Of a stretch of DNA of 45,312 bases, positions 1-45,312 are shown piece after piece. Source of the stretch: a virus; IMG/VR virus record IMGVR_UViG_3300025292_000006, positions 1 through 45,312 of that record; one strand, given 5' to 3'. The position numbers were made by a program, and so were the translations under genes. Below the pieces are notes generated by a model. That model searched no databases. It was not told where the DNA came from and saw nothing but the letters and a program-made list of their open reading frames with translations. The number at the start of each line of letters is the position of its first letter. The stretch's first letter is position 1.

Positions 1-22
1 TTCGACGGGCAAAGCCCGGGAC

Positions 23-99
23 GGCCCCTTAGCTCAGTTGGATAGAGCACCTGCCTTCTAAGCAGGTTGTCGCAGGTTCGAATCCTGCAGGGGTCGCCA
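23..99 (+). tRNA. tRNA-Arg (anticodon TCT)
   Basis: A full cloverleaf can be folded. The acceptor stem pairs 23-29 with the seven bases before the discriminator, with one G-T wobble. The D arm follows the usual TA spacer, the anticodon loop CTTCTAA gives anticodon TCT, the T arm is GCAGG-TTCGAAT-CCTGC, and an encoded CCA ends at 99. The phage integrase gene lies about 80 bases downstream with its 3' end facing the tRNA, so the 3' part of this tRNA is the likely integration target. The tRNA is intact, as expected when the attachment core restores the gene. Confidence 0.95.
60..99 (+). other. probable attL core (3' end of tRNA-Arg)
   Basis: Phage tyrosine integrases commonly recombine within the anticodon-to-3' part of a tRNA gene, and the integrase at 183-1223 sits directly beside this one. 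The exact crossover cannot be set because the matching attR copy is not in the window. Location is inferred from context only. Confidence 0.45.
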
Positions 100-144
100 A
101 AAAATTCAAGCACTTAGCGGGTGTTTTTGAGGTTCTACTAGACC

Positions 145-176
145 CCGTTTACAGCTTTCCCATAGCCGTTTACAGC
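145..176 (+). repeat. two direct repeats CCGTTTACAGC, putative integrase arm sites
   Basis: The 11-base sequence CCGTTTACAGC occurs at 145-155 and again at 166-176, exactly 21 bases (about two helical turns) apart. They lie between the tRNA 3' end and the integrase stop codon. Lambda-type integrases bind short direct repeats flanking the core, so these are good candidates for arm-type sites. No binding is shown. Confidence 0.5.
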
Positions 177-182
177 ATTCAT

Positions 183-1223
183 TCACGTGATGTTCTTTTC
201 CATCCGCAGAATGACCGCATCGCTGGTCTGCTGATCCGTCGCCAGATAGTGCTTCTCAAGCACTCTTCCTACCTCTGCAATCGAGTGCCCAGTGATCGAC
301 GCGATCTGTTCTGTCGTCGATCCTTCCCGCCGCCGTTCGGTGATGAACGTGCCGCGCAGGTCGTGAAACGTCACGCCCTCAATCTGGACACCATCGCTCT
401 CCTTGTTCAGCCTGGCACACTCTTTCGCCCATGACGTTTTGAAGCCGTCCTTCGTCCATGGCCGGCCGCGAGAGTTGTTCATGATTCGCATCTTGTCCTT
501 CGGCAGGGCGTCGATCATGGCTTTGAGCTTGCTGTGAACTTTCACGCGAACTCTCTTTTTCGTCTTCCCTTGCTGAAACGACAGGTGCGTGCCGTCGTAT
601 TGCTTCCATGTGAGGGATAGAAGATCACCTTGACGTTGCCCGGTGTGGATCGCCATTTCGAAGGCAAGGAGCATATGAGCCTTGGCCTTGGCCCGGAACA
701 GCGCGATCAGTTCCGGCGTCCAGACGCTTTCCTTGCGAGATCCCGTGTAAAGCCGGTTGATTCCGGTGCATGGGTTCTTCTCGATCGTCTCTTCGTCAAT
801 CCCGAAGGTGAAGACCCGGGAGAGGGAGAATAGCATCTGGTCGGCTTTCCGCGGGTTGGCGGAAAAGGTGTGATGCCATTTGCGGATCATCGCCTTCATG
901 CCGCGCTGCTGTGTGAGCTTCAGCGGCAGCTTCGGCCATTCCTTGCGGATTTCCTTGAACGAATGCTTGTGGGCGTCCTGGGTCTTCTCTGCCAGCGCGG
1001 AGAATGCAGGGCTCTTTTGGAAGGTGTCTATTAGGTCGTCGAGCGTCTTCACCTCTGCAGGGGCGCTCTCGGCGCGGTGCTTCAGTAGCTCTGCAGCGAA
1101 TGATTCGGTGTTCGGTTCGGCCTCCATCTTCGGACCGCCGCGCCAGGCGTAGTAGTGGACGCGGACCTCTCCGCTCGCCAGCCGGCGCTTGACCTTATGA
1201 ATTCCTTTGAGCTTCACGAGCAC
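183..1223 (-). CDS. int: phage tyrosine recombinase / integrase
   Basis: Site-specific recombinase that inserts and excises the prophage at the adjacent tRNA-Arg. With the GTG start chosen here (346 aa) the catalytic residues of the family are visible: Arg in HTGQRQGD (about residue 197), Lys in GKTKK (about 220), HDLR (His287, Arg290), the second His in ITGHS (about 313) and the nucleophile Tyr in EKHYLA (about 326). The N-terminal half (KLKGIHKVKRRL onward) looks like the usual arm-binding and core-binding domains. GTG at 1223 is preferred over the upstream ATG at 1271 because GGAGAG lies nine bases before it and the longer start would overlap the upstream gene by 77 bases. Last gene of the leftward operon. 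Confidence 0.93.
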   Translation of the reverse strand: MLVKLKGIHKVKRRLASGEVRVHYYAWRGGPKMEAEPNTESFAAELLKHRAESAPAEVKTLDDLIDTFQKSPAFSALAEKTQDAHKHSFKEIRKEWPKLPLKLTQQRGMKAMIRKWHHTFSANPRKADQMLFSLSRVFTFGIDEETIEKNPCTGINRLYTGSRKESVWTPELIALFRAKAKAHMLLAFEMAIHTGQRQGDLLSLTWKQYDGTHLSFQQGKTKKRVRVKVHSKLKAMIDALPKDKMRIMNNSRGRPWTKDGFKTSWAKECARLNKESDGVQIEGVTFHDLRGTFITERRREGSTTEQIASITGHSIAEVGRVLEKHYLATDQQTSDAVILRMEKNIT

Positions 1224-1434
1224 GTTCTCGATCTCTCCACGCCTGCCAATCCGCCAATGATGTGAAGTCATCAGGTTTCAGGTCAACCGTAGCAGGCTTG
1301 GAGGTATCTTGGATATCTGGTGAAACGCCGACGCGTTGGCCGTTGACCTCGATCCAAACCGTGACGCCCTTCGACTTGGCGACGTCGGCCATTCGCTTCA
1401 GGTCGGCCGCCTTGATTGCTGCTCTGGCCGTCAT
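1195..1434 (-). CDS. small protein upstream of integrase, possible excisionase position
   Basis: A 79-residue protein beginning MTARAAIKAADLKRMADVAK. The start at 1434 has a strong AAGGAGG ribosome-binding site seven bases upstream and forms an ATGA overlap with the stop of the DUF1643 gene. Its 3' end overlaps the integrase start by about 29 bases, so translation is coupled. The N-terminal half is helical and basic and the C-terminal half acidic and Trp-rich (DWQAWRD). Position next to int is where excisionases often lie, but I see no clear winged-helix excisionase signature, so function is unknown. Confidence 0.75.
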   Translation of the reverse strand: MTARAAIKAADLKRMADVAKSKGVTVWIEVNGQRVGVSPDIQDTSKPATVDLKPDDFTSLADWQAWRDRERAREAQRNS

Positions 1435-1970
1435 TCCTCGCCTCCTTGAGTATGGCGTTGGCGGGGCGCGCTCCACGGAACAAGAGGTGTAGCGTAGGCC
1501 AGCATCAAGGGATGGCGCGGCTGCCCGTCTAGCGCGATGCCCCAGCACATGGGCCGGGCTCCGGCCTTGGCCAGAACATCCGCGACAGCGAGCCAGCGAT
1601 TGCGCAACGGCTTCGGAAGCTTCGAGAGCGGGCCCCACGCCACGATATGGATATCGGCGTCGGTTACGGCTTGTGCGATATAGGCATCATTCTCCGGGCC
1701 CACTGGGTCAGTAGCCGATCGAAGCGCTTTCACGTCCTTGTCTACGAAGGCGTACTTGTTCCAGACTTTGACCTTGCTGGCTCCTAGGCGGACGGCGAAG
1801 CCATCGACTTTGGTCATGGTCGAATCGTTGTTCTCGTCGTCGGCATTGGACGGGTTGACCATCCCGAGCGATATGACTGGGCCGCTGCCACCGAAGTCAT
1901 GTTCAAGAAGGTAGCGATACAGGCCGCATTCGGAGAAAACCGCGCGCCTTGTCATGAGAAGGTCGCTCAT
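1431..1970 (-). CDS. DUF1643 domain protein
   Basis: A 179-residue protein. Features typical of DUF1643 are visible: an early GMVNPSNAD motif (about residues 36-44), NKYAFVDKDVKALRSA in the middle and HIVAWGP (about 107-113), then CWGIALDGQPRHPL near the C terminus. DUF1643 proteins occur in phages and bacteria and their biochemical role is unknown. Both ends have 4-base ATGA overlaps with neighbours, so it belongs to the leftward early operon. Confidence 0.85.
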   Translation of the reverse strand: MSDLLMTRRAVFSECGLYRYLLEHDFGGSGPVISLGMVNPSNADDENNDSTMTKVDGFAVRLGASKVKVWNKYAFVDKDVKALRSATDPVGPENDAYIAQAVTDADIHIVAWGPLSKLPKPLRNRWLAVADVLAKAGARPMCWGIALDGQPRHPLMLAYATPLVPWSAPRQRHTQGGEE

Positions 1971-2350
1971 CGAATGATTTCTCCCGTTCTGCGGTCAACG
2001 ACCGTTCCATCCATGCAGCGCTTGAACCGCGGGTGGGACAGGCTGGATTTGGGTTTGGCGATGCCAAGGTGCTTCTTGCGGGTGCGGGCGATCTTGGATT
2101 TGACCTTCATCTCGACTGCCGTCTTTCGACGGTGCGGCTCTTTTTTGGCCGGAAAAAGATTGGTCTCGCGATGCTCGCCGCCGAGGATCAAGGCGACCTT
2201 GTGGTCTAGATCCCACTCGTCGCGCACAGGATCGATCTTCTCGCCGGTCAGGTGGCAGATGCCGCCCTCGCGGTCGAAGACGCGCTGGCGGACGCGGTCG
2301 GGCACCTTCTGGTCATCGTGTTTGGCAATCCATTCGGGGACGCTGCGCAT
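1967..2350 (-). CDS. HNH endonuclease
   Basis: A 127-residue protein with an HNH-type beta-beta-alpha core: RVFDREGGICHLTGEKI followed by WDLDHKVALILGGEH and the closing RETNLFPAKKEPHRRKT, where the DH pair, the Asn and the last His are the expected catalytic residues. Only one Cys is seen in the first part, so a full structural zinc site is not evident. The start at 2350 has GGGGAGG seven bases upstream. It could nick or cleave DNA during phage replication or recombination, or be a free-standing homing-type nuclease. Confidence 0.85.
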   Translation of the reverse strand: MRSVPEWIAKHDDQKVPDRVRQRVFDREGGICHLTGEKIDPVRDEWDLDHKVALILGGEHRETNLFPAKKEPHRRKTAVEMKVKSKIARTRKKHLGIAKPKSSLSHPRFKRCMDGTVVDRRTGEIIR

Positions 2351-2418
2351 CAGACAGCCTCCCCAAGCGGAACTTTACCGACGCCAGCCGGTTCACCTGG
2401 CAACCGGAAAGGAGCCAG

Positions 2419-2715
2419 ATGATGAGCGAACCGAAACACGAAAATGCCACCGACGAACCGATGCCCGCACCCATCGAGAGGCCACGGCCGCCGGAAATGG
2501 ATTTCGAACCGATTCCGTCTCCAGACTTGTCCGGAGCAGATGCCGACGAACGGCAGGCCGATCAGGGCCGGGTGCCGCCCGTTCCAAGCCGCGATGAAGC
2601 CAATATGGAACCGGATGAGGCCCTGCCGGAGGACACCGAAGAGGAGATCCTCGACGACGACCCGGGACGCGAAAAGACCCGCTTCGACGAAGAGGTGCCG
2701 AAAAGCAGCCGATAG
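2419..2715 (+). CDS. acidic, proline-rich small protein, counter-oriented
   Basis: A 98-residue protein rich in Glu, Asp and Pro with no recognisable fold, probably largely disordered. AAAGGAG lies four bases before the ATG at 2419, and a second ATG follows at 2422. It runs opposite to the surrounding leftward operon, in the only sizeable gap (2351-2753) on the minus strand. The long minus-strand frame over it has no good start and looks like a shadow. Function unknown; an accessory insertion is possible. Confidence 0.6.
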   Translation: MMSEPKHENATDEPMPAPIERPRPPEMDFEPIPSPDLSGADADERQADQGRVPPVPSRDEANMEPDEALPEDTEEEILDDDPGREKTRFDEEVPKSSR

Positions 2716-2753
2716 GCGGTTTGCGGGACCGGAGAAGTGCATATGTCGGTCCG

Positions 2754-3026
2754 TCATGCTGCACCTGCCTTTGCCTTGGCGATCATGCGCTCAAGTGGTG
2801 ACAGGTGATCCTCGACGGCCTTCGCCTTGAGCGGCGGTAGGCCGAACTTTTCGAGATACTTGCGCGAGTGCTTCGCCCAGACCTTCTTGCCCCAGCTCGT
2901 TTGGGCGAACAGACCAGGCCGAGCGGCGCGCAATGCCTTTTTGCGCGTGGCTAGATCAGCGTCAGGCGCAAGATTGCGGTGAACCTCGCCGATGACGTGA
3001 GAGGCGGTTTTCTGCCAATCGATCAT
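2754..3026 (-). CDS. conserved phage protein next to NinB
   Basis: A 90-residue basic protein (MIDWQKTASHVIGEVHRNL...) with Lys/Arg-rich helices and no domain I can name. Its ATG overlaps the stop of ninB by four bases (ATGA), so the two are translated together. The position suggests a role in phage recombination or DNA metabolism, but this is only from context. Confidence 0.75.
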   Translation of the reverse strand: MIDWQKTASHVIGEVHRNLAPDADLATRKKALRAARPGLFAQTSWGKKVWAKHSRKYLEKFGLPPLKAKAVEDHLSPLERMIAKAKAGAA

Positions 3027-3436
3027 GCTGCTGCCTTCGCTTTCGGTTCAGACCAAATCACGTGGTGACGGGCTCCAAAGGCGAAGATGATCTCGATCAG
3101 ATCGGTCATCTCTTCCTTGGAGAGGTCAGATGAGGAGGTGCCTAGTGGGACAAAGCCGGTCCCGTCGGTATTCGGCACAAGGCGAAGCTGGTCATGTTTC
3201 TCGCGGCGCAACGCGTCCAACATGACGAGCTTCCAGTCCTCGGGGGTGAGTTGCTGGCCGTGCCAGGCAAGCTGCAGCGACAGGTCGGTGAGCATCGCCC
3301 ACATGCGATCGTTCTGCGGCGTCGTGCGCTTCGGTCCCTTGAACTCGACGCGCGTGTCGACTGGCGCGCGCATGATCCAGTCGATCGCCTTGCGGCGGAA
3401 CGTTTCGTTCGCCAAAACCAGAAGCGCGCGGCCCAT
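3023..3436 (-). CDS. ninB: NinB-like recombination protein
   Basis: A 137-residue protein resembling lambda NinB (Orf, a recombination mediator that binds single-stranded DNA and can replace RecFOR functions). The family signature is the stretch KGPKRTTPQNDRMWAMLTDL (about residues 34-53) followed by the LTPEDWK segment and the C-terminal DLIEIIFAFGARHHV helix. It lies directly downstream of the RecT-like gene (one base between), which fits a phage recombination module. Confidence 0.88.
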   Translation of the reverse strand: MGRALLVLANETFRRKAIDWIMRAPVDTRVEFKGPKRTTPQNDRMWAMLTDLSLQLAWHGQQLTPEDWKLVMLDALRREKHDQLRLVPNTDGTGFVPLGTSSSDLSKEEMTDLIEIIFAFGARHHVIWSEPKAKAAA

Positions 3437-3437
3437 G

Positions 3438-4397
3438 TCAGCCTCCGTTCAACGGTGCGAGTTGAGCGAGACGACGATCGCGGATAGCGAAGGCCGTATC
3501 GATCATGTCGGCGTGGCCGTTCGTTTCGAGCACGGCCGGCGCGTCGAAGTCGTTCCAGATCTCGGCGACGTCGGTTTCATCCTTGGCGCCGGCGAGACCA
3601 GTCTCGATCTGCTCGAGGAAGTCACCGAGGTTGAATTCTTGCTCCGTCGGCTCGGTGACCGGAGCGGTTTCGACCGTTTCGGTGGCCTTGGCTGGCGGGG
3701 CAGGAGGTGCCGGAGGCTTCGGCGGAAGTGCCGGCTTCTCTGGCGTGATGTCGCGCATCGTCTCGACTTCGTCGATCTCGCGGACCTCGAACTCGTCGCG
3801 GATACCGCCAAGGGCGTCACCGAAGAGTTCGCGCAGGCAGTAGCCGGCGGCGCGCCAGGCAAGCATGCGCTGCGGAAAACGAGCCCAAGGCGTATCGTTG
3901 GGGACGTCCTTCCAGACTTGCTGGTTGTTCTCCCAGACCTTCCGCCGAACCGTCGGGCTCGACGGCCAAAGGCCAGCGCGAACGGCGTCATCCTGGCTGA
4001 ACTCGACGCGCTTATCTTCTCCGGTGTCGAGACGCTTGGCCTCGCAGAAGCCAACCATCTTGCCATTGCGATCTTCGCAGCCGGTGCGCAGATACGCGAC
4101 CTTGCCCGACATGCGGACGACGTTGATCAGGCCGTCGCCGTAAAGCGCCGGCTTGCCGTTGATCACCGTGAAACTGCGAAGGCTCACCATCGGCTTCAGG
4201 CCAAGCTCAGCGCCGGACATGATAGCGACGGCGACCGCCGCCGCTGCATCATCGCCCTCAAGCTTGCCGATCAGCGCCGCCGGAGCGAGGCCAGAGGCGA
4301 CCACCGCTCGCGAGATCCGCATGGTCTCTTCGAAGGTCTGAGGCACGATGGCGAGGACATTGCCGCCGCCAGTCAGAGTTGGGACATGACTGTTCAT
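3438..4397 (-). CDS. putative RecT-like single-strand annealing protein
   Basis: A 319-residue protein. The N-terminal 200 residues show features of phage RecT-type annealing proteins: an AVAIMSGAELGLKPMVSLRS helix-strand segment followed by FTVINGKPALYGDGLINVVR and KRMLAWRAAGYCLRELFGDAL-like helices. The C terminus is an acidic and Pro-rich tail (about 230-290), typical of linker regions in these proteins. Such proteins pair complementary single strands in phage recombination. The start at 4397 gives an ATGA overlap with the previous gene; longer in-frame extension upstream is antisense-like. No exonuclease partner of the RecE or lambda Exo type is recognisable beside it. Confidence 0.7.
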   Translation of the reverse strand: MNSHVPTLTGGGNVLAIVPQTFEETMRISRAVVASGLAPAALIGKLEGDDAAAAVAVAIMSGAELGLKPMVSLRSFTVINGKPALYGDGLINVVRMSGKVAYLRTGCEDRNGKMVGFCEAKRLDTGEDKRVEFSQDDAVRAGLWPSSPTVRRKVWENNQQVWKDVPNDTPWARFPQRMLAWRAAGYCLRELFGDALGGIRDEFEVREIDEVETMRDITPEKPALPPKPPAPPAPPAKATETVETAPVTEPTEQEFNLGDFLEQIETGLAGAKDETDVAEIWNDFDAPAVLETNGHADMIDTAFAIRDRRLAQLAPLNGG

Positions 4398-4639
4398 GCC
4401 TTCTCTCCTTCGACTTCCGGCTCGACGACGCGGACGATCTTCTTCTGGGCCATTTCGGATTCGGCCTCGATCGCCATGACCTCGACGGTGGTTTCGCCGC
4501 GGGCCGTTTCGACGATGACCTTGTCGCCGACGTTGACGACGAGGCCTTCGGGGATGAAGTAGTCGTAGGTCTTCTCGTCCTTCTGCCATTTGAACTTCAC
4601 GGCGGCGACGGCGGGCGAAATGGTGGTTGCGTCTGTCAT
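4394..4639 (-). CDS. small beta-rich protein of recombination operon
   Basis: An 81-residue protein (MTDATTISPAVAAVKFKWQK...) whose alternating hydrophobic pattern (LVVNVGDKVIVETARGETTVEVM) suggests a small beta-barrel of SH3 or OB type. It overlaps the next gene by 4 bases and the previous one by a single base (TGATG). It lies between a coiled-coil protein and the RecT-like protein. Function unknown. Confidence 0.75.
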   Translation of the reverse strand: MTDATTISPAVAAVKFKWQKDEKTYDYFIPEGLVVNVGDKVIVETARGETTVEVMAIEAESEMAQKKIVRVVEPEVEGEKA

Positions 4640-5613
4640 CAGGCGGCCCTCTGCTCTTCGAAGCGCTCAACACCGTCGAGCTCGACGCCGGCGCGGATCG
4701 CGCGGTTGGCGAGCGTCTCGACGAGCGCTTTCATTTCGGGATGGTTGCTCAAGGCCTTGATGGCCTTGTCGTAGTCGACGATGCGAGCCGAGACGAAGGT
4801 CCGGAGCGAGACGCTCGCGCCGGTGCGGCCAGCCTTGGCGTTCTTCGGCTGCGCTGCGTGTTCCTGCCTCGCGGCTTCCTGCTGCAAGCGCTCTGCCTCG
4901 GCTTGCGCTGCGGTGTCGCTCACGTCTGCCTGGGCGGCGAGTGCTTCAGCCTCGCGACGCTTCCGTTCGGCTTCGTCGCGCTCGCGCTGCTGGCGCTCGT
5001 ATTCAAGGCGCTGCTGCTCCTGCAGGAACGGCGTGACGTGCGCCTTCAGCTTCTTGGCGAGCGCGTCCGGATCTTCCTTGAGAGAGCGCCACTTGTTGTC
5101 GACCGAGCGTCCGGCGTCGAGGTGCGGTTGCTTCTCGACCTTGTGCAGGTTCTCGGCCTTCGTCTTGATGGCGGTGAGCCGCTTCGACCAGATCGCAGCC
5201 TTATCGGCTTGGTCCTGGGTCGTGATCGGCGTCTTCATGAACGCCTCGGCTTGCTCTTTCTCGGACAGAAATTCCAGCTTCAGTGCTTCGAACGGGTCGG
5301 CCGGCAGATTGTGGCCTGCGGCAGGTGCCGGCGGCTCGTCGTCCCAACCGGCGCCCTCGATGGCCTTCTGATAGGCCTCGTAGCTGACAGGGTGCGTGCG
5401 GCAGAAGTTCCAAGCCTCGCCAGCGTCGACCATGCGCTCGCCGCGCATCGCCAGCCAGGCGCCACCGTCGAGCCAGATTGCCACCGGTTCCCACTGGCCG
5501 CCCTTGAAGCGCGTACGGTAATAGCCCTGCTGGGGCTCGCCTTCGTGCATCGGGCCGACGTTGCCCGCCAGCGCGTTCTGCCACCAAGTCCAAATGCTTG
5601 TTTCTGCGGTCAT
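4639..5613 (-). CDS. coiled-coil phage protein
   Basis: A 324-residue protein. The first 90 residues contain a Trp/Tyr-rich segment (SIWTWWQNALAGN, GGAWLAMRGERM); residues about 105-260 form a long charged helical region ending in a Glu/Arg/Gln/Ala coiled coil (RQQRERDEAERKRREAEAL). The start at 5613 shares one base with the stop of the preceding gene (TAATG). Proteins of this layout are common next to phage annealing proteins, but I know no assigned activity and see no nuclease motif. Confidence 0.75.
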   Translation of the reverse strand: MTAETSIWTWWQNALAGNVGPMHEGEPQQGYYRTRFKGGQWEPVAIWLDGGAWLAMRGERMVDAGEAWNFCRTHPVSYEAYQKAIEGAGWDDEPPAPAAGHNLPADPFEALKLEFLSEKEQAEAFMKTPITTQDQADKAAIWSKRLTAIKTKAENLHKVEKQPHLDAGRSVDNKWRSLKEDPDALAKKLKAHVTPFLQEQQRLEYERQQRERDEAERKRREAEALAAQADVSDTAAQAEAERLQQEAARQEHAAQPKNAKAGRTGASVSLRTFVSARIVDYDKAIKALSNHPEMKALVETLANRAIRAGVELDGVERFEEQRAA

Positions 5614-5852
5614 TAGACGGTCCTCTCGGCTACGATTTTGCGGTGGATCTCCTCGGTGTTCGCAAAGCCGATCGCCATGAAGGCGAGGAGGGCGGCGAGG
5701 AGGATGATGAAGGTGGCGACGCCATAGGTGGCGCGGTTGAACTCTGCGAGCCCGTCCAGGTCGATGTTGCGGGCCGGCGGCAGCTGGCAGTGACCGCACT
5801 CGCAGTACCGATCAGCTTGCGAGCACGCGTATTGGATAGGGCGGCCGCTCAT
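5613..5852 (-). CDS. small membrane protein with Cys-rich N terminus
   Basis: A 79-residue protein. The N terminus carries three Cys residues in YACSQADRYCECGHC-like order, suggestive of a metal-binding knuckle, followed by one transmembrane helix (ATFIILLAALLAFMAIGFA, about residues 47-65) and a charged tail. ATGA overlap with the upstream gene. Role unknown. Confidence 0.7.
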   Translation of the reverse strand: MSGRPIQYACSQADRYCECGHCQLPPARNIDLDGLAEFNRATYGVATFIILLAALLAFMAIGFANTEEIHRKIVAERTV

Positions 5853-6172
5853 AGCCCGTCCCTCATCTCGCGACGGCGCTCGGCGGCGTCCTCGGCTGCC
5901 ATGGCATCCTTGTCGGCCGCATCTTCGAGAAGGTGGTTCTTGAAGCCGTCGCTCTCGTAGATTTCGTGCTCAACCCAGCTGGGGAGAGGGAGCTCTAGAG
6001 ATTCCAGCATCGCGCGGATCTGCTCGACCTCGACCGACCGCGGCTCCTCGGGCTGAGTGAGTGTCGCGGCGCGGTAACGGCTGATCGAGTATTCGACTTC
6101 AAGGTCCAACTCGATATCGAGGCCGGCGACTTGGATCAGGAGCGGGGTTTTGGTGTGATACTTCGTGCTCAT
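5849..6172 (-). CDS. hypothetical phage protein
   Basis: A 107-residue protein (MSTKYHTKTPLLIQVAGLDI...). The first half is beta-rich with an acidic strand pattern (LDIELDLEVEYSISRYR), the second half helical and acidic. It overlaps its neighbours by ATGA on both sides. I do not recognise a family. Confidence 0.72.
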   Translation of the reverse strand: MSTKYHTKTPLLIQVAGLDIELDLEVEYSISRYRAATLTQPEEPRSVEVEQIRAMLESLELPLPSWVEHEIYESDGFKNHLLEDAADKDAMAAEDAAERRREMRDGL

Positions 6173-6404
6173 GCCAGCGCCGCTCCGATAACGGGCGCGA
6201 ACTCGCGAGCGAGGCGGCCACGGTTCTCGTATTCGCGCTGATCGACGTAAAAGCCTTCGCCGAAGCCGGAGGCGCGCAAGATCGACAGAGCATCGAGGAT
6301 GGCTCGGTTATAGGCTTCGCCTCCGGGTCGGTGTCTCCACCTCCGAGGGCTTCAATCTCGCGGTACAGTTCGTGCAGCTTCACGCGGCGGGGCTCGAAGG
6401 ACAT
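6169..6404 (-). pseudogene. frameshifted small phage gene
   Basis: The minus strand encodes MSFEPRRVKLHELYREIEAL then GGGDTDPE in one frame from the ATG at 6404, which has AAGGAGG upstream. The continuation that looks like protein, EAYNRAILDALSILRASGFG to EFAPVIGAALA and a TGA at 6169, is in the next frame. One added base (for example GGAGG to GGAGGG near 6317) would give a single 78-residue protein, matching the tight ATGA/TAATG packing on both sides. No canonical -1 slippery heptamer is seen at the junction, so a one-base deletion or sequencing error is more likely than programmed frameshifting. Confidence 0.7.
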
Positions 6405-6637
6405 TACGCGGCCTCCTTCTCGATCGAGGGCGTTGCGGTGAAATCGGGGAAATCGGAGAGGCGCTGATAGGTCTCGACCGAGCAGCCGCGGCATTCCGGG
6501 TTCGTGGCCAACTCTTCGTTGGCCTCGTCTTCGTCCCAGAACTCGACTGCATCGGCGTCGTCGTAGGAGAAAAGGCCCTCAGCGGTCAGGAACCGGCCAA
6601 CCTCGTCGGTGATGCTGTATCGGGTGACCATCGCCAT
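6404..6637 (-). CDS. first gene of leftward early operon, acidic protein
   Basis: A 77-residue acidic protein (MAMVTRYSITDEVGRFLTAE...). It contains a CRGC pair and many Asp/Glu (DDADAVEFWDEDEANEEL). It is the first gene after the leftward promoter at 6675-6703, with GAGAGGA about a dozen bases before the ATG. First genes of such operons often encode small anti-host or regulatory proteins, but nothing in the sequence proves this. Confidence 0.72.
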   Translation of the reverse strand: MAMVTRYSITDEVGRFLTAEGLFSYDDADAVEFWDEDEANEELATNPECRGCSVETYQRLSDFPDFTATPSIEKEAA

Positions 6638-6674
6638 TTGCTTCGTCCTCTCTCAGCGCCTTGCTGATGAAGAG

Positions 6675-6703
6675 ATATTCGCGACAATCGCAAAATAAGT
6701 CAA
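6675..6703 (-). promoter_or_regulatory. leftward early promoter PL with operator
   Basis: Reading the minus strand, TTGACT (6703-6698) is followed after exactly 17 bases by GAATAT (6680-6675). The spacer holds the operator core CGCGACAATCGCAAA (plus strand 6680-6694), the same core found in the rightward promoter at 8058-8072. Transcription would begin near 6668, about 30 bases before the first gene (6637). Confidence 0.7.
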
Positions 6704-6711
6704 CAGGGAAT

Positions 6712-6747
6712 TTTGCGACAGACGCAAAATCGCAAAATCGCGAAATT
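6712..6747 (+). promoter_or_regulatory. additional operator-like half-sites
   Basis: Repeats of GCGACA, CGCAAAAT and TCGCGAAA follow each other here (TTTGCGACAGACGCAAAA, then TCGCAAAATCGCGAAA). They share the TTGCGA/TCGCAA half-site with the PL and PR operators, so they may be further repressor sites upstream of PL. Confidence 0.5.
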
Positions 6748-6754
6748 GGACGCA

Positions 6755-6785
6755 ATAAAAAACCCGCCGGTTTGGGGCGGGTTCT
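6755..6785 (-). terminator. rho-independent terminator (minus strand)
   Basis: AACCCGCC (6761-6768) pairs with GGCGGGTT (6776-6783) around a 7-base loop. On the minus strand the hairpin is followed by TTTTTTAT, a good terminator. It would end leftward transcripts coming from the repressor side before they run into PL. Confidence 0.75.
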
Positions 6786-6997
6786 TCAGGTCGTCTTTGA
6801 CCGTCTGGTTAGGCGCAGGCCTTCACCTCAGCCGTATCGAGTCGGTAGCTTTCATTTCCACCGCACATCTGGGGCCGCCGACAGGTCGATCTGCCACCTG
6901 TTGTGGCAAGCGAATTATTTCTGAAAATCGACTCGACTCTCGGCTGCATTCCTGCTGTTTTGACGAGAACAAAAACGGAACATTGCAGGAGAGAGAA

Positions 6998-7267
6998 ATG
7001 ATGCGTAACGCTCCCGTAGATCACCCCGACGCCTTGCGGCTCGTCGTTGAACTAGCGAGCGTATATGTAGCTTGCGATGATTGCGGGCACTCCCGCATCC
7101 TTCGCCTCGATAACCTGACGAAGGTGGCAGAACTGGGCGTTCACAACTACATGCAGCTGTGCCGGAAGATCCGTTGCAGTGAATGCCCGAAGAAGCCGCC
7201 GGCCTTTAGAAACCTGACCATTCGCCCGACTTGGCGGTGCGATGAGGTGCTTCAGAGCATCGCGTGA
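6998..7267 (+). CDS. small Cys-rich (zinc-ribbon-like) protein
   Basis: An 89-residue protein with CDDCGH (about residues 24-29), then CRKIRCSECPKK (about 56-67), a likely four-Cys zinc knuckle. AGGAG lies seven bases before the ATG at 6998. It converges on the repressor gene and the two 3' ends overlap by 16 bases. Similar Cys-rich short proteins are common in rhizobia; function unknown, perhaps nucleic-acid binding. Confidence 0.7.
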   Translation: MMRNAPVDHPDALRLVVELASVYVACDDCGHSRILRLDNLTKVAELGVHNYMQLCRKIRCSECPKKPPAFRNLTIRPTWRCDEVLQSIA

Positions 7268-7977
7268 AACACGACTTTGTGGACGCTAAAAACTTTGTCT
7301 GCGGGGAACTCGAGTTCGTGCTGTTCGCCTTCGCCCGGGTTGTACTGGTAAAGGCGTACGAGGTCGGTAGAGCGTGACTCGTAGCGCTTGAGGTAGCTGT
7401 AAACCTCGTCGTCTTCGACCACCTGCACAACCACATCGTCGCCTTGCCGCACTTTGAGATGCGGGTTCACCCAGGCTGTTTCGCCGTGGAAGAAGCGCGG
7501 CTCACCGGAGCGGCCGTCCACCTGCACCGCATAGGCGCCTTCGACGCCCTCAAGCCCGGGCGGGCAAAACACCTGGGCGATATCCTGCCCATTCATGATG
7601 AAGCGGCCATTCTTGCCGGCAGAGATGTGGCCCCGCAGCGGTATCGAGGTATCGCCGGGGAACGACTGCCAGCGAGGCGGGAAGCTCGCGTTCGGCTTCG
7701 GCATAGGCCGAGCGACCGGCGCGTTAGGCGAGGAGCCTTGCAGCCAGTTAGTCATCTGCTCGAAGCCAGGCGGTAGCTCCCCGAAGAACTTCGCCATTGC
7801 CTCGATCTCCTGCAGGGAGATCTGGCGGCGCTTCTTCGGATCGTCGCTATGCAGTTCCTTCGATCGCGTGATCTTGTCGTTGGACATGCCGGTTGCTTCG
7901 GCGAGCTTTGAAGCTACACCGCGAGCCGCGACTTTCTCCGCAAGCCATTGTTTCAGTTCATATTGTGGGTCACTCAT
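7252..7977 (-). CDS. phage repressor, XRE HTH plus S24 peptidase domain
   Basis: A 241-residue CI/C2-type repressor expected to hold the lysogenic state. The N-terminal 65 residues contain a helix-turn-helix (ASKLAEATGMSNDKITRSKE). The C-terminal half is a LexA/S24 domain: the nucleophile Ser157 in GRSGEP, the general-base Lys197 in YLKRYE and a likely Ala-Gly self-cleavage point in GHISAGK (about 120-121). The catalytic pair is intact, so RecA-stimulated self-cleavage and SOS induction are expected. The start at 7977 has GAGGA seven bases upstream. It is divergent from the Cro-like gene, and the space between (7978-8081) holds several operator-like sites. Confidence 0.9.
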   Translation of the reverse strand: MSDPQYELKQWLAEKVAARGVASKLAEATGMSNDKITRSKELHSDDPKKRRQISLQEIEAMAKFFGELPPGFEQMTNWLQGSSPNAPVARPMPKPNASFPPRWQSFPGDTSIPLRGHISAGKNGRFIMNGQDIAQVFCPPGLEGVEGAYAVQVDGRSGEPRFFHGETAWVNPHLKVRQGDDVVVQVVEDDEVYSYLKRYESRSTDLVRLYQYNPGEGEQHELEFPADKVFSVHKVVFHAML

Positions 7978-7989
7978 GCGGCGATCCTC

Positions 7990-8040
7990 GCGGATTCCGC
8001 GAAAAACTCCATCGCGAATATCGCAAAATAATTGTTGCGA
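7990..8040 (+). promoter_or_regulatory. operator cluster between repressor and Cro-like genes
   Basis: The space upstream of the repressor contains CGCGGATTCCGCG (7990-8002), ATCGCGAATATCGCAAAA and a larger inverted repeat TCGCAA-N8-TTGCGA ending near 8040. These share the half-site of the operators in the two early promoters and are probably where the repressor and the Cro-like protein compete. The repressor promoter should lie here, but I cannot assign its boxes firmly. Confidence 0.55.
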
Positions 8041-8045
8041 CCCCA

Positions 8046-8081
8046 TTGACTTCTTGTCGCGACAATCGCAAATTTCGCGAC
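8046..8081 (+). promoter_or_regulatory. rightward early promoter PR with operator
   Basis: TTGACT (8046-8051), 17 bases, then CAAATT (8069-8074). The spacer and -10 contain the perfect palindrome TTGTCGCGACAA and the core CGCGACAATCGCAAA; TGTCGCGA and TCGCGACA also form an outer inverted repeat to 8082. A start point about seven bases after the -10 falls at the ATG of the next gene (8082), so the transcript may be leaderless. Confidence 0.68.
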
Positions 8082-8324
8082 ATGAGCGAAAAACATCTCG
8101 ACCCCGCAAAATCCATCATCGGAAAGATCGGCATCGAAAAGGTGGCCGAGGTCACCGGTAAGCACGTCTCCCGGGTGTACCGCTGGATGTACCCGAAAGA
8201 GAAGGGTGGCACCGGTGGGCTAATCCCCCAGACCGACGCCCCAGCGATCCTGGCATACGCCAAGTCGAAGAGGATCCCGCTCAAGGAAAAAGACTTCTTC
8301 CCGGTACGGGAGGGCGCCCAATGA
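8082..8324 (+). CDS. Cro-like helix-turn-helix regulator
   Basis: An 80-residue protein starting MSEKHLDPAKSIIGKIGIEK. The segment IEKVAEVTGKHVSRVYRWMY is a helix-turn-helix, and the length and place opposite the repressor fit a Cro-type antirepressor. There is no ribosome-binding site: the ATG lies inside the operator, seven bases after the predicted -10, which suggests leaderless translation. The longer frame from 7893 runs through the operators and the start of the repressor gene and is rejected. The stop overlaps the next ATG by four bases. Confidence 0.8.
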   Translation: MSEKHLDPAKSIIGKIGIEKVAEVTGKHVSRVYRWMYPKEKGGTGGLIPQTDAPAILAYAKSKRIPLKEKDFFPVREGAQ

Positions 8325-9253
8325 GCGCCGAAGGTCAGATCAAGGCATTCATCGACCGCATCCTCCGCCTCAAGGAAGAGCAGGACGTTATCGGCGACGA
8401 CATCCGCGACATCTACGCGGAAGCCAAGGGCATGGGCTTCGACAAGACCGCAATGGGCAACGTCGTCGCTCATCTGCGCAAAGTCGCGAAGAAGGGTTCC
8501 GAGACGGTCGCCGAGCAGGGCGCCATCTTCGACATCTATCTCGCCGCTTACGAGGGTCATCCGCCTGCGCCCGCCCGCGTACGAGAAAACATTGAACAAT
8601 TTGACCCGCTGACCGGCGAGTTCCTCGACGACAACCTTGACCCGAAGCTGGTCCAGACCATCGCCATGGGCGTCCAGACCGAGATCGGTCGCAAGGTCTT
8701 GACCGCAGCTGTCGACGTCATGATCGAGCAGGAAGAGGCGGAAGAAGAGACGCACCAGAGGCCCTCGACCAACGATGAGCCATCCCCAGAGGCAGGTCCG
8801 CAAGCCGAAGCCTCTCCTGCCGGGACTGGAACCGGGACGCTTGCGGATCGTGAGGGCCGCCATGACGGGGAGGTGGCTTCGGTCGACCTCCCCACCAATT
8901 CCGCAATCGCCTCGGCCTCTCAAGGCGAAGCCGAGGTCCCCAGCGCTGAGGCAGAACCTGGCGCCAAAGAAGGAGGCGAAAATGTAGATCGCAGCGCGAA
9001 GCGCGCAGGTCTCGAAGGAGGCCCCGTCAACCTTGAACCCTCTGGCCCGGAGGCTGAACGGGCAACCTCTTTCACCGCCAAGCCACCGTCCCCGTTGAGG
9101 CCGCATTGCCGGCAGCCGGAGGCATGCGGCGGCTATGGCCGGAACCACTGCCACACATGCGCGAAAGCGATGCGCGAACGCGAACCAGCGGAGAGGAACT
9201 TGCATGAGGAAGATTTCATCCGGCCTCGACGAGATGGTTCAGCGCTTCATTGA
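8321..9253 (+). CDS. DUF2312 (GapR-like) protein with long disordered tail
   Basis: A 310-residue protein. Residues 1-80 match the DUF2312/GapR family of alphaproteobacterial DNA-binding proteins (IKAFIDRILRLKEEQDVIGD, then DIYAEAKGMGFDKTA). GapR in Caulobacter binds overtwisted DNA ahead of replication forks and transcription. GapR itself is about 90 residues, so this version carries roughly 220 extra residues: a helical acidic segment, a Pro/Glu/Ala/Ser-rich linker and a final Cys/His cluster (CRQPEACGGYGRNHCHTC, about 275-292) that could bind zinc. ATGA coupling to the Cro-like gene puts it at the front of the rightward operon. Confidence 0.8.
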   Translation: MSAEGQIKAFIDRILRLKEEQDVIGDDIRDIYAEAKGMGFDKTAMGNVVAHLRKVAKKGSETVAEQGAIFDIYLAAYEGHPPAPARVRENIEQFDPLTGEFLDDNLDPKLVQTIAMGVQTEIGRKVLTAAVDVMIEQEEAEEETHQRPSTNDEPSPEAGPQAEASPAGTGTGTLADREGRHDGEVASVDLPTNSAIASASQGEAEVPSAEAEPGAKEGGENVDRSAKRAGLEGGPVNLEPSGPEAERATSFTAKPPSPLRPHCRQPEACGGYGRNHCHTCAKAMREREPAERNLHEEDFIRPRRDGSALH

Positions 9254-9347
9254 GGGCGAGGTCAGAGGCATTCGCTCCGGTCCAAACAGGTTCAAGGCCG
9301 CCGAGAGCCAGCAGCCTGAAGATCAAACCGAGAAGAGGGCTGCCTGA
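9204..9347 (+). CDS. small hypothetical protein
   Basis: A 47-residue protein (MRKISSGLDEMVQRFIEGEV...) with GAGAGGA about six bases before the ATG at 9204. It overlaps the end of the DUF2312 gene by 50 bases in a different frame and shares a TGATG with the next small gene. One amphipathic helix then a charged tail; function unknown. Confidence 0.6.
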   Translation: MRKISSGLDEMVQRFIEGEVRGIRSGPNRFKAAESQQPEDQTEKRAA

Positions 9348-9463
9348 TGTTCGTTGCTGCTGCGCTCGTCGCGACTGTCGTCGCCGCAATGCTGCTCCTC
9401 GGCGGTGTCGCTCTCTTTTCCGAACTCGAATTTCGCCGGAACGGCTTCCGGCCAAAGGATTGA
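9347..9463 (+). CDS. 38-residue small membrane protein
   Basis: ATG overlaps the previous stop (TGATG). The peptide is MFVAAALVATVVAAMLLLGG continuing to VALFSELEFRRNGFRPKD: one clear transmembrane helix and a basic cytoplasmic tail. The tight coupling and typical single-pass layout support a real gene. Function unknown. Confidence 0.55.
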   Translation: MFVAAALVATVVAAMLLLGGVALFSELEFRRNGFRPKD

Positions 9464-9488
9464 TCGCGGTTCTCCTCCTCCCTCGCGA

Positions 9489-9755
9489 TCAACGAGAGCC
9501 CCAGTCTTCCTCCTCCCGGCTGGGGCTCTCAACTCGCAACCGGATCCGCTTGTTCGCCAGGCGCATGACCACGGCTTGAACAGCGGTTCCCAAAGGAATG
9601 GCCGGTGACGAGAGGGGATCGTCACCGGCGGCAGAGGCGGGATGCGGCGCCCGGATTCCTCTGCGGAAAGGAATGAGATTTTCGACCTCCGAATGAGCGC
9701 CGACCGTTGGCGCGGTCAGGCTCTCTTCGGACTGGTCAGTAAGGTTTCTGCTCAT
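9489..9755 (-). CDS. hypothetical protein, counter-oriented
   Basis: An 88-residue minus-strand frame (MSRNLTDQSEESLTAPTVGA...) in a stretch that has no convincing plus-strand gene (9464-9805). AGGAG precedes the ATG by about nine bases. The C terminus is Arg/Glu rich. No family is recognised. The 3' end overlaps a strong hairpin (9491-9527). Confidence 0.5.
   Translation of the reverse strand: MSRNLTDQSEESLTAPTVGAHSEVENLIPFRRGIRAPHPASAAGDDPLSSPAIPLGTAVQAVVMRLANKRIRLRVESPSREEEDWGSR
9491..9527 (+). terminator. strong hairpin, possible terminator
   Basis: GAGAGCCCCAG pairs perfectly with CTGGGGCTCTC (11 base pairs) around a pyrimidine-rich 15-base loop. Neither side has a good T-run, so it may be a weak or factor-assisted terminator, or another RNA structure. 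It sits just after the first block of rightward genes. Confidence 0.45.
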
Positions 9756-9805
9756 CTGCAGTGTCTCCTAGCAAAGACACTGTGTCATAGGCGGGAACCG
9801 AAAAC

Positions 9806-10201
9806 ATGGAAAAGAAATCCAGAATTCTGGACGAGACGAAGAACGGGAAATGCAAGAACATGAGCGACGTTGCGACTGCAAACTACCTCATTAGATCGAT
9901 CGGCGGCGGTGGCCGTGTCAGCGATATGTTTTTCGAGGCTGCGGCAATCCTCCGAAAACTCTTCCCGCACAAGGGCGAACCCAAGAAGCAATGGACGGAA
10001 CGCCGTCTCAAAGCTTGGTGGAACAACGAAACCGACGTCGTTCGCCACTGGCAGATGATGGAACTCTACGCGGCTGCAGAAGCCGCGAAGGAAGAACGAG
10101 AGCTGCTAAGCGCAGCAAAGAGGGATCATGCCGAATTCATCGAAAAGACCGCCCGTATTCGTGCGTTGGCTCAGCTTGAAGCAACGGCTGATCATCGCTG
10201 A
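9806..10201 (+). CDS. hypothetical phage protein
   Basis: A 131-residue protein, mainly helical. It contains RSIGGGGRVSDMFFEAAAIL and KQWTERRLKAWWNNETDVVR, a Trp/Arg-rich stretch that looks able to contact DNA, and ends in a charged helix. A shorter start at 9860 (MSDVATANYL) is equally possible since neither ATG has a good ribosome-binding site. No named family. Confidence 0.65.
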   Translation: MEKKSRILDETKNGKCKNMSDVATANYLIRSIGGGGRVSDMFFEAAAILRKLFPHKGEPKKQWTERRLKAWWNNETDVVRHWQMMELYAAAEAAKEERELLSAAKRDHAEFIEKTARIRALAQLEATADHR

Positions 10202-10274
10202 GAAGCTGCGCGGTATCGGCTCCTCTCTCGCGGAATGGATCTGCCCGGAACTTACGGACGGGAGTGACCAGTGA
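10128..10274 (+). CDS. 48-residue overlapping small protein
   Basis: In a different frame from the preceding gene, starting inside it by 74 bases, an ORF begins MPNSSKRPPVFVRWLSLKQR and continues LIIAEKLRGIGSSLAEWICP to ELTDGSDQ. AGAGG lies four to five bases before its ATG, and its TGA shares a base with the next ATG at 10274 (TGATG). Both features argue for a real, translationally coupled gene. Function unknown. Confidence 0.55.
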   Translation: MPNSSKRPPVFVRWLSLKQRLIIAEKLRGIGSSLAEWICPELTDGSDQ

Positions 10275-10657
10275 TGCAGCAGCTTAGCCTGTTCGACACG
10301 CTGCGCAGTCCGGCGATCCGGAAGCCAGTCGAGCCCCATGGAGGCGTTATCCAAGGTGATCCGGACGCCGTTTACCGGCTCAGGCACCCGCGACTGGCAT
10401 GGGACCGTGCCAAGATCGAGTTGCACCAGCACACGGACGGCCTGTGGATGTGGTCGGCCAGCTTTCACTGCGACAACTTCGGCGGTGGTTATCGGGTCGG
10501 CCCCAAGTGGGGAAGGTTCGCCCAAACGCGCGACGACGCCCTGTTCTACGCCGCTTCGGAAATCGAGGAGAGGCTCAAAGACAAGCCCGGCAAAGAAGCC
10601 GCGCTCGTCCTCGCATGGATCGTAACTCTCAAAGAGAACCCAAAGGCGCTGTCATGA
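10274..10657 (+). CDS. hypothetical protein with beta-clamp-type motif
   Basis: A 127-residue protein whose N terminus is MQQLSLFDTLR: QLSLF is the consensus pentapeptide by which replication proteins bind the bacterial sliding clamp (DnaN). The rest has aromatic-rich strands (DGLWMWSASFHCDNFGGGYR) and a C-terminal helix. GGGAG lies nine bases before the ATG. A clamp-tethered role in replication or in redirecting the host clamp is an inference from the motif only. Confidence 0.7.
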   Translation: MQQLSLFDTLRSPAIRKPVEPHGGVIQGDPDAVYRLRHPRLAWDRAKIELHQHTDGLWMWSASFHCDNFGGGYRVGPKWGRFAQTRDDALFYAASEIEERLKDKPGKEAALVLAWIVTLKENPKALS

Positions 10658-10932
10658 AAAACCGGCTGATCGACTTGAACAACCACCTGTTTTCTCAGCT
10701 CGAGCGTTTGAGCGACGAAAGCATGACCGCCGAGCAGATCGAAACCGAGGTGAAGCGCACCGACGCAATCGTTGCCGTTAGCGAGCAGCTTATCCGCAAC
10801 TCCGACCTGTCTCTCAAGGCCGCGACCTTGGTCGCGAACCACGGCGACCGCTTCAAGCCGATGCTCCCGACGATTTTCCGCCAGCCCGAAACCCTCGACG
10901 GCAAGGCCATCACGGACGGTACCGAGAAATGA
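10654..10932 (+). CDS. conserved phage early protein
   Basis: A 92-residue helical protein (MKNRLIDLNNHLFSQLERLS...). Short phage proteins of this shape, with an N-terminal LNNHLFxQLERL helix followed by an EV-AI-VSEQLIRN helix, are frequent in early regions beside HNH genes. ATGA overlaps on both sides. Activity unknown. Confidence 0.75.
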   Translation: MKNRLIDLNNHLFSQLERLSDESMTAEQIETEVKRTDAIVAVSEQLIRNSDLSLKAATLVANHGDRFKPMLPTIFRQPETLDGKAITDGTEK

Positions 10933-11594
10933 AGGGCAAGTGGATCAGCTACAGCGTCGCAGAGATGGAATGGCTCGAAGCCAACCGTACCCTGCCGATC
11001 GGCGACTATCACCGCGAGTTCTCCGCGATGTTTCAGCGCGATGACGTCTCCGCGGGAAACCTTCACGCGCTGCGCAAGCGCAAGGGTTGGAAGACGGGTC
11101 GGACCGGCTGCTTTGTGAAGGGCCAGGTCCCCGTCAACAAGGGTAAGCCGTGCCCGCCTGGGAAGGGTGGCCGACACCCGAACGCGCGCCGAACTCAGTT
11201 CAAGGTCGGCGGTCTGCCGCACAACACCAAATTCCTCGGCCACGAGCGCGTCAGCAAGGACGGTTACGTCGAGATCAGCGTTGACGAGCAAAATCCGCAC
11301 ACTGGGTACGAGCGCCGCTATGTCCTGAAGCATCTTCATCTTTGGGAGCAGATCAACGGTCCGCTTCCAGCAGGCATGTGCCTGAAGTGCGTTGACGGAG
11401 ACAGGCTGAATACCGATCCGTCGAACTGGCTCATGATCCCTCGCGGGGTCTTGCCACGATTGAACGGCGGTCGCGCGACCCGCGTCATGGCCTACGACAC
11501 GGCGCCCGATGAACTGAAGCCTGTCCTGATGACGCTTGCGCGCGTCGATCACAAGGCAGCCGAACTCCGCCGAAATCGTCAGGAGGCGGAATGA
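10929..11594 (+). CDS. HNH-type endonuclease with DNA-binding N terminus
   Basis: A 221-residue protein. Residues 1-60 resemble a small HTH-like domain (SVAEMEWLEANRTLPIGDYH, then a basic KRKGWKTGRTG). The middle holds Lys/Gly-rich repeats, and about 125-175 is the HNH_3-like region: YERRYVLKHLHLWEQINGPL and then CLKCVDGDRLNTDPSNWLMI, in which the DGD-N spacing replaces the usual His-Asn-His. One His of the canonical set appears replaced, so cleavage activity is uncertain. Such genes are often mobile in phages. Confidence 0.8.
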   Translation: MKGKWISYSVAEMEWLEANRTLPIGDYHREFSAMFQRDDVSAGNLHALRKRKGWKTGRTGCFVKGQVPVNKGKPCPPGKGGRHPNARRTQFKVGGLPHNTKFLGHERVSKDGYVEISVDEQNPHTGYERRYVLKHLHLWEQINGPLPAGMCLKCVDGDRLNTDPSNWLMIPRGVLPRLNGGRATRVMAYDTAPDELKPVLMTLARVDHKAAELRRNRQEAE

Positions 11595-11791
11595 CCGACC
11601 CCGCCGAAATGATCGCTTGGCTCGACCGCCGCATCGCCAGCGCTATGACCTGGCTCGAAGACCACGGCCACGGCTCTAAGAAGCCACGCCCCGAAAACGA
11701 GATCGCCACCAAGGAGTACGACATCGCCCGGTTCGATGAGATCAAGGCCGCGTACCTGAAGGCGCTTGAGCGGCGAGGGCAGGCAGCATGA
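11591..11791 (+). CDS. small hypothetical protein
   Basis: A 66-residue helical, charged protein (MTDPAEMIAWLDRRIASAMT...). ATGA overlap with the HNH gene upstream. Its stop lies in an ATGA with an open plus-strand frame (11788-12414), but that frame is antisense to two better supported genes. Function unknown. Confidence 0.68.
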   Translation: MTDPAEMIAWLDRRIASAMTWLEDHGHGSKKPRPENEIATKEYDIARFDEIKAAYLKALERRGQAA

Positions 11792-11811
11792 TTAAGTTCC
11801 TCACCTCGGGC

Positions 11812-12045
11812 CTATCGCAGGAGGCCGGCTTCTTTCGCGGCAGCTTCGAATGCCGCCCTGGCTTCCGTGCTTGGGACTTCTCCATTGGCTGCATCCAGGC
11901 AGATCTTTCGAGCTGTTGCGTAACTCTCGCTCTTCGTCTCGGGCCAGGATTTCATCAGGAATGCGACCGCCTCTCGGGCGTTCCTGATGACGTGAAAACG
12001 ATCGTCTATCTTCAACTCGACGTTTGCATCCCAGATGCTGGCCAT
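11812..12045 (-). CDS. DUF982 protein (first copy)
   Basis: A 77-residue protein of the DUF982 family, small proteins found widely in rhizobia and their relatives with no known function. The layout is typical: N-terminal strands (WDANVELKIDDRFHVIRNAR), an EAVAFLMKSWP helix, then ATARKICLDAANGEVPSTEA and a C-terminal EAAAKEAGL helix. GGAGG lies five to six bases before the ATG. It runs opposite to the operon and is likely an accessory gene. Confidence 0.8.
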   Translation of the reverse strand: MASIWDANVELKIDDRFHVIRNAREAVAFLMKSWPETKSESYATARKICLDAANGEVPSTEARAAFEAAAKEAGLLR

Positions 12046-12132
12046 GGTGTCCTCCGTGGGTCAGGCTTCCCACAAACGTATATTAGAGAGAACTGTTCCA
12101 ATGGGGCGGTGCTGGGTAGCACTACGGCAAGC

Positions 12133-12315
12133 TCAATCTCCCATCTTCGGCGGAATTATCGCGCCGGGGACGGAGGTGATGGCGGGCGCTTCGTCCGGAC
12201 CGACGTCGGGCTCTGGCTCCTCGATCGGGGGCTCCGGCAGATCTGGTGGAACATCCGGCGGCAGGTCCGGCGGGAATACCGGATCCGGTGGCTGCGGAAT
12301 TGGGGTCTTGGGCAT
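12133..12315 (-). CDS. proline-rich small protein
   Basis: A 60-residue protein of which about one third is Pro, in PPD/PPE repeats (PPDLPPDVPPDLPEPP). AGGAGG five bases before the ATG at 12315 is a strong ribosome-binding site. Probably disordered; no function can be read from the sequence. It lies on minus upstream of the DUF982 gene, so the two may be co-transcribed. Confidence 0.6.
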   Translation of the reverse strand: MPKTPIPQPPDPVFPPDLPPDVPPDLPEPPIEEPEPDVGPDEAPAITSVPGAIIPPKMGD

Positions 12316-12410
12316 GCTCGCCTCCTATTTGGTGGTGCAACCGCGACCAAGTGGTGTTTGTTCCAAAAGCTCGATCCGTTCGCTGCTCGCCGTGAGCGGG
12401 GAGGTGAGGC

Positions 12411-13661
12411 ATGAGCTTCGAAACCCGCTCCATCCTCCACGGGCGCTGCACTATCCATGTTGGCGATTGCCTCGACGTTATGCGCGCCATGCCTTCGGGC
12501 TCGGTCGACTGTGTCGTCACCAGCCCGCCTTACTGGGGCCTGCGCGACTATGGCGTCGAAGGCCAGATCGGCCTTGAGCCGACACTCGGCCAGCACCTCG
12601 CCGTGATGGTCGAAGTGTTTGCCGAGGTCTGGCGGATCTTGAAACCGCAAGGCACGCTTTGGCTCAACTACGGCGACTGCTACGCAGCAGCTCCGAACGG
12701 GAAGAGCGCAGAAGCCTATAAAGCCGAGGGTTCTGACGACCGTACTTTCCGGGACAAGCCGTTCTCGACCGTGGGCCCGATCTACCAGGCCGACCGTCAC
12801 GGCGACAGAGGTGTTCGAGGCAAATTTCATCGCCGCGCTGCTGGTGTCAGTTCACCTGGTGCCATCGTCGCTGGCGGCTACCTGAAACCCAAAGACCTCT
12901 GCATGATCCCGAACCGGTTGGCGATTGCCCTCCAAGAGGCGGGCTGGTGGGTTCGCTCAGAGATCATCTGGCACAAGCCCAACCCGATGCCGGAAAGCGT
13001 CTACGATCGCCCGACGACGGCGCACGAGAAGGTCTTCTTGCTCACGAAAGGCGAGGAGTATTTCTACGAACACGAGGCGATCCGTGAGCCGGTGACCGGC
13101 GGCTCGCATGCGCGGAAGCCTGGACCGAACAGTAGGCAGAACGTCGATCGGGTGCCCGTCTCGAGGAAGTTAAAAGTCCCCGGTGGATGGGACGTTGAGC
13201 CCGGGGCACATGGCACGATCAATCGGTCCGGCAGAACCTCATCCACCTACAAGATCGCGGATGAAGGCGACCCATACCGAAAGTCGAAGCAGTCTTTCCG
13301 CGACAGCACATCGGATCTCACCGAGACCCGCAACGCGCGCAACGTCTGGACCATCGCGCCGAAGGCTTTCCGCGAAGCTCATTTCGCCACGTTCCCGCCG
13401 GCGCTCGCCGAGCGCTGCATCAAGGCAGGCACCCCGAAGACCGTTTGCGGTTGCTGTGGCGTTGACCACGGCTGCGGTCCGATCTGCGAAACCTTCGATC
13501 GCGTGCCCGGTACCGTCTTCGATCCGTTCGGTGGCGCCGGCACGGTCGGCCTTGTCGCCGAGCAGCTCGGCCTTCGCAGCATCCTGATCGAACTCAATCC
13601 CGAATACGCGGACATCGCCGTCCGGCGCATCGAAGGCGCAGAGCGAAAGGACGCGGCATGA
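12411..13661 (+). CDS. beta-class DNA methyltransferase (N4-cytosine/N6-adenine)
   Basis: A 416-residue solitary methyltransferase. Catalytic motif IV TSPPYWGLR lies near the N terminus (residues 37-45) and the AdoMet-binding motif I FDPFGGAGTVG near the C terminus (about 370-380), which is the permuted order of the beta class. SPPY is found in both N4-cytosine and N6-adenine enzymes, so the modified base cannot be decided. A Cys cluster (CGCCGVDHGCGPIC, about 344-357) lies in the insertion and may bind zinc. No restriction gene is next to it. It probably protects phage DNA or changes regulation. Start by ATGA overlap with an open frame upstream. Confidence 0.9.
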   Translation: MSFETRSILHGRCTIHVGDCLDVMRAMPSGSVDCVVTSPPYWGLRDYGVEGQIGLEPTLGQHLAVMVEVFAEVWRILKPQGTLWLNYGDCYAAAPNGKSAEAYKAEGSDDRTFRDKPFSTVGPIYQADRHGDRGVRGKFHRRAAGVSSPGAIVAGGYLKPKDLCMIPNRLAIALQEAGWWVRSEIIWHKPNPMPESVYDRPTTAHEKVFLLTKGEEYFYEHEAIREPVTGGSHARKPGPNSRQNVDRVPVSRKLKVPGGWDVEPGAHGTINRSGRTSSTYKIADEGDPYRKSKQSFRDSTSDLTETRNARNVWTIAPKAFREAHFATFPPALAERCIKAGTPKTVCGCCGVDHGCGPICETFDRVPGTVFDPFGGAGTVGLVAEQLGLRSILIELNPEYADIAVRRIEGAERKDAA

Positions 13662-13735
13662 TCAAGCTTCCATACCCAGCATCAGGCTATGACAAGAGAG
13701 GCCGCGAGCGCAGCCTCTCACTATCGAATGTCAGT

Positions 13736-14038
13736 CTACGGGGAGATTCGACCGCCGCCCGGCTTGGCTTTAATCATCCACGGCAGGACCGCGGGAGCCT
13801 TGACAAGTATGCCCTTCTTCTTCGCGAAGGAGCGGAGAGCGTCACGCGCCACCTGGACTGGCTTGTGGCCGTCATGTGCCAGGTAGCAAGTCTTCAGGGT
13901 CGCGTCGTGAATGATATCGCGATCCCCTTTGGACCATTCCTCAAGGAAATCGATCGCGTCGTCGAGGTTGGTGATTTCGAGGACCAGATCCTTCCTTTCA
14001 CGCAGGTAAACTGGCCGGTCAAACATCTTCGGGTGCAT
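13736..14038 (-). CDS. DUF982 protein (second copy)
   Basis: A 100-residue DUF982 member (MHPKMFDRPVYLRERKDLVL...): DRPVYLRE strand, then ITNLDDAIDFLEEWSKGDRD, then the HDATLKTCYLAHDGHKPVQV segment and the ARDALRSFAKKKGIL helix. GAGG precedes the ATG at 14038. It is divergent from the first DUF982 copy in sequence, so it is not a recent duplication. It too is antisense to an otherwise open rightward frame. Confidence 0.8.
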   Translation of the reverse strand: MHPKMFDRPVYLRERKDLVLEITNLDDAIDFLEEWSKGDRDIIHDATLKTCYLAHDGHKPVQVARDALRSFAKKKGILVKAPAVLPWMIKAKPGGGRISP

Positions 14039-14178
14039 TTCTACCTCACTGAATTCGTTGGTTTTCAACAAGGAAAGCGCTGTTCGTCAGCGCCCGCTGA
14101 AGATTTATTTTCGCGGCTGCGCGAGTTCAAGAGGATGACGCAGCGACTTGCACAAAAACACTTCTTCGGAGGTGCGGC

Positions 14179-14550
14179 ATGAACGAGCGTTTGTCCGCCG
14201 CCCAGTACCAGGCCGCGATCGCCAAATCGAAGCGCGGGAACAAGTACAAGGCCCAGCGCACGCTTCTCGACGGCATCTGCTTCGATAGCAAAGCCGAGGC
14301 CGCATACTACGCCAGCCTGAAGCTCCGCCAGCGGGCGGGCGAGGTCGAAGACGTGGAAATGCAGCGCTCCTATGCGCTGACGATCAACGGCGTGCTGGTC
14401 TGCACCTACCGGGCCGATTTCGTCTTTTGGGACGTCGCCATGAAGCGCCGCCGCGTCATCGATGTGAAGGGCATGGTCACGCCCGTATTCCGCATCAAGC
14501 AGAAGCTCATGAAAGCCTGCCACGGCTTGGAAGTCGAGGTGGTCAAGTGA
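14179..14550 (+). CDS. DUF1064 nuclease-like protein
   Basis: A 123-residue protein of the phage DUF1064 family: KYKAQRTLLDGICFDSKAEA, then YRADFVFWD and RVIDVKGMVTPVFRIKQKLM. The E (SKAEA), D (ADFVF) and D-x-K (DVKG) residues match the PD-(D/E)xK nuclease pattern, so it may act as a junction-resolving nuclease in replication or recombination. GGAGG six bases upstream of the ATG. GTGA overlap with the replication gene downstream. Confidence 0.85.
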   Translation: MNERLSAAQYQAAIAKSKRGNKYKAQRTLLDGICFDSKAEAAYYASLKLRQRAGEVEDVEMQRSYALTINGVLVCTYRADFVFWDVAMKRRRVIDVKGMVTPVFRIKQKLMKACHGLEVEVVK

Positions 14551-15218
14551 GCATTGCCGAACTGATCCGAAAGATGGCTGAAGCCGGTGCACCGCCGGAG
14601 GCAATAGCGCTCGCCGTCGAGGCGATCGAGGGCAAAGACGCTGAAATCGAGCGCCGTCGGCAGGTCGAGCGCGACCGCAAACGCCGTCAGCGGGCGGGAC
14701 AGTCACGGGACAAGGACGGGACAGTCACGGGACCGTCCGGGGACAACCCCACCCCTGATAAAGAAAGGTCCCCCACACCCCCTAAAGAAATTAACCCCAC
14801 CCCATCCTCGCTTCGCTCGGAAAACAAACGCGGGACGCGTTTGCCGGCTGGCTGGGCTCTCCCGGCAGCATGGGGCCAGTGGGCTATCGATCAGGGCCAC
14901 TCCGAAGCAACGATCCGTTTCGAGGCCGACAAGTTCCGCGACTTCTGGGTCGGCAAGAGCGGCAAGGACGCCGCCAAGCTCGATTGGGAGGCCACCTGGC
15001 GCAACTGGATGCGGAACGTGGCGAAGCCGCGAGCCCAAGCTCAAGCGCCCCCGCGAGAAACCGAGAATGCCCGCCATCAGCGGGAGTTTCGAGAAGCCAT
15101 CCAGCAGAAACTGAACGGGAATCCAGGCCATGACGAATTTGCCAGCACCGGCCCAGCTTTCGACCTTGAACCGGGAGATTACCACGCTCACCGAGCGACT
15201 GGCACCGGCTCGCGCTGA
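14547..15218 (+). CDS. putative phage replication protein
   Basis: A 223-residue protein started by GTG in a GTGA overlap. The N terminus is helical and very basic (ERRRQVERDRKRRQRAGQSR), the middle is a Thr/Pro-rich linker with TPP and NPTP repeats, and the C-terminal part has the LPAGWALPAAWGQWAIDQGH, EADKFRDFWVGKSGKDA and DWEATWRNWMRN sequence common at the C termini of phage replisome-organiser or DnaT-like proteins. It would bind origin DNA or recruit the host helicase. Identification rests on the C-terminal motif. Confidence 0.65.
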   Translation: MSIAELIRKMAEAGAPPEAIALAVEAIEGKDAEIERRRQVERDRKRRQRAGQSRDKDGTVTGPSGDNPTPDKERSPTPPKEINPTPSSLRSENKRGTRLPAGWALPAAWGQWAIDQGHSEATIRFEADKFRDFWVGKSGKDAAKLDWEATWRNWMRNVAKPRAQAQAPPRETENARHQREFREAIQQKLNGNPGHDEFASTGPAFDLEPGDYHAHRATGTGSR

Positions 15219-15783
15219 TGCCATCGTTCGCAGCCTCGGCGTCATGCAGAGCGCTGGCATGAGCCTGCCCCAGGGTATCGACCCCCAGAAGTTTGACGTG
15301 ATCTACGGTTACGCCCTCGACGGCGTGCCGAGTTGCGGTCTGACGATCGCGACCCAGAAGCTCATTAAGGGCGACTACGCCGGCAACCCGGATATCTTGC
15401 TCGGCATGATCCCGAAGCCGCCGATCCTCGCCGCGCTGGCGAAGCAGGAGGCGAGGGCGGCCCGCGAGGATCTGGCCCGCAAGCGCGAGATCGCCTCGGC
15501 GATGAAGGGCGTCGCTCCGGAGGTCGACCGCTCGCCGGAGGTGATGGCCCGCGTTCGCGCCCGGCTGGCCCAGTTCCGCCAGGACCACGAGGAGGCCAAG
15601 GCCAAAGAACGGGGCATCGTCGTTCACGAGCCAATGTCGCCAGAGAAGGCCGAATACTGGGCCAAGATCAAAGAACTGCCCGACTGGTGGGAAGTTGGCG
15701 CCGAGCAGATGGCCTTCCGCCGCAAGATCGAAGCCGAGGTCTCCGAGGCACGGACCGACGACGAGGCCAGCCATGCAGCATAA
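15130..15783 (+). CDS. conserved phage protein, replication module
   Basis: A 217-residue protein that begins 89 bases inside the replication gene in another frame (MTNLPAPAQLSTLNREITTL). The first 95 residues resemble a compact helical domain (FDVIYGYALDGVPSCGLTIA); the second half is a charged coiled-coil helix and a Trp-containing tail. I do not recognise a family. Position suggests a replication accessory role, perhaps helicase-loader related. Confidence 0.72.
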   Translation: MTNLPAPAQLSTLNREITTLTERLAPARADAIVRSLGVMQSAGMSLPQGIDPQKFDVIYGYALDGVPSCGLTIATQKLIKGDYAGNPDILLGMIPKPPILAALAKQEARAAREDLARKREIASAMKGVAPEVDRSPEVMARVRARLAQFRQDHEEAKAKERGIVVHEPMSPEKAEYWAKIKELPDWWEVGAEQMAFRRKIEAEVSEARTDDEASHAA

Positions 15784-16003
15784 GCCTCGCCCCCGACCAG
15801 ACGCAGGTTGCCCGCTTGCCGCCCGAGAACTCGAAACGGTCAAATGGCTATCACTCGGCAAAACGGCGGAAGAGGCGGCCACGATCATGGGAATCAGCAT
15901 CCACACAGTCAATCGCAACATCATCAACGCCATGAGCAAAGCAGGCGCTTCTAAGGCCACCGGCCTTGTCGGCCTGGCTCTTCGCTCCGGCTGGATCGAA
16001 TAG
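15773..16003 (+). CDS. LuxR/GerE-type HTH regulator
   Basis: A 76-residue protein that is essentially just a LuxR C-terminal DNA-binding domain: LAARELETVKWLSLGKTAEE then AATIMGISIHTVNRNIINAM, with the conserved ExExxWLxxGKTxxEIA-like spacing. No response-regulator or ligand domain. It overlaps the previous gene by 11 bases and is followed by the NusG-like gene, so it probably takes part in the switch from early to late genes. Confidence 0.85.
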   Translation: MQHKPRPRPDAGCPLAARELETVKWLSLGKTAEEAATIMGISIHTVNRNIINAMSKAGASKATGLVGLALRSGWIE

Positions 16004-16014
16004 GAGAACCCCCA

Positions 16015-16605
16015 ATGAGCTGGTACGCAATCAAGACCCGACCCGGAACCCAGCGTCCTGCAACGCCGCGGATAGGCGAGACCGAGGACCGCAAGGGCGA
16101 GTTCATCATCGAGCGAAACCTCCGCGACGCCGACATCGAAATCTACATGCCGTCGTTCCGGAAGGACATCAAACACCACCGAACCAAGGAACTGATCGAG
16201 CGCCGCTTCGCCATGATCGTCGGCTACTCGTTCGTCTACCTGCCGACGCGAGACTTCTACCGGCTATCGCGCGTTGACGGTGTGACGGCGATCCTCGGCG
16301 TTGCCGGCTACCCGCTGCGTATCTCAGACTTCGAGGTCGCGAGCATTCGCCAAGCCGAAGACATGGCTGGATCGGCCCTACAGCGCGAGCGTGACGCCCG
16401 GAAGAAGCGTAGCCGCAAGCAACTGCAGCAGGAGTTCCCGAAGGATGCAGCCGTCCGAATCGCGCCCGAACACCGCCTGGTTGGCGGCATGCTGGCAACC
16501 GTCCTCGACGTCACCGGCCGCAACACGATCAAAGCTGTGGTCGAATACCTCGGCGGTCTCGTCCACGTCGATCTTCCGCTTGAACTGATCGATAAAGTCG
16601 CTTAA
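16015..16605 (+). CDS. NusG/RfaH-like transcription antitermination protein
   Basis: A 196-residue NusG paralogue. The N terminus MSWYAIKTRPGTQR and the central RFAMIVGYSFVYLPTRDFYR with VDGVTAILGVAGYP match the NGN domain that contacts RNA polymerase. A basic linker follows (about 120-145), then a KOW domain (VGGMLATVLDVTGRNTIKAV to LGGLVHVDLPLELI). It is the last early gene before a region of divergent small genes and the long late operon. Known relatives such as RfaH make polymerase read through terminators, so it is the best candidate for the late antiterminator. Confidence 0.85.
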   Translation: MSWYAIKTRPGTQRPATPRIGETEDRKGEFIIERNLRDADIEIYMPSFRKDIKHHRTKELIERRFAMIVGYSFVYLPTRDFYRLSRVDGVTAILGVAGYPLRISDFEVASIRQAEDMAGSALQRERDARKKRSRKQLQQEFPKDAAVRIAPEHRLVGGMLATVLDVTGRNTIKAVVEYLGGLVHVDLPLELIDKVA

Positions 16606-16798
16606 TGTCGCTGCAATCATTGGTGATTTGCAGGCTGTTCTGATCGCGGACCTCGATTAGAGGGAACACTCGCCGGGCCTTAGGGAGGATGTCACCGCCT
16701 CCCGCCTTTGACGAATATTGCCGAAATTCTGAGATCCAGCGCCACGCCAATGGCGACCTTTACCTCCCGCCGGAGAGGCGGATGAATCCGGCAACAGA
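16606..16798. other. intergenic stretch after antiterminator gene
   Basis: No strong gene is seen. A 37-residue frame at 16689-16802 (MSPPPAFDEYCRNSEIQRHA then NGDLYLPPERRMNPATD) has coding-like composition, but the GGGAGG abuts its ATG directly. It may be a remnant or a small gene. No clear terminator or late promoter is visible. Confidence 0.35.
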
Positions 16799-17089
16799 TT
16801 AGACGCGGCGCGATCTCCCTTTGTAAAGCAGGAACAGAAACAAGGCGCCCAGTACGGTGATAAACAGGGCGGCGCCGCCGCCGATAAGTATGAGCAAGTA
16901 AAATTCGAAGACATCGTCCTTGGCAGACGCTATTACCCCACCCCATTTGTTGCGGATTTCACCAGCTATCGTTGCTTCAAGCACACCGTAGAGAGTCGCA
17001 GGGCCAAATGCCGCGAGGCCTATCGCCGCTGCTATCTTTCTTAGGCGGGGGAACCGTTCTACTTCCGTCGACTTTCCTGTCTCGCTCAT
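16799..17089 (-). CDS. two-helix membrane protein
   Basis: A 96-residue protein from the ATG at 17089. Two transmembrane helices: IAAAIGLAAFGPATLYGVLE (about 20-39) and YLLILIGGGAALFITVLGAL (about 64-83), the latter ending LFLLYKGRSRR, a positive cytoplasmic tail. Oriented against the early operon, so likely an accessory (moron) gene, for example superinfection exclusion; nothing proves this. The start has no strong ribosome-binding site. Confidence 0.6.
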   Translation of the reverse strand: MSETGKSTEVERFPRLRKIAAAIGLAAFGPATLYGVLEATIAGEIRNKWGGVIASAKDDVFEFYLLILIGGGAALFITVLGALFLFLLYKGRSRRV

Positions 17090-17183
17090 GACCACTTAAC
17101 TTTGGTTGACGATAAATCACTATCACGGGGACGCTAGGGCGCGGTTAAGGTTGGCAAGCGCGACCACCCAAGGACCGCAGTCT

Positions 17184-17276
17184 ATGCGCAGGATGGTCGC
17201 CTTCATCCCCGGGGTATTGGTCGTCGCGACTTTCACCCCTGCCGCCTTGTTTGAACTGTTGACACCGCTCAATTAA
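17184..17276 (+). CDS. 30-residue hydrophobic peptide
   Basis: A short frame encoding MRRMVAFIPGVLVVATFTPA then ALFELLTPLN, with AGGA ten bases before the ATG. One transmembrane helix with two positive residues at the N terminus. It precedes another membrane protein by about 30 bases. Small size makes it uncertain. Confidence 0.4.
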   Translation: MRRMVAFIPGVLVVATFTPAALFELLTPLN

Positions 17277-17309
17277 AGCATGCAGGTAGACGTATATGCA
17301 GGGGTCGCG

Positions 17310-17522
17310 ATGGCGGACGAGAAGCCAACAAATAGTGGCCGGCCAGTATCGGCGCTTAAGGTCGTGTGGTCGGTATCGATCGTCCTGGCGGCGACTGCTA
17401 TCGGCGCCCACTATGGTTGGGATAACCACGGGTTCGTCGGAGCGTTAGCGTTAGGTTTCGTGGGCTTCGTAGGCGGCTGTTTCCTCAGTTCACCGTCGCT
17501 CCTGTTGCAATTGCTATCATAA
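17310..17522 (+). CDS. small two-helix membrane protein
   Basis: A 70-residue protein (MADEKPTNSGRPVSALKVVW...). Two hydrophobic helices: VVWSVSIVLAATAIGAHYGW and FVGALALGFVGFVGGCFLSS. AGGGG seven bases before the ATG at 17310 favours this start over 17280. The layout resembles small class II holins, but its distance from the endolysin (27 kb) argues against a lysis role. Function open. Confidence 0.6.
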   Translation: MADEKPTNSGRPVSALKVVWSVSIVLAATAIGAHYGWDNHGFVGALALGFVGFVGGCFLSSPSLLLQLLS

Positions 17523-17565
17523 ACATCATGTCGGAGTAGAGCAGCCCGGTAGCTCGCCAGTGTCT

Positions 17566-17802
17566 TTAGGCGGAGGTCGAGGGTGTCAGCAATTGTTTGC
17601 CCCGTTCGATCAACGCTTCAATGGCCTCAAGCGGAATGTCTCGTTCGTAGGCACTAAACGTCAGCGCTCCCGTTGCGTCTGTGTAGAAGACCTCAGCAAC
17701 GGTTGTTTGGGCATCGACATCCAACAATTCCAGGTACATTCCATCTCGATGAATGTCGCTGCCTCGGATAAATTGGAAGCGTCGGGTGTTTACCTCGGTC
17801 AT
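17566..17802 (-). CDS. small conserved protein
   Basis: A 78-residue protein from the ATG at 17802 (MTEVNTRRFQFIRGSDIHRD...). Beta strands with DIHRDGMYLELLDVDAQTTV and AEVFYTDATGALTFSAYERD, then a C-terminal helix. Short rhizobial proteins with the same IHRDGMYLE and EVFY-D motifs are common. Function unknown. The longer frame to 17961 has no better start. Confidence 0.65.
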   Translation of the reverse strand: MTEVNTRRFQFIRGSDIHRDGMYLELLDVDAQTTVAEVFYTDATGALTFSAYERDIPLEAIEALIERGKQLLTPSTSA

Positions 17803-17917
17803 TAGCAAAATGAGCCCCTGTGACCCTGATTCGCATGCCTGAATAGGGAGCCGGACCTCTGGCCCGGTTCCCCGATGCTTCTCTCTGTATCCTCGGATGA
17901 GAGTAGAGAAAGGGGCG

Positions 17918-18136
17918 TCAGTTTCCGATCGGAGACCCAGCGCACATGCGGCCAAGTGCAAATTCTCTGGAGGCCGCCGCCCTCTCGGTGATGGTGTTGC
18001 CAGCCCTGGTTTCCATGCTCGCGCTCAGGGTCGACAAGCAACTCTCGAAGTCGTTGTCCCGTAACAAAACAGCAAAGCTCAGCATCATGAAGCCGAGCAC
18101 TATCGAAATCGGGATTGCCATGTCGCGCAATCTCAT
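17918..18136 (-). CDS. small membrane-anchored protein
   Basis: A short protein beginning MRLRDMAIPISIVLGFMMLS: one N-terminal transmembrane helix, then a soluble tail with Cys and Arg. GGGGAGG lies directly before this ATG; the internal ATG at 18121 is 15 bases from it. Neither spacing is ideal, so the start is uncertain. Same strand as 17566-17802. Confidence 0.5.
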   Translation of the reverse strand: MRLRDMAIPISIVLGFMMLSFAVLLRDNDFESCLSTLSASMETRAGNTITERAAASREFALGRMCAGSPIGN

Positions 18137-18154
18137 CCTCCCCAAGGTTCCCCT

Positions 18155-18379
18155 ATGCCCGTCCTAAAGAACGCGCGCCACGAGAAGTTCGCGCAGGCGT
18201 TGTCCAAAGGCAAGACAGCAGATGACGCACATGCGGAGGCAGGGTTCAAACCTGACCGGGGTAATGCTTCGCGCTTACATCAGAAAGACAACATCAGACA
18301 GCGCGTCACATGGCCACGCGACAGTCGCGAATTTCGTGGTTGGTCGCACGTTATCGAAGCGTGTCGACAAGTTCTTTGA
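18155..18379 (+). CDS. truncated terminase-small-subunit-like protein
   Basis: The first 50 residues (MPVLKNARHEKFAQALSKGK, TADDAHAEAGFKPDRGNASR, QKDNIRQRV) look like the N-terminal HTH domain of phage terminase small subunits. After RQRV the frame runs into sequence overlapping the 3' end of the protease gene and stops at 18379 with no oligomerisation or portal-binding part. A separate, complete small-subunit candidate lies at 19828-20292, so this is probably a remnant left by insertion of the protease gene. Confidence 0.65.
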   Translation: MPVLKNARHEKFAQALSKGKTADDAHAEAGFKPDRGNASRLHQKDNIRQRVTWPRDSREFRGWSHVIEACRQVL

Positions 18380-19094
18380 TGGCAGACCGCTTCCACACGA
18401 AGCCGAGATCTGATTGCTCGTTGATCCGTCCACTGTATATCCCTAGGAATTCGACAGCTTCACCACCCATGTTGATGTTCCCGTTCTTGTAGTGGATCAT
18501 GCCGCGACGCGCAGCAATAACGGGAGAACCGGACTGGCCGGGTCTTGTACGGCTGTCGATTAGAAAGATGGGCTTCGCATCGTAGTCGATGTCCAACTCT
18601 GAAGCGACGAACCCGGTAACCCACATGCCGAATAACCCGCCGGCGGCCTGCCCAAATGGAAATCCGATAATGCTGAGTGGGTCGGACGCCCGGATTAACA
18701 GGCCATTTTGCGGCGCCGTTAAATCGTATGGGTAGACTGTCGCGACATCAGGAACATCGATAGGAAGCGCGACAAAGTCGGCTGCGGCCCCAAGAACTGG
18801 ATGTTCCACCCACAGCGGGACATCATTGTTGTCATACAGTGGATAATCGATCGACCCCCAATTCCCGAGACCGGTAGCAGCATTGTGCCAGACGCGTATT
18901 TTGTTTGGGACGCCGCCGTGAGGCGATAGTGGTTGATTGTTGTCCTGCCTCCGGCCGGTGACATTGTGCCTGTTGGTGATCAGAGCGTTGCCGCGCACCG
19001 CACTGACAACGAACGCCGTCCCCGTGCTCAACCGGGTCTGGTCGAAGTACATCTCGATAAACAGAGACTGCACTGACTGTTGCTCAATCGGCAT
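18351..19094 (-). CDS. trypsin-like serine protease, accessory gene
   Basis: A 247-residue protein of the S1/trypsin-2 fold. The catalytic triad is visible: His43 in ITNRHNVTG, Asp106 in AAADFVALP and Ser188 in RPGQSGSPVI. No signal peptide, so it should act in the cytoplasm. The start at 19094 has GGAGG five bases upstream; the TTG before it is rejected. It lies on minus between a terminase fragment and the late operon. Protease genes of this type occur as single-gene accessory elements, and stand-alone trypsin-like domains are found in several bacterial defence systems, so a protective role is possible but not shown. Confidence 0.85.
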   Translation of the reverse strand: MPIEQQSVQSLFIEMYFDQTRLSTGTAFVVSAVRGNALITNRHNVTGRRQDNNQPLSPHGGVPNKIRVWHNAATGLGNWGSIDYPLYDNNDVPLWVEHPVLGAAADFVALPIDVPDVATVYPYDLTAPQNGLLIRASDPLSIIGFPFGQAAGGLFGMWVTGFVASELDIDYDAKPIFLIDSRTRPGQSGSPVIAARRGMIHYKNGNINMGGEAVEFLGIYSGRINEQSDLGFVWKRSAIKELVDTLR

Positions 19095-19182
19095 GCTTAC
19101 CTCCAAACGCGGAACGCCACTGATCCTTCACCGGGGGTGAAGAAGTTCGCGTGTGTGTTGTGTAAAGGCAAGTGGTGAATTG

Positions 19183-19803
19183 ATGCGCCCACAACCGCCA
19201 TCAGAGATTTTCGAGGATTTCAGCGGATGCGCCTTCGTGGCCGCTCCTGAACTCGAAGCCTGGGCCCGCGATACCTTCATCGATCCGGACAGCGATATGT
19301 TCAACCCGGATCACGCCCATCTCATCCCGGCGTCGATCGGCATGCTGTGGACCACAGTGAGCAACACAAAGAAGGGCCGCACCGTCATCGGTCAAGCCGA
19401 GATGGGTCAGCCTGCGGGCATGATGGGCAAGTGGGCCCGGGCAAGAGCAGAGGCGCAGGTCCTCGGTTGGTTCGGCTCCGTCCCAGATTTCATCATCACG
19501 ATCGATGCCAACTTCTGGGTATCGGCCAGTGATGCACAAGCCTGTGCTCTGATCGAGCATGAGCTTTCACACTGCGCCCAGGAGCTTGACGACTTCGGCG
19601 CCCCGAAGTTCCGAAAGAGCACAGGGCTACCGGTCTACACGATGCGCTCCCATGATGTGGAAGCCTTCATCGGCGTGGCTGCTCGGTACGGTGCAGTAGA
19701 GGCGGGCGTAAAGGAATTGGTCGAGGCGCTGTCAAAGCCGCCGTTGATGACCGCAGACCTAATCGGCTGTGCATGCGGGACCTGCCAGGCTCGCGCCGCC
19801 TGA
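19183..19803 (+). CDS. putative phage metallopeptidase
   Basis: A 206-residue protein. The motif IEHELSHCAQ (about 125-134) is an HExxH zinc-protease site, and the surroundings match the putative phage metallopeptidase family found just before terminase genes. A C-terminal CACGTCQ is also seen. Start at 19183 (MRPQPPSEIFEDFSGCAFVA) chosen because the upstream 10 codons run into the degenerate repeat at 19140-19172. First gene of the late operon; role unknown. Confidence 0.8.
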   Translation: MRPQPPSEIFEDFSGCAFVAAPELEAWARDTFIDPDSDMFNPDHAHLIPASIGMLWTTVSNTKKGRTVIGQAEMGQPAGMMGKWARARAEAQVLGWFGSVPDFIITIDANFWVSASDAQACALIEHELSHCAQELDDFGAPKFRKSTGLPVYTMRSHDVEAFIGVAARYGAVEAGVKELVEALSKPPLMTADLIGCACGTCQARAA

Positions 19804-19827
19804 TCCTGATGGTGTCCTGATAAAGCT

Positions 19828-20292
19828 ATGGCCGAGCGAAAACTCACACATGAGCAGCAGACCTTTGTCGTCCAGTCGCTGGCTTGCTTCGATAGCCCGT
19901 CGGTTGTCGCCGCTGCACTCAAGAAGGATTACGCGGTCACGCTGACGCCTCAGGCGATCGAAGCCTATGACCCGAACAAGAAGGCCGGTGCGCGCCTCGC
20001 CGCGAAATGGAAAATGCTCTTCGAGGAGACCCGCAAGACCTTCCTTGAGGACACCGCCTCGATCGCGATCAGCCATCGCGCCGTTCGTCTCCGCGCTCTC
20101 CAGCGCATGGCAGACAAGGCAGAGACCCAGGGCAACATGGTGCTTGCATCGTCGTTGCTGAAGCAGGCGGCGGAAGAGGTCGGCGGCGCCTATACGAACC
20201 GACGCGAGATCACGGGCAAGGACGGCAAGGATCTTCCGGCGCCGGTCTCTCCGGTGACGATCTTCCAGTTGCCCGATAATGGCAGGGGTTGA
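19828..20292 (+). CDS. terminase small subunit, DUF2280-type
   Basis: A 154-residue protein of the DUF2280 family, which precedes terminase large subunits in many phages and is regarded as the small subunit that recognises phage DNA. Visible: N-terminal HTH-like part (LTHEQQTFVVQSLACFDSPS, PQAIEAYDP), then helices with RAVRLRALQRMADKAETQGN and a C-terminal tail. It overlaps the large subunit gene by 14 bases. Confidence 0.82.
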   Translation: MAERKLTHEQQTFVVQSLACFDSPSVVAAALKKDYAVTLTPQAIEAYDPNKKAGARLAAKWKMLFEETRKTFLEDTASIAISHRAVRLRALQRMADKAETQGNMVLASSLLKQAAEEVGGAYTNRREITGKDGKDLPAPVSPVTIFQLPDNGRG

Positions 20293-21670
20293 GCAAGGGC
20301 AGGGCGCCCAGACAATCATCCGGCCGCAGGCTGGCCCGCAGACACAGTTCCTTGGTTCGCCAGCTGACATCGCCATCTACGGCGGGTCGGCAGGTGGCGG
20401 CAAGACGTGGGCGCTCCTCATGGAGCCGCTGCGCCACGTTGCCAATCCTCAGTTCGGCGCCGTGTTCTTTCGGCGCACGCTGGTGCAGGTCAGAAACGAG
20501 GGTGGCCTTTGGGACGAGAGCGAGAAGCTCTATCCCAGCCTGAACGCAAGGCCGAAGGTGGCGCCGGATCTATCGTGGACGTTCCCGTCGGGGGCGTCAG
20601 TCAGCTTCGCCCACCTCGAGCACGACAAGACGGTATCGAACTGGCAGGGTTCGCAGATCCCGCTGATCTGCTTCGACGAGCTCACGCACTTCAGTGCAAA
20701 GCAGTTCTGGTACCTGTTGTCACGTAACCGATCGATGTGCGGCGTCCGGCCGTATGTCAGGGCAACCTGCAACCCGGATGCGGATAGTTGGGTTGCCGAG
20801 TTCATTTCGTGGTGGATCGACCAGGATACCGGTCTCCCGATACCAGAGCGGGCCGGCAAGCTTCGTTGGTTCGTCCGCATCGGTGACGCGGTCATCTGGG
20901 CCGATGATCCGGAAAAGCTCGCCGAATACAAGAACCCGGTCGACGGCACGCCGATCCCGCCGAAGTCGGTGACGTTCGTCCCGGCGAAGCTGACTGACAA
21001 CGCCGCGCTGATGGCAGCCGATCCCGGCTACCTCGCCAACCTGATGGCCCTGCCGACTGTTGAGCGCGAGCGCCTCCTCGGCGGCAACTGGAAGATCAGG
21101 CCGGCCGCCGGGCTGTTGTTCCAGCGTGGCTGGTGTGAGGTCGTCGATGTGATCCCGGCCGGCGTCGTCAAATGGATGCGCGGTTGGGACATGGCGGCCA
21201 CGCCGAAGGCAGAAGGCACCGACCCAGATGCCACCGCCGGCACCAAGATCGGCAAGTTGTCCGACGGCCGCTACATCGTGGCGCATCACTGCAACGACTT
21301 CTTGTCACCGTCAGGCGTCGAGCGGCTCATCAGAAACACGGCGGAAGCCGATGGCAAGGACGTGCACATATCGCTGCCGCAGGATCCGGGCCAGGCGGGC
21401 AAGTCGCAGGTCACCAACCTGACGAAGCTGCTTGCCGGCTTCACGGTACGGGCCACGCCCGAATCCGGTGACAAGGTGACACGGTTCAGCCCGTTCTCCG
21501 CTCAGGCGGAAGCAGGCAACGTCCTCGTCCTTCGGGCCCCTTGGAATGCAGCATGGTTTTCGTCGCTCGAAGGCTTTCCTGAGGCGACGCACGATGACGA
21601 CGCCGACAGCACGAGCCGGGCATTCAACGCGCTTCTCAGCGCAAGCACGTACACGCTGGCGAACGTTTAG
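20279..21670 (+). CDS. terL: terminase large subunit
   Basis: A 463-residue ATPase/nuclease that packages phage DNA. Walker A GGSAGGGKT (35-43) and Walker B LICFDELTHF (Asp132, Glu133 catalytic) are clear, followed by the coupling motif ATCNP (161-165). The C-terminal nuclease domain has Asp303 in GWDMAATP and Asp368 in LPQDPGQAG, the metal ligands. Length and motif order are normal. It lies between the small subunit and the portal. Confidence 0.93.
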   Translation: MAGVEQGQGAQTIIRPQAGPQTQFLGSPADIAIYGGSAGGGKTWALLMEPLRHVANPQFGAVFFRRTLVQVRNEGGLWDESEKLYPSLNARPKVAPDLSWTFPSGASVSFAHLEHDKTVSNWQGSQIPLICFDELTHFSAKQFWYLLSRNRSMCGVRPYVRATCNPDADSWVAEFISWWIDQDTGLPIPERAGKLRWFVRIGDAVIWADDPEKLAEYKNPVDGTPIPPKSVTFVPAKLTDNAALMAADPGYLANLMALPTVERERLLGGNWKIRPAAGLLFQRGWCEVVDVIPAGVVKWMRGWDMAATPKAEGTDPDATAGTKIGKLSDGRYIVAHHCNDFLSPSGVERLIRNTAEADGKDVHISLPQDPGQAGKSQVTNLTKLLAGFTVRATPESGDKVTRFSPFSAQAEAGNVLVLRAPWNAAWFSSLEGFPEATHDDDADSTSRAFNALLSASTYTLANV

Positions 21671-21678
21671 GAGCGGAC

Positions 21679-23520
21679 ATGGGAAACATCATCGCTTTCG
21701 TCCGCGACAGCCTGACGAACATGGTTGCGAACATCGGCACCAGCCGGGACAAGGCGTCATCGACCTTCTACTCGATGCCGATGCTTTCGGACGAGGAGTT
21801 GCTCAACGCCTACCGTGGTGCGTGGCTACCGCGGAAGATCGTCGATATCCCGGCTTTCGACAGCGTGCGTGCCTGGCGTGACTGGCAGGCGAAGAAAGCT
21901 CAGATCGAAGCCATCGAGGCCGAAGAGAAGCGCCTCAACGTCAAGGGCAAGATCCTCGAAGCCAAGATCAAGGCTCGGCTCTGGGGTGGCGCCGCCGTCG
22001 TCATCGGTACCGGCGATCAGAACCTGACCGAGCCGCTCGATGTCGAGCGCGTTGGCAAAGGTGGCCTGAAGTACCTGACGGTTATCTCCCGTCGCAATCT
22101 GACCGCCGGCGAGATCGAGCGCGACCCGGCCTCCGAATGGTACGGAAAGCCGAAGGTCTATCAAATCAAATCGACAGACGGCGTGCAGGTCGACATTCAC
22201 CCGTCGCGACTGGTCGTCTTCAATGGGGCCGCCCAGCCTGACGAGGAGATCGTCACCACGACCTATGCAGGCTGGGGCGATAGCGTGCTCCTGTCGGTCG
22301 TCGAGGCGATCAAGCAGGCCGACGGTACCGCGGCGAACATTGCCAGCCTCGTCTTCGAGGCCAAGGTCAACGTCATCCGTATCCCCGACTTCATGCAGAA
22401 CGTCGGTGATCAGCGGTACCGCGAGAAGATCCTCGAACGCTACACGCTCGCTGCCACGGCCAAGGGTATCAACGGCGACCTCCTCCTCGACAAGGAAGAG
22501 GAGTTCGAACAGAAGACGGCGAGCTTCGCCACGCTTCCCGACGTGCTGATGTCGTTCATGCAGCTGGTATCCGGCGCCGCCGACATCCCGGCAACCCGTC
22601 TTCTCGGTCAATCGCCGGCCGGCATGAACGCCACCGGCGAAAGCGACCTGCGCAACTACTACGACCGTTTGCAGGCCATGCAGTCGGTCGAGATGACGCC
22701 GGCAATGGCCCGGCTCGATGAGTGCATTATCCGCAGCGCCCTCGGTTCGCGTGACCAGGATATCTATTACGAGTGGGCACCGCTCTGGGGCATGTCCGAG
22801 AAGGAAAAGGCCGACGTCTTCAAGACAAAGGCCGATGCAGCCCGGGCGCTCGCCGGCACATCGACATCTCCGCCGCTGCTGCCGATCGACGCCCTGTCGG
22901 ATGCTCTGGTCAATACGTTCGTCGAGGACGGCGCGTTGCCCGGTCTCGATGCGGCGATTGAGGAGCATGGGGCGCTCAGCGAGCAGGAGCCAGACGATGA
23001 CGAGCAGCGCGCCGCCGTCGGCGAGGAGCCGAAGGAAAAGGCGAAGCCAGTTACCGCCGACGCCGCGCCACGCACGCTCTACGTCTCGCGCAAGGTGCTA
23101 AACGCCGACGAGATCATTGCCTGGGCCAAGGGGCAAGGCTTCAAGACCACGCTCCCGGCCGACGACTTGCACGTCACCATCACATTCAGCCGCACACCGG
23201 TTGATTGGATGAAGATGGGCAGCACTTGGGAAGACGAGGTGAAGATCCCGCGTGGCGGTGCGAGATTGATGGAGAAGTTCGGCGAGGCGCATGTCCTGCT
23301 ATTCGTCTCCAACATGCTGTCGTGGCGCCACGACGAGATGGTCGACAGGGGAGCAAGCTGGGATCATCCCGAATACCAGCCGCACATCACCATCAGCTAC
23401 GATGAGGATGCCGCGGACCTTGCCAAGGTTCAGCCTTATCAGGGCGAGATCGCGCTGGGTCCGGAGATCTTCAGTGAGGTGTTCGAGGACTGGCGACAAG
23501 GGATCAAGCAAAGGCCGTGA
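21679..23520 (+). CDS. portal protein (DUF1073) with C-terminal Acb1-like 2H phosphoesterase domain
   Basis: A 613-residue two-part protein. Residues 1-430 are a DUF1073 portal, the dodecameric DNA gate of the capsid: YRGAWLPRKIVDIPAFDSVR, the LLGQSPAGMNATGESDLRNY motif and the ETMT-like C-terminal helices. A Glu-rich linker (430-462) leads to a domain of about 150 residues with two HxT motifs, LHVTITFS (His498, Thr500) and PHITISYD (His569, Thr571), 71 residues apart, and the intervening TPVDWMKMG and MLSWRHDEMV. This matches the Acb1 2H phosphoesterase that destroys CBASS cyclic nucleotides. It follows terL by 8 bases. Confidence 0.9.
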   Translation: MGNIIAFVRDSLTNMVANIGTSRDKASSTFYSMPMLSDEELLNAYRGAWLPRKIVDIPAFDSVRAWRDWQAKKAQIEAIEAEEKRLNVKGKILEAKIKARLWGGAAVVIGTGDQNLTEPLDVERVGKGGLKYLTVISRRNLTAGEIERDPASEWYGKPKVYQIKSTDGVQVDIHPSRLVVFNGAAQPDEEIVTTTYAGWGDSVLLSVVEAIKQADGTAANIASLVFEAKVNVIRIPDFMQNVGDQRYREKILERYTLAATAKGINGDLLLDKEEEFEQKTASFATLPDVLMSFMQLVSGAADIPATRLLGQSPAGMNATGESDLRNYYDRLQAMQSVEMTPAMARLDECIIRSALGSRDQDIYYEWAPLWGMSEKEKADVFKTKADAARALAGTSTSPPLLPIDALSDALVNTFVEDGALPGLDAAIEEHGALSEQEPDDDEQRAAVGEEPKEKAKPVTADAAPRTLYVSRKVLNADEIIAWAKGQGFKTTLPADDLHVTITFSRTPVDWMKMGSTWEDEVKIPRGGARLMEKFGEAHVLLFVSNMLSWRHDEMVDRGASWDHPEYQPHITISYDEDAADLAKVQPYQGEIALGPEIFSEVFEDWRQGIKQRP

Positions 23521-23547
23521 TGTGGAGCACATCACGGCGTGAACACC

Positions 23548-23745
23548 TCAATCGTTTTGCGTAGCCTTGTTCAGAGCCGCGCCGGCTTCGGCTACGGACT
23601 CAGAAACTTGAACTTCCATACTGCTGCCCCCAACGTTGAGAAGCACCTCGGTTCGACCGAACCGCTCCATTACTGCTGATACGTAGCGAGGGTTGATGTA
23701 AACTTCTCGGCGGCCGTTTGATGTGTCGTGAAGCTTGGCGAGCAT
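23548..23745 (-). CDS. small protein, FlbD-like pattern
   Basis: A 65-residue minus-strand protein (MLAKLHDTSNGRREVYINPR...). GGAGA seven bases before the ATG. The strand pattern INPRYVSAVMERFGRTEVLL and VQVSESVAEAG is like small beta-rich regulators such as FlbD, but similarity is only superficial. An accessory gene between portal and protease genes. Confidence 0.6.
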   Translation of the reverse strand: MLAKLHDTSNGRREVYINPRYVSAVMERFGRTEVLLNVGGSSMEVQVSESVAEAGAALNKATQND

Positions 23746-23786
23746 TCGTGTTCTCCGTGAATTTTCGGCGGGATTGATGCGACTAC

Positions 23787-24035
23787 TTAAAAGTACTTCT
23801 GAATACGTGGCATGTCGGGATCAGTCGCTTTAATCGCCACGGCAAATCGCTTTGCTTCAGCAGAGAAACCTGCCTCCTCTGCTGCCTTCAACCCTTCGAG
23901 GTTAGCGATGACAAGTACATCATCGTCTCCGCTAGCGTTGGCCAAAGCTTCGTCAATCAAATTGATCGCGGCTTGAAATTCTCCTTTGCCACGCAGGGCA
24001 GCAGACTGGCGGATGGCATTTTCGAGTGCTGACAT
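23787..24035 (-). CDS. small TPR-like helical protein
   Basis: An 82-residue protein starting MSALENAIRQSAALRGKGEF. Helical pairs with the spacing of tetratricopeptide repeats (ALRGKGEFQAAINLIDEALA, then NLEGLKAAEEAGFSAEAKRF). AGGAGA seven bases before the ATG at 24035. Function unknown; probably a moron, same strand as 23548-23745. Confidence 0.65.
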   Translation of the reverse strand: MSALENAIRQSAALRGKGEFQAAINLIDEALANASGDDDVLVIANLEGLKAAEEAGFSAEAKRFAVAIKATDPDMPRIQKYF

Positions 24036-24082
24036 TTGGGGTCTCCTTTTCCGGAGGCCATATACACGGCGCGGAGACAATA

Positions 24083-25231
24083 ATGCAATTCATAGATGCA
24101 GCACCGATCGCGGGAACGCGACGGACCGCCGACGGCTACCTTGTTGCGGACGTCAAGACCGCGCGCACTGGTATCCAGCTTTATGCCGGCCGCGAGGTCG
24201 GGAAGCCGGAAATGCAGTCCGTGAAGGTCTACCGCTCCGCCGATCAGGTTTTCGACAAGGCCAGCCTCGGCAGCTACGCCCACAAGCCGGTGACCAACGA
24301 TCACCCGACCGAGGCAGTCACCGCCGACACTTGGAAGGCCGTTTCGGTCGGCCAGATCGGCGACGAGGTGGCGCGCGACGGTGAATTCGTCCGCATCCCG
24401 CTCGTTGTCATGGACGCCGCGGCGATCAAGGCGATCGACGAGGGCAAGCGCGAGCTTTCCGCCGGCTACACCTGCGATCTCGCATGGGAGCCGGGCACGA
24501 CGCCCGAGGGCGAGAAGTACGACGCAATCCAGAAAGATATCCGGATCAACCACGTCGCCATCGTCGAGCGTGGGCGCGCCGGGTCGCAAGCTCGCATCGG
24601 CGACGGTGCGGGACAGTGGGGCGCTGCCCCGTTCACCAGTGATCAGAAACCGAAAGAGGAAAAGATCATGACCCTGAAGACGGTTACCGTCGATGGCATC
24701 CCGGTTGAAGTAACCGATCAGGGTGCCACGGTTATCGGCACGCTGCAGCAGCGCCTTGCCGACGCCATTTCCAAGCTTACCGCCACTGAAACGGCACATC
24801 AGACGGCTTTGGCCGCCAAGGATGCCGAACTGGCGAAGAAGGATGCTGAGCTCGACGCCACGAAGGCCAAAGTGCTTTCCGACGCCGACCTCGACAAGCG
24901 CGTGCAGGCTCGCGCCGATCTCGTCGCCAAGGCCAAGGTCCTGGCGAAGGACGTCAAGACCGAAGGCCTGTCCGATGCTGCCATCCGCAAGGCCGTCGTC
25001 GTTGCCAAGATCGGCGATGCCGCCGTCGCCGACAAGTCGGACGCCTACATCGATGCCCGCTTCGACATGCTCGTCGAGGACGCTGGCAAGAGCGCCGGCG
25101 GCGTCGATCCGTTCCGCGTGGCTGTTCAGCAGGGTCTCTCGCAGACCACTGACGCCAACGCATCCGCAACCGCCCACAAGGCCATGGTCTCCGATCTTGA
25201 ATCGGCCTGGCAGACGAAGGGAGCCAAGTGA
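24083..25231 (+). CDS. prohead protease/scaffold, DUF2213
   Basis: A 382-residue protein. The N-terminal 190 residues match DUF2213, a phage capsid maturation protease: YAGREVGKPEMQSVKVYR, SYAHKPVTNDHPTEAV with the conserved His, AGYTCDLAW and HVAIVERGRAGSQARI near 157-172. The C-terminal 185 residues are a coiled-coil scaffold-like region (AKDAELAKKDAELDATKAKV) with a final TTDANASATAHKAMVSDL. An in-frame ATG at 24668 with a good ribosome-binding site could make the scaffold alone. The GGAGA before 24083 sets this start. Confidence 0.85.
   Translation: MQFIDAAPIAGTRRTADGYLVADVKTARTGIQLYAGREVGKPEMQSVKVYRSADQVFDKASLGSYAHKPVTNDHPTEAVTADTWKAVSVGQIGDEVARDGEFVRIPLVVMDAAAIKAIDEGKRELSAGYTCDLAWEPGTTPEGEKYDAIQKDIRINHVAIVERGRAGSQARIGDGAGQWGAAPFTSDQKPKEEKIMTLKTVTVDGIPVEVTDQGATVIGTLQQRLADAISKLTATETAHQTALAAKDAELAKKDAELDATKAKVLSDADLDKRVQARADLVAKAKVLAKDVKTEGLSDAAIRKAVVVAKIGDAAVADKSDAYIDARFDMLVEDAGKSAGGVDPFRVAVQQGLSQTTDANASATAHKAMVSDLESAWQTKGAK
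24668..25231 (+). CDS. possible nested scaffold protein
   Basis: In the same frame as the DUF2213 gene, ATG 24668 (residue 196) begins MTLKTVTVDGIPVEVTDQGA. AGAGG lies eight bases before it, right where the protease domain ends. This would give a 187-residue scaffold protein alone, the arrangement known in lambda (C and Nu3) and HK97-like phages. Expression is inferred from the ribosome-binding site. Confidence 0.5.
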   Translation: MTLKTVTVDGIPVEVTDQGATVIGTLQQRLADAISKLTATETAHQTALAAKDAELAKKDAELDATKAKVLSDADLDKRVQARADLVAKAKVLAKDVKTEGLSDAAIRKAVVVAKIGDAAVADKSDAYIDARFDMLVEDAGKSAGGVDPFRVAVQQGLSQTTDANASATAHKAMVSDLESAWQTKGAK

Positions 25232-25668
25232 TGCCGGCAGTTCAGACTACTTACAGCGCCACCCACGCCCGCTGGGTCGAGGGTATGGTTCTCAACATGG
25301 AGCCGAGCGACATCGTCACCCGCCTTGCGGAAGACGCTGAGGGTATCGGTTTCGGCAAGGTCGGCGTTCAGGGCACCGCCGACAATCAGGTCGTGGATTC
25401 CGAGGCCACGGTCAAGTTCGTCGGCATCGCTGTCCTCGACCCCACGCAGCCGACGGGCAAGTACGAGCAGTACTCCAACGTCGCGCTGATGAAGAAAGGC
25501 GTGATCGTGGTCCAGGCCTCGGTCGCCGTCGCCGTTGGCGATCCGGTCTACTACGTCCCGGCAACGGGCGTCCTGACCAACGTCTCGACCAGCAACACCC
25601 AGATCGTTGGCGCGCAGTGGGATACCAGCACCTCGGGTGCCGGCCTCGCCGCTCTCCGCCTCGGCTAA
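25231..25668 (+). CDS. capsid decoration/cement protein
   Basis: A 145-residue beta-rich protein (MPAVQTTYSATHARWVEGMV...). Position between protease/scaffold and major capsid, small size and the VGIAVLDPTQPTGKYEQYSN, VGDPVYYVPATGVLTN pattern match phage structural cement proteins. TGATG overlap with the upstream gene. It would trimerise on the capsid surface. Confidence 0.78.
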   Translation: MPAVQTTYSATHARWVEGMVLNMEPSDIVTRLAEDAEGIGFGKVGVQGTADNQVVDSEATVKFVGIAVLDPTQPTGKYEQYSNVALMKKGVIVVQASVAVAVGDPVYYVPATGVLTNVSTSNTQIVGAQWDTSTSGAGLAALRLG

Positions 25669-25683
25669 CAGGAGCGTTCCAAC

Positions 25684-26637
25684 ATGAACATGCTTATCAC
25701 CCAGGACGCTCAGCAGGTCGCGATGAGCTTCCTTATCCGTCAGGCCTCGTTGATCGAGCCGACGGTCTACGCGATGAAGTACCAGGAGATCCAGTATTCC
25801 CAGCTGATCCCCGTCGACACCTCGGCGCCGGAATGGATTCAGTCGGTCACGTACTTCTCCATGGACTCGGTCGGCCAGGCTCAGTGGTTCAGCGGCCTCG
25901 CGCACGATGTGCCGAAGGTCGAACTGACCCGCGAGAAGTTCGAAACGACCGTCAGCATGGCGGCGATCGGCTACGGGTATACGCTCGAGGAACTGGGCAC
26001 CGCCCAGCTGCTCGGCATGAGCCTGACCTCGGACAAGGCGAGCTCGGCCCGTCGCATCGCTGAAGAGAAGATCGACAGCGTCGCCTTCGTCGGTGATACC
26101 GGCAAGGGCTACACCGGTCTGGTCAACTCCTCGACGCCGACGGCCACCACGGCTCCGGCCGACGGTACCGGCTCGGCGACGACCTTCGCCAGCAAGACGC
26201 CGGACCAGATCCTTCGCGATATCAACGGCCAGCTCACCGGCATCTTTACCGGCACGCTCGGCGCGGAGATCGCGGACACGCTGCTCCTGCCGTACTCGGT
26301 CCTGTTGGACCTTTCGACCCGTCGTATCGATGCCGTCAACCAGACGACCATCCTCGAATGGATCGAGAAGAACAACATCTACACCCGGACTACCGGCCAG
26401 CCGCTCACCATCCGCGGTGTGTTCGGTTACCTCGATACCGCCGGCGCAGGCGGTACCAAGCGCATGGTTGCCTACCGTCGCTCGCCGGAAGTGCTGAAGA
26501 TGCACATTCCGATGCCGTTCCGGTTCCTGCCGGCATGGCAGACCGGTCCGATGAAGTTCGATGTCCCCGGCATCTTCCGCGTCGGCGGCGTCGATATTCG
26601 TCGGCCGAAGGCCGTTCGCTACCTCGACGGCATTTAA
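25684..26637 (+). CDS. major capsid protein, DUF2184
   Basis: A 317-residue capsid protein with HK97 fold features of the DUF2184 family: N-terminal arm with AMSFLIRQASLIEPTVYAMK, the QSVTYFSMDSVGQAQWFSG segment, KFETTVSMAAIGYGYTLEEL, GYTGLVNSS and a C-terminal AWQTGPMKFDVPGIFRVGGV. It lies in the normal capsid position with AGGAG before the ATG. Expected to be the most abundant protein of the head. Confidence 0.88.
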   Translation: MNMLITQDAQQVAMSFLIRQASLIEPTVYAMKYQEIQYSQLIPVDTSAPEWIQSVTYFSMDSVGQAQWFSGLAHDVPKVELTREKFETTVSMAAIGYGYTLEELGTAQLLGMSLTSDKASSARRIAEEKIDSVAFVGDTGKGYTGLVNSSTPTATTAPADGTGSATTFASKTPDQILRDINGQLTGIFTGTLGAEIADTLLLPYSVLLDLSTRRIDAVNQTTILEWIEKNNIYTRTTGQPLTIRGVFGYLDTAGAGGTKRMVAYRRSPEVLKMHIPMPFRFLPAWQTGPMKFDVPGIFRVGGVDIRRPKAVRYLDGI

Positions 26638-26648
26638 GGGAGGCGGCA

Positions 26649-27113
26649 ATGAAGGTCACCAACACCCAAAAGGGCCCCCGCGGCGTCAACGCGGTGAACG
26701 GCCCGGTTCTCATTGAGCCGGGCGAGACGGTCGAGGTCGAAATCTTCGACCGCGAGAAGGCTCATATCGAGGCTTCGAACTGGTTCGAGATCGACGGCGA
26801 ATACACCGAAAACCCGGTCGTTGTCGTCGCAGGGGCTCCGGTCCTCAAGGAAGCAGCCGATAACACCGGCTCCGAACTTGAGCGCCTTCAGGCTCTGCTT
26901 GCCGACCGCGACGCCGAACTGGCGAAGCTCAAGGCACAGCAGGAAGAGCCGCCGAAGACTGCCGCCGAGGTCCTGGAAATGGCTAAGGATCCGGCCGTCC
27001 AGTTTATGTCCTTCAAGGCAGCAGCTGCGAAGCTGCTCGGCGACAAGACGCCGGCCAAGAAGGACGAGATCATCGCGGCACTCGAAGACCTGGCAACCAA
27101 GCCCGGCGCATAA
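26649..27113 (+). CDS. head-associated protein with coiled coil
   Basis: A 154-residue protein. N-terminal beta-rich part (MKVTNTQKGPRGVNAVNGPV, PGETVEVEIF), then a coiled coil (ELERLQALLADRDAELAKLK) and a C-terminal helical part resembling a small nucleic-acid-binding helix pair (FKAAAAKLLGDKTPAKKDEI). AGGCGGCA precedes the ATG. Proteins of this layout follow DUF2184 capsid genes; function unknown. Confidence 0.72.
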   Translation: MKVTNTQKGPRGVNAVNGPVLIEPGETVEVEIFDREKAHIEASNWFEIDGEYTENPVVVVAGAPVLKEAADNTGSELERLQALLADRDAELAKLKAQQEEPPKTAAEVLEMAKDPAVQFMSFKAAAAKLLGDKTPAKKDEIIAALEDLATKPGA

Positions 27114-27142
27114 GCGCCGGGTTCTACCCACCGGAGAATGAC

Positions 27143-27637
27143 ATGGCTGGATACGGCGATAACGACGGCTTCACGGCTTACGCTACGGCGGCCGGCTATG
27201 TCTTCCCCGATGGTACGACCGATGCCCAGAAGACCGCGGCGCGCCAGCGCGGTTCTCTGGTGATCGATCGGTACGAGCCTCGGTTCAATGGCCGCCGCTC
27301 CGGCGGCTATGCCCAGGAGCGGGCATGGCCGCGCACCGGTGCGTCGACCTATTACGGGGAGGCGATCCCATCCGGCGAGGTGCCTGTCCCAATCATCAAC
27401 GCTTCCTATGAGGCCGCGTTCCTCGAAACGACGAACCCCGGCAGCCTATCGCCCGTCGTCACCGGCACCTCGACGGTCAAGCGTGAGAAGGTCGGGCAGC
27501 TTGAAGTCGAATACGCGACGTCGTCGTCGACCGATATCGACGATGTGGTCGCGCTTGCAACTCCGGTCGTCACCACGATCGAGGGGCTGCTGTGGCCGTT
27601 CTTGACGCCAGTCTGGCCCGGGGCGCTGGTAGTCTGA
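27143..27637 (+). CDS. head-tail connector protein
   Basis: A 164-residue protein of the family named after DnaT-like ssDNA-binding proteins but found as head-tail adaptor: GYGDNDGFTAYATAAGYVFP, RGSLVIDRYEPRFNGRRSGG, RAWPRTGASTYYGEAIPSGE and AAFLETTNPG. It forms the ring below the portal. CCGGAG precedes the ATG. The stop shares bases with the next ATG (TGATG). Confidence 0.82.
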   Translation: MAGYGDNDGFTAYATAAGYVFPDGTTDAQKTAARQRGSLVIDRYEPRFNGRRSGGYAQERAWPRTGASTYYGEAIPSGEVPVPIINASYEAAFLETTNPGSLSPVVTGTSTVKREKVGQLEVEYATSSSTDIDDVVALATPVVTTIEGLLWPFLTPVWPGALVV

Positions 27638-27996
27638 TGGTCAACCCGCTCTACGCGCGCCTACAGGCAACGGCGCAGCGCCTCATCGCCAAGTACGGCC
27701 AGACCGGCGTCGTCACCCGCGTGATCCCGCCCGATCCCGTCCTAGGCGGCGAGCCGGTGCCCACGCCATACCCGGCAACGCTCGTCCCGATGGCCTACGA
27801 GGCCCGCTACATCGACGGCACCACGATCAAGACCGGCGACATGCAGATCTACATCTCGTCGGTCGGCCTGGCGGTCGAGCCGACCGTCGGCGACGTCGTC
27901 ACTGCCAACGGTACCGACTACGCCATCGTGAATGGCGACCCGAACAAATACGACGGGGTGACCAACGTCGTGTTCATCGTGCAGGGGAGACGTTAA
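27637..27996 (+). CDS. head closure/stopper protein
   Basis: A 119-residue beta-rich protein (MVNPLYARLQATAQRLIAKY...). GQTGVVTRVIPPDPVLGGEP then DMQIYISSVGLAVEPTVGDV and a C-terminal VTNVVFIVQGRR are typical of the small neck stoppers that follow the connector. The start at 27637 shares TGATG with the connector gene. Confidence 0.75.
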   Translation: MVNPLYARLQATAQRLIAKYGQTGVVTRVIPPDPVLGGEPVPTPYPATLVPMAYEARYIDGTTIKTGDMQIYISSVGLAVEPTVGDVVTANGTDYAIVNGDPNKYDGVTNVVFIVQGRR

Positions 27997-28352
27997 GGGT
28001 CTATCTGGGGCTTCACCGCTGTGAAGACCTTGAAGTATCTCTGTATGGTTTCGAGGTACGGTGAGTGAGTGGTCGCCGCCATCTTCTTGGTGATTTCTAC
28101 GACGCTGACACTTTCTCGGAATGAACTGTTATCCTTGCGACGCGAAGCCTCCGAATGAAGAAATTCGATCGGCGCAAAGGATTTCAGCAGATATTCGTTG
28201 TGATGCCCCGTCAGATCCGGCCATTTGCCAAGCAGTTGATTTTGGTTGTCGAAGAACTGCTGGTAGTCCCTGTTCGACCCACCTCCGTCCAATCGCACTA
28301 AGTAGATTTTTGCTCGCCTCGTGCTTTTTTGGTTTACCGATTTCTTCGCCAT
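27993..28352 (-). CDS. hypothetical moron protein
   Basis: A 119-residue minus-strand protein (MAKKSVNQKSTRRAKIYLVR...). GGAGG precedes the ATG by eight bases. The basic N terminus, lower GC than the neighbours and reverse orientation point to an accessory gene. No domain recognised. Its 3' end overlaps the stopper gene by four bases (convergent). Confidence 0.68.
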   Translation of the reverse strand: MAKKSVNQKSTRRAKIYLVRLDGGGSNRDYQQFFDNQNQLLGKWPDLTGHHNEYLLKSFAPIEFLHSEASRRKDNSSFRESVSVVEITKKMAATTHSPYLETIQRYFKVFTAVKPQIDP

Positions 28353-28441
28353 TCTCAGCACCTCCGTGTGGGGGGCTCTTCGTAGCGACCTGGCTTTAAT
28401 GCCCGGTTACTCAAACCAGTTGCGAGCGATCAGGGGGATGA

Positions 28442-29479
28442 ATGACCTTCGACGAATTGCTCGCCACTTACGAGCCACGCCTTACGGCCGCGTTTCGAGA
28501 AGCGATAGACGAAATCCGCTCCTCCATCGTCTTGGCACGCGTCATCGAGCGACTTGAACGTGGCGACATAAATGGCGCGGTCGAAGCGATGCAGATCGAG
28601 TCCGAGGCTTTCTCGGCTCTCGAAATAGCCCTTCAGGAGGCCTTCAACGCCGGCGGCACGAATGCCGTCGTCGAACTGCCGAAGGTAACCGACCCGCAAG
28701 GCAACCGTGTCATCTGGCGCTTCGGCGTTCGCAATCCGGCCGCCGAGGCGATCCTGCGCGAGTTGTCGTCGACGATGGTCACACACATCACCGACGATCA
28801 GCGGCAGGGCATCCGCCAGGCGTTGGAAGCGGGCCTCACCAGAGGTGCGAACCCACGATCGACGGCGCTCGACGTCGTCGGTCGCGTCAACAGGGTGAGC
28901 AAGCAGCGCGAGGGCGGCGTCATCGGCCTGACGCGCCACCAGATCGCCTTCATCGAGCGGGCCCGCGTCAATCTCGCCTCGGGCGACCCGGAGTTGATGA
29001 AGCAGTACTTCGAGCTCAAGACCCGCGATAAGCGCTTCGACCGGACCATCGTGGCGGCCATGCGCGAGGGTAAGCCGATCACCGGCGACGCGCTCTCGAA
29101 GGTCATTGGCCGGCTGCGCGACAAAAACCTGCTTCTCCGCGCGGAGATGCTGGCGCGAACCGAAACCATGATGGCGCTCGGCTCGGCTCGCGATGAAGCG
29201 ATGCGTCAGCAGATCGAAAGCGGGAAGGTCCAGGCGCAAGACGTGACACCTACTTGGCAGACTGCCGGTGACAATCGGGTGCGCCATACCCATCGATCTC
29301 TCAACGGTCAGACGGTTGCATTCGGGGAGACCTTTGTGAGCCCATCCGGTGCGCGGCTCCGGTATCCAGGAGATCCGCAGGCGCCCATCTCGGAGACTTC
29401 GGGCTGCCGCTGCCGGCTGCAATACAAGATCGACTACATCGGCGCGGTCACCCGGCGCTACAGAGCCGAGATGGCGTGA
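28442..29479 (+). CDS. minor head protein, Mu gpF/phage head morphogenesis type
   Basis: A 345-residue protein. The C-terminal part (TPTWQTAGDNRVRHTHRSLN, then AFGETFVSPSGARLRYPGDP and ETSGCRCRLQYKID) is the MuF domain: H-x-H type dyad and conserved Cys pair. The N-terminal 200 residues are helical. MuF proteins attach to the portal or are ejected with the DNA. In most phages the gene follows the portal at once; here it comes after the neck genes. Confidence 0.85.
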   Translation: MTFDELLATYEPRLTAAFREAIDEIRSSIVLARVIERLERGDINGAVEAMQIESEAFSALEIALQEAFNAGGTNAVVELPKVTDPQGNRVIWRFGVRNPAAEAILRELSSTMVTHITDDQRQGIRQALEAGLTRGANPRSTALDVVGRVNRVSKQREGGVIGLTRHQIAFIERARVNLASGDPELMKQYFELKTRDKRFDRTIVAAMREGKPITGDALSKVIGRLRDKNLLLRAEMLARTETMMALGSARDEAMRQQIESGKVQAQDVTPTWQTAGDNRVRHTHRSLNGQTVAFGETFVSPSGARLRYPGDPQAPISETSGCRCRLQYKIDYIGAVTRRYRAEMA

Positions 29480-29925
29480 TGGCGACGCTCACGTTTAGCG
29501 CAGCGGTCGCTCAGTGGGCCGATAAGGTCGAAGGCGCGGTCGAGGCAGTTTTCAAGGAAGCTACGCAAGAGGTCGTCGAGGAGATGCAGACACCCGTCGC
29601 GCAGGGCGGGCGAATGCGGGTCGACACTGGCTTTCTGCGCGCCTCCTTGCTTGCGTCCTCGACATCGATGCCGGCGATCAATGCCTCGTCCAAGCCAGCT
29701 GAGGGCAGGGCTTACACACCCGATTTCGCCCAGGTTGAGGCAGTCATAGCCGGCGCCGATATCGGGGACACGCTCTATTTGGGATACACCGCCGCATATG
29801 CGGGCCACAGGGAATACGGCTCAAACAGCCAGCCAGCCGACGGCTTCGTCCGGTTGGCCGCCCAAAACTGGCCGATTATCGTGGATCGAAAGGCAGCTGA
29901 GTTGAGGGCCCGCCTGGGTCTTTGA
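29479..29925 (+). CDS. tail/neck completion protein, HK97 gp10-like
   Basis: A 148-residue protein. VDTGFLRASLLASSTSMPAI, then DTLYLGYTAAYAGHREYGSN and FVRLAAQNWP are typical of HK97 gp10/tail completion proteins. TGATG overlap with the MuF gene. Its 3' end is overlapped by a minus-strand small gene by 50 bases. Confidence 0.8.
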   Translation: MATLTFSAAVAQWADKVEGAVEAVFKEATQEVVEEMQTPVAQGGRMRVDTGFLRASLLASSTSMPAINASSKPAEGRAYTPDFAQVEAVIAGADIGDTLYLGYTAAYAGHREYGSNSQPADGFVRLAAQNWPIIVDRKAAELRARLGL

Positions 29926-30118
29926 TCGCTGCATTGTTGTCGATGTTCTTTTCCATCGCCGCCAGCAAACCAAGTTGAAGCAACGTCAACGATTTTCGGG
30001 CGGCCTTGAGAGAGGTGTCGCCTCGCACCGTTGCGCCCGAATCCCGGCCCAACGCCAGCAGCGCGGCATGGATGCGCTCATAGACTTCGTCGTCGCTGAG
30101 AGGCGGCTTTTCAGACAT
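29876..30118 (-). CDS. small hypothetical protein, counter-oriented
   Basis: An 80-residue protein (MSEKPPLSDDEVYERIHAAL...) with helices ALLALGRDSGATVRGDTSLK and SLTLLQLGLLAAMEKNIDNN. It overlaps the end of the gp10-like gene on the other strand. No strong ribosome-binding site is visible; the longer start at 30133 is similar. Coding composition is good, but certainty is moderate. Confidence 0.55.
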   Translation of the reverse strand: MSEKPPLSDDEVYERIHAALLALGRDSGATVRGDTSLKAARKSLTLLQLGLLAAMEKNIDNNAAIKDPGGPSTQLPFDPR

Positions 30119-30131
30119 AGGCAATCGATAC

Positions 30132-30455
30132 ATGGCGACCGGGACCGACGCAATAATCTTCAAGGCACTGACCGATCGGTTGCGGGCCATGCCGCAGGTC
30201 TTGCCCATAGCAGGCCCGAACGTCGTCTTTCCGGCGGCCGGTCAGCATACGCCGGCAAAGTACCTGCGCCTCTCCTTCATGCCCAACCGGACACGCCAGA
30301 TCACCATGGGCGATGATCCTCAGCAGAAACGAGGCCTTCTGCAAGTCTCGGTCGTCTGGCCGGTCGGGGAGGGCATCATCGACGCGCTCGAGGTCGTCGA
30401 TCAGGTCATCGACCACTTGCGAGCCCTGGGCGGCTGGCACATTCCAAGAGGATGA
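30132..30455 (+). CDS. tail terminator-like protein (DUF4128), truncated
   Basis: A 107-residue protein. The start MATGTDAIIFKALTDRLRAM, then TPAKYLRLSFMPNRTRQITM and RGLLQVSVVWPVGEGIIDAL match DUF4128 tail-terminator-like proteins. The expected C-terminal strands (typically ...WYRVPVSIPY) are missing: the frame ends HIPRG at 30455, while the missing end is present in the +1 frame (see 30437-30510). About 60 bases seem deleted between HL and the orphan end. A functional terminator is therefore doubtful. Confidence 0.78.
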   Translation: MATGTDAIIFKALTDRLRAMPQVLPIAGPNVVFPAAGQHTPAKYLRLSFMPNRTRQITMGDDPQQKRGLLQVSVVWPVGEGIIDALEVVDQVIDHLRALGGWHIPRG

Positions 30456-30510
30456 CCGGGTGCAGATCCCTGTCTCCATTCCCTACCACGCCTTCGAACC
30501 GGAGAACTGA
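30437..30510 (+). pseudogene. orphan 3' end of tail terminator gene
   Basis: In the +1 frame relative to 30132-30455 the DNA encodes EPWAAGTFQEDDRVQIPVSI then PYHAFEPEN and a TGA at 30510, two bases before the next gene's ATG. IPVSIPYHAF is the usual C-terminal strand of DUF4128 proteins. Loss of about 20 residues and a frame change explain the gap. No -1 or +1 slippery site is apparent. Confidence 0.65.
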
Positions 30511-30511
30511 C

Positions 30512-30997
30512 ATGGCAAACAAGGCAACGAAGAAGGGCAGCAAGGTCTATGTTTGCGCGCTCGCCCAGAATACCGATCTCATACAGTCCGCTTATGTGGC
30601 GCTGACCTGGGTGCAGGTCGGGAAGGTCGGCAACGTCGGTGATTTCGGCGCCGACAGCACAATGAACAGCTACAACACGCTCGACGAGCCGGTTACCCAG
30701 AAACAGAAGGGCACCGCCAATGCGGGCGACCCGCAGATCGAAGTCGCTTCCGTTTTCGACGACGCCGGCCAGATTATCCTGCGCACCTTTGGCGACCCGC
30801 TCAACCTCGACAACATGGCCATCAAGATCGAGCGCAACGACGGCGGCGCCGGCAAGACGAACACGATCTTCTACAGCCGCGGTGTCGTTTCCGGCCCGCT
30901 CTACCCGGGCGGCGGCTCTGACGATTTCGAACTCGAACGTTTCACGATCGGCCTCAACCAGCTGCCGATCCGCGTCAATCCAACTGCCATACCGTAA
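30512..30997 (+). CDS. major tail tube protein
   Basis: A 161-residue protein (MANKATKKGSKVYVCALAQN...). WVQVGKVGNVGDFGADSTMN, QKGTANAGDPQIEVASVFDD and a FYSRGVVSGPLYPGGGSDDF segment match siphovirus tail tube proteins. The order terminator-tube-chaperone-tape measure confirms it. GGAG precedes the ATG. Confidence 0.83.
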   Translation: MANKATKKGSKVYVCALAQNTDLIQSAYVALTWVQVGKVGNVGDFGADSTMNSYNTLDEPVTQKQKGTANAGDPQIEVASVFDDAGQIILRTFGDPLNLDNMAIKIERNDGGAGKTNTIFYSRGVVSGPLYPGGGSDDFELERFTIGLNQLPIRVNPTAIP

Positions 30998-31011
30998 TCA
31001 GAGGTGAAAAC

Positions 31012-31401
31012 ATGGACATTTCCAAGCTCGTCAATTCTGAAGACCTCTATGAACTGAAGCTTACCGGCCCAGACACGGACGAACTCATCGGCATCCGCTT
31101 CATGATCCGTTCGGCCGAGAGCGACGCTGTAAAGCGTGTCGTTCGCCAGCACAGTGACAAGTTCCTCGCCAGCCGCAAGAAGAAGCTCACCTCGAGCAAG
31201 GTTGAGGCCGAATATCTCGACAAGGCTGCTGCCTCCGTGGCGTCCTGGGACTGGGGCGACCACGATTGGAAGGGCGCCAAGCCGGAATGCACCTTTGAGC
31301 AGGTGCGCGAGGTGCTGGAAGAAGCGGGCTGGATCTACGACCAGATTGCAGCGGCATCGGAGGACCGGGCAAATTTTACGAAGATCTCGGCGAAGCCCTA
31401 G
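31012..31401 (+). CDS. tail assembly chaperone, short form
   Basis: A 129-residue protein (MDISKLVNSEDLYELKLTGP...) in the chaperone position before the tape measure, with RFMIRSAESDAVKRVVRQHS and a Trp-rich ASWDWGDHDWKGAKPECTFE. Near its 3' end the zero-frame codons GCA AAT TTT hold the heptamer A-AAT-TTT at 31371-31377. A -1 slip here enters the frame that runs on to 31745. AGGTG precedes the ATG. Confidence 0.8.
   Translation: MDISKLVNSEDLYELKLTGPDTDELIGIRFMIRSAESDAVKRVVRQHSDKFLASRKKKLTSSKVEAEYLDKAAASVASWDWGDHDWKGAKPECTFEQVREVLEEAGWIYDQIAAASEDRANFTKISAKP
31371..31377 (+). promoter_or_regulatory. -1 slippery heptamer AAATTTT
   Basis: Zero frame reads A AAT TTT, fitting X XXY YYZ. In the -1 frame the tRNAs re-pair with AAA TTT. 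It lies 24 bases before the zero-frame stop (31399-31401), within the tail chaperone gene. Confidence 0.75.
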
Positions 31402-31745
31402 CCGAGGCTGTGGCCGTTGTCGCTCGTTACGACAGCGTCCGCGACAAGGATGGCGAGACCAGGCGCGAGCGCAATGAGGCCTTCGCGACAGAAAGCCCGG
31501 AAGCGGAGGTGCCGGATTACGGTGCCTTCATCTGGGATTGGTTTTGGGAACTCCGTCAGTCGCAGCCGCCGGGGTTCTCTGGACCGGTACCTGTTTCCAA
31601 TCTCGAATTGATAACCTGGTGTCAGGTGACCGGAAATATTGTCAGCAGGGAGGAAGCCTCGATCCTCAAGGTGATGGACGCAAGGTTCTGCGCTGAGATC
31701 GAGAGGGAGAGTGAGGCCATCAGGGCAAGAGAGACTGCAAACTAA
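31377..31745 (+). CDS. C-terminal extension of tail assembly chaperone (-1 frameshift)
   Basis: After the slip at 31371-31377 the frame reads YEDLGEALAEAVAVVARYDS and continues to RARETAN at 31745, adding about 122 residues to give a 244-residue fusion, like lambda gpG-gpGT. The frame is open from the slip site and has no good own start (only a GTG at 31410 with weak context). Trp/Phe-rich FIWDWFWELRQSQPPG is typical of these extensions. The fusion would bind the tape measure. Confidence 0.75.
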   Translation, partial: YEDLGEALAEAVAVVARYDSVRDKDGETRRERNEAFATESPEAEVPDYGAFIWDWFWELRQSQPPGFSGPVPVSNLELITWCQVTGNIVSREEASILKVMDARFCAEIERESEAIRARETAN

Positions 31746-32404
31746 CTGGCGGACGGCCCCGTCTTGTTAGTCTTGGGTTTCTCTTTCAGTTCGGCGACGC
31801 GCATGCGGATCTTTTCCAACAACTCTCGAGCTTGCTTCTGGACAATCAACGCCTTCTCAATCGCCTCGTCGGAGCCATAAATGGCGATAGAACCCACGAC
31901 GCGGTCAACGTGTCGAAGCTGGGTTTCGGCTTTGCGTTCAATCTTTCTGAGTTCAGTAACGTTGGCCGCTGCGTCAGCGGAAGCCGCCAATGCCGCGATG
32001 ATTTCCGGTTCATTGGAAACAAACTCCTCGCGCTGCTCCTCTTCTTTTTGGCGGCGCTCTTCACGACGCTGCTCCGGCAACGACTGGTGTAGCGAGGGTA
32101 GGCGGTTCATGTGCCGGAGAGCTTCAGTCTTTGCTATGTCGACAGTCTCATACGGTTCGGAAAAATACGGTTCGCGTCGATCGTTCGGGTCACCAATGGT
32201 GAACTTCCATCCGCCATCGGATTCGAACACAGTGACGTGTTTGCCGTGGTAAATCTGCGTCGGATTTCCCTTATCGGAGGAGCCCCACTCCTGCTGACGA
32301 GGCTGCGATTTTTGGTGCGCTTTAGAAGGTCTCGACTTCTGAAATAGATAAACAGCAGCACCTGCTGCGGCCAATAAGACTAACCAGAAAATGCCGGCCT
32401 CCAT
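31742..32404 (-). CDS. membrane-anchored moron protein
   Basis: A 220-residue protein from ATG 32404 (MEAGIFWLVLLAAAGAAVYL...). One N-terminal transmembrane helix, then a Lys/Gln-rich linker, a beta-rich segment (IYHGKHVTVFESDGGWKFTI), and a long charged coiled coil (EQRREERRQKEEEQREEFV onward). Convergent with the chaperone gene (3' ends overlap by 4 bases). Morons of this place and type may change the lysogen's envelope, but this is inference. Confidence 0.65.
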   Translation of the reverse strand: MEAGIFWLVLLAAAGAAVYLFQKSRPSKAHQKSQPRQQEWGSSDKGNPTQIYHGKHVTVFESDGGWKFTIGDPNDRREPYFSEPYETVDIAKTEALRHMNRLPSLHQSLPEQRREERRQKEEEQREEFVSNEPEIIAALAASADAAANVTELRKIERKAETQLRHVDRVVGSIAIYGSDEAIEKALIVQKQARELLEKIRMRVAELKEKPKTNKTGPSAS

Positions 32405-32465
32405 TCGTGTGCCATCGCAGTGGATCATGTCACAACTTGTCGAGGAGTCGAGTCTTCTAGTTCTT

Positions 32466-32500
32466 CCTTAGTGCCGTCTTCATAGAGGACGGCACTAAGG
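32466..32500. terminator. perfect 13-bp inverted repeat
   Basis: CCTTAGTGCCGTC (32466-32478) and GACGGCACTAAGG (32488-32500) are perfect inverted copies around a 9-base loop. It lies just after the stop of the secreted-protein gene (minus strand) and before the start of the next minus gene. T-richness is weak on both sides, so it may be a bidirectional weak terminator. Confidence 0.55.
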
Positions 32501-32501
32501 G

Positions 32502-32966
32502 TTATTTGTACGCGCGGTAAACTGACCCGCCCCAAATACTGACCTTAGGAAATGTGGCTTTGGCGGCGGCTTCCGCTTCATCAAGCTGCCTTCCCAATGC
32601 TGGATCTGAAACTGCTTCAAACACGGCGTCATCAAGTCGAGACCCAGCAGGCAGAGTCTCTTTCAGATCGATTGCAGCACTCACCGCTTCTGTCACGCAC
32701 GTAGCTGTGCCGATGATATTGCCTTCGTTAAGCTCGGCGCACTTCGTCCGTAACGGTTGACCCGCTGCTGGATAGATATTCTCGAACGCATCAAGAGTTT
32801 TGATCGAGACATGCGCGTTGGGGAGGCACTCGGCGACCGCGACAAAGGTGCCGGAGGTTGCCTTGCAATACTCAACGGCGCGCGGGTCCGCCTTTTGATC
32901 AGCAGCGTTGGCCGCGAGCCCTGAGCTCATTGCTGCAAGTGCAACAGCAACCGCAAATTTGCGCAT
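32502..32966 (-). CDS. secreted accessory protein
   Basis: A 154-residue protein with a clear signal peptide (MRKFAVAVALAAMSSGLAAN, cleavage near ANA-AD) and four Cys residues in the mature part, which could form disulfides. GGAGG precedes the ATG by six to seven bases. Oriented against the late operon just before the tape measure gene: a likely lysogenic-conversion (moron) gene whose product acts in the periplasm. Confidence 0.72.
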   Translation of the reverse strand: MRKFAVAVALAAMSSGLAANAADQKADPRAVEYCKATSGTFVAVAECLPNAHVSIKTLDAFENIYPAAGQPLRTKCAELNEGNIIGTATCVTEAVSAAIDLKETLPAGSRLDDAVFEAVSDPALGRQLDEAEAAAKATFPKVSIWGGSVYRAYK

Positions 32967-33025
32967 GAATCATCCTCCGATTGAAGGGCAGGACGATATC
33001 GCACGTTCTTTGAAAAGGAAAAGCC

Positions 33026-35128
33026 ATGGCCGATGTCGCCACGTTGGGCATTCAAGTCAAAACAGACGGGACTGAGCGGGCGACGGCAGAGCTCACCAAG
33101 GTTTCAGGCGCCGCGGCGCGCGCGCAGGCTGAGGTTGAAGGCCTGAACGTCACGAATCGTGGCGTCACAGGCGCGGCTTCGGTAGCTGCCAAGGCCTATG
33201 CCAATGAGGGTGCAGCGGCAGCCGCCGCATCCAAGCAGGTTCAAATGTTAAACTTGGCGGCCAACCAGAATTCGTCCGGTCTCGTCAAGATGAACAATAC
33301 CGCAAATCTGGCGGCCCAAGGCTTCGATATAGTTACCACCGCCGCTGGCGGGATGAACGCAGGCTTGATCGGCATGCAGCAGGGCCTGCAGGTCGCCCAA
33401 GTGGCGATGATGTCGTCGGACAGCTTCGCCAAAACGCTCGCCGCATCGTTTGCGGCGATGCTTTCGCCCGTGACATTCTTGGCTGTGGCGTTGACCACCC
33501 TGGCGGCTGTGGGCATTCAAACCGTCAACTGGAGCAAGCTTGCAGCTTCCGCCCTTGAGTTGCTTGCCTCGGTTCTCGAAGATATCGCCCCCTATGCAGT
33601 CGCGGCGGCCGCGGCCCTGGCTCTGTTGTACGCCCCGGCAATTGTCGGAGGCGTCGTGTCGCTAATAGCCCTTCTTGGCCGATTTGTTGTCCAACTGGGC
33701 ATTGTGGCCGGGTCACTTCTTCTCGCTAACCCAGCAGTCGCATTCATTGCGGGTATCACTGCAGCTGTTGCAGCGGCGGTCGTGTTTCGTGATGAACTCG
33801 CGGAGATTTTCGGTCGGGACATCGTGGCTGACGCGAAGAATGGGATCAACTTCATCGTCGGGGCCTTCGTCGGCGGTTTCAATGCGGTCAAAGCCGCCTG
33901 GGACAAGCTGCCGGCTGCCTTGGGGGACGTTGTCTATTCTACCGCTCAAGGCGTGATCAAAGCAGTTCAGGCGATGGTGCAAACCACCGTCGGCGGCATC
34001 AACAACCTCATAAACAAGTATGCGCTCTGGTCGGCGTCAATCGGGCGCCCGCTTCAGAACTACAATGACATGATCATCGAACCCATCGAGTTCGGCAACA
34101 TCACCAATCCTTACAAAGGCGCGGCTGGTGGAGCATTGCAGACCGCTATCGACGAAATGAAGGCCGCTCAAGGCACCGACTATGTCGGGGGCGTGGTGGA
34201 CGCGATCGGGCGCGGCGCCTCAGCGGCATCCGATAAGCTGCGCGAGCTCGCCAAGGGCCTGACCGACGTCGACGAGAAGTCGAAGAAGCGCGCCGGCAAG
34301 AGCGAACAGGAGAAGTACGCCGACATTGTCGCCGGGGCGGAGCGCCAGATCGCAATGCTCGAGGCGGAGCGGGACGCAATGGGCCTGACAGAACGGGCCG
34401 CGGCCGCGCTCCGCTATGAGCAGCAGTTCCTGAACGAAGCGCAGCAGCGCGGCATCTCGCTCACTGACGCCCAGAGGAGCGAACTGGCTGGTCTCGCCGA
34501 GACCATGGCGACGATCGAGGAAGAGACCCGGCTGTTGGGCCAGGCGCTCGACTTCGGCAAAGCGCTGACCCGGGGCTTCTTCGATGACTTCTTCGCCGGG
34601 ATCGAGCGCGGAAAGTCGATATGGCGATCCTTTGGTGACGCAGCGCTCGGTGTTCTCGACCGCATCGCCGACAAGCTGCTGACCGACGTCATCGATGCGG
34701 TATTCACCGTTAGCAACGCAGGGAAGGGCGGCGGTGGTCTGTTGGGAATTCTCGGCGGTATCTTCGGAGGCTCCTCCGCTGCTGATCCCTGGGCGGGCCT
34801 GCGCGGTTACGCGACTGGTACGCCTTCGGCGCGGCCGGGTGTAGCTTGGGTTGGCGAGAAGGGGCCTGAGCTGGTCCGCTTCAAAGGCGGCGAAGAGGTG
34901 ATCCCGAATCATCGCCTGTACCGGCCAGCAAACACCAACGCACCCGCACAAAGCAGTTCGTCCGCTCAAGCGCAGCCTATGCAGGTCGTCCTTCGCGTCA
35001 TCGGGGAGGAAGGTCCGATGTTCCGGCCGACAATCCGATCCGAGAGCGAGAACGTGACCATCGAGAACATCCGCGCCTACGATCAGGGCAAGCGAAACGA
35101 GTACGACAACGGCGGTGAGGTCTACTGA
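33026..35128 (+). CDS. tail tape measure protein
   Basis: A 700-residue protein that sets tail length. It has an N-terminal VKTDGTERATAELTKVSGAA tape-measure start, hydrophobic stretches (about 135-170 and 190-253, including PAVAFIAGITAAVAAAVVFR), a coiled-coil middle and the C-terminal ATGTPSARPGVAWVGEKGPE motif (about 594-613). By the rough rule of 0.15 nm per residue the tail would be near 105 nm. Presence of this and absence of sheath or baseplate genes makes the phage a siphovirus. Confidence 0.88.
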   Translation: MADVATLGIQVKTDGTERATAELTKVSGAAARAQAEVEGLNVTNRGVTGAASVAAKAYANEGAAAAAASKQVQMLNLAANQNSSGLVKMNNTANLAAQGFDIVTTAAGGMNAGLIGMQQGLQVAQVAMMSSDSFAKTLAASFAAMLSPVTFLAVALTTLAAVGIQTVNWSKLAASALELLASVLEDIAPYAVAAAAALALLYAPAIVGGVVSLIALLGRFVVQLGIVAGSLLLANPAVAFIAGITAAVAAAVVFRDELAEIFGRDIVADAKNGINFIVGAFVGGFNAVKAAWDKLPAALGDVVYSTAQGVIKAVQAMVQTTVGGINNLINKYALWSASIGRPLQNYNDMIIEPIEFGNITNPYKGAAGGALQTAIDEMKAAQGTDYVGGVVDAIGRGASAASDKLRELAKGLTDVDEKSKKRAGKSEQEKYADIVAGAERQIAMLEAERDAMGLTERAAAALRYEQQFLNEAQQRGISLTDAQRSELAGLAETMATIEEETRLLGQALDFGKALTRGFFDDFFAGIERGKSIWRSFGDAALGVLDRIADKLLTDVIDAVFTVSNAGKGGGGLLGILGGIFGGSSAADPWAGLRGYATGTPSARPGVAWVGEKGPELVRFKGGEEVIPNHRLYRPANTNAPAQSSSSAQAQPMQVVLRVIGEEGPMFRPTIRSESENVTIENIRAYDQGKRNEYDNGGEVY

Positions 35129-35796
35129 TGCCAGATCCAGTTCCTCTTCCGAAATTCACCGACGGACGGAAGGATTGGGCCGAATGCAGGTTCGACCCAA
35201 TCCAGCCTCGCAATAGCGATCAGATGGAAGGCCGCCGAACCGAAAGCCAGACATTCGGAACGCCCTTTTGGGTTGCCAGCTATGTGACCCGTCCACTGCT
35301 TCGTCCTGAGTTCGGCGTCATGGATGCATTTATGATGCAGCTTGACGACAATGGGCAGACGTTCTTCGCCCACGATGTCTTCCGGCCTCGGCCCATAGCT
35401 CACGACACCGGTTTCCCGCTTTCCGGCACCAAAGCCGGGGGCGGGACATTCAATGGCGATGCCGTCTTTCAAGCGATTGCGAACCCGACCACAATCGTGG
35501 TTTCCGGGCTCCCTGTTGGCTTTCGTCTGTCGCCCGGAGACTATGCCGAGATCAGGAAGAGCCAGCTTGTGCGGTCCCTGCATCGGATCATCGCGCCGGC
35601 GACCGCAAACGCAAGCGGCGTCGCGACGTTGTCGATCCGATACGGCCTGGACACCGGCGTCTTCAACACAACGTGCACCGTTCATTTCGAGAAGCCGTCG
35701 TGCACCATGCAAATCGATCCCGGCAGTTACGACGGGAAGAAATCATGGGCAAACCGCTCTCCCTCGTTCACAGCAACTGAGGTTTTCTACTCGTGA
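35128..35796 (+). CDS. distal tail protein-like
   Basis: A 222-residue beta-rich protein right after the tape measure (MPDPVPLPKFTDGRKDWAEC...). ATFGTPFWVASYVTRPLLRP-like sequence and position fit a distal-tail hub (Dit) role. TGATG overlap upstream, GTGA overlap downstream. Family assignment is by position and composition. Confidence 0.7.
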   Translation: MPDPVPLPKFTDGRKDWAECRFDPIQPRNSDQMEGRRTESQTFGTPFWVASYVTRPLLRPEFGVMDAFMMQLDDNGQTFFAHDVFRPRPIAHDTGFPLSGTKAGGGTFNGDAVFQAIANPTTIVVSGLPVGFRLSPGDYAEIRKSQLVRSLHRIIAPATANASGVATLSIRYGLDTGVFNTTCTVHFEKPSCTMQIDPGSYDGKKSWANRSPSFTATEVFYS

Positions 35797-36386
35797 GCAT
35801 TCTTGATCCCGCCGTCGTCGCTGCCCTTGAGAGCGGGCATATTTCACGTATCGACCTGATCCGCTTCGATTTGCCCGGCAAGACGGTTGGCTATCACAGG
35901 GGCGGTCGGCCCTACACCTACAATGGGCTGACCTATCTGCCGAACCGGTTCCTTCAGCCGGGGGAGATGCGCAGCGCGCTCGGGGTGTCGGTCACAAGCC
36001 GAACCGTGCGTTTTTCGAACATCCCGGTCACAAATCCCGAGGATGCAATCGCGCGGCTCGAGCTCTACGACTACCCCAATTCTCCGGTCATCCTCACGCA
36101 CCTCGCCGGTGTGCCGAACAGCGACCAGGTGCTCGGCATCCTTGCTTCCAGCATCTATGAGATCGACAACGTTCGCTATGAAAAGGGCGCGGTCGACGAT
36201 AGCGGCACCCGCACGCTCTCGGTCACAATCGAGCTGCAGCCGTCTGGTCGATCGGCGCGCGGTCAGACGCTGGTGAAGCGATCGCAGGCTGAGCAGCAGT
36301 TTGACAATGACGAAACCGACACGGGGCTCGAATACGTCGCCACGGTCGGAACGATCCCCGAGGAATGGGGACAGGTTTCGAGGTAA
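35793..36386 (+). CDS. phage tail protein, DUF2163-like
   Basis: A 197-residue protein starting at a GTG (GTGA overlap). GHISRIDLIRFDLPGKTVGY, YTYNGLTYLPNRFLQPGEM, then SVTSRTVRFSNIPVTNPEDA are typical of tail-tip proteins of the DUF2163 kind. A C-terminal tail with acidic DNDETDTG follows. It acts in the tail tip complex next to the peptidase and J-like protein. Confidence 0.75.
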   Translation: MSILDPAVVAALESGHISRIDLIRFDLPGKTVGYHRGGRPYTYNGLTYLPNRFLQPGEMRSALGVSVTSRTVRFSNIPVTNPEDAIARLELYDYPNSPVILTHLAGVPNSDQVLGILASSIYEIDNVRYEKGAVDDSGTRTLSVTIELQPSGRSARGQTLVKRSQAEQQFDNDETDTGLEYVATVGTIPEEWGQVSR

Positions 36387-36388
36387 TC

Positions 36389-36793
36389 ATGGAACGGTTT
36401 CGTATCGGATCGGCCACGCTGACGCGTGAGCTGTCGACCCCCTATGCCTATGGCTCGGCCGATTGCTTTCATCTCGGCTGCGCCATGGCGGATGCGTTGC
36501 ACGGCACATCGCTCGTCGAGAAATATCGCGGCACCTACAAGACCTTGAAGGGCGCGCATATCGCGCTGCGCCGACGCGGGTTTTCGAGCCTTGTCGATTT
36601 CTGGTCGGCTGAACTCGGTCAGGAACCGGATGGCGCCGGGTCAGCGCAATACTTCGACCTGGTCATTCTGCGACTTGCCGACGGGGCCGAGCATGTCGGC
36701 GTCTGCAACGGCCTACGCTTCACCACCAAAACCGAGAATGGCCGTTCCGATCATGGCCTTTCCGACGTCATCGCGACCTTTCATCTCGGATAG
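36389..36793 (+). CDS. tail-tip NlpC/P60-like peptidase (DUF6950)
   Basis: A 134-residue protein. The N-terminal TPYAYGSADCFHLGCAMADA carries the likely catalytic Cys, and AGSAQYFDLVILRLADGAEH with the VGVCNG strand holds the His of a cell-wall peptidase fold. The position between DUF2163-like and J-like proteins is typical. It may help the tail penetrate peptidoglycan. Confidence 0.75.
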   Translation: MERFRIGSATLTRELSTPYAYGSADCFHLGCAMADALHGTSLVEKYRGTYKTLKGAHIALRRRGFSSLVDFWSAELGQEPDGAGSAQYFDLVILRLADGAEHVGVCNGLRFTTKTENGRSDHGLSDVIATFHLG

Positions 36794-36800
36794 TTCCTAA

Positions 36801-39800
36801 ATGGCAATCTTCTCTGCAATCGGCACGCTGCTGGCGGGCACGGCGACGTTGTCGCTGTTCGGTGCGTCTATTTCTGTCGCGAAGCTGATTGGTGGCGCTC
36901 TGGCTTTTGGCACCAAATTCGCCTTCTCGAAAGCGACTCAGCCGAAGAAGCAGAAGTTCACTGCCGTTCAAGGGCAGGTCCAGATGGGCGGTGACGTTCC
37001 TGCCGGCTCGCTCTTCGGCACTGGCAAGACGAAGGGACATCGCGCCTATTACGCCAAGTGGGACAAAGGCAACAAGATGAATGCCGATGTCTTCATCCTG
37101 GCGAACGGCTGGTGCGATGGACTGGAGCCGTACGTCTATATGTTCGGCTCCAAGGCCAACCTCATTGCGAAGCCTGTGGTTGGCGGAGAGGCCGCGCGCT
37201 ACTTCGTCGAAGGCTACATTGATGGCGACGGCAATAGCTCGATCGATATTCGCTTTTATGACGGTCGACCGGGGCAGGTGGCTGATGCCGAGCTTGTCTC
37301 AAAGACGGCGGCTCTGGGCAACTCGTGGAAGAACACCAGCCGCCTGAGTGGCATCTGTTACGTCGTCGTCTACCGGTACTATCATCTCAAGTTCTTCCGT
37401 GATGCGGGCAGGGGGCGGCCGGATTTTGAATGGGTGTTGCGCGGACTTCGTGAATACGATCCGACGAAAGATTCAACGGTCGCGGGCGGCAACGGCCCGC
37501 AGCGGATCAATGATCGCTCGACCTGGGTGCACACGCTCAATCCGGCTATCCATCGCCTCAATTATCAGCTTGGGCTTCGAGGTCTGCGCTCTGGTCGCTC
37601 GATCGTGGGCGAGGGCAAGAGCCTCGGCCAACTCGATCTCGCGTCCTATTTCACGGCCATCAACTATTGCCGCACGCTGAGGAAGGGAAAGCCGGTCTAT
37701 CAGTGTTCGCTTTGGGTGGACGGTGATACCGACCATACCGAAGCGCTGTCTGCCTTCGATGACGCGATGGCGGGTTATGGCGTCAACAGGCGCGGCCTTT
37801 CCGGCGTCATCGTCGGCGCGCCGCAGATCCCTGTTCTCGACATCACGCCGCAGGACATACCGGCGAAGCGCGCTAAGCAGAAGCAGCTCCGCAAGTCGGC
37901 CTTTGCGCTCTACAACCATCTATCCGGCCAGTTCACCTCTCCGGATGCTATGTGGAATCCGGAAAGTCTGAAGACAGTGGTCGTCAATGCGGACGTTGCC
38001 GCCGACAAGCGCCCGCGGCAGACGTCCAACGACTTCCTTCAGGTGCACGACGCCGACGTCGCTCAATATCTGCTCAACATCCGCTATCGCCAGAACCGCA
38101 AGGGTGGCACGGCGACGGTCCCCGTCAGCCGTCGCGTGGGCTTTGCAGTGCAGGAAGGTGAATGGGTCACCTACGAAGGCAAGACCTGGATGGTCGCGGA
38201 ATGGCGGCTCTCGGAGCAGTTCGAAGGCACACTCGAACTCACCGAGGCGGGCGCCGACATCTATGACGACGCCGACATCGCGCCGGGTCCGATCGTCATT
38301 CCGCCCTTAGCGCCGATCAATCCGTCGCAGTTGTCGGTCATTCAGAATTTTGGTGTGGTGACCGACGTTATCGCTGGCGCCAGTGGCAGCCAGGTCCCGT
38401 GCCTGCGCTTCACCTGGACCCCGCCAGAAGATCCGACCATCGTCTCGGTCAACATCACTTATCAGATCGTGGGCGACACTCAGACCTTTAGCGATGTGTC
38501 GAATGACCCTGAGAGCGGGCTGAAGCTGACGACGGACAACGTGGTCTCGGGTAAGGCCTACCGTGCGAAGGCGACGATCACGACGAACCCGGATCGGTTC
38601 CGGACGGAAACGCCGTGGGTGACGACTGCCGCTCCGACCGGCAATTTGAGCGTACTCGACAACTCGATCACCGCCACGAAGATAGCGGACGCCGCCGTTA
38701 CGGCCGACAAGATCATGAACGAGGCGATCACCAGCATTAAGCTGGCGGCCGAGGCGGTCACGACAGCGAAGATCCAGGTCGGTGCGATCGACGCGCTGCG
38801 CCTTGCCGACAACTCGGTTGTGGCGAATAAGATCGCCAACGCGGCGGTGACCGGCGCGAAGATCGCGGACGCGGCAATCACCGGCACCAAGATCGTCGAT
38901 CTTGCCATTACCGAGACGAAGATTGCCAACGATGCGATCTCGACCCCCAAGCTGCAGGCACTCGCGGTCTCGGCCGACAAGCTGCAGGCGAACTCGGTCA
39001 CGGCCGGCAAGATCGCGGCGAACGCCGTCACCGCAACGGCGCTTGCGGCGGACTCTGTCACAGCACGCTCGCTGGTCCTGACGGACTTCTCCAACATCGC
39101 GGACAACGGCTGGCAGCAAGGCACGCTCGACGGCTGGTCGACGAGCTTCATGCAGGAGTTCGTGCTTGCGGCGGCGGCCGGCGATCAGGCCGGCTGGCGG
39201 ATGCGAAGCATTGGCCGCGATCAAGCGGTCTCGCAGTGGATCGCTTGTACGCCCGGTGAGCAATATTACTTGGAGGCGTGGGTCTATCAAACCGATGCGT
39301 CGCCGGCCAACCTCTACTGGTTCGCCTGGGATGCGACGGGCGTGAGCTGGACGGGCCAAGCGATAGCCACCACCAATCTCAAGAACCAATGGGTCCGTCT
39401 TCGCGGGATCGCGACAGTGCCCGCCGGCAAAGTGCGAATTGCGATGGCACTTACGACCGATCGGACGGCAGGGGTCGGAACTGAAACCTACTGGACGAAG
39501 CCGGTCATGCGACGCGCCTCGGGCGCAGAGCTGATCGTCGATGGCGCCATTCTTGCGAAGCATCTTTCAGTCGGTTCGGGGAAAAATATGCTTCCGAACA
39601 CGGAAAACTATGGCTTCACCCAGGATTGGTCCTATTGGAACCAGAACGGCATCGCCAACCGCCAATGGAGCTATCGCTCGGACGGAGATACTTGGGCGCT
39701 GGCGGGGCAACCGGTCACGATCGTGTTGGAGCAGACCGATGCGAATGCCGATTTTTCCGCACAGCAGTGGACTTGCGATCGACGCATCCCGGTAAAGGCC

Positions 39801-40967
39801 GGAGTGCGGTACGAGGCGTTTGCCTTTTTCGGTTCTCACCGGTGCCAGCATTTCGTGGGAATATCTTTTTCCGACAGCGCCGGGGTTTGGATTTCAGAGG
39901 CAAGTACTGGCTGGATCAATGAGCAAGTTCAGATCAGCAATGGCAAGGCGCTGACGGGCTATGCACAAGCTGGCGTCTTCGCGATCGCACCCGCCAATGC
40001 AGCCACCGCGATGTTCTTTGTTCGGAAATCCGCGACCCTACCCGGCCAAGCGAATAGCTACATGCACATGGTCAGGCCGTACTTCGGCGAGGCATACCCC
40101 AACCAGACGCAATTCTCGCCTTGGGAGCCGGGTGGTATCACCACGATCGGTGCGGATTATATCCGAACGGGCGCCGTCATTGCCGGAAAGATCGCCGCGA
40201 ACGCGGTCACCGCCGGAACGATCGCGGCCGGCGCGGTGACGGCAGAGAAGATCGCCGCGAGCGCAGTGACGGCCGACAAGATTGCCGCCAACTCGATCGG
40301 CGCGGTCCACATCGCTGCGAACTCCATCACGGCGAGCAAGCTCGTCCTGACGGACTTCTCCAACATTGTCGACAACGGTTGGCAGCGGGGCACGCTGGAG
40401 GCGTGGTTTACCCAGAACCAGCAAGCCTTTTACTTCGGCCCGAACGAGCAAGGCGGGGACGCGGCCGGATACATCCTGCAAACTCTTGGCCGAGATTGCG
40501 CGACCTCGCAGCGAACCGCTTGCTCGCCGGGAGAAGCCTACTTCTTCGACGCTTGGGTCTACAATACGGACGCCAGTCGCGCGAACCTCTACGCGATTTT
40601 CACGGACGGCAACGATGGCGCCCATACGTGGTGGGCCGCGACGGGAACTGACGTCAAAAACGCTTGGGTCAGACTTCAGGGCCGGCTGACCGTACCGGCT
40701 GGCAAGGCGTTCATCCGGATGTTGTTGCAGGTTGATCGGACGGCCGGAACAGGTTCATCCACATTTTGGTCAAAGCCGGTCATGCGTCGCGCCGCGAATG
40801 CCGAGCTGATCGTCGACGGGGCCGTCACCGCGAACAAGCTGAACGTGAACAGCCTTTCAGCTATCTCCGCGAACTTCGGCGACGCCTACTTCTCCGGCAT
40901 CGCCCGAAGCGTCAACGGCAAGCTCCTGTTGGACTTCAACAACGGCGGCATCGAGGTATTCACCTGA
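36801..40967 (+). CDS. tail tip attachment / host specificity protein J-like
   Basis: A 1388-residue protein. Residues 1-50 are hydrophobic; 50-600 resemble the core of lambda gpJ-type tip proteins (RAYYAKWDKGNKMNADVFIL, RSGRSIVGEGKSLGQLDLAS). After 600 the protein has two blocks of short repeats of the type A-V-T-A-D-K-I (616-756 and 1123-1180), each followed by a copy of a domain of about 160 residues beginning LVLTDFSNI and ending in PVMRRA-x2-AELIVDGA (758-918 and 1181-1343). A third jelly-roll-like domain lies between. Such C-terminal domains usually bind the host receptor. Confidence 0.88.
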   Translation: MAIFSAIGTLLAGTATLSLFGASISVAKLIGGALAFGTKFAFSKATQPKKQKFTAVQGQVQMGGDVPAGSLFGTGKTKGHRAYYAKWDKGNKMNADVFILANGWCDGLEPYVYMFGSKANLIAKPVVGGEAARYFVEGYIDGDGNSSIDIRFYDGRPGQVADAELVSKTAALGNSWKNTSRLSGICYVVVYRYYHLKFFRDAGRGRPDFEWVLRGLREYDPTKDSTVAGGNGPQRINDRSTWVHTLNPAIHRLNYQLGLRGLRSGRSIVGEGKSLGQLDLASYFTAINYCRTLRKGKPVYQCSLWVDGDTDHTEALSAFDDAMAGYGVNRRGLSGVIVGAPQIPVLDITPQDIPAKRAKQKQLRKSAFALYNHLSGQFTSPDAMWNPESLKTVVVNADVAADKRPRQTSNDFLQVHDADVAQYLLNIRYRQNRKGGTATVPVSRRVGFAVQEGEWVTYEGKTWMVAEWRLSEQFEGTLELTEAGADIYDDADIAPGPIVIPPLAPINPSQLSVIQNFGVVTDVIAGASGSQVPCLRFTWTPPEDPTIVSVNITYQIVGDTQTFSDVSNDPESGLKLTTDNVVSGKAYRAKATITTNPDRFRTETPWVTTAAPTGNLSVLDNSITATKIADAAVTADKIMNEAITSIKLAAEAVTTAKIQVGAIDALRLADNSVVANKIANAAVTGAKIADAAITGTKIVDLAITETKIANDAISTPKLQALAVSADKLQANSVTAGKIAANAVTATALAADSVTARSLVLTDFSNIADNGWQQGTLDGWSTSFMQEFVLAAAAGDQAGWRMRSIGRDQAVSQWIACTPGEQYYLEAWVYQTDASPANLYWFAWDATGVSWTGQAIATTNLKNQWVRLRGIATVPAGKVRIAMALTTDRTAGVGTETYWTKPVMRRASGAELIVDGAILAKHLSVGSGKNMLPNTENYGFTQDWSYWNQNGIANRQWSYRSDGDTWALAGQPVTIVLEQTDANADFSAQQWTCDRRIPVKAGVRYEAFAFFGSHRCQHFVGISFSDSAGVWISEASTGWINEQVQISNGKALTGYAQAGVFAIAPANAATAMFFVRKSATLPGQANSYMHMVRPYFGEAYPNQTQFSPWEPGGITTIGADYIRTGAVIAGKIAANAVTAGTIAAGAVTAEKIAASAVTADKIAANSIGAVHIAANSITASKLVLTDFSNIVDNGWQRGTLEAWFTQNQQAFYFGPNEQGGDAAGYILQTLGRDCATSQRTACSPGEAYFFDAWVYNTDASRANLYAIFTDGNDGAHTWWAATGTDVKNAWVRLQGRLTVPAGKAFIRMLLQVDRTAGTGSSTFWSKPVMRRAANAELIVDGAVTANKLNVNSLSAISANFGDAYFSGIARSVNGKLLLDFNNGGIEVFT

Positions 40968-42496
40968 TGGCGAGGATCCGGATCGGCAACGACTACACCG
41001 GCGCCGGTGCGCTGAAGATCATGAAAAGCAACGCCGACGATCCCTATTCGACGCCGGATAGTGAGCGCTGGAAGTTCCTCTACAACAGCAAGTTCGGCAT
41101 TCAGGCGAGCTTGTGCGACATCTGGGTCGTCAACACGTTCCAGGCGGGCAACGGCGTCACCTACTATCCGCCCGGAAGCAATGCGGCGACATTCACTTAC
41201 ATGTCTCTCACCGTTGCGCAGGGAACGCTTTGGGGCTTTCGCAACTCGGCGTTCCCGACGCTCCGCTACAATGTCCCGCTATTCGACGTGAAGGCGAAGA
41301 AGGGCGGCGGCAGCAACGTCTACAATCAACAGATGGTCGCCTGGACCGACAACGGGGAATACTACCACGGTCAGGGTGGTTATTACGCCGTGGGGAATTA
41401 CGCCCAGATGGGATGGGCGGAGAACATGGTTCTCAACAACAATCTGGGGAACTTCGCCTACGGGATGCCGATCATCGTCACGCCGAATGACGGTATCGAT
41501 GCATTCAACAAATTCCGATCACGCGACAAGCGTCTGATTGTCTGGAATTTGCCGGGGAACAATGTCGCTCCGGATGATGCTCCTGTCTTGGCGCCGAACG
41601 GGACCAAGACCATCAAGATCACCTCAACTGAAACGAAGATCGCCAAGCCGGGGTACAACGTCGACACCGCGACGCCTCAACAGATGGCTTTCGACCTCTC
41701 GAAAATGCCGGTGAAGGTGATCGCGGCGGCTGACATCGCGCTGCCGGCCGGCGTGAGCTACTACAACACCGGAATTCCCCTCCCGGACACTGTCGTGCTC
41801 GACGTTCATTTCTACGACAGCGCGACGATCATGTATCCGTCCAACCCGCAAGTGCTCGATTTCGGCGCCGAGTACTGGTTCGACGGGACGAACATCGGTT
41901 TCAACGCAACAAAGGCAATGCGCGCCCGGTTCATGCTCTATCTTGAGGATACGAGCGCGCCGACGGGCGGAAGCAATAAGCCCCTTCGGAAATTCACCGA
42001 GGGTGGCGTGGACGTCGTCCAGATCCTGCGTCCAGGCTCCGCCGACCCGCCGTCATGGGCTGACATCATTGTCGATAGTCGGCGCCCGCAAGTCCAGATA
42101 CTGGCGCAAGGGTACTTCACTTTCGGCGCCGGCAATGGCGTCATCACGGACATTCCCTTTGATGGGACGGGCATGTTCCCGATGGTGAAGTACCTCACGC
42201 ATCACGGCGCCGGAAACGGTGCGAGCCTCGGACAGACCAACCTGCCGATGTCGTGGAGCGCGATGTGGCGCCTGCCGTTCGTGAAGCGGCTGAAGTACAT
42301 CTACAACGGCAACCAGGCGCACGCCGGGGAAAGCACCTATTGCGAGCTGACGGGCAACAATGCCCGGTTTGTCACCTTCGCCGGCAACGTCGGCGATTAC
42401 TACAATCGCAACGACAGTCCCGGTACGTGGCGCACCTCCGGCGCCTACGCGCCCGTTGGCATCCGCTACTTCATTTTCGGCATCCCCCAACCCTAA
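40967..42496 (+). CDS. tail fibre / receptor-binding-like protein
   Basis: A 509-residue protein (MARIRIGNDYTGAGALKIMK...), rich in Gly, Tyr, Asn and Asp and in short beta strands (e.g. DFGAEYWFDGTNIGFNATKA, ILAQGYFTFGAGNGVITDIP). It starts in a TGATG with the J-like gene. Size and composition fit a fibre or receptor-binding protein; no enzymatic motif is seen. Confidence 0.7.
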   Translation: MARIRIGNDYTGAGALKIMKSNADDPYSTPDSERWKFLYNSKFGIQASLCDIWVVNTFQAGNGVTYYPPGSNAATFTYMSLTVAQGTLWGFRNSAFPTLRYNVPLFDVKAKKGGGSNVYNQQMVAWTDNGEYYHGQGGYYAVGNYAQMGWAENMVLNNNLGNFAYGMPIIVTPNDGIDAFNKFRSRDKRLIVWNLPGNNVAPDDAPVLAPNGTKTIKITSTETKIAKPGYNVDTATPQQMAFDLSKMPVKVIAAADIALPAGVSYYNTGIPLPDTVVLDVHFYDSATIMYPSNPQVLDFGAEYWFDGTNIGFNATKAMRARFMLYLEDTSAPTGGSNKPLRKFTEGGVDVVQILRPGSADPPSWADIIVDSRRPQVQILAQGYFTFGAGNGVITDIPFDGTGMFPMVKYLTHHGAGNGASLGQTNLPMSWSAMWRLPFVKRLKYIYNGNQAHAGESTYCELTGNNARFVTFAGNVGDYYNRNDSPGTWRTSGAYAPVGIRYFIFGIPQP

Positions 42497-42508
42497 GAGG
42501 ACACCCGC

Positions 42509-43192
42509 ATGTACAGCATCGAAAACAGCTACAACCCGATGATGGAGGCGCTTCACGCGGCGATGGCGGCCGGGACCATCCATCGCTCGATGGCCGCCAC
42601 CGCATGGTGGCTCGGTCGCCAGCAGATCATGAACGAGCGCGAATACTGGTTCCAGGTCGCCGGCCGGGTCACATCTATGCTCCCGGCCGCCGATCGAGAC
42701 GCGATCGTTGCGCAGCTCGGCAAGCAAGAAGACGCCTATGTCGATAACCCGATCTCGGATTGGCCGGTTCTGCCCCCAGCGCTGGCGGGCCTGTTCACCT
42801 CCTGGGACCCCGTCCAGCCCGCTCCGGATCTTGTCGCGTTGCGGGCTGACGCTGTCCGCAAGGTCGATCGAGAAGCCGAGAAGTATCGGCGGAATTTCAT
42901 CACGCCCGGCTCCGGCCAAGTCATGGCCTACCAGCAGAAGCTTGCTGAGGCGCGCGCGGCTGTGGCCGACCCGCCGGCAGCCGAAAGCGAGATCCCGCAC
43001 ATCGTCGCAGAGGCGGCGATCGACAGCGTCACGGTCGAGGTCAAGGCCAGCGAGATCATCGCTACCTTCGTGCAGTGGCAGAACGTATCGGCCGAGATCG
43101 AGGCTAAACGCCTCGGCGCAAAGAAGGCCATAGCCGAGGCGGCCACGATCGAGGCGATCAACGCTGCCGCAAACGTCAACTATGGAGCCTGA
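42509..43192 (+). CDS. fibre-associated protein / possible fibre chaperone
   Basis: A 227-residue protein (MYSIENSYNPMMEALHAAMA...). Helical N terminus with AATAWWLGRQQIMNEREYWF, and a C-terminal helical part with TVEVKASEIIATFVQWQNVS and AKKAIAEAATIEAINAAANV, which resembles the tail-fibre assembly chaperones that follow fibre genes. GAGG precedes the ATG. Function uncertain. Confidence 0.6.
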   Translation: MYSIENSYNPMMEALHAAMAAGTIHRSMAATAWWLGRQQIMNEREYWFQVAGRVTSMLPAADRDAIVAQLGKQEDAYVDNPISDWPVLPPALAGLFTSWDPVQPAPDLVALRADAVRKVDREAEKYRRNFITPGSGQVMAYQQKLAEARAAVADPPAAESEIPHIVAEAAIDSVTVEVKASEIIATFVQWQNVSAEIEAKRLGAKKAIAEAATIEAINAAANVNYGA

Positions 43193-43193
43193 A

Positions 43194-43427
43194 ATGTCCT
43201 CACTTGCAGCATCCCTGAAGAAACAACTGGCGCTCGCCCACGAAGAGAATGAACGACATGCGAACAGCCTGGACACAGTGGTGGCAGCGCTGAATGAGAC
43301 CCTGACGGCGTTGGAGAGCCACGATCCGGATTTTGTCGCCGGCATGCGTGCGCGCTTCGGCGTGGCACGGGTGACCCCGCAGTCGGGTGTGGTTGGGGCC
43401 CTGACGGCGATATCAGACGAAGCCTAA
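43194..43427 (+). CDS. small helical protein at end of late operon
   Basis: A 77-residue protein from ATG 43194 (MSSLAASLKKQLALAHEENE...). One long coiled-coil-type helix and a short tail. GGAG lies seven bases upstream, favouring this start over 43182. Probably a fibre-related accessory or bundling protein; function unknown. Confidence 0.65.
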   Translation: MSSLAASLKKQLALAHEENERHANSLDTVVAALNETLTALESHDPDFVAGMRARFGVARVTPQSGVVGALTAISDEA

Positions 43428-43442
43428 AGGGAGTCTAGCTTC

Positions 43443-43655
43443 TCAAGCGTTCTGCCTGTGCCACGTGTCAATCGCTTCGCACAGAAACTTACGAAATGGG
43501 TGAATGAACAGTGGGCTTGCCGCGCCGTCTGGGGAAAATCGATACAGCGCGTCGGTCTCGTCAGTATCCCAAGTACCCAGAAACTCGCCGTCGTCGGTAA
43601 CGACAGAACCGTCGTCAAGCAGATTAACGCGGTATCGCGGCTTTGCGGAATCCAT
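43443..43655 (-). CDS. hypothetical protein
   Basis: A 70-residue minus-strand protein (MDSAKPRYRVNLLDDGSVVT...), acidic with RYRVNLLDDGSVVTDDGEFL strands and a C-terminal helix with Cys. GGAG lies six bases before the ATG. It follows the 41-residue membrane gene by 12 bases, so the two probably form a short operon. Confidence 0.62.
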   Translation of the reverse strand: MDSAKPRYRVNLLDDGSVVTDDGEFLGTWDTDETDALYRFSPDGAASPLFIHPFRKFLCEAIDTWHRQNA

Positions 43656-43667
43656 CTCTGTCTCCAA

Positions 43668-43793
43668 TCAGATCGCTCGCGTCACCACTTGGGCTGCGAC
43701 CGATACCAGTAAAGCCGCCAGTGCGACGGCCGTTCCAAATCGTACGATCTTCATCCGGCGCCTGCGAGCGCCATCCCAATCATAGCCCATCAT
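43668..43793 (-). CDS. 41-residue membrane protein
   Basis: The peptide begins MMGYDWDGARRRRMKIVRFG and continues TAVALAALLVSVAAQVVTRA I. GGGGGGAG lies one to four bases before the first ATG, and the YDWDGxRxRR start is common in rhizobial small proteins. One transmembrane helix after a basic, positively charged N terminus. Function unknown. Confidence 0.6.
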   Translation of the reverse strand: MMGYDWDGARRRRMKIVRFGTAVALAALLVSVAAQVVTRAI

Positions 43794-43929
43794 GCTCCCC
43801 CCTGAACGAGAGCAACCTTGCGTCCGTGCTTGTGGCGCTGGACAAATACGGGAGCAAGGTAGACGTGAGGCTTGAATGAAGGGAAATTTCAGCTGTAGAT
43901 AGCGCCGTCTGTGAATTCGAACGCTCAGA

Positions 43930-43975
43930 CGGGGCCCTCTTCTCTTATTCGTAGGAGAAGGGGCCTTTTGCGTTT
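43930..43975 (+). terminator. rho-independent terminator, end of late operon
   Basis: GGGGCCCTCTTCTC pairs with GAGAAGGGGCC (about 43931-43966, one mismatch or bulge), followed by TTTTGCGTTT. It lies beyond the late genes, downstream of a shorter hairpin CCGTCTG/CAGACGG near 43908-43932. A NusG-like antiterminator must let late transcription through any such sites until here. Confidence 0.72.
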
Positions 43976-44022
43976 CGGAGCGCGCTCGTCACGACCTGGC
44001 CGCGTGCTTTGAACAGGACCTC

Positions 44023-44361
44023 TCAGTATGAAGATGGCCAACCAGCTCGAATTCGTATGCGACCTTGGACCGGGCCACTTTCGATCAATGACAAGGGATT
44101 GTTGACCGGATCCCAGAGGATCGCATCTAGAAGCCGCGTTACCTCCTCTTCGATCCCTCTGCTTGCCACCTCGTACTCAAATACAAGATGTTGATCTGGT
44201 TGTTCTGCTTCTCGCAGTTCTTCTAACCGTTCGGCGGCGAGTGCATACGCCTCGAAAAGGTCATTCAGCTCCGCCGGGCAGACATCAGCTTCGAGCGCTC
44301 GTCGAAATTTCGGCAGTCTCACCCATAAACGGCGCCGCCCCAGTTCCCTGAGTTTTTGCAT
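44023..44361 (-). CDS. hypothetical protein, counter-oriented
   Basis: A 112-residue protein (MQKLRELGRRRLWVRLPKFR...). Basic N terminus, helical middle with LNDLFEAYALAAERLEELRE and an acidic helix. GGGAGAGG lies four to six bases before the ATG. A moron between the fibre region and the endolysin; function unknown. Confidence 0.62.
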   Translation of the reverse strand: MQKLRELGRRRLWVRLPKFRRALEADVCPAELNDLFEAYALAAERLEELREAEQPDQHLVFEYEVASRGIEEEVTRLLDAILWDPVNNPLSLIESGPVQGRIRIRAGWPSSY

Positions 44362-44706
44362 TTTCCTCTCCCATTTCAGTGCAATCTAAGGTGGCGCTGC
44401 CAAGGAAGAGTTAAATCAATATTTCAATTGCGAGCGACCTCGGTAAACGACGAGCTCACTTGTCCTGCCGAGCTTCGCCGCGTTGGCCCGACGGCAAAAC
44501 CGCAGCCCCGGGGTCTATGGGGCTGCGGTTCTGAGTGCCAGTTGTAACGTGCAGGGACAATGGCAACCGACCATAGATTGCGGGGGAGCGGGTTAATTTA
44601 GCCTTTCCACGCGGACGTGATCTTTGGAGCCCTTCAAAGCCGTTGCCGCGTCTCCCGTTGCTTTTCAGTCTTTCTACAACCTGTCCCTTTGAGAAGTATT
44701 TTCAAG
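44362..44706. other. intergenic region before endolysin with hairpin
   Basis: No convincing gene. It contains AACCGCAGCCCC and GGGGCTGCGGTT (44498-44531), an inverted pair with a short loop; on the minus strand it is followed by TTTTGCC, so it may end leftward transcripts. A promoter for the lysis genes could lie in 44560-44700, but I cannot assign one. Confidence 0.5.
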
Positions 44707-45231
44707 ATGACATACCGCCTGCCGCTGGATTGGCTCCAGCCGGTGAAGATGTCGCGTATCATCGCGCATTGGAGTGCCGGCGCCTATCGAGCATCCGAGC
44801 TCGACAAGGAGCACTATCACTTCATCGTCGAGGGTTCAGGAACCGTGGTCCGCGGCGATCACACTGTATCCGACAACGTCAACACGGCCGATGACGACTA
44901 TGCCGCCCATACCCGCGGCTGCAACACCGGGTCGATCGGAGTGTCTCTCGCCTGCATGGCTGGCGCGATCGAAAGTCCGTTCCATCCCGGCAAATTCCCG
45001 ATGACGGAAACCCAGTGGCACCGCGCCATGGACGTCATCTCGCACCTGGCCGAGTTCTATAAGATCCCTGTCACCTCGAAGACGATCCTTTCCCATGCCG
45101 AGGTTCACCCGAACCTGGGCATCAAGCAGGCCGGGAAGTGGGATTTCACCCGCCTCCCGTTCGCGCCGAACGTCATCGGCGCCAAAGCATGCGGCGACAA
45201 GATGCGCGCCGAAGTCAAAGCACGCCTCTAA
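44707..45231 (+). CDS. endolysin, N-acetylmuramoyl-L-alanine amidase
   Basis: A 174-residue amidase-2/PGRP-type endolysin that cuts the bond between muramic acid and the peptide stem. Visible zinc-site features: His21 in IIAHWSAG, then His134 (SHAEVHPN, 129-136) and Asp146 (GKWDFTRLP); the NTGSIGVSLACMAG strand is typical of the fold. Only the short catalytic domain, no cell-wall binding domain, no signal peptide. It therefore needs a holin, which is not visible beside it. The ATG at 44707 is chosen since the upstream frame does not look coding. Confidence 0.88.
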   Translation: MTYRLPLDWLQPVKMSRIIAHWSAGAYRASELDKEHYHFIVEGSGTVVRGDHTVSDNVNTADDDYAAHTRGCNTGSIGVSLACMAGAIESPFHPGKFPMTETQWHRAMDVISHLAEFYKIPVTSKTILSHAEVHPNLGIKQAGKWDFTRLPFAPNVIGAKACGDKMRAEVKARL

Positions 45232-45260
45232 CCAACCTCCAAACATCGAAGGAAACGAAC

Positions 45261-45312
45261 ATGCGTTCGCTGATCATCGTATCGGCGGCGGCCTTTGCGC
45301 TGTCCGCTTGCA
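45261..45312 (+). CDS. partial lipoprotein, possible lysis gene
   Basis: Truncated by the window end. It begins MRSLIIVSAAAFALSAC: a lipoprotein signal with the lipobox LSAC. AAGGAAA precedes the ATG. Next to an endolysin, a small lipoprotein may be an Rz1-type spanin, but it could equally be another protein. Confidence 0.6.
   Translation, partial: MRSLIIVSAAAFALSAC

Follow-up and report, generated by a model that had tools for sequence, protein, structure and literature searches.

A phage portal protein with a C-terminal Acb1-like domain that is an optional, exchangeable cassette

Portal proteins that end in an Acb1-like domain raise the question of whether the added domain is part of the portal or cargo carried by its gene, and of what it would do there. 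The question is raised here by an IMG/VR virus record of 45,312 bases, which was analyzed at its full length and is referred to as the window. Its open reading frame at 21679–23520 (+) encodes a polypeptide of 613 amino acid residues. Residues 40–388 (21796–22842, +) form the portal core, which matched PF06381 (E = 6.8e-114) and the HI1409 family TIGR01555, and the protein was also assigned to the portal family phrog_146 and to the fold of the Pam3 portal 8hds (E = 9e-34). The position of the gene fits the order of head genes. The gene for the terminase large subunit (20279–21670, +; phrog_979, E = 2.5e-174) is directly upstream, the next late gene downstream encodes a DUF2213 head maturation protease (24083–25231, +; phrog_530, E = 1.7e-115; PF09979), the start of which was inferred from relatives, and the gene for the major capsid protein follows (25684–26637, +; PF09950, phrog_264). 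Residues 465–607 (23071–23499, +) matched the Pfam profile of Acb1, PF23474, at a score of 147.7 bits, far above the cut-off of 27 (E = 2.5e-43). The initial annotation of this DNA had proposed a DUF1073-type portal with a C-terminal Acb1-like domain within 23040–23520, and both the assignment and the range agree with these matches.

The membership of this domain in the Acb1 family was also found with solved structures. In a phmmer search against their sequences, the domain matched the C-terminus of the Pam3 portal (E = 1.6e-38) and Acb1 of phage FBB1 (7t26; E = 2e-10). Its identity to T4 Acb1 was 26%. The AlphaFold2 model of the domain, which was built with 67 sequences, had a mean pLDDT of 92 and the 2H phosphoesterase fold. 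The best Foldseek matches were two structures of FBB1 Acb1, 7t27 and then 7t26, one with and the other without the cGAMP product, with E-values of 6e-8 and 9e-8 and TM-scores by target length of 0.67 and 0.76, followed by Acb1 of phage BCSR5 and then by LigT of E. coli (E = 4e-5, TM about 0.55). Two HxT motifs 71 residues apart, which had been noticed earlier, are present as H498-V499-T500 (23170–23178, +) and H569-I570-T571 (23383–23391, +), and they correspond to H44/T46 and H113/T115 of T4 Acb1. To assess their conservation, 137 distinct fused domains were drawn from 164 loci; as these loci were fetched with peptides of the window's domain and of one relative, the sample leans to near relatives. 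The first histidine was found in 135 and the first threonine in all of the 137 domains, while the second histidine was found in 136, with the remaining one on a truncated contig, and the last position was threonine or serine in 135. The catalytic tetrad is intact in the window as well as in 133 of the 137 domains, although the fused domains diverge to about 45–50% identity. The four exceptions have arginine or asparagine at the first histidine (one each), methionine at the last threonine (one) or end with their contig (one). Domain family, fold and catalytic residues are therefore established, and the fused domain looks like a live enzyme. The 'DWMKMG' stretch, which had been listed as a match to T4 Acb1, is instead a hallmark of the fused clade, in which its D55 and W56 are nearly invariant, whereas T4 Acb1 has VPYVPSSG at this place.

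The residues around the putative active site bear on the substrate. In T4 Acb1, Y12 and W147 stack on the bases (PMC9117128). Their equivalents in the window are Y468 (23080–23082, +) and the lid residue W605 (23491–23493, +); the tyrosine was found in 135 of 137 fused domains and the tryptophan in 101, with a gap in 17. Different from these two, W74, F107 and E141 of T4 Acb1 are not kept as such. In the sequence alignment, which is uncertain near W74, their columns hold E, H and S in the window, respectively. Across the 137 fused domains, the W74 column holds E or D and the F107 column H, F, W or Y, while the E141 column varies among E, A, Q and S. These three residues, of which E141 contacts adenine, are substrate contacts and are not part of the catalytic signature of the Acb1 family, and other residues of the fused domains may take over their roles. 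As these pocket residues are not kept as such, the substrate of the fused domain may differ from that of T4 Acb1. The fused domain could then be a 2H enzyme for another substrate, such as RNA ends with a 2',3'-cyclic phosphate, which LigT-like enzymes would repair after the action of anticodon nucleases, or another nucleotide signal, for example a derivative of ADP-ribose. The replaced base contacts, the membership of LigT in the same superfamily, the name 'RNA ligase' of PHROG 755 and the pairing of the domain in some carriers with NUDIX and ADP-ribosyltransferase domains, which points to NAD/ADP-ribose chemistry, all speak for such an enzyme. LigT and other 2H RNA phosphodiesterases share the superfamily fold and the HxT motifs with the fused domain, but their structural match is weaker and a close sequence match is absent, so that Acb1 is nearer in both sequence and fold; the retained equivalents of Y12 and W147 also favor Acb1. 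We consider another substrate unlikely, though the most plausible of the alternatives discussed here.

Whether the portal needs this domain can be judged from its relatives. Among the 80 nearest portal cores in IMG/VR, 63 lack the domain and stop near residue 455, 16 have the domain and one is followed by a relic. A scan of genomes with the full portal found 17 domain-less loci, several of them in Ensifer and Sinorhizobium, the cores of which were 85–93% identical to that of the window and also ended at about residue 455. Domain-less cores with identities of 93–94% were found as well. Two loci keep traces of the domain. In L113, an eroded relic of the domain, VEPYQGEIVLGPEMFSEV, is found 436 bases past the portal stop, and in L114 the domain is deleted, with the start of the linker, GEEPKEKPKAVTA, joined to a remnant of the domain end (GPERFEDV). 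A FastTree tree, in which some branches are long, was built from 165 distinct cores, of which 98 have the domain and 67 lack it. At least 16 changes of domain presence were counted on this tree, 11 of which were forced by well supported branches. At the DNA level, homology to the domain-less loci L084, L105 and L107 breaks at 23005 and is found again from 24083, where the start codon of the DUF2213 gene lies, and homology to L114 breaks at 23059 (pairwise blastn). The interval 23005–24083, which contains the Acb1 domain and two small open reading frames on the minus strand, is thus a variable spot. These two reading frames (23548–24080; 65 and 97 residues), located between the genes of the portal and the head protease, had no family match, and relatives have different small minus-strand reading frames at this spot, as morons do.

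These results show that the Acb1 domain is an optional cassette, which the portal gene may or may not carry at its 3' end; the core functions in its absence. They also bear on whether the domain might lack an enzymatic role and instead aid portal assembly, DNA packaging or head closure. Although the domain belongs to a structural protein and contacts might be formed by its conserved entry motif, DAxPRTLYV, portals of up to 94% identity lack it entirely, the catalytic tetrad is among its best-kept features and it is also found on an unrelated portal family. A purely structural role is therefore very improbable.

The domain is not only gained and lost but also exchanged. Between the window and L096 of Ensifer adhaerens L18, the cores were 97% identical and the domains only 57%, while between L030 and L040 the identities were 40% for the cores and 94% for the domains. 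Over 4753 pairs, the rank correlation between core and domain identities was 0.51, whereas the identities of the two core halves correlated with each other at 0.86. Moreover, the domain is found on other proteins. Portals of the Mu type also end in an Acb1 domain; the portal family PF06074 was confirmed in L075 and L236, and one scan yielded 54 loci, of which 21 resembled portals of this type. In L257 (4875–6698), the domain precedes a DUF2213 head protease in one protein; in L260 (1560–3695), it is beside a weak MuF match; and in L259 (2802–7325), it is fused to a topoisomerase IB/GNAT protein. Large polyproteins with NUDIX and ADP-ribosyltransferase domains contain it in L247 and L252, as does one with NUDIX in L258. 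Furthermore, in L055 (1717–2745) and L070 (4001–5524), the Acb1 domain is followed by an ADP-ribosyltransferase domain (PF03496) within the same portal polypeptide. The portal-Acb1 fusion was also found in isolated Rhizobium phages, including RHEph06. The domain is an exchangeable cassette that has been repeatedly gained, lost and swapped among portals, a property absent from the initial annotation. The gain, loss and swapping of this tail among close relatives is the pattern expected of counter-defense cargo and not of a structural part.

On this basis, the C-terminal 150 or so residues are probably a tethered phosphodiesterase of the Acb1 type that would hydrolyze CBASS-type signals late in the producing cell, as an optional and exchangeable counter-defense cassette. 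In the proposed mechanism, a flexible linker would tether the 2H phosphoesterase to the portal, and the domain would be produced together with the late head proteins. In a cell under infection or induction, it would then hydrolyze the cyclic di- or trinucleotides that signal alarm, and the putative benefit for the phage would be to complete its virions before the host commits suicide. Such a linker is predicted at residues 433–460 (22975–23058, +), an acidic stretch in which pLDDT was below 50 at residues 433–440 and 442–460 of the full-length model and where domain-less relatives stop. As for the putative timing, the activity of T4 Acb1 appears late, at about 15 min into infection, which matches the late onset of CBASS (PMC9117128). 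As CBASS is activated while virion parts accumulate, an antidote fused to a virion part would appear together with them without added regulation.

The domain might alternatively ride in the capsid, be cut from the portal, for instance by the head maturation protease, and be ejected with the DNA to act at the start of infection. Its presence on a DUF2213 protease, on MuF and on large NUDIX/ADP-ribosyltransferase polyproteins would suit such delivery, and this architecture was interpreted by Iyer et al. (2022; PMC9503650) as packaged and injected. The long flexible linker and the Pam3 portal are also in agreement with delivery. The sequence of the Pam3 portal includes the domain (621 residues), and only 442 residues are in the virion model, which means that the C-terminal domain is flexible, cleaved or absent in the virion. 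Portals of tailed phages normally remain on the capsid once the DNA has been ejected, so the simplest place for the domain to act is the producing cell, where it would be synthesized late. The claim that the domain is carried in every virion is unsupported as worded, given that the C-terminus of the Pam3 portal is unmodelled and that a portal does not leave the empty capsid to enter the next host. Neither a cleavage site nor a conserved internal translation start that would free the domain was found; an in-frame ATG was present in 28 of 71 linkers, and in only 9 of 71 did an SD-like motif precede any start codon. In addition, a late CBASS response leaves little need for an antidote at entry (PMC9117128). 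Delivery with the virion is accordingly improbable, and hydrolysis of CBASS-type signals in the producing cell is the reading we retain.

If the domain counters CBASS, its carriers might be expected to meet CBASS often. CD-NTases were called with PF18144 at E ≤ 1e-6 in 299 Rhizobiaceae genomes. The domain scored above its cut-off in 16 of these genomes, and 14 of the 16 had a PF06381 portal. A CD-NTase was found in 5 of the 16 carriers and in 26 of the 283 other genomes (Fisher p = 0.017, with few genomes and kinship ignored), and in all five positive carriers a CBASS effector gene called by PADLOC adjoins the cyclase gene. None of the 13 genomes with a domain-less PF06381 portal had a CD-NTase (p = 0.041, likewise with few genomes and kinship ignored), although two of these 13 controls had weak SMODS matches short of the 1e-6 limit, so that a laxer cut-off weakens the association. 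A class-wide sample of 385 genomes added one carrier, which was without a CD-NTase, and a genus sample contained only one carrier among 16 genomes. As both held too few carriers to repeat the association, it stays weak: among Rhizobiaceae genomes, carriers have CBASS more often. Even so, it speaks against a substrate unrelated to CBASS.

In L196, a two-gene CBASS operon (6234–9480), consisting of an oligonucleotide cyclase and a 2TM effector on the minus strand, is inside a prophage. It precedes the terminase gene of this prophage by some 100 bases, and the gene after the terminase encodes the portal-Acb1 fusion. The prophage thus seems to combine CBASS with what may be its antidote. Other viral contigs with an L196-type cyclase were searched for and none was found, and a partial cyclase-like match in L176 was read as a short separate reading frame and left out of the counts. 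A broader proposal is that the portal C-terminus is a standing cargo slot in which phages swap Acb1-type and ADP-ribosyltransferase domains. The virion would carry tethered copies in the portal ring, and this cargo would either be partly released into the next host or shield the phage from the CBASS operons that such prophages themselves carry. We regard this proposal as doubtful.

Compared with known systems, the fused domain is similar to T4 and FBB1 Acb1 in its 2H fold, HxT tetrad and equivalents of Y12 and W147. T4 Acb1, however, is a stand-alone protein of about 152 residues, while the window's domain is the end of a portal and differs from it at the W74 and F107 positions as well as, depending on the fused domain, at that of E141. 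A previous study found 281 Acb1 relatives, many of them in prophages, and showed that nine homologs besides T4 Acb1 cleaved 3'3'-cGAMP and cAAA; the word 'portal' is absent from its main text (PMC9117128). The portal of cyanophage Pam3 shares the portal fold and the C-terminal domain with the window's protein and shows this portal type in a virion, with the domain outside the solved model; a literature search, which lay outside the Pam3 structure paper itself, found no published mention of this domain. Our literature search for Acb1 together with portal found no relevant paper and no test of a portal-fused Acb1. Fusions of 2H domains to MuF and portals were predicted by Iyer et al. (2022; PMC9503650), together with the same idea that they counter immune signaling by nucleotides, which makes the present fusion one of a known kind. 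The one sentence there that treats them favors injection and describes neither cassette exchange nor domain-less sister portals. What is new here is the Acb1 domain as an optional and exchangeable cassette of the portal. Portals that are almost identical but differ in having the domain, or that have strongly diverged domains, provide natural pairs for a clean test of tethered Acb1. For annotation, our results also caution that a protein matching the 'Acb1' family may in fact be a portal.

Finally, a tRNA-Arg(tct) gene at 23–99 adjoins a tyrosine integrase gene at 183–1271 (-), a probable prophage attachment site, so that the window is probably a prophage. The bearer of the portal-Acb1 fusion is probably a rhizobial temperate phage or prophage. 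The window also encodes a DNA methylase at 12411–13661 (N6_N4_Mtase, PF01555), which is possibly a second counter-defense gene.
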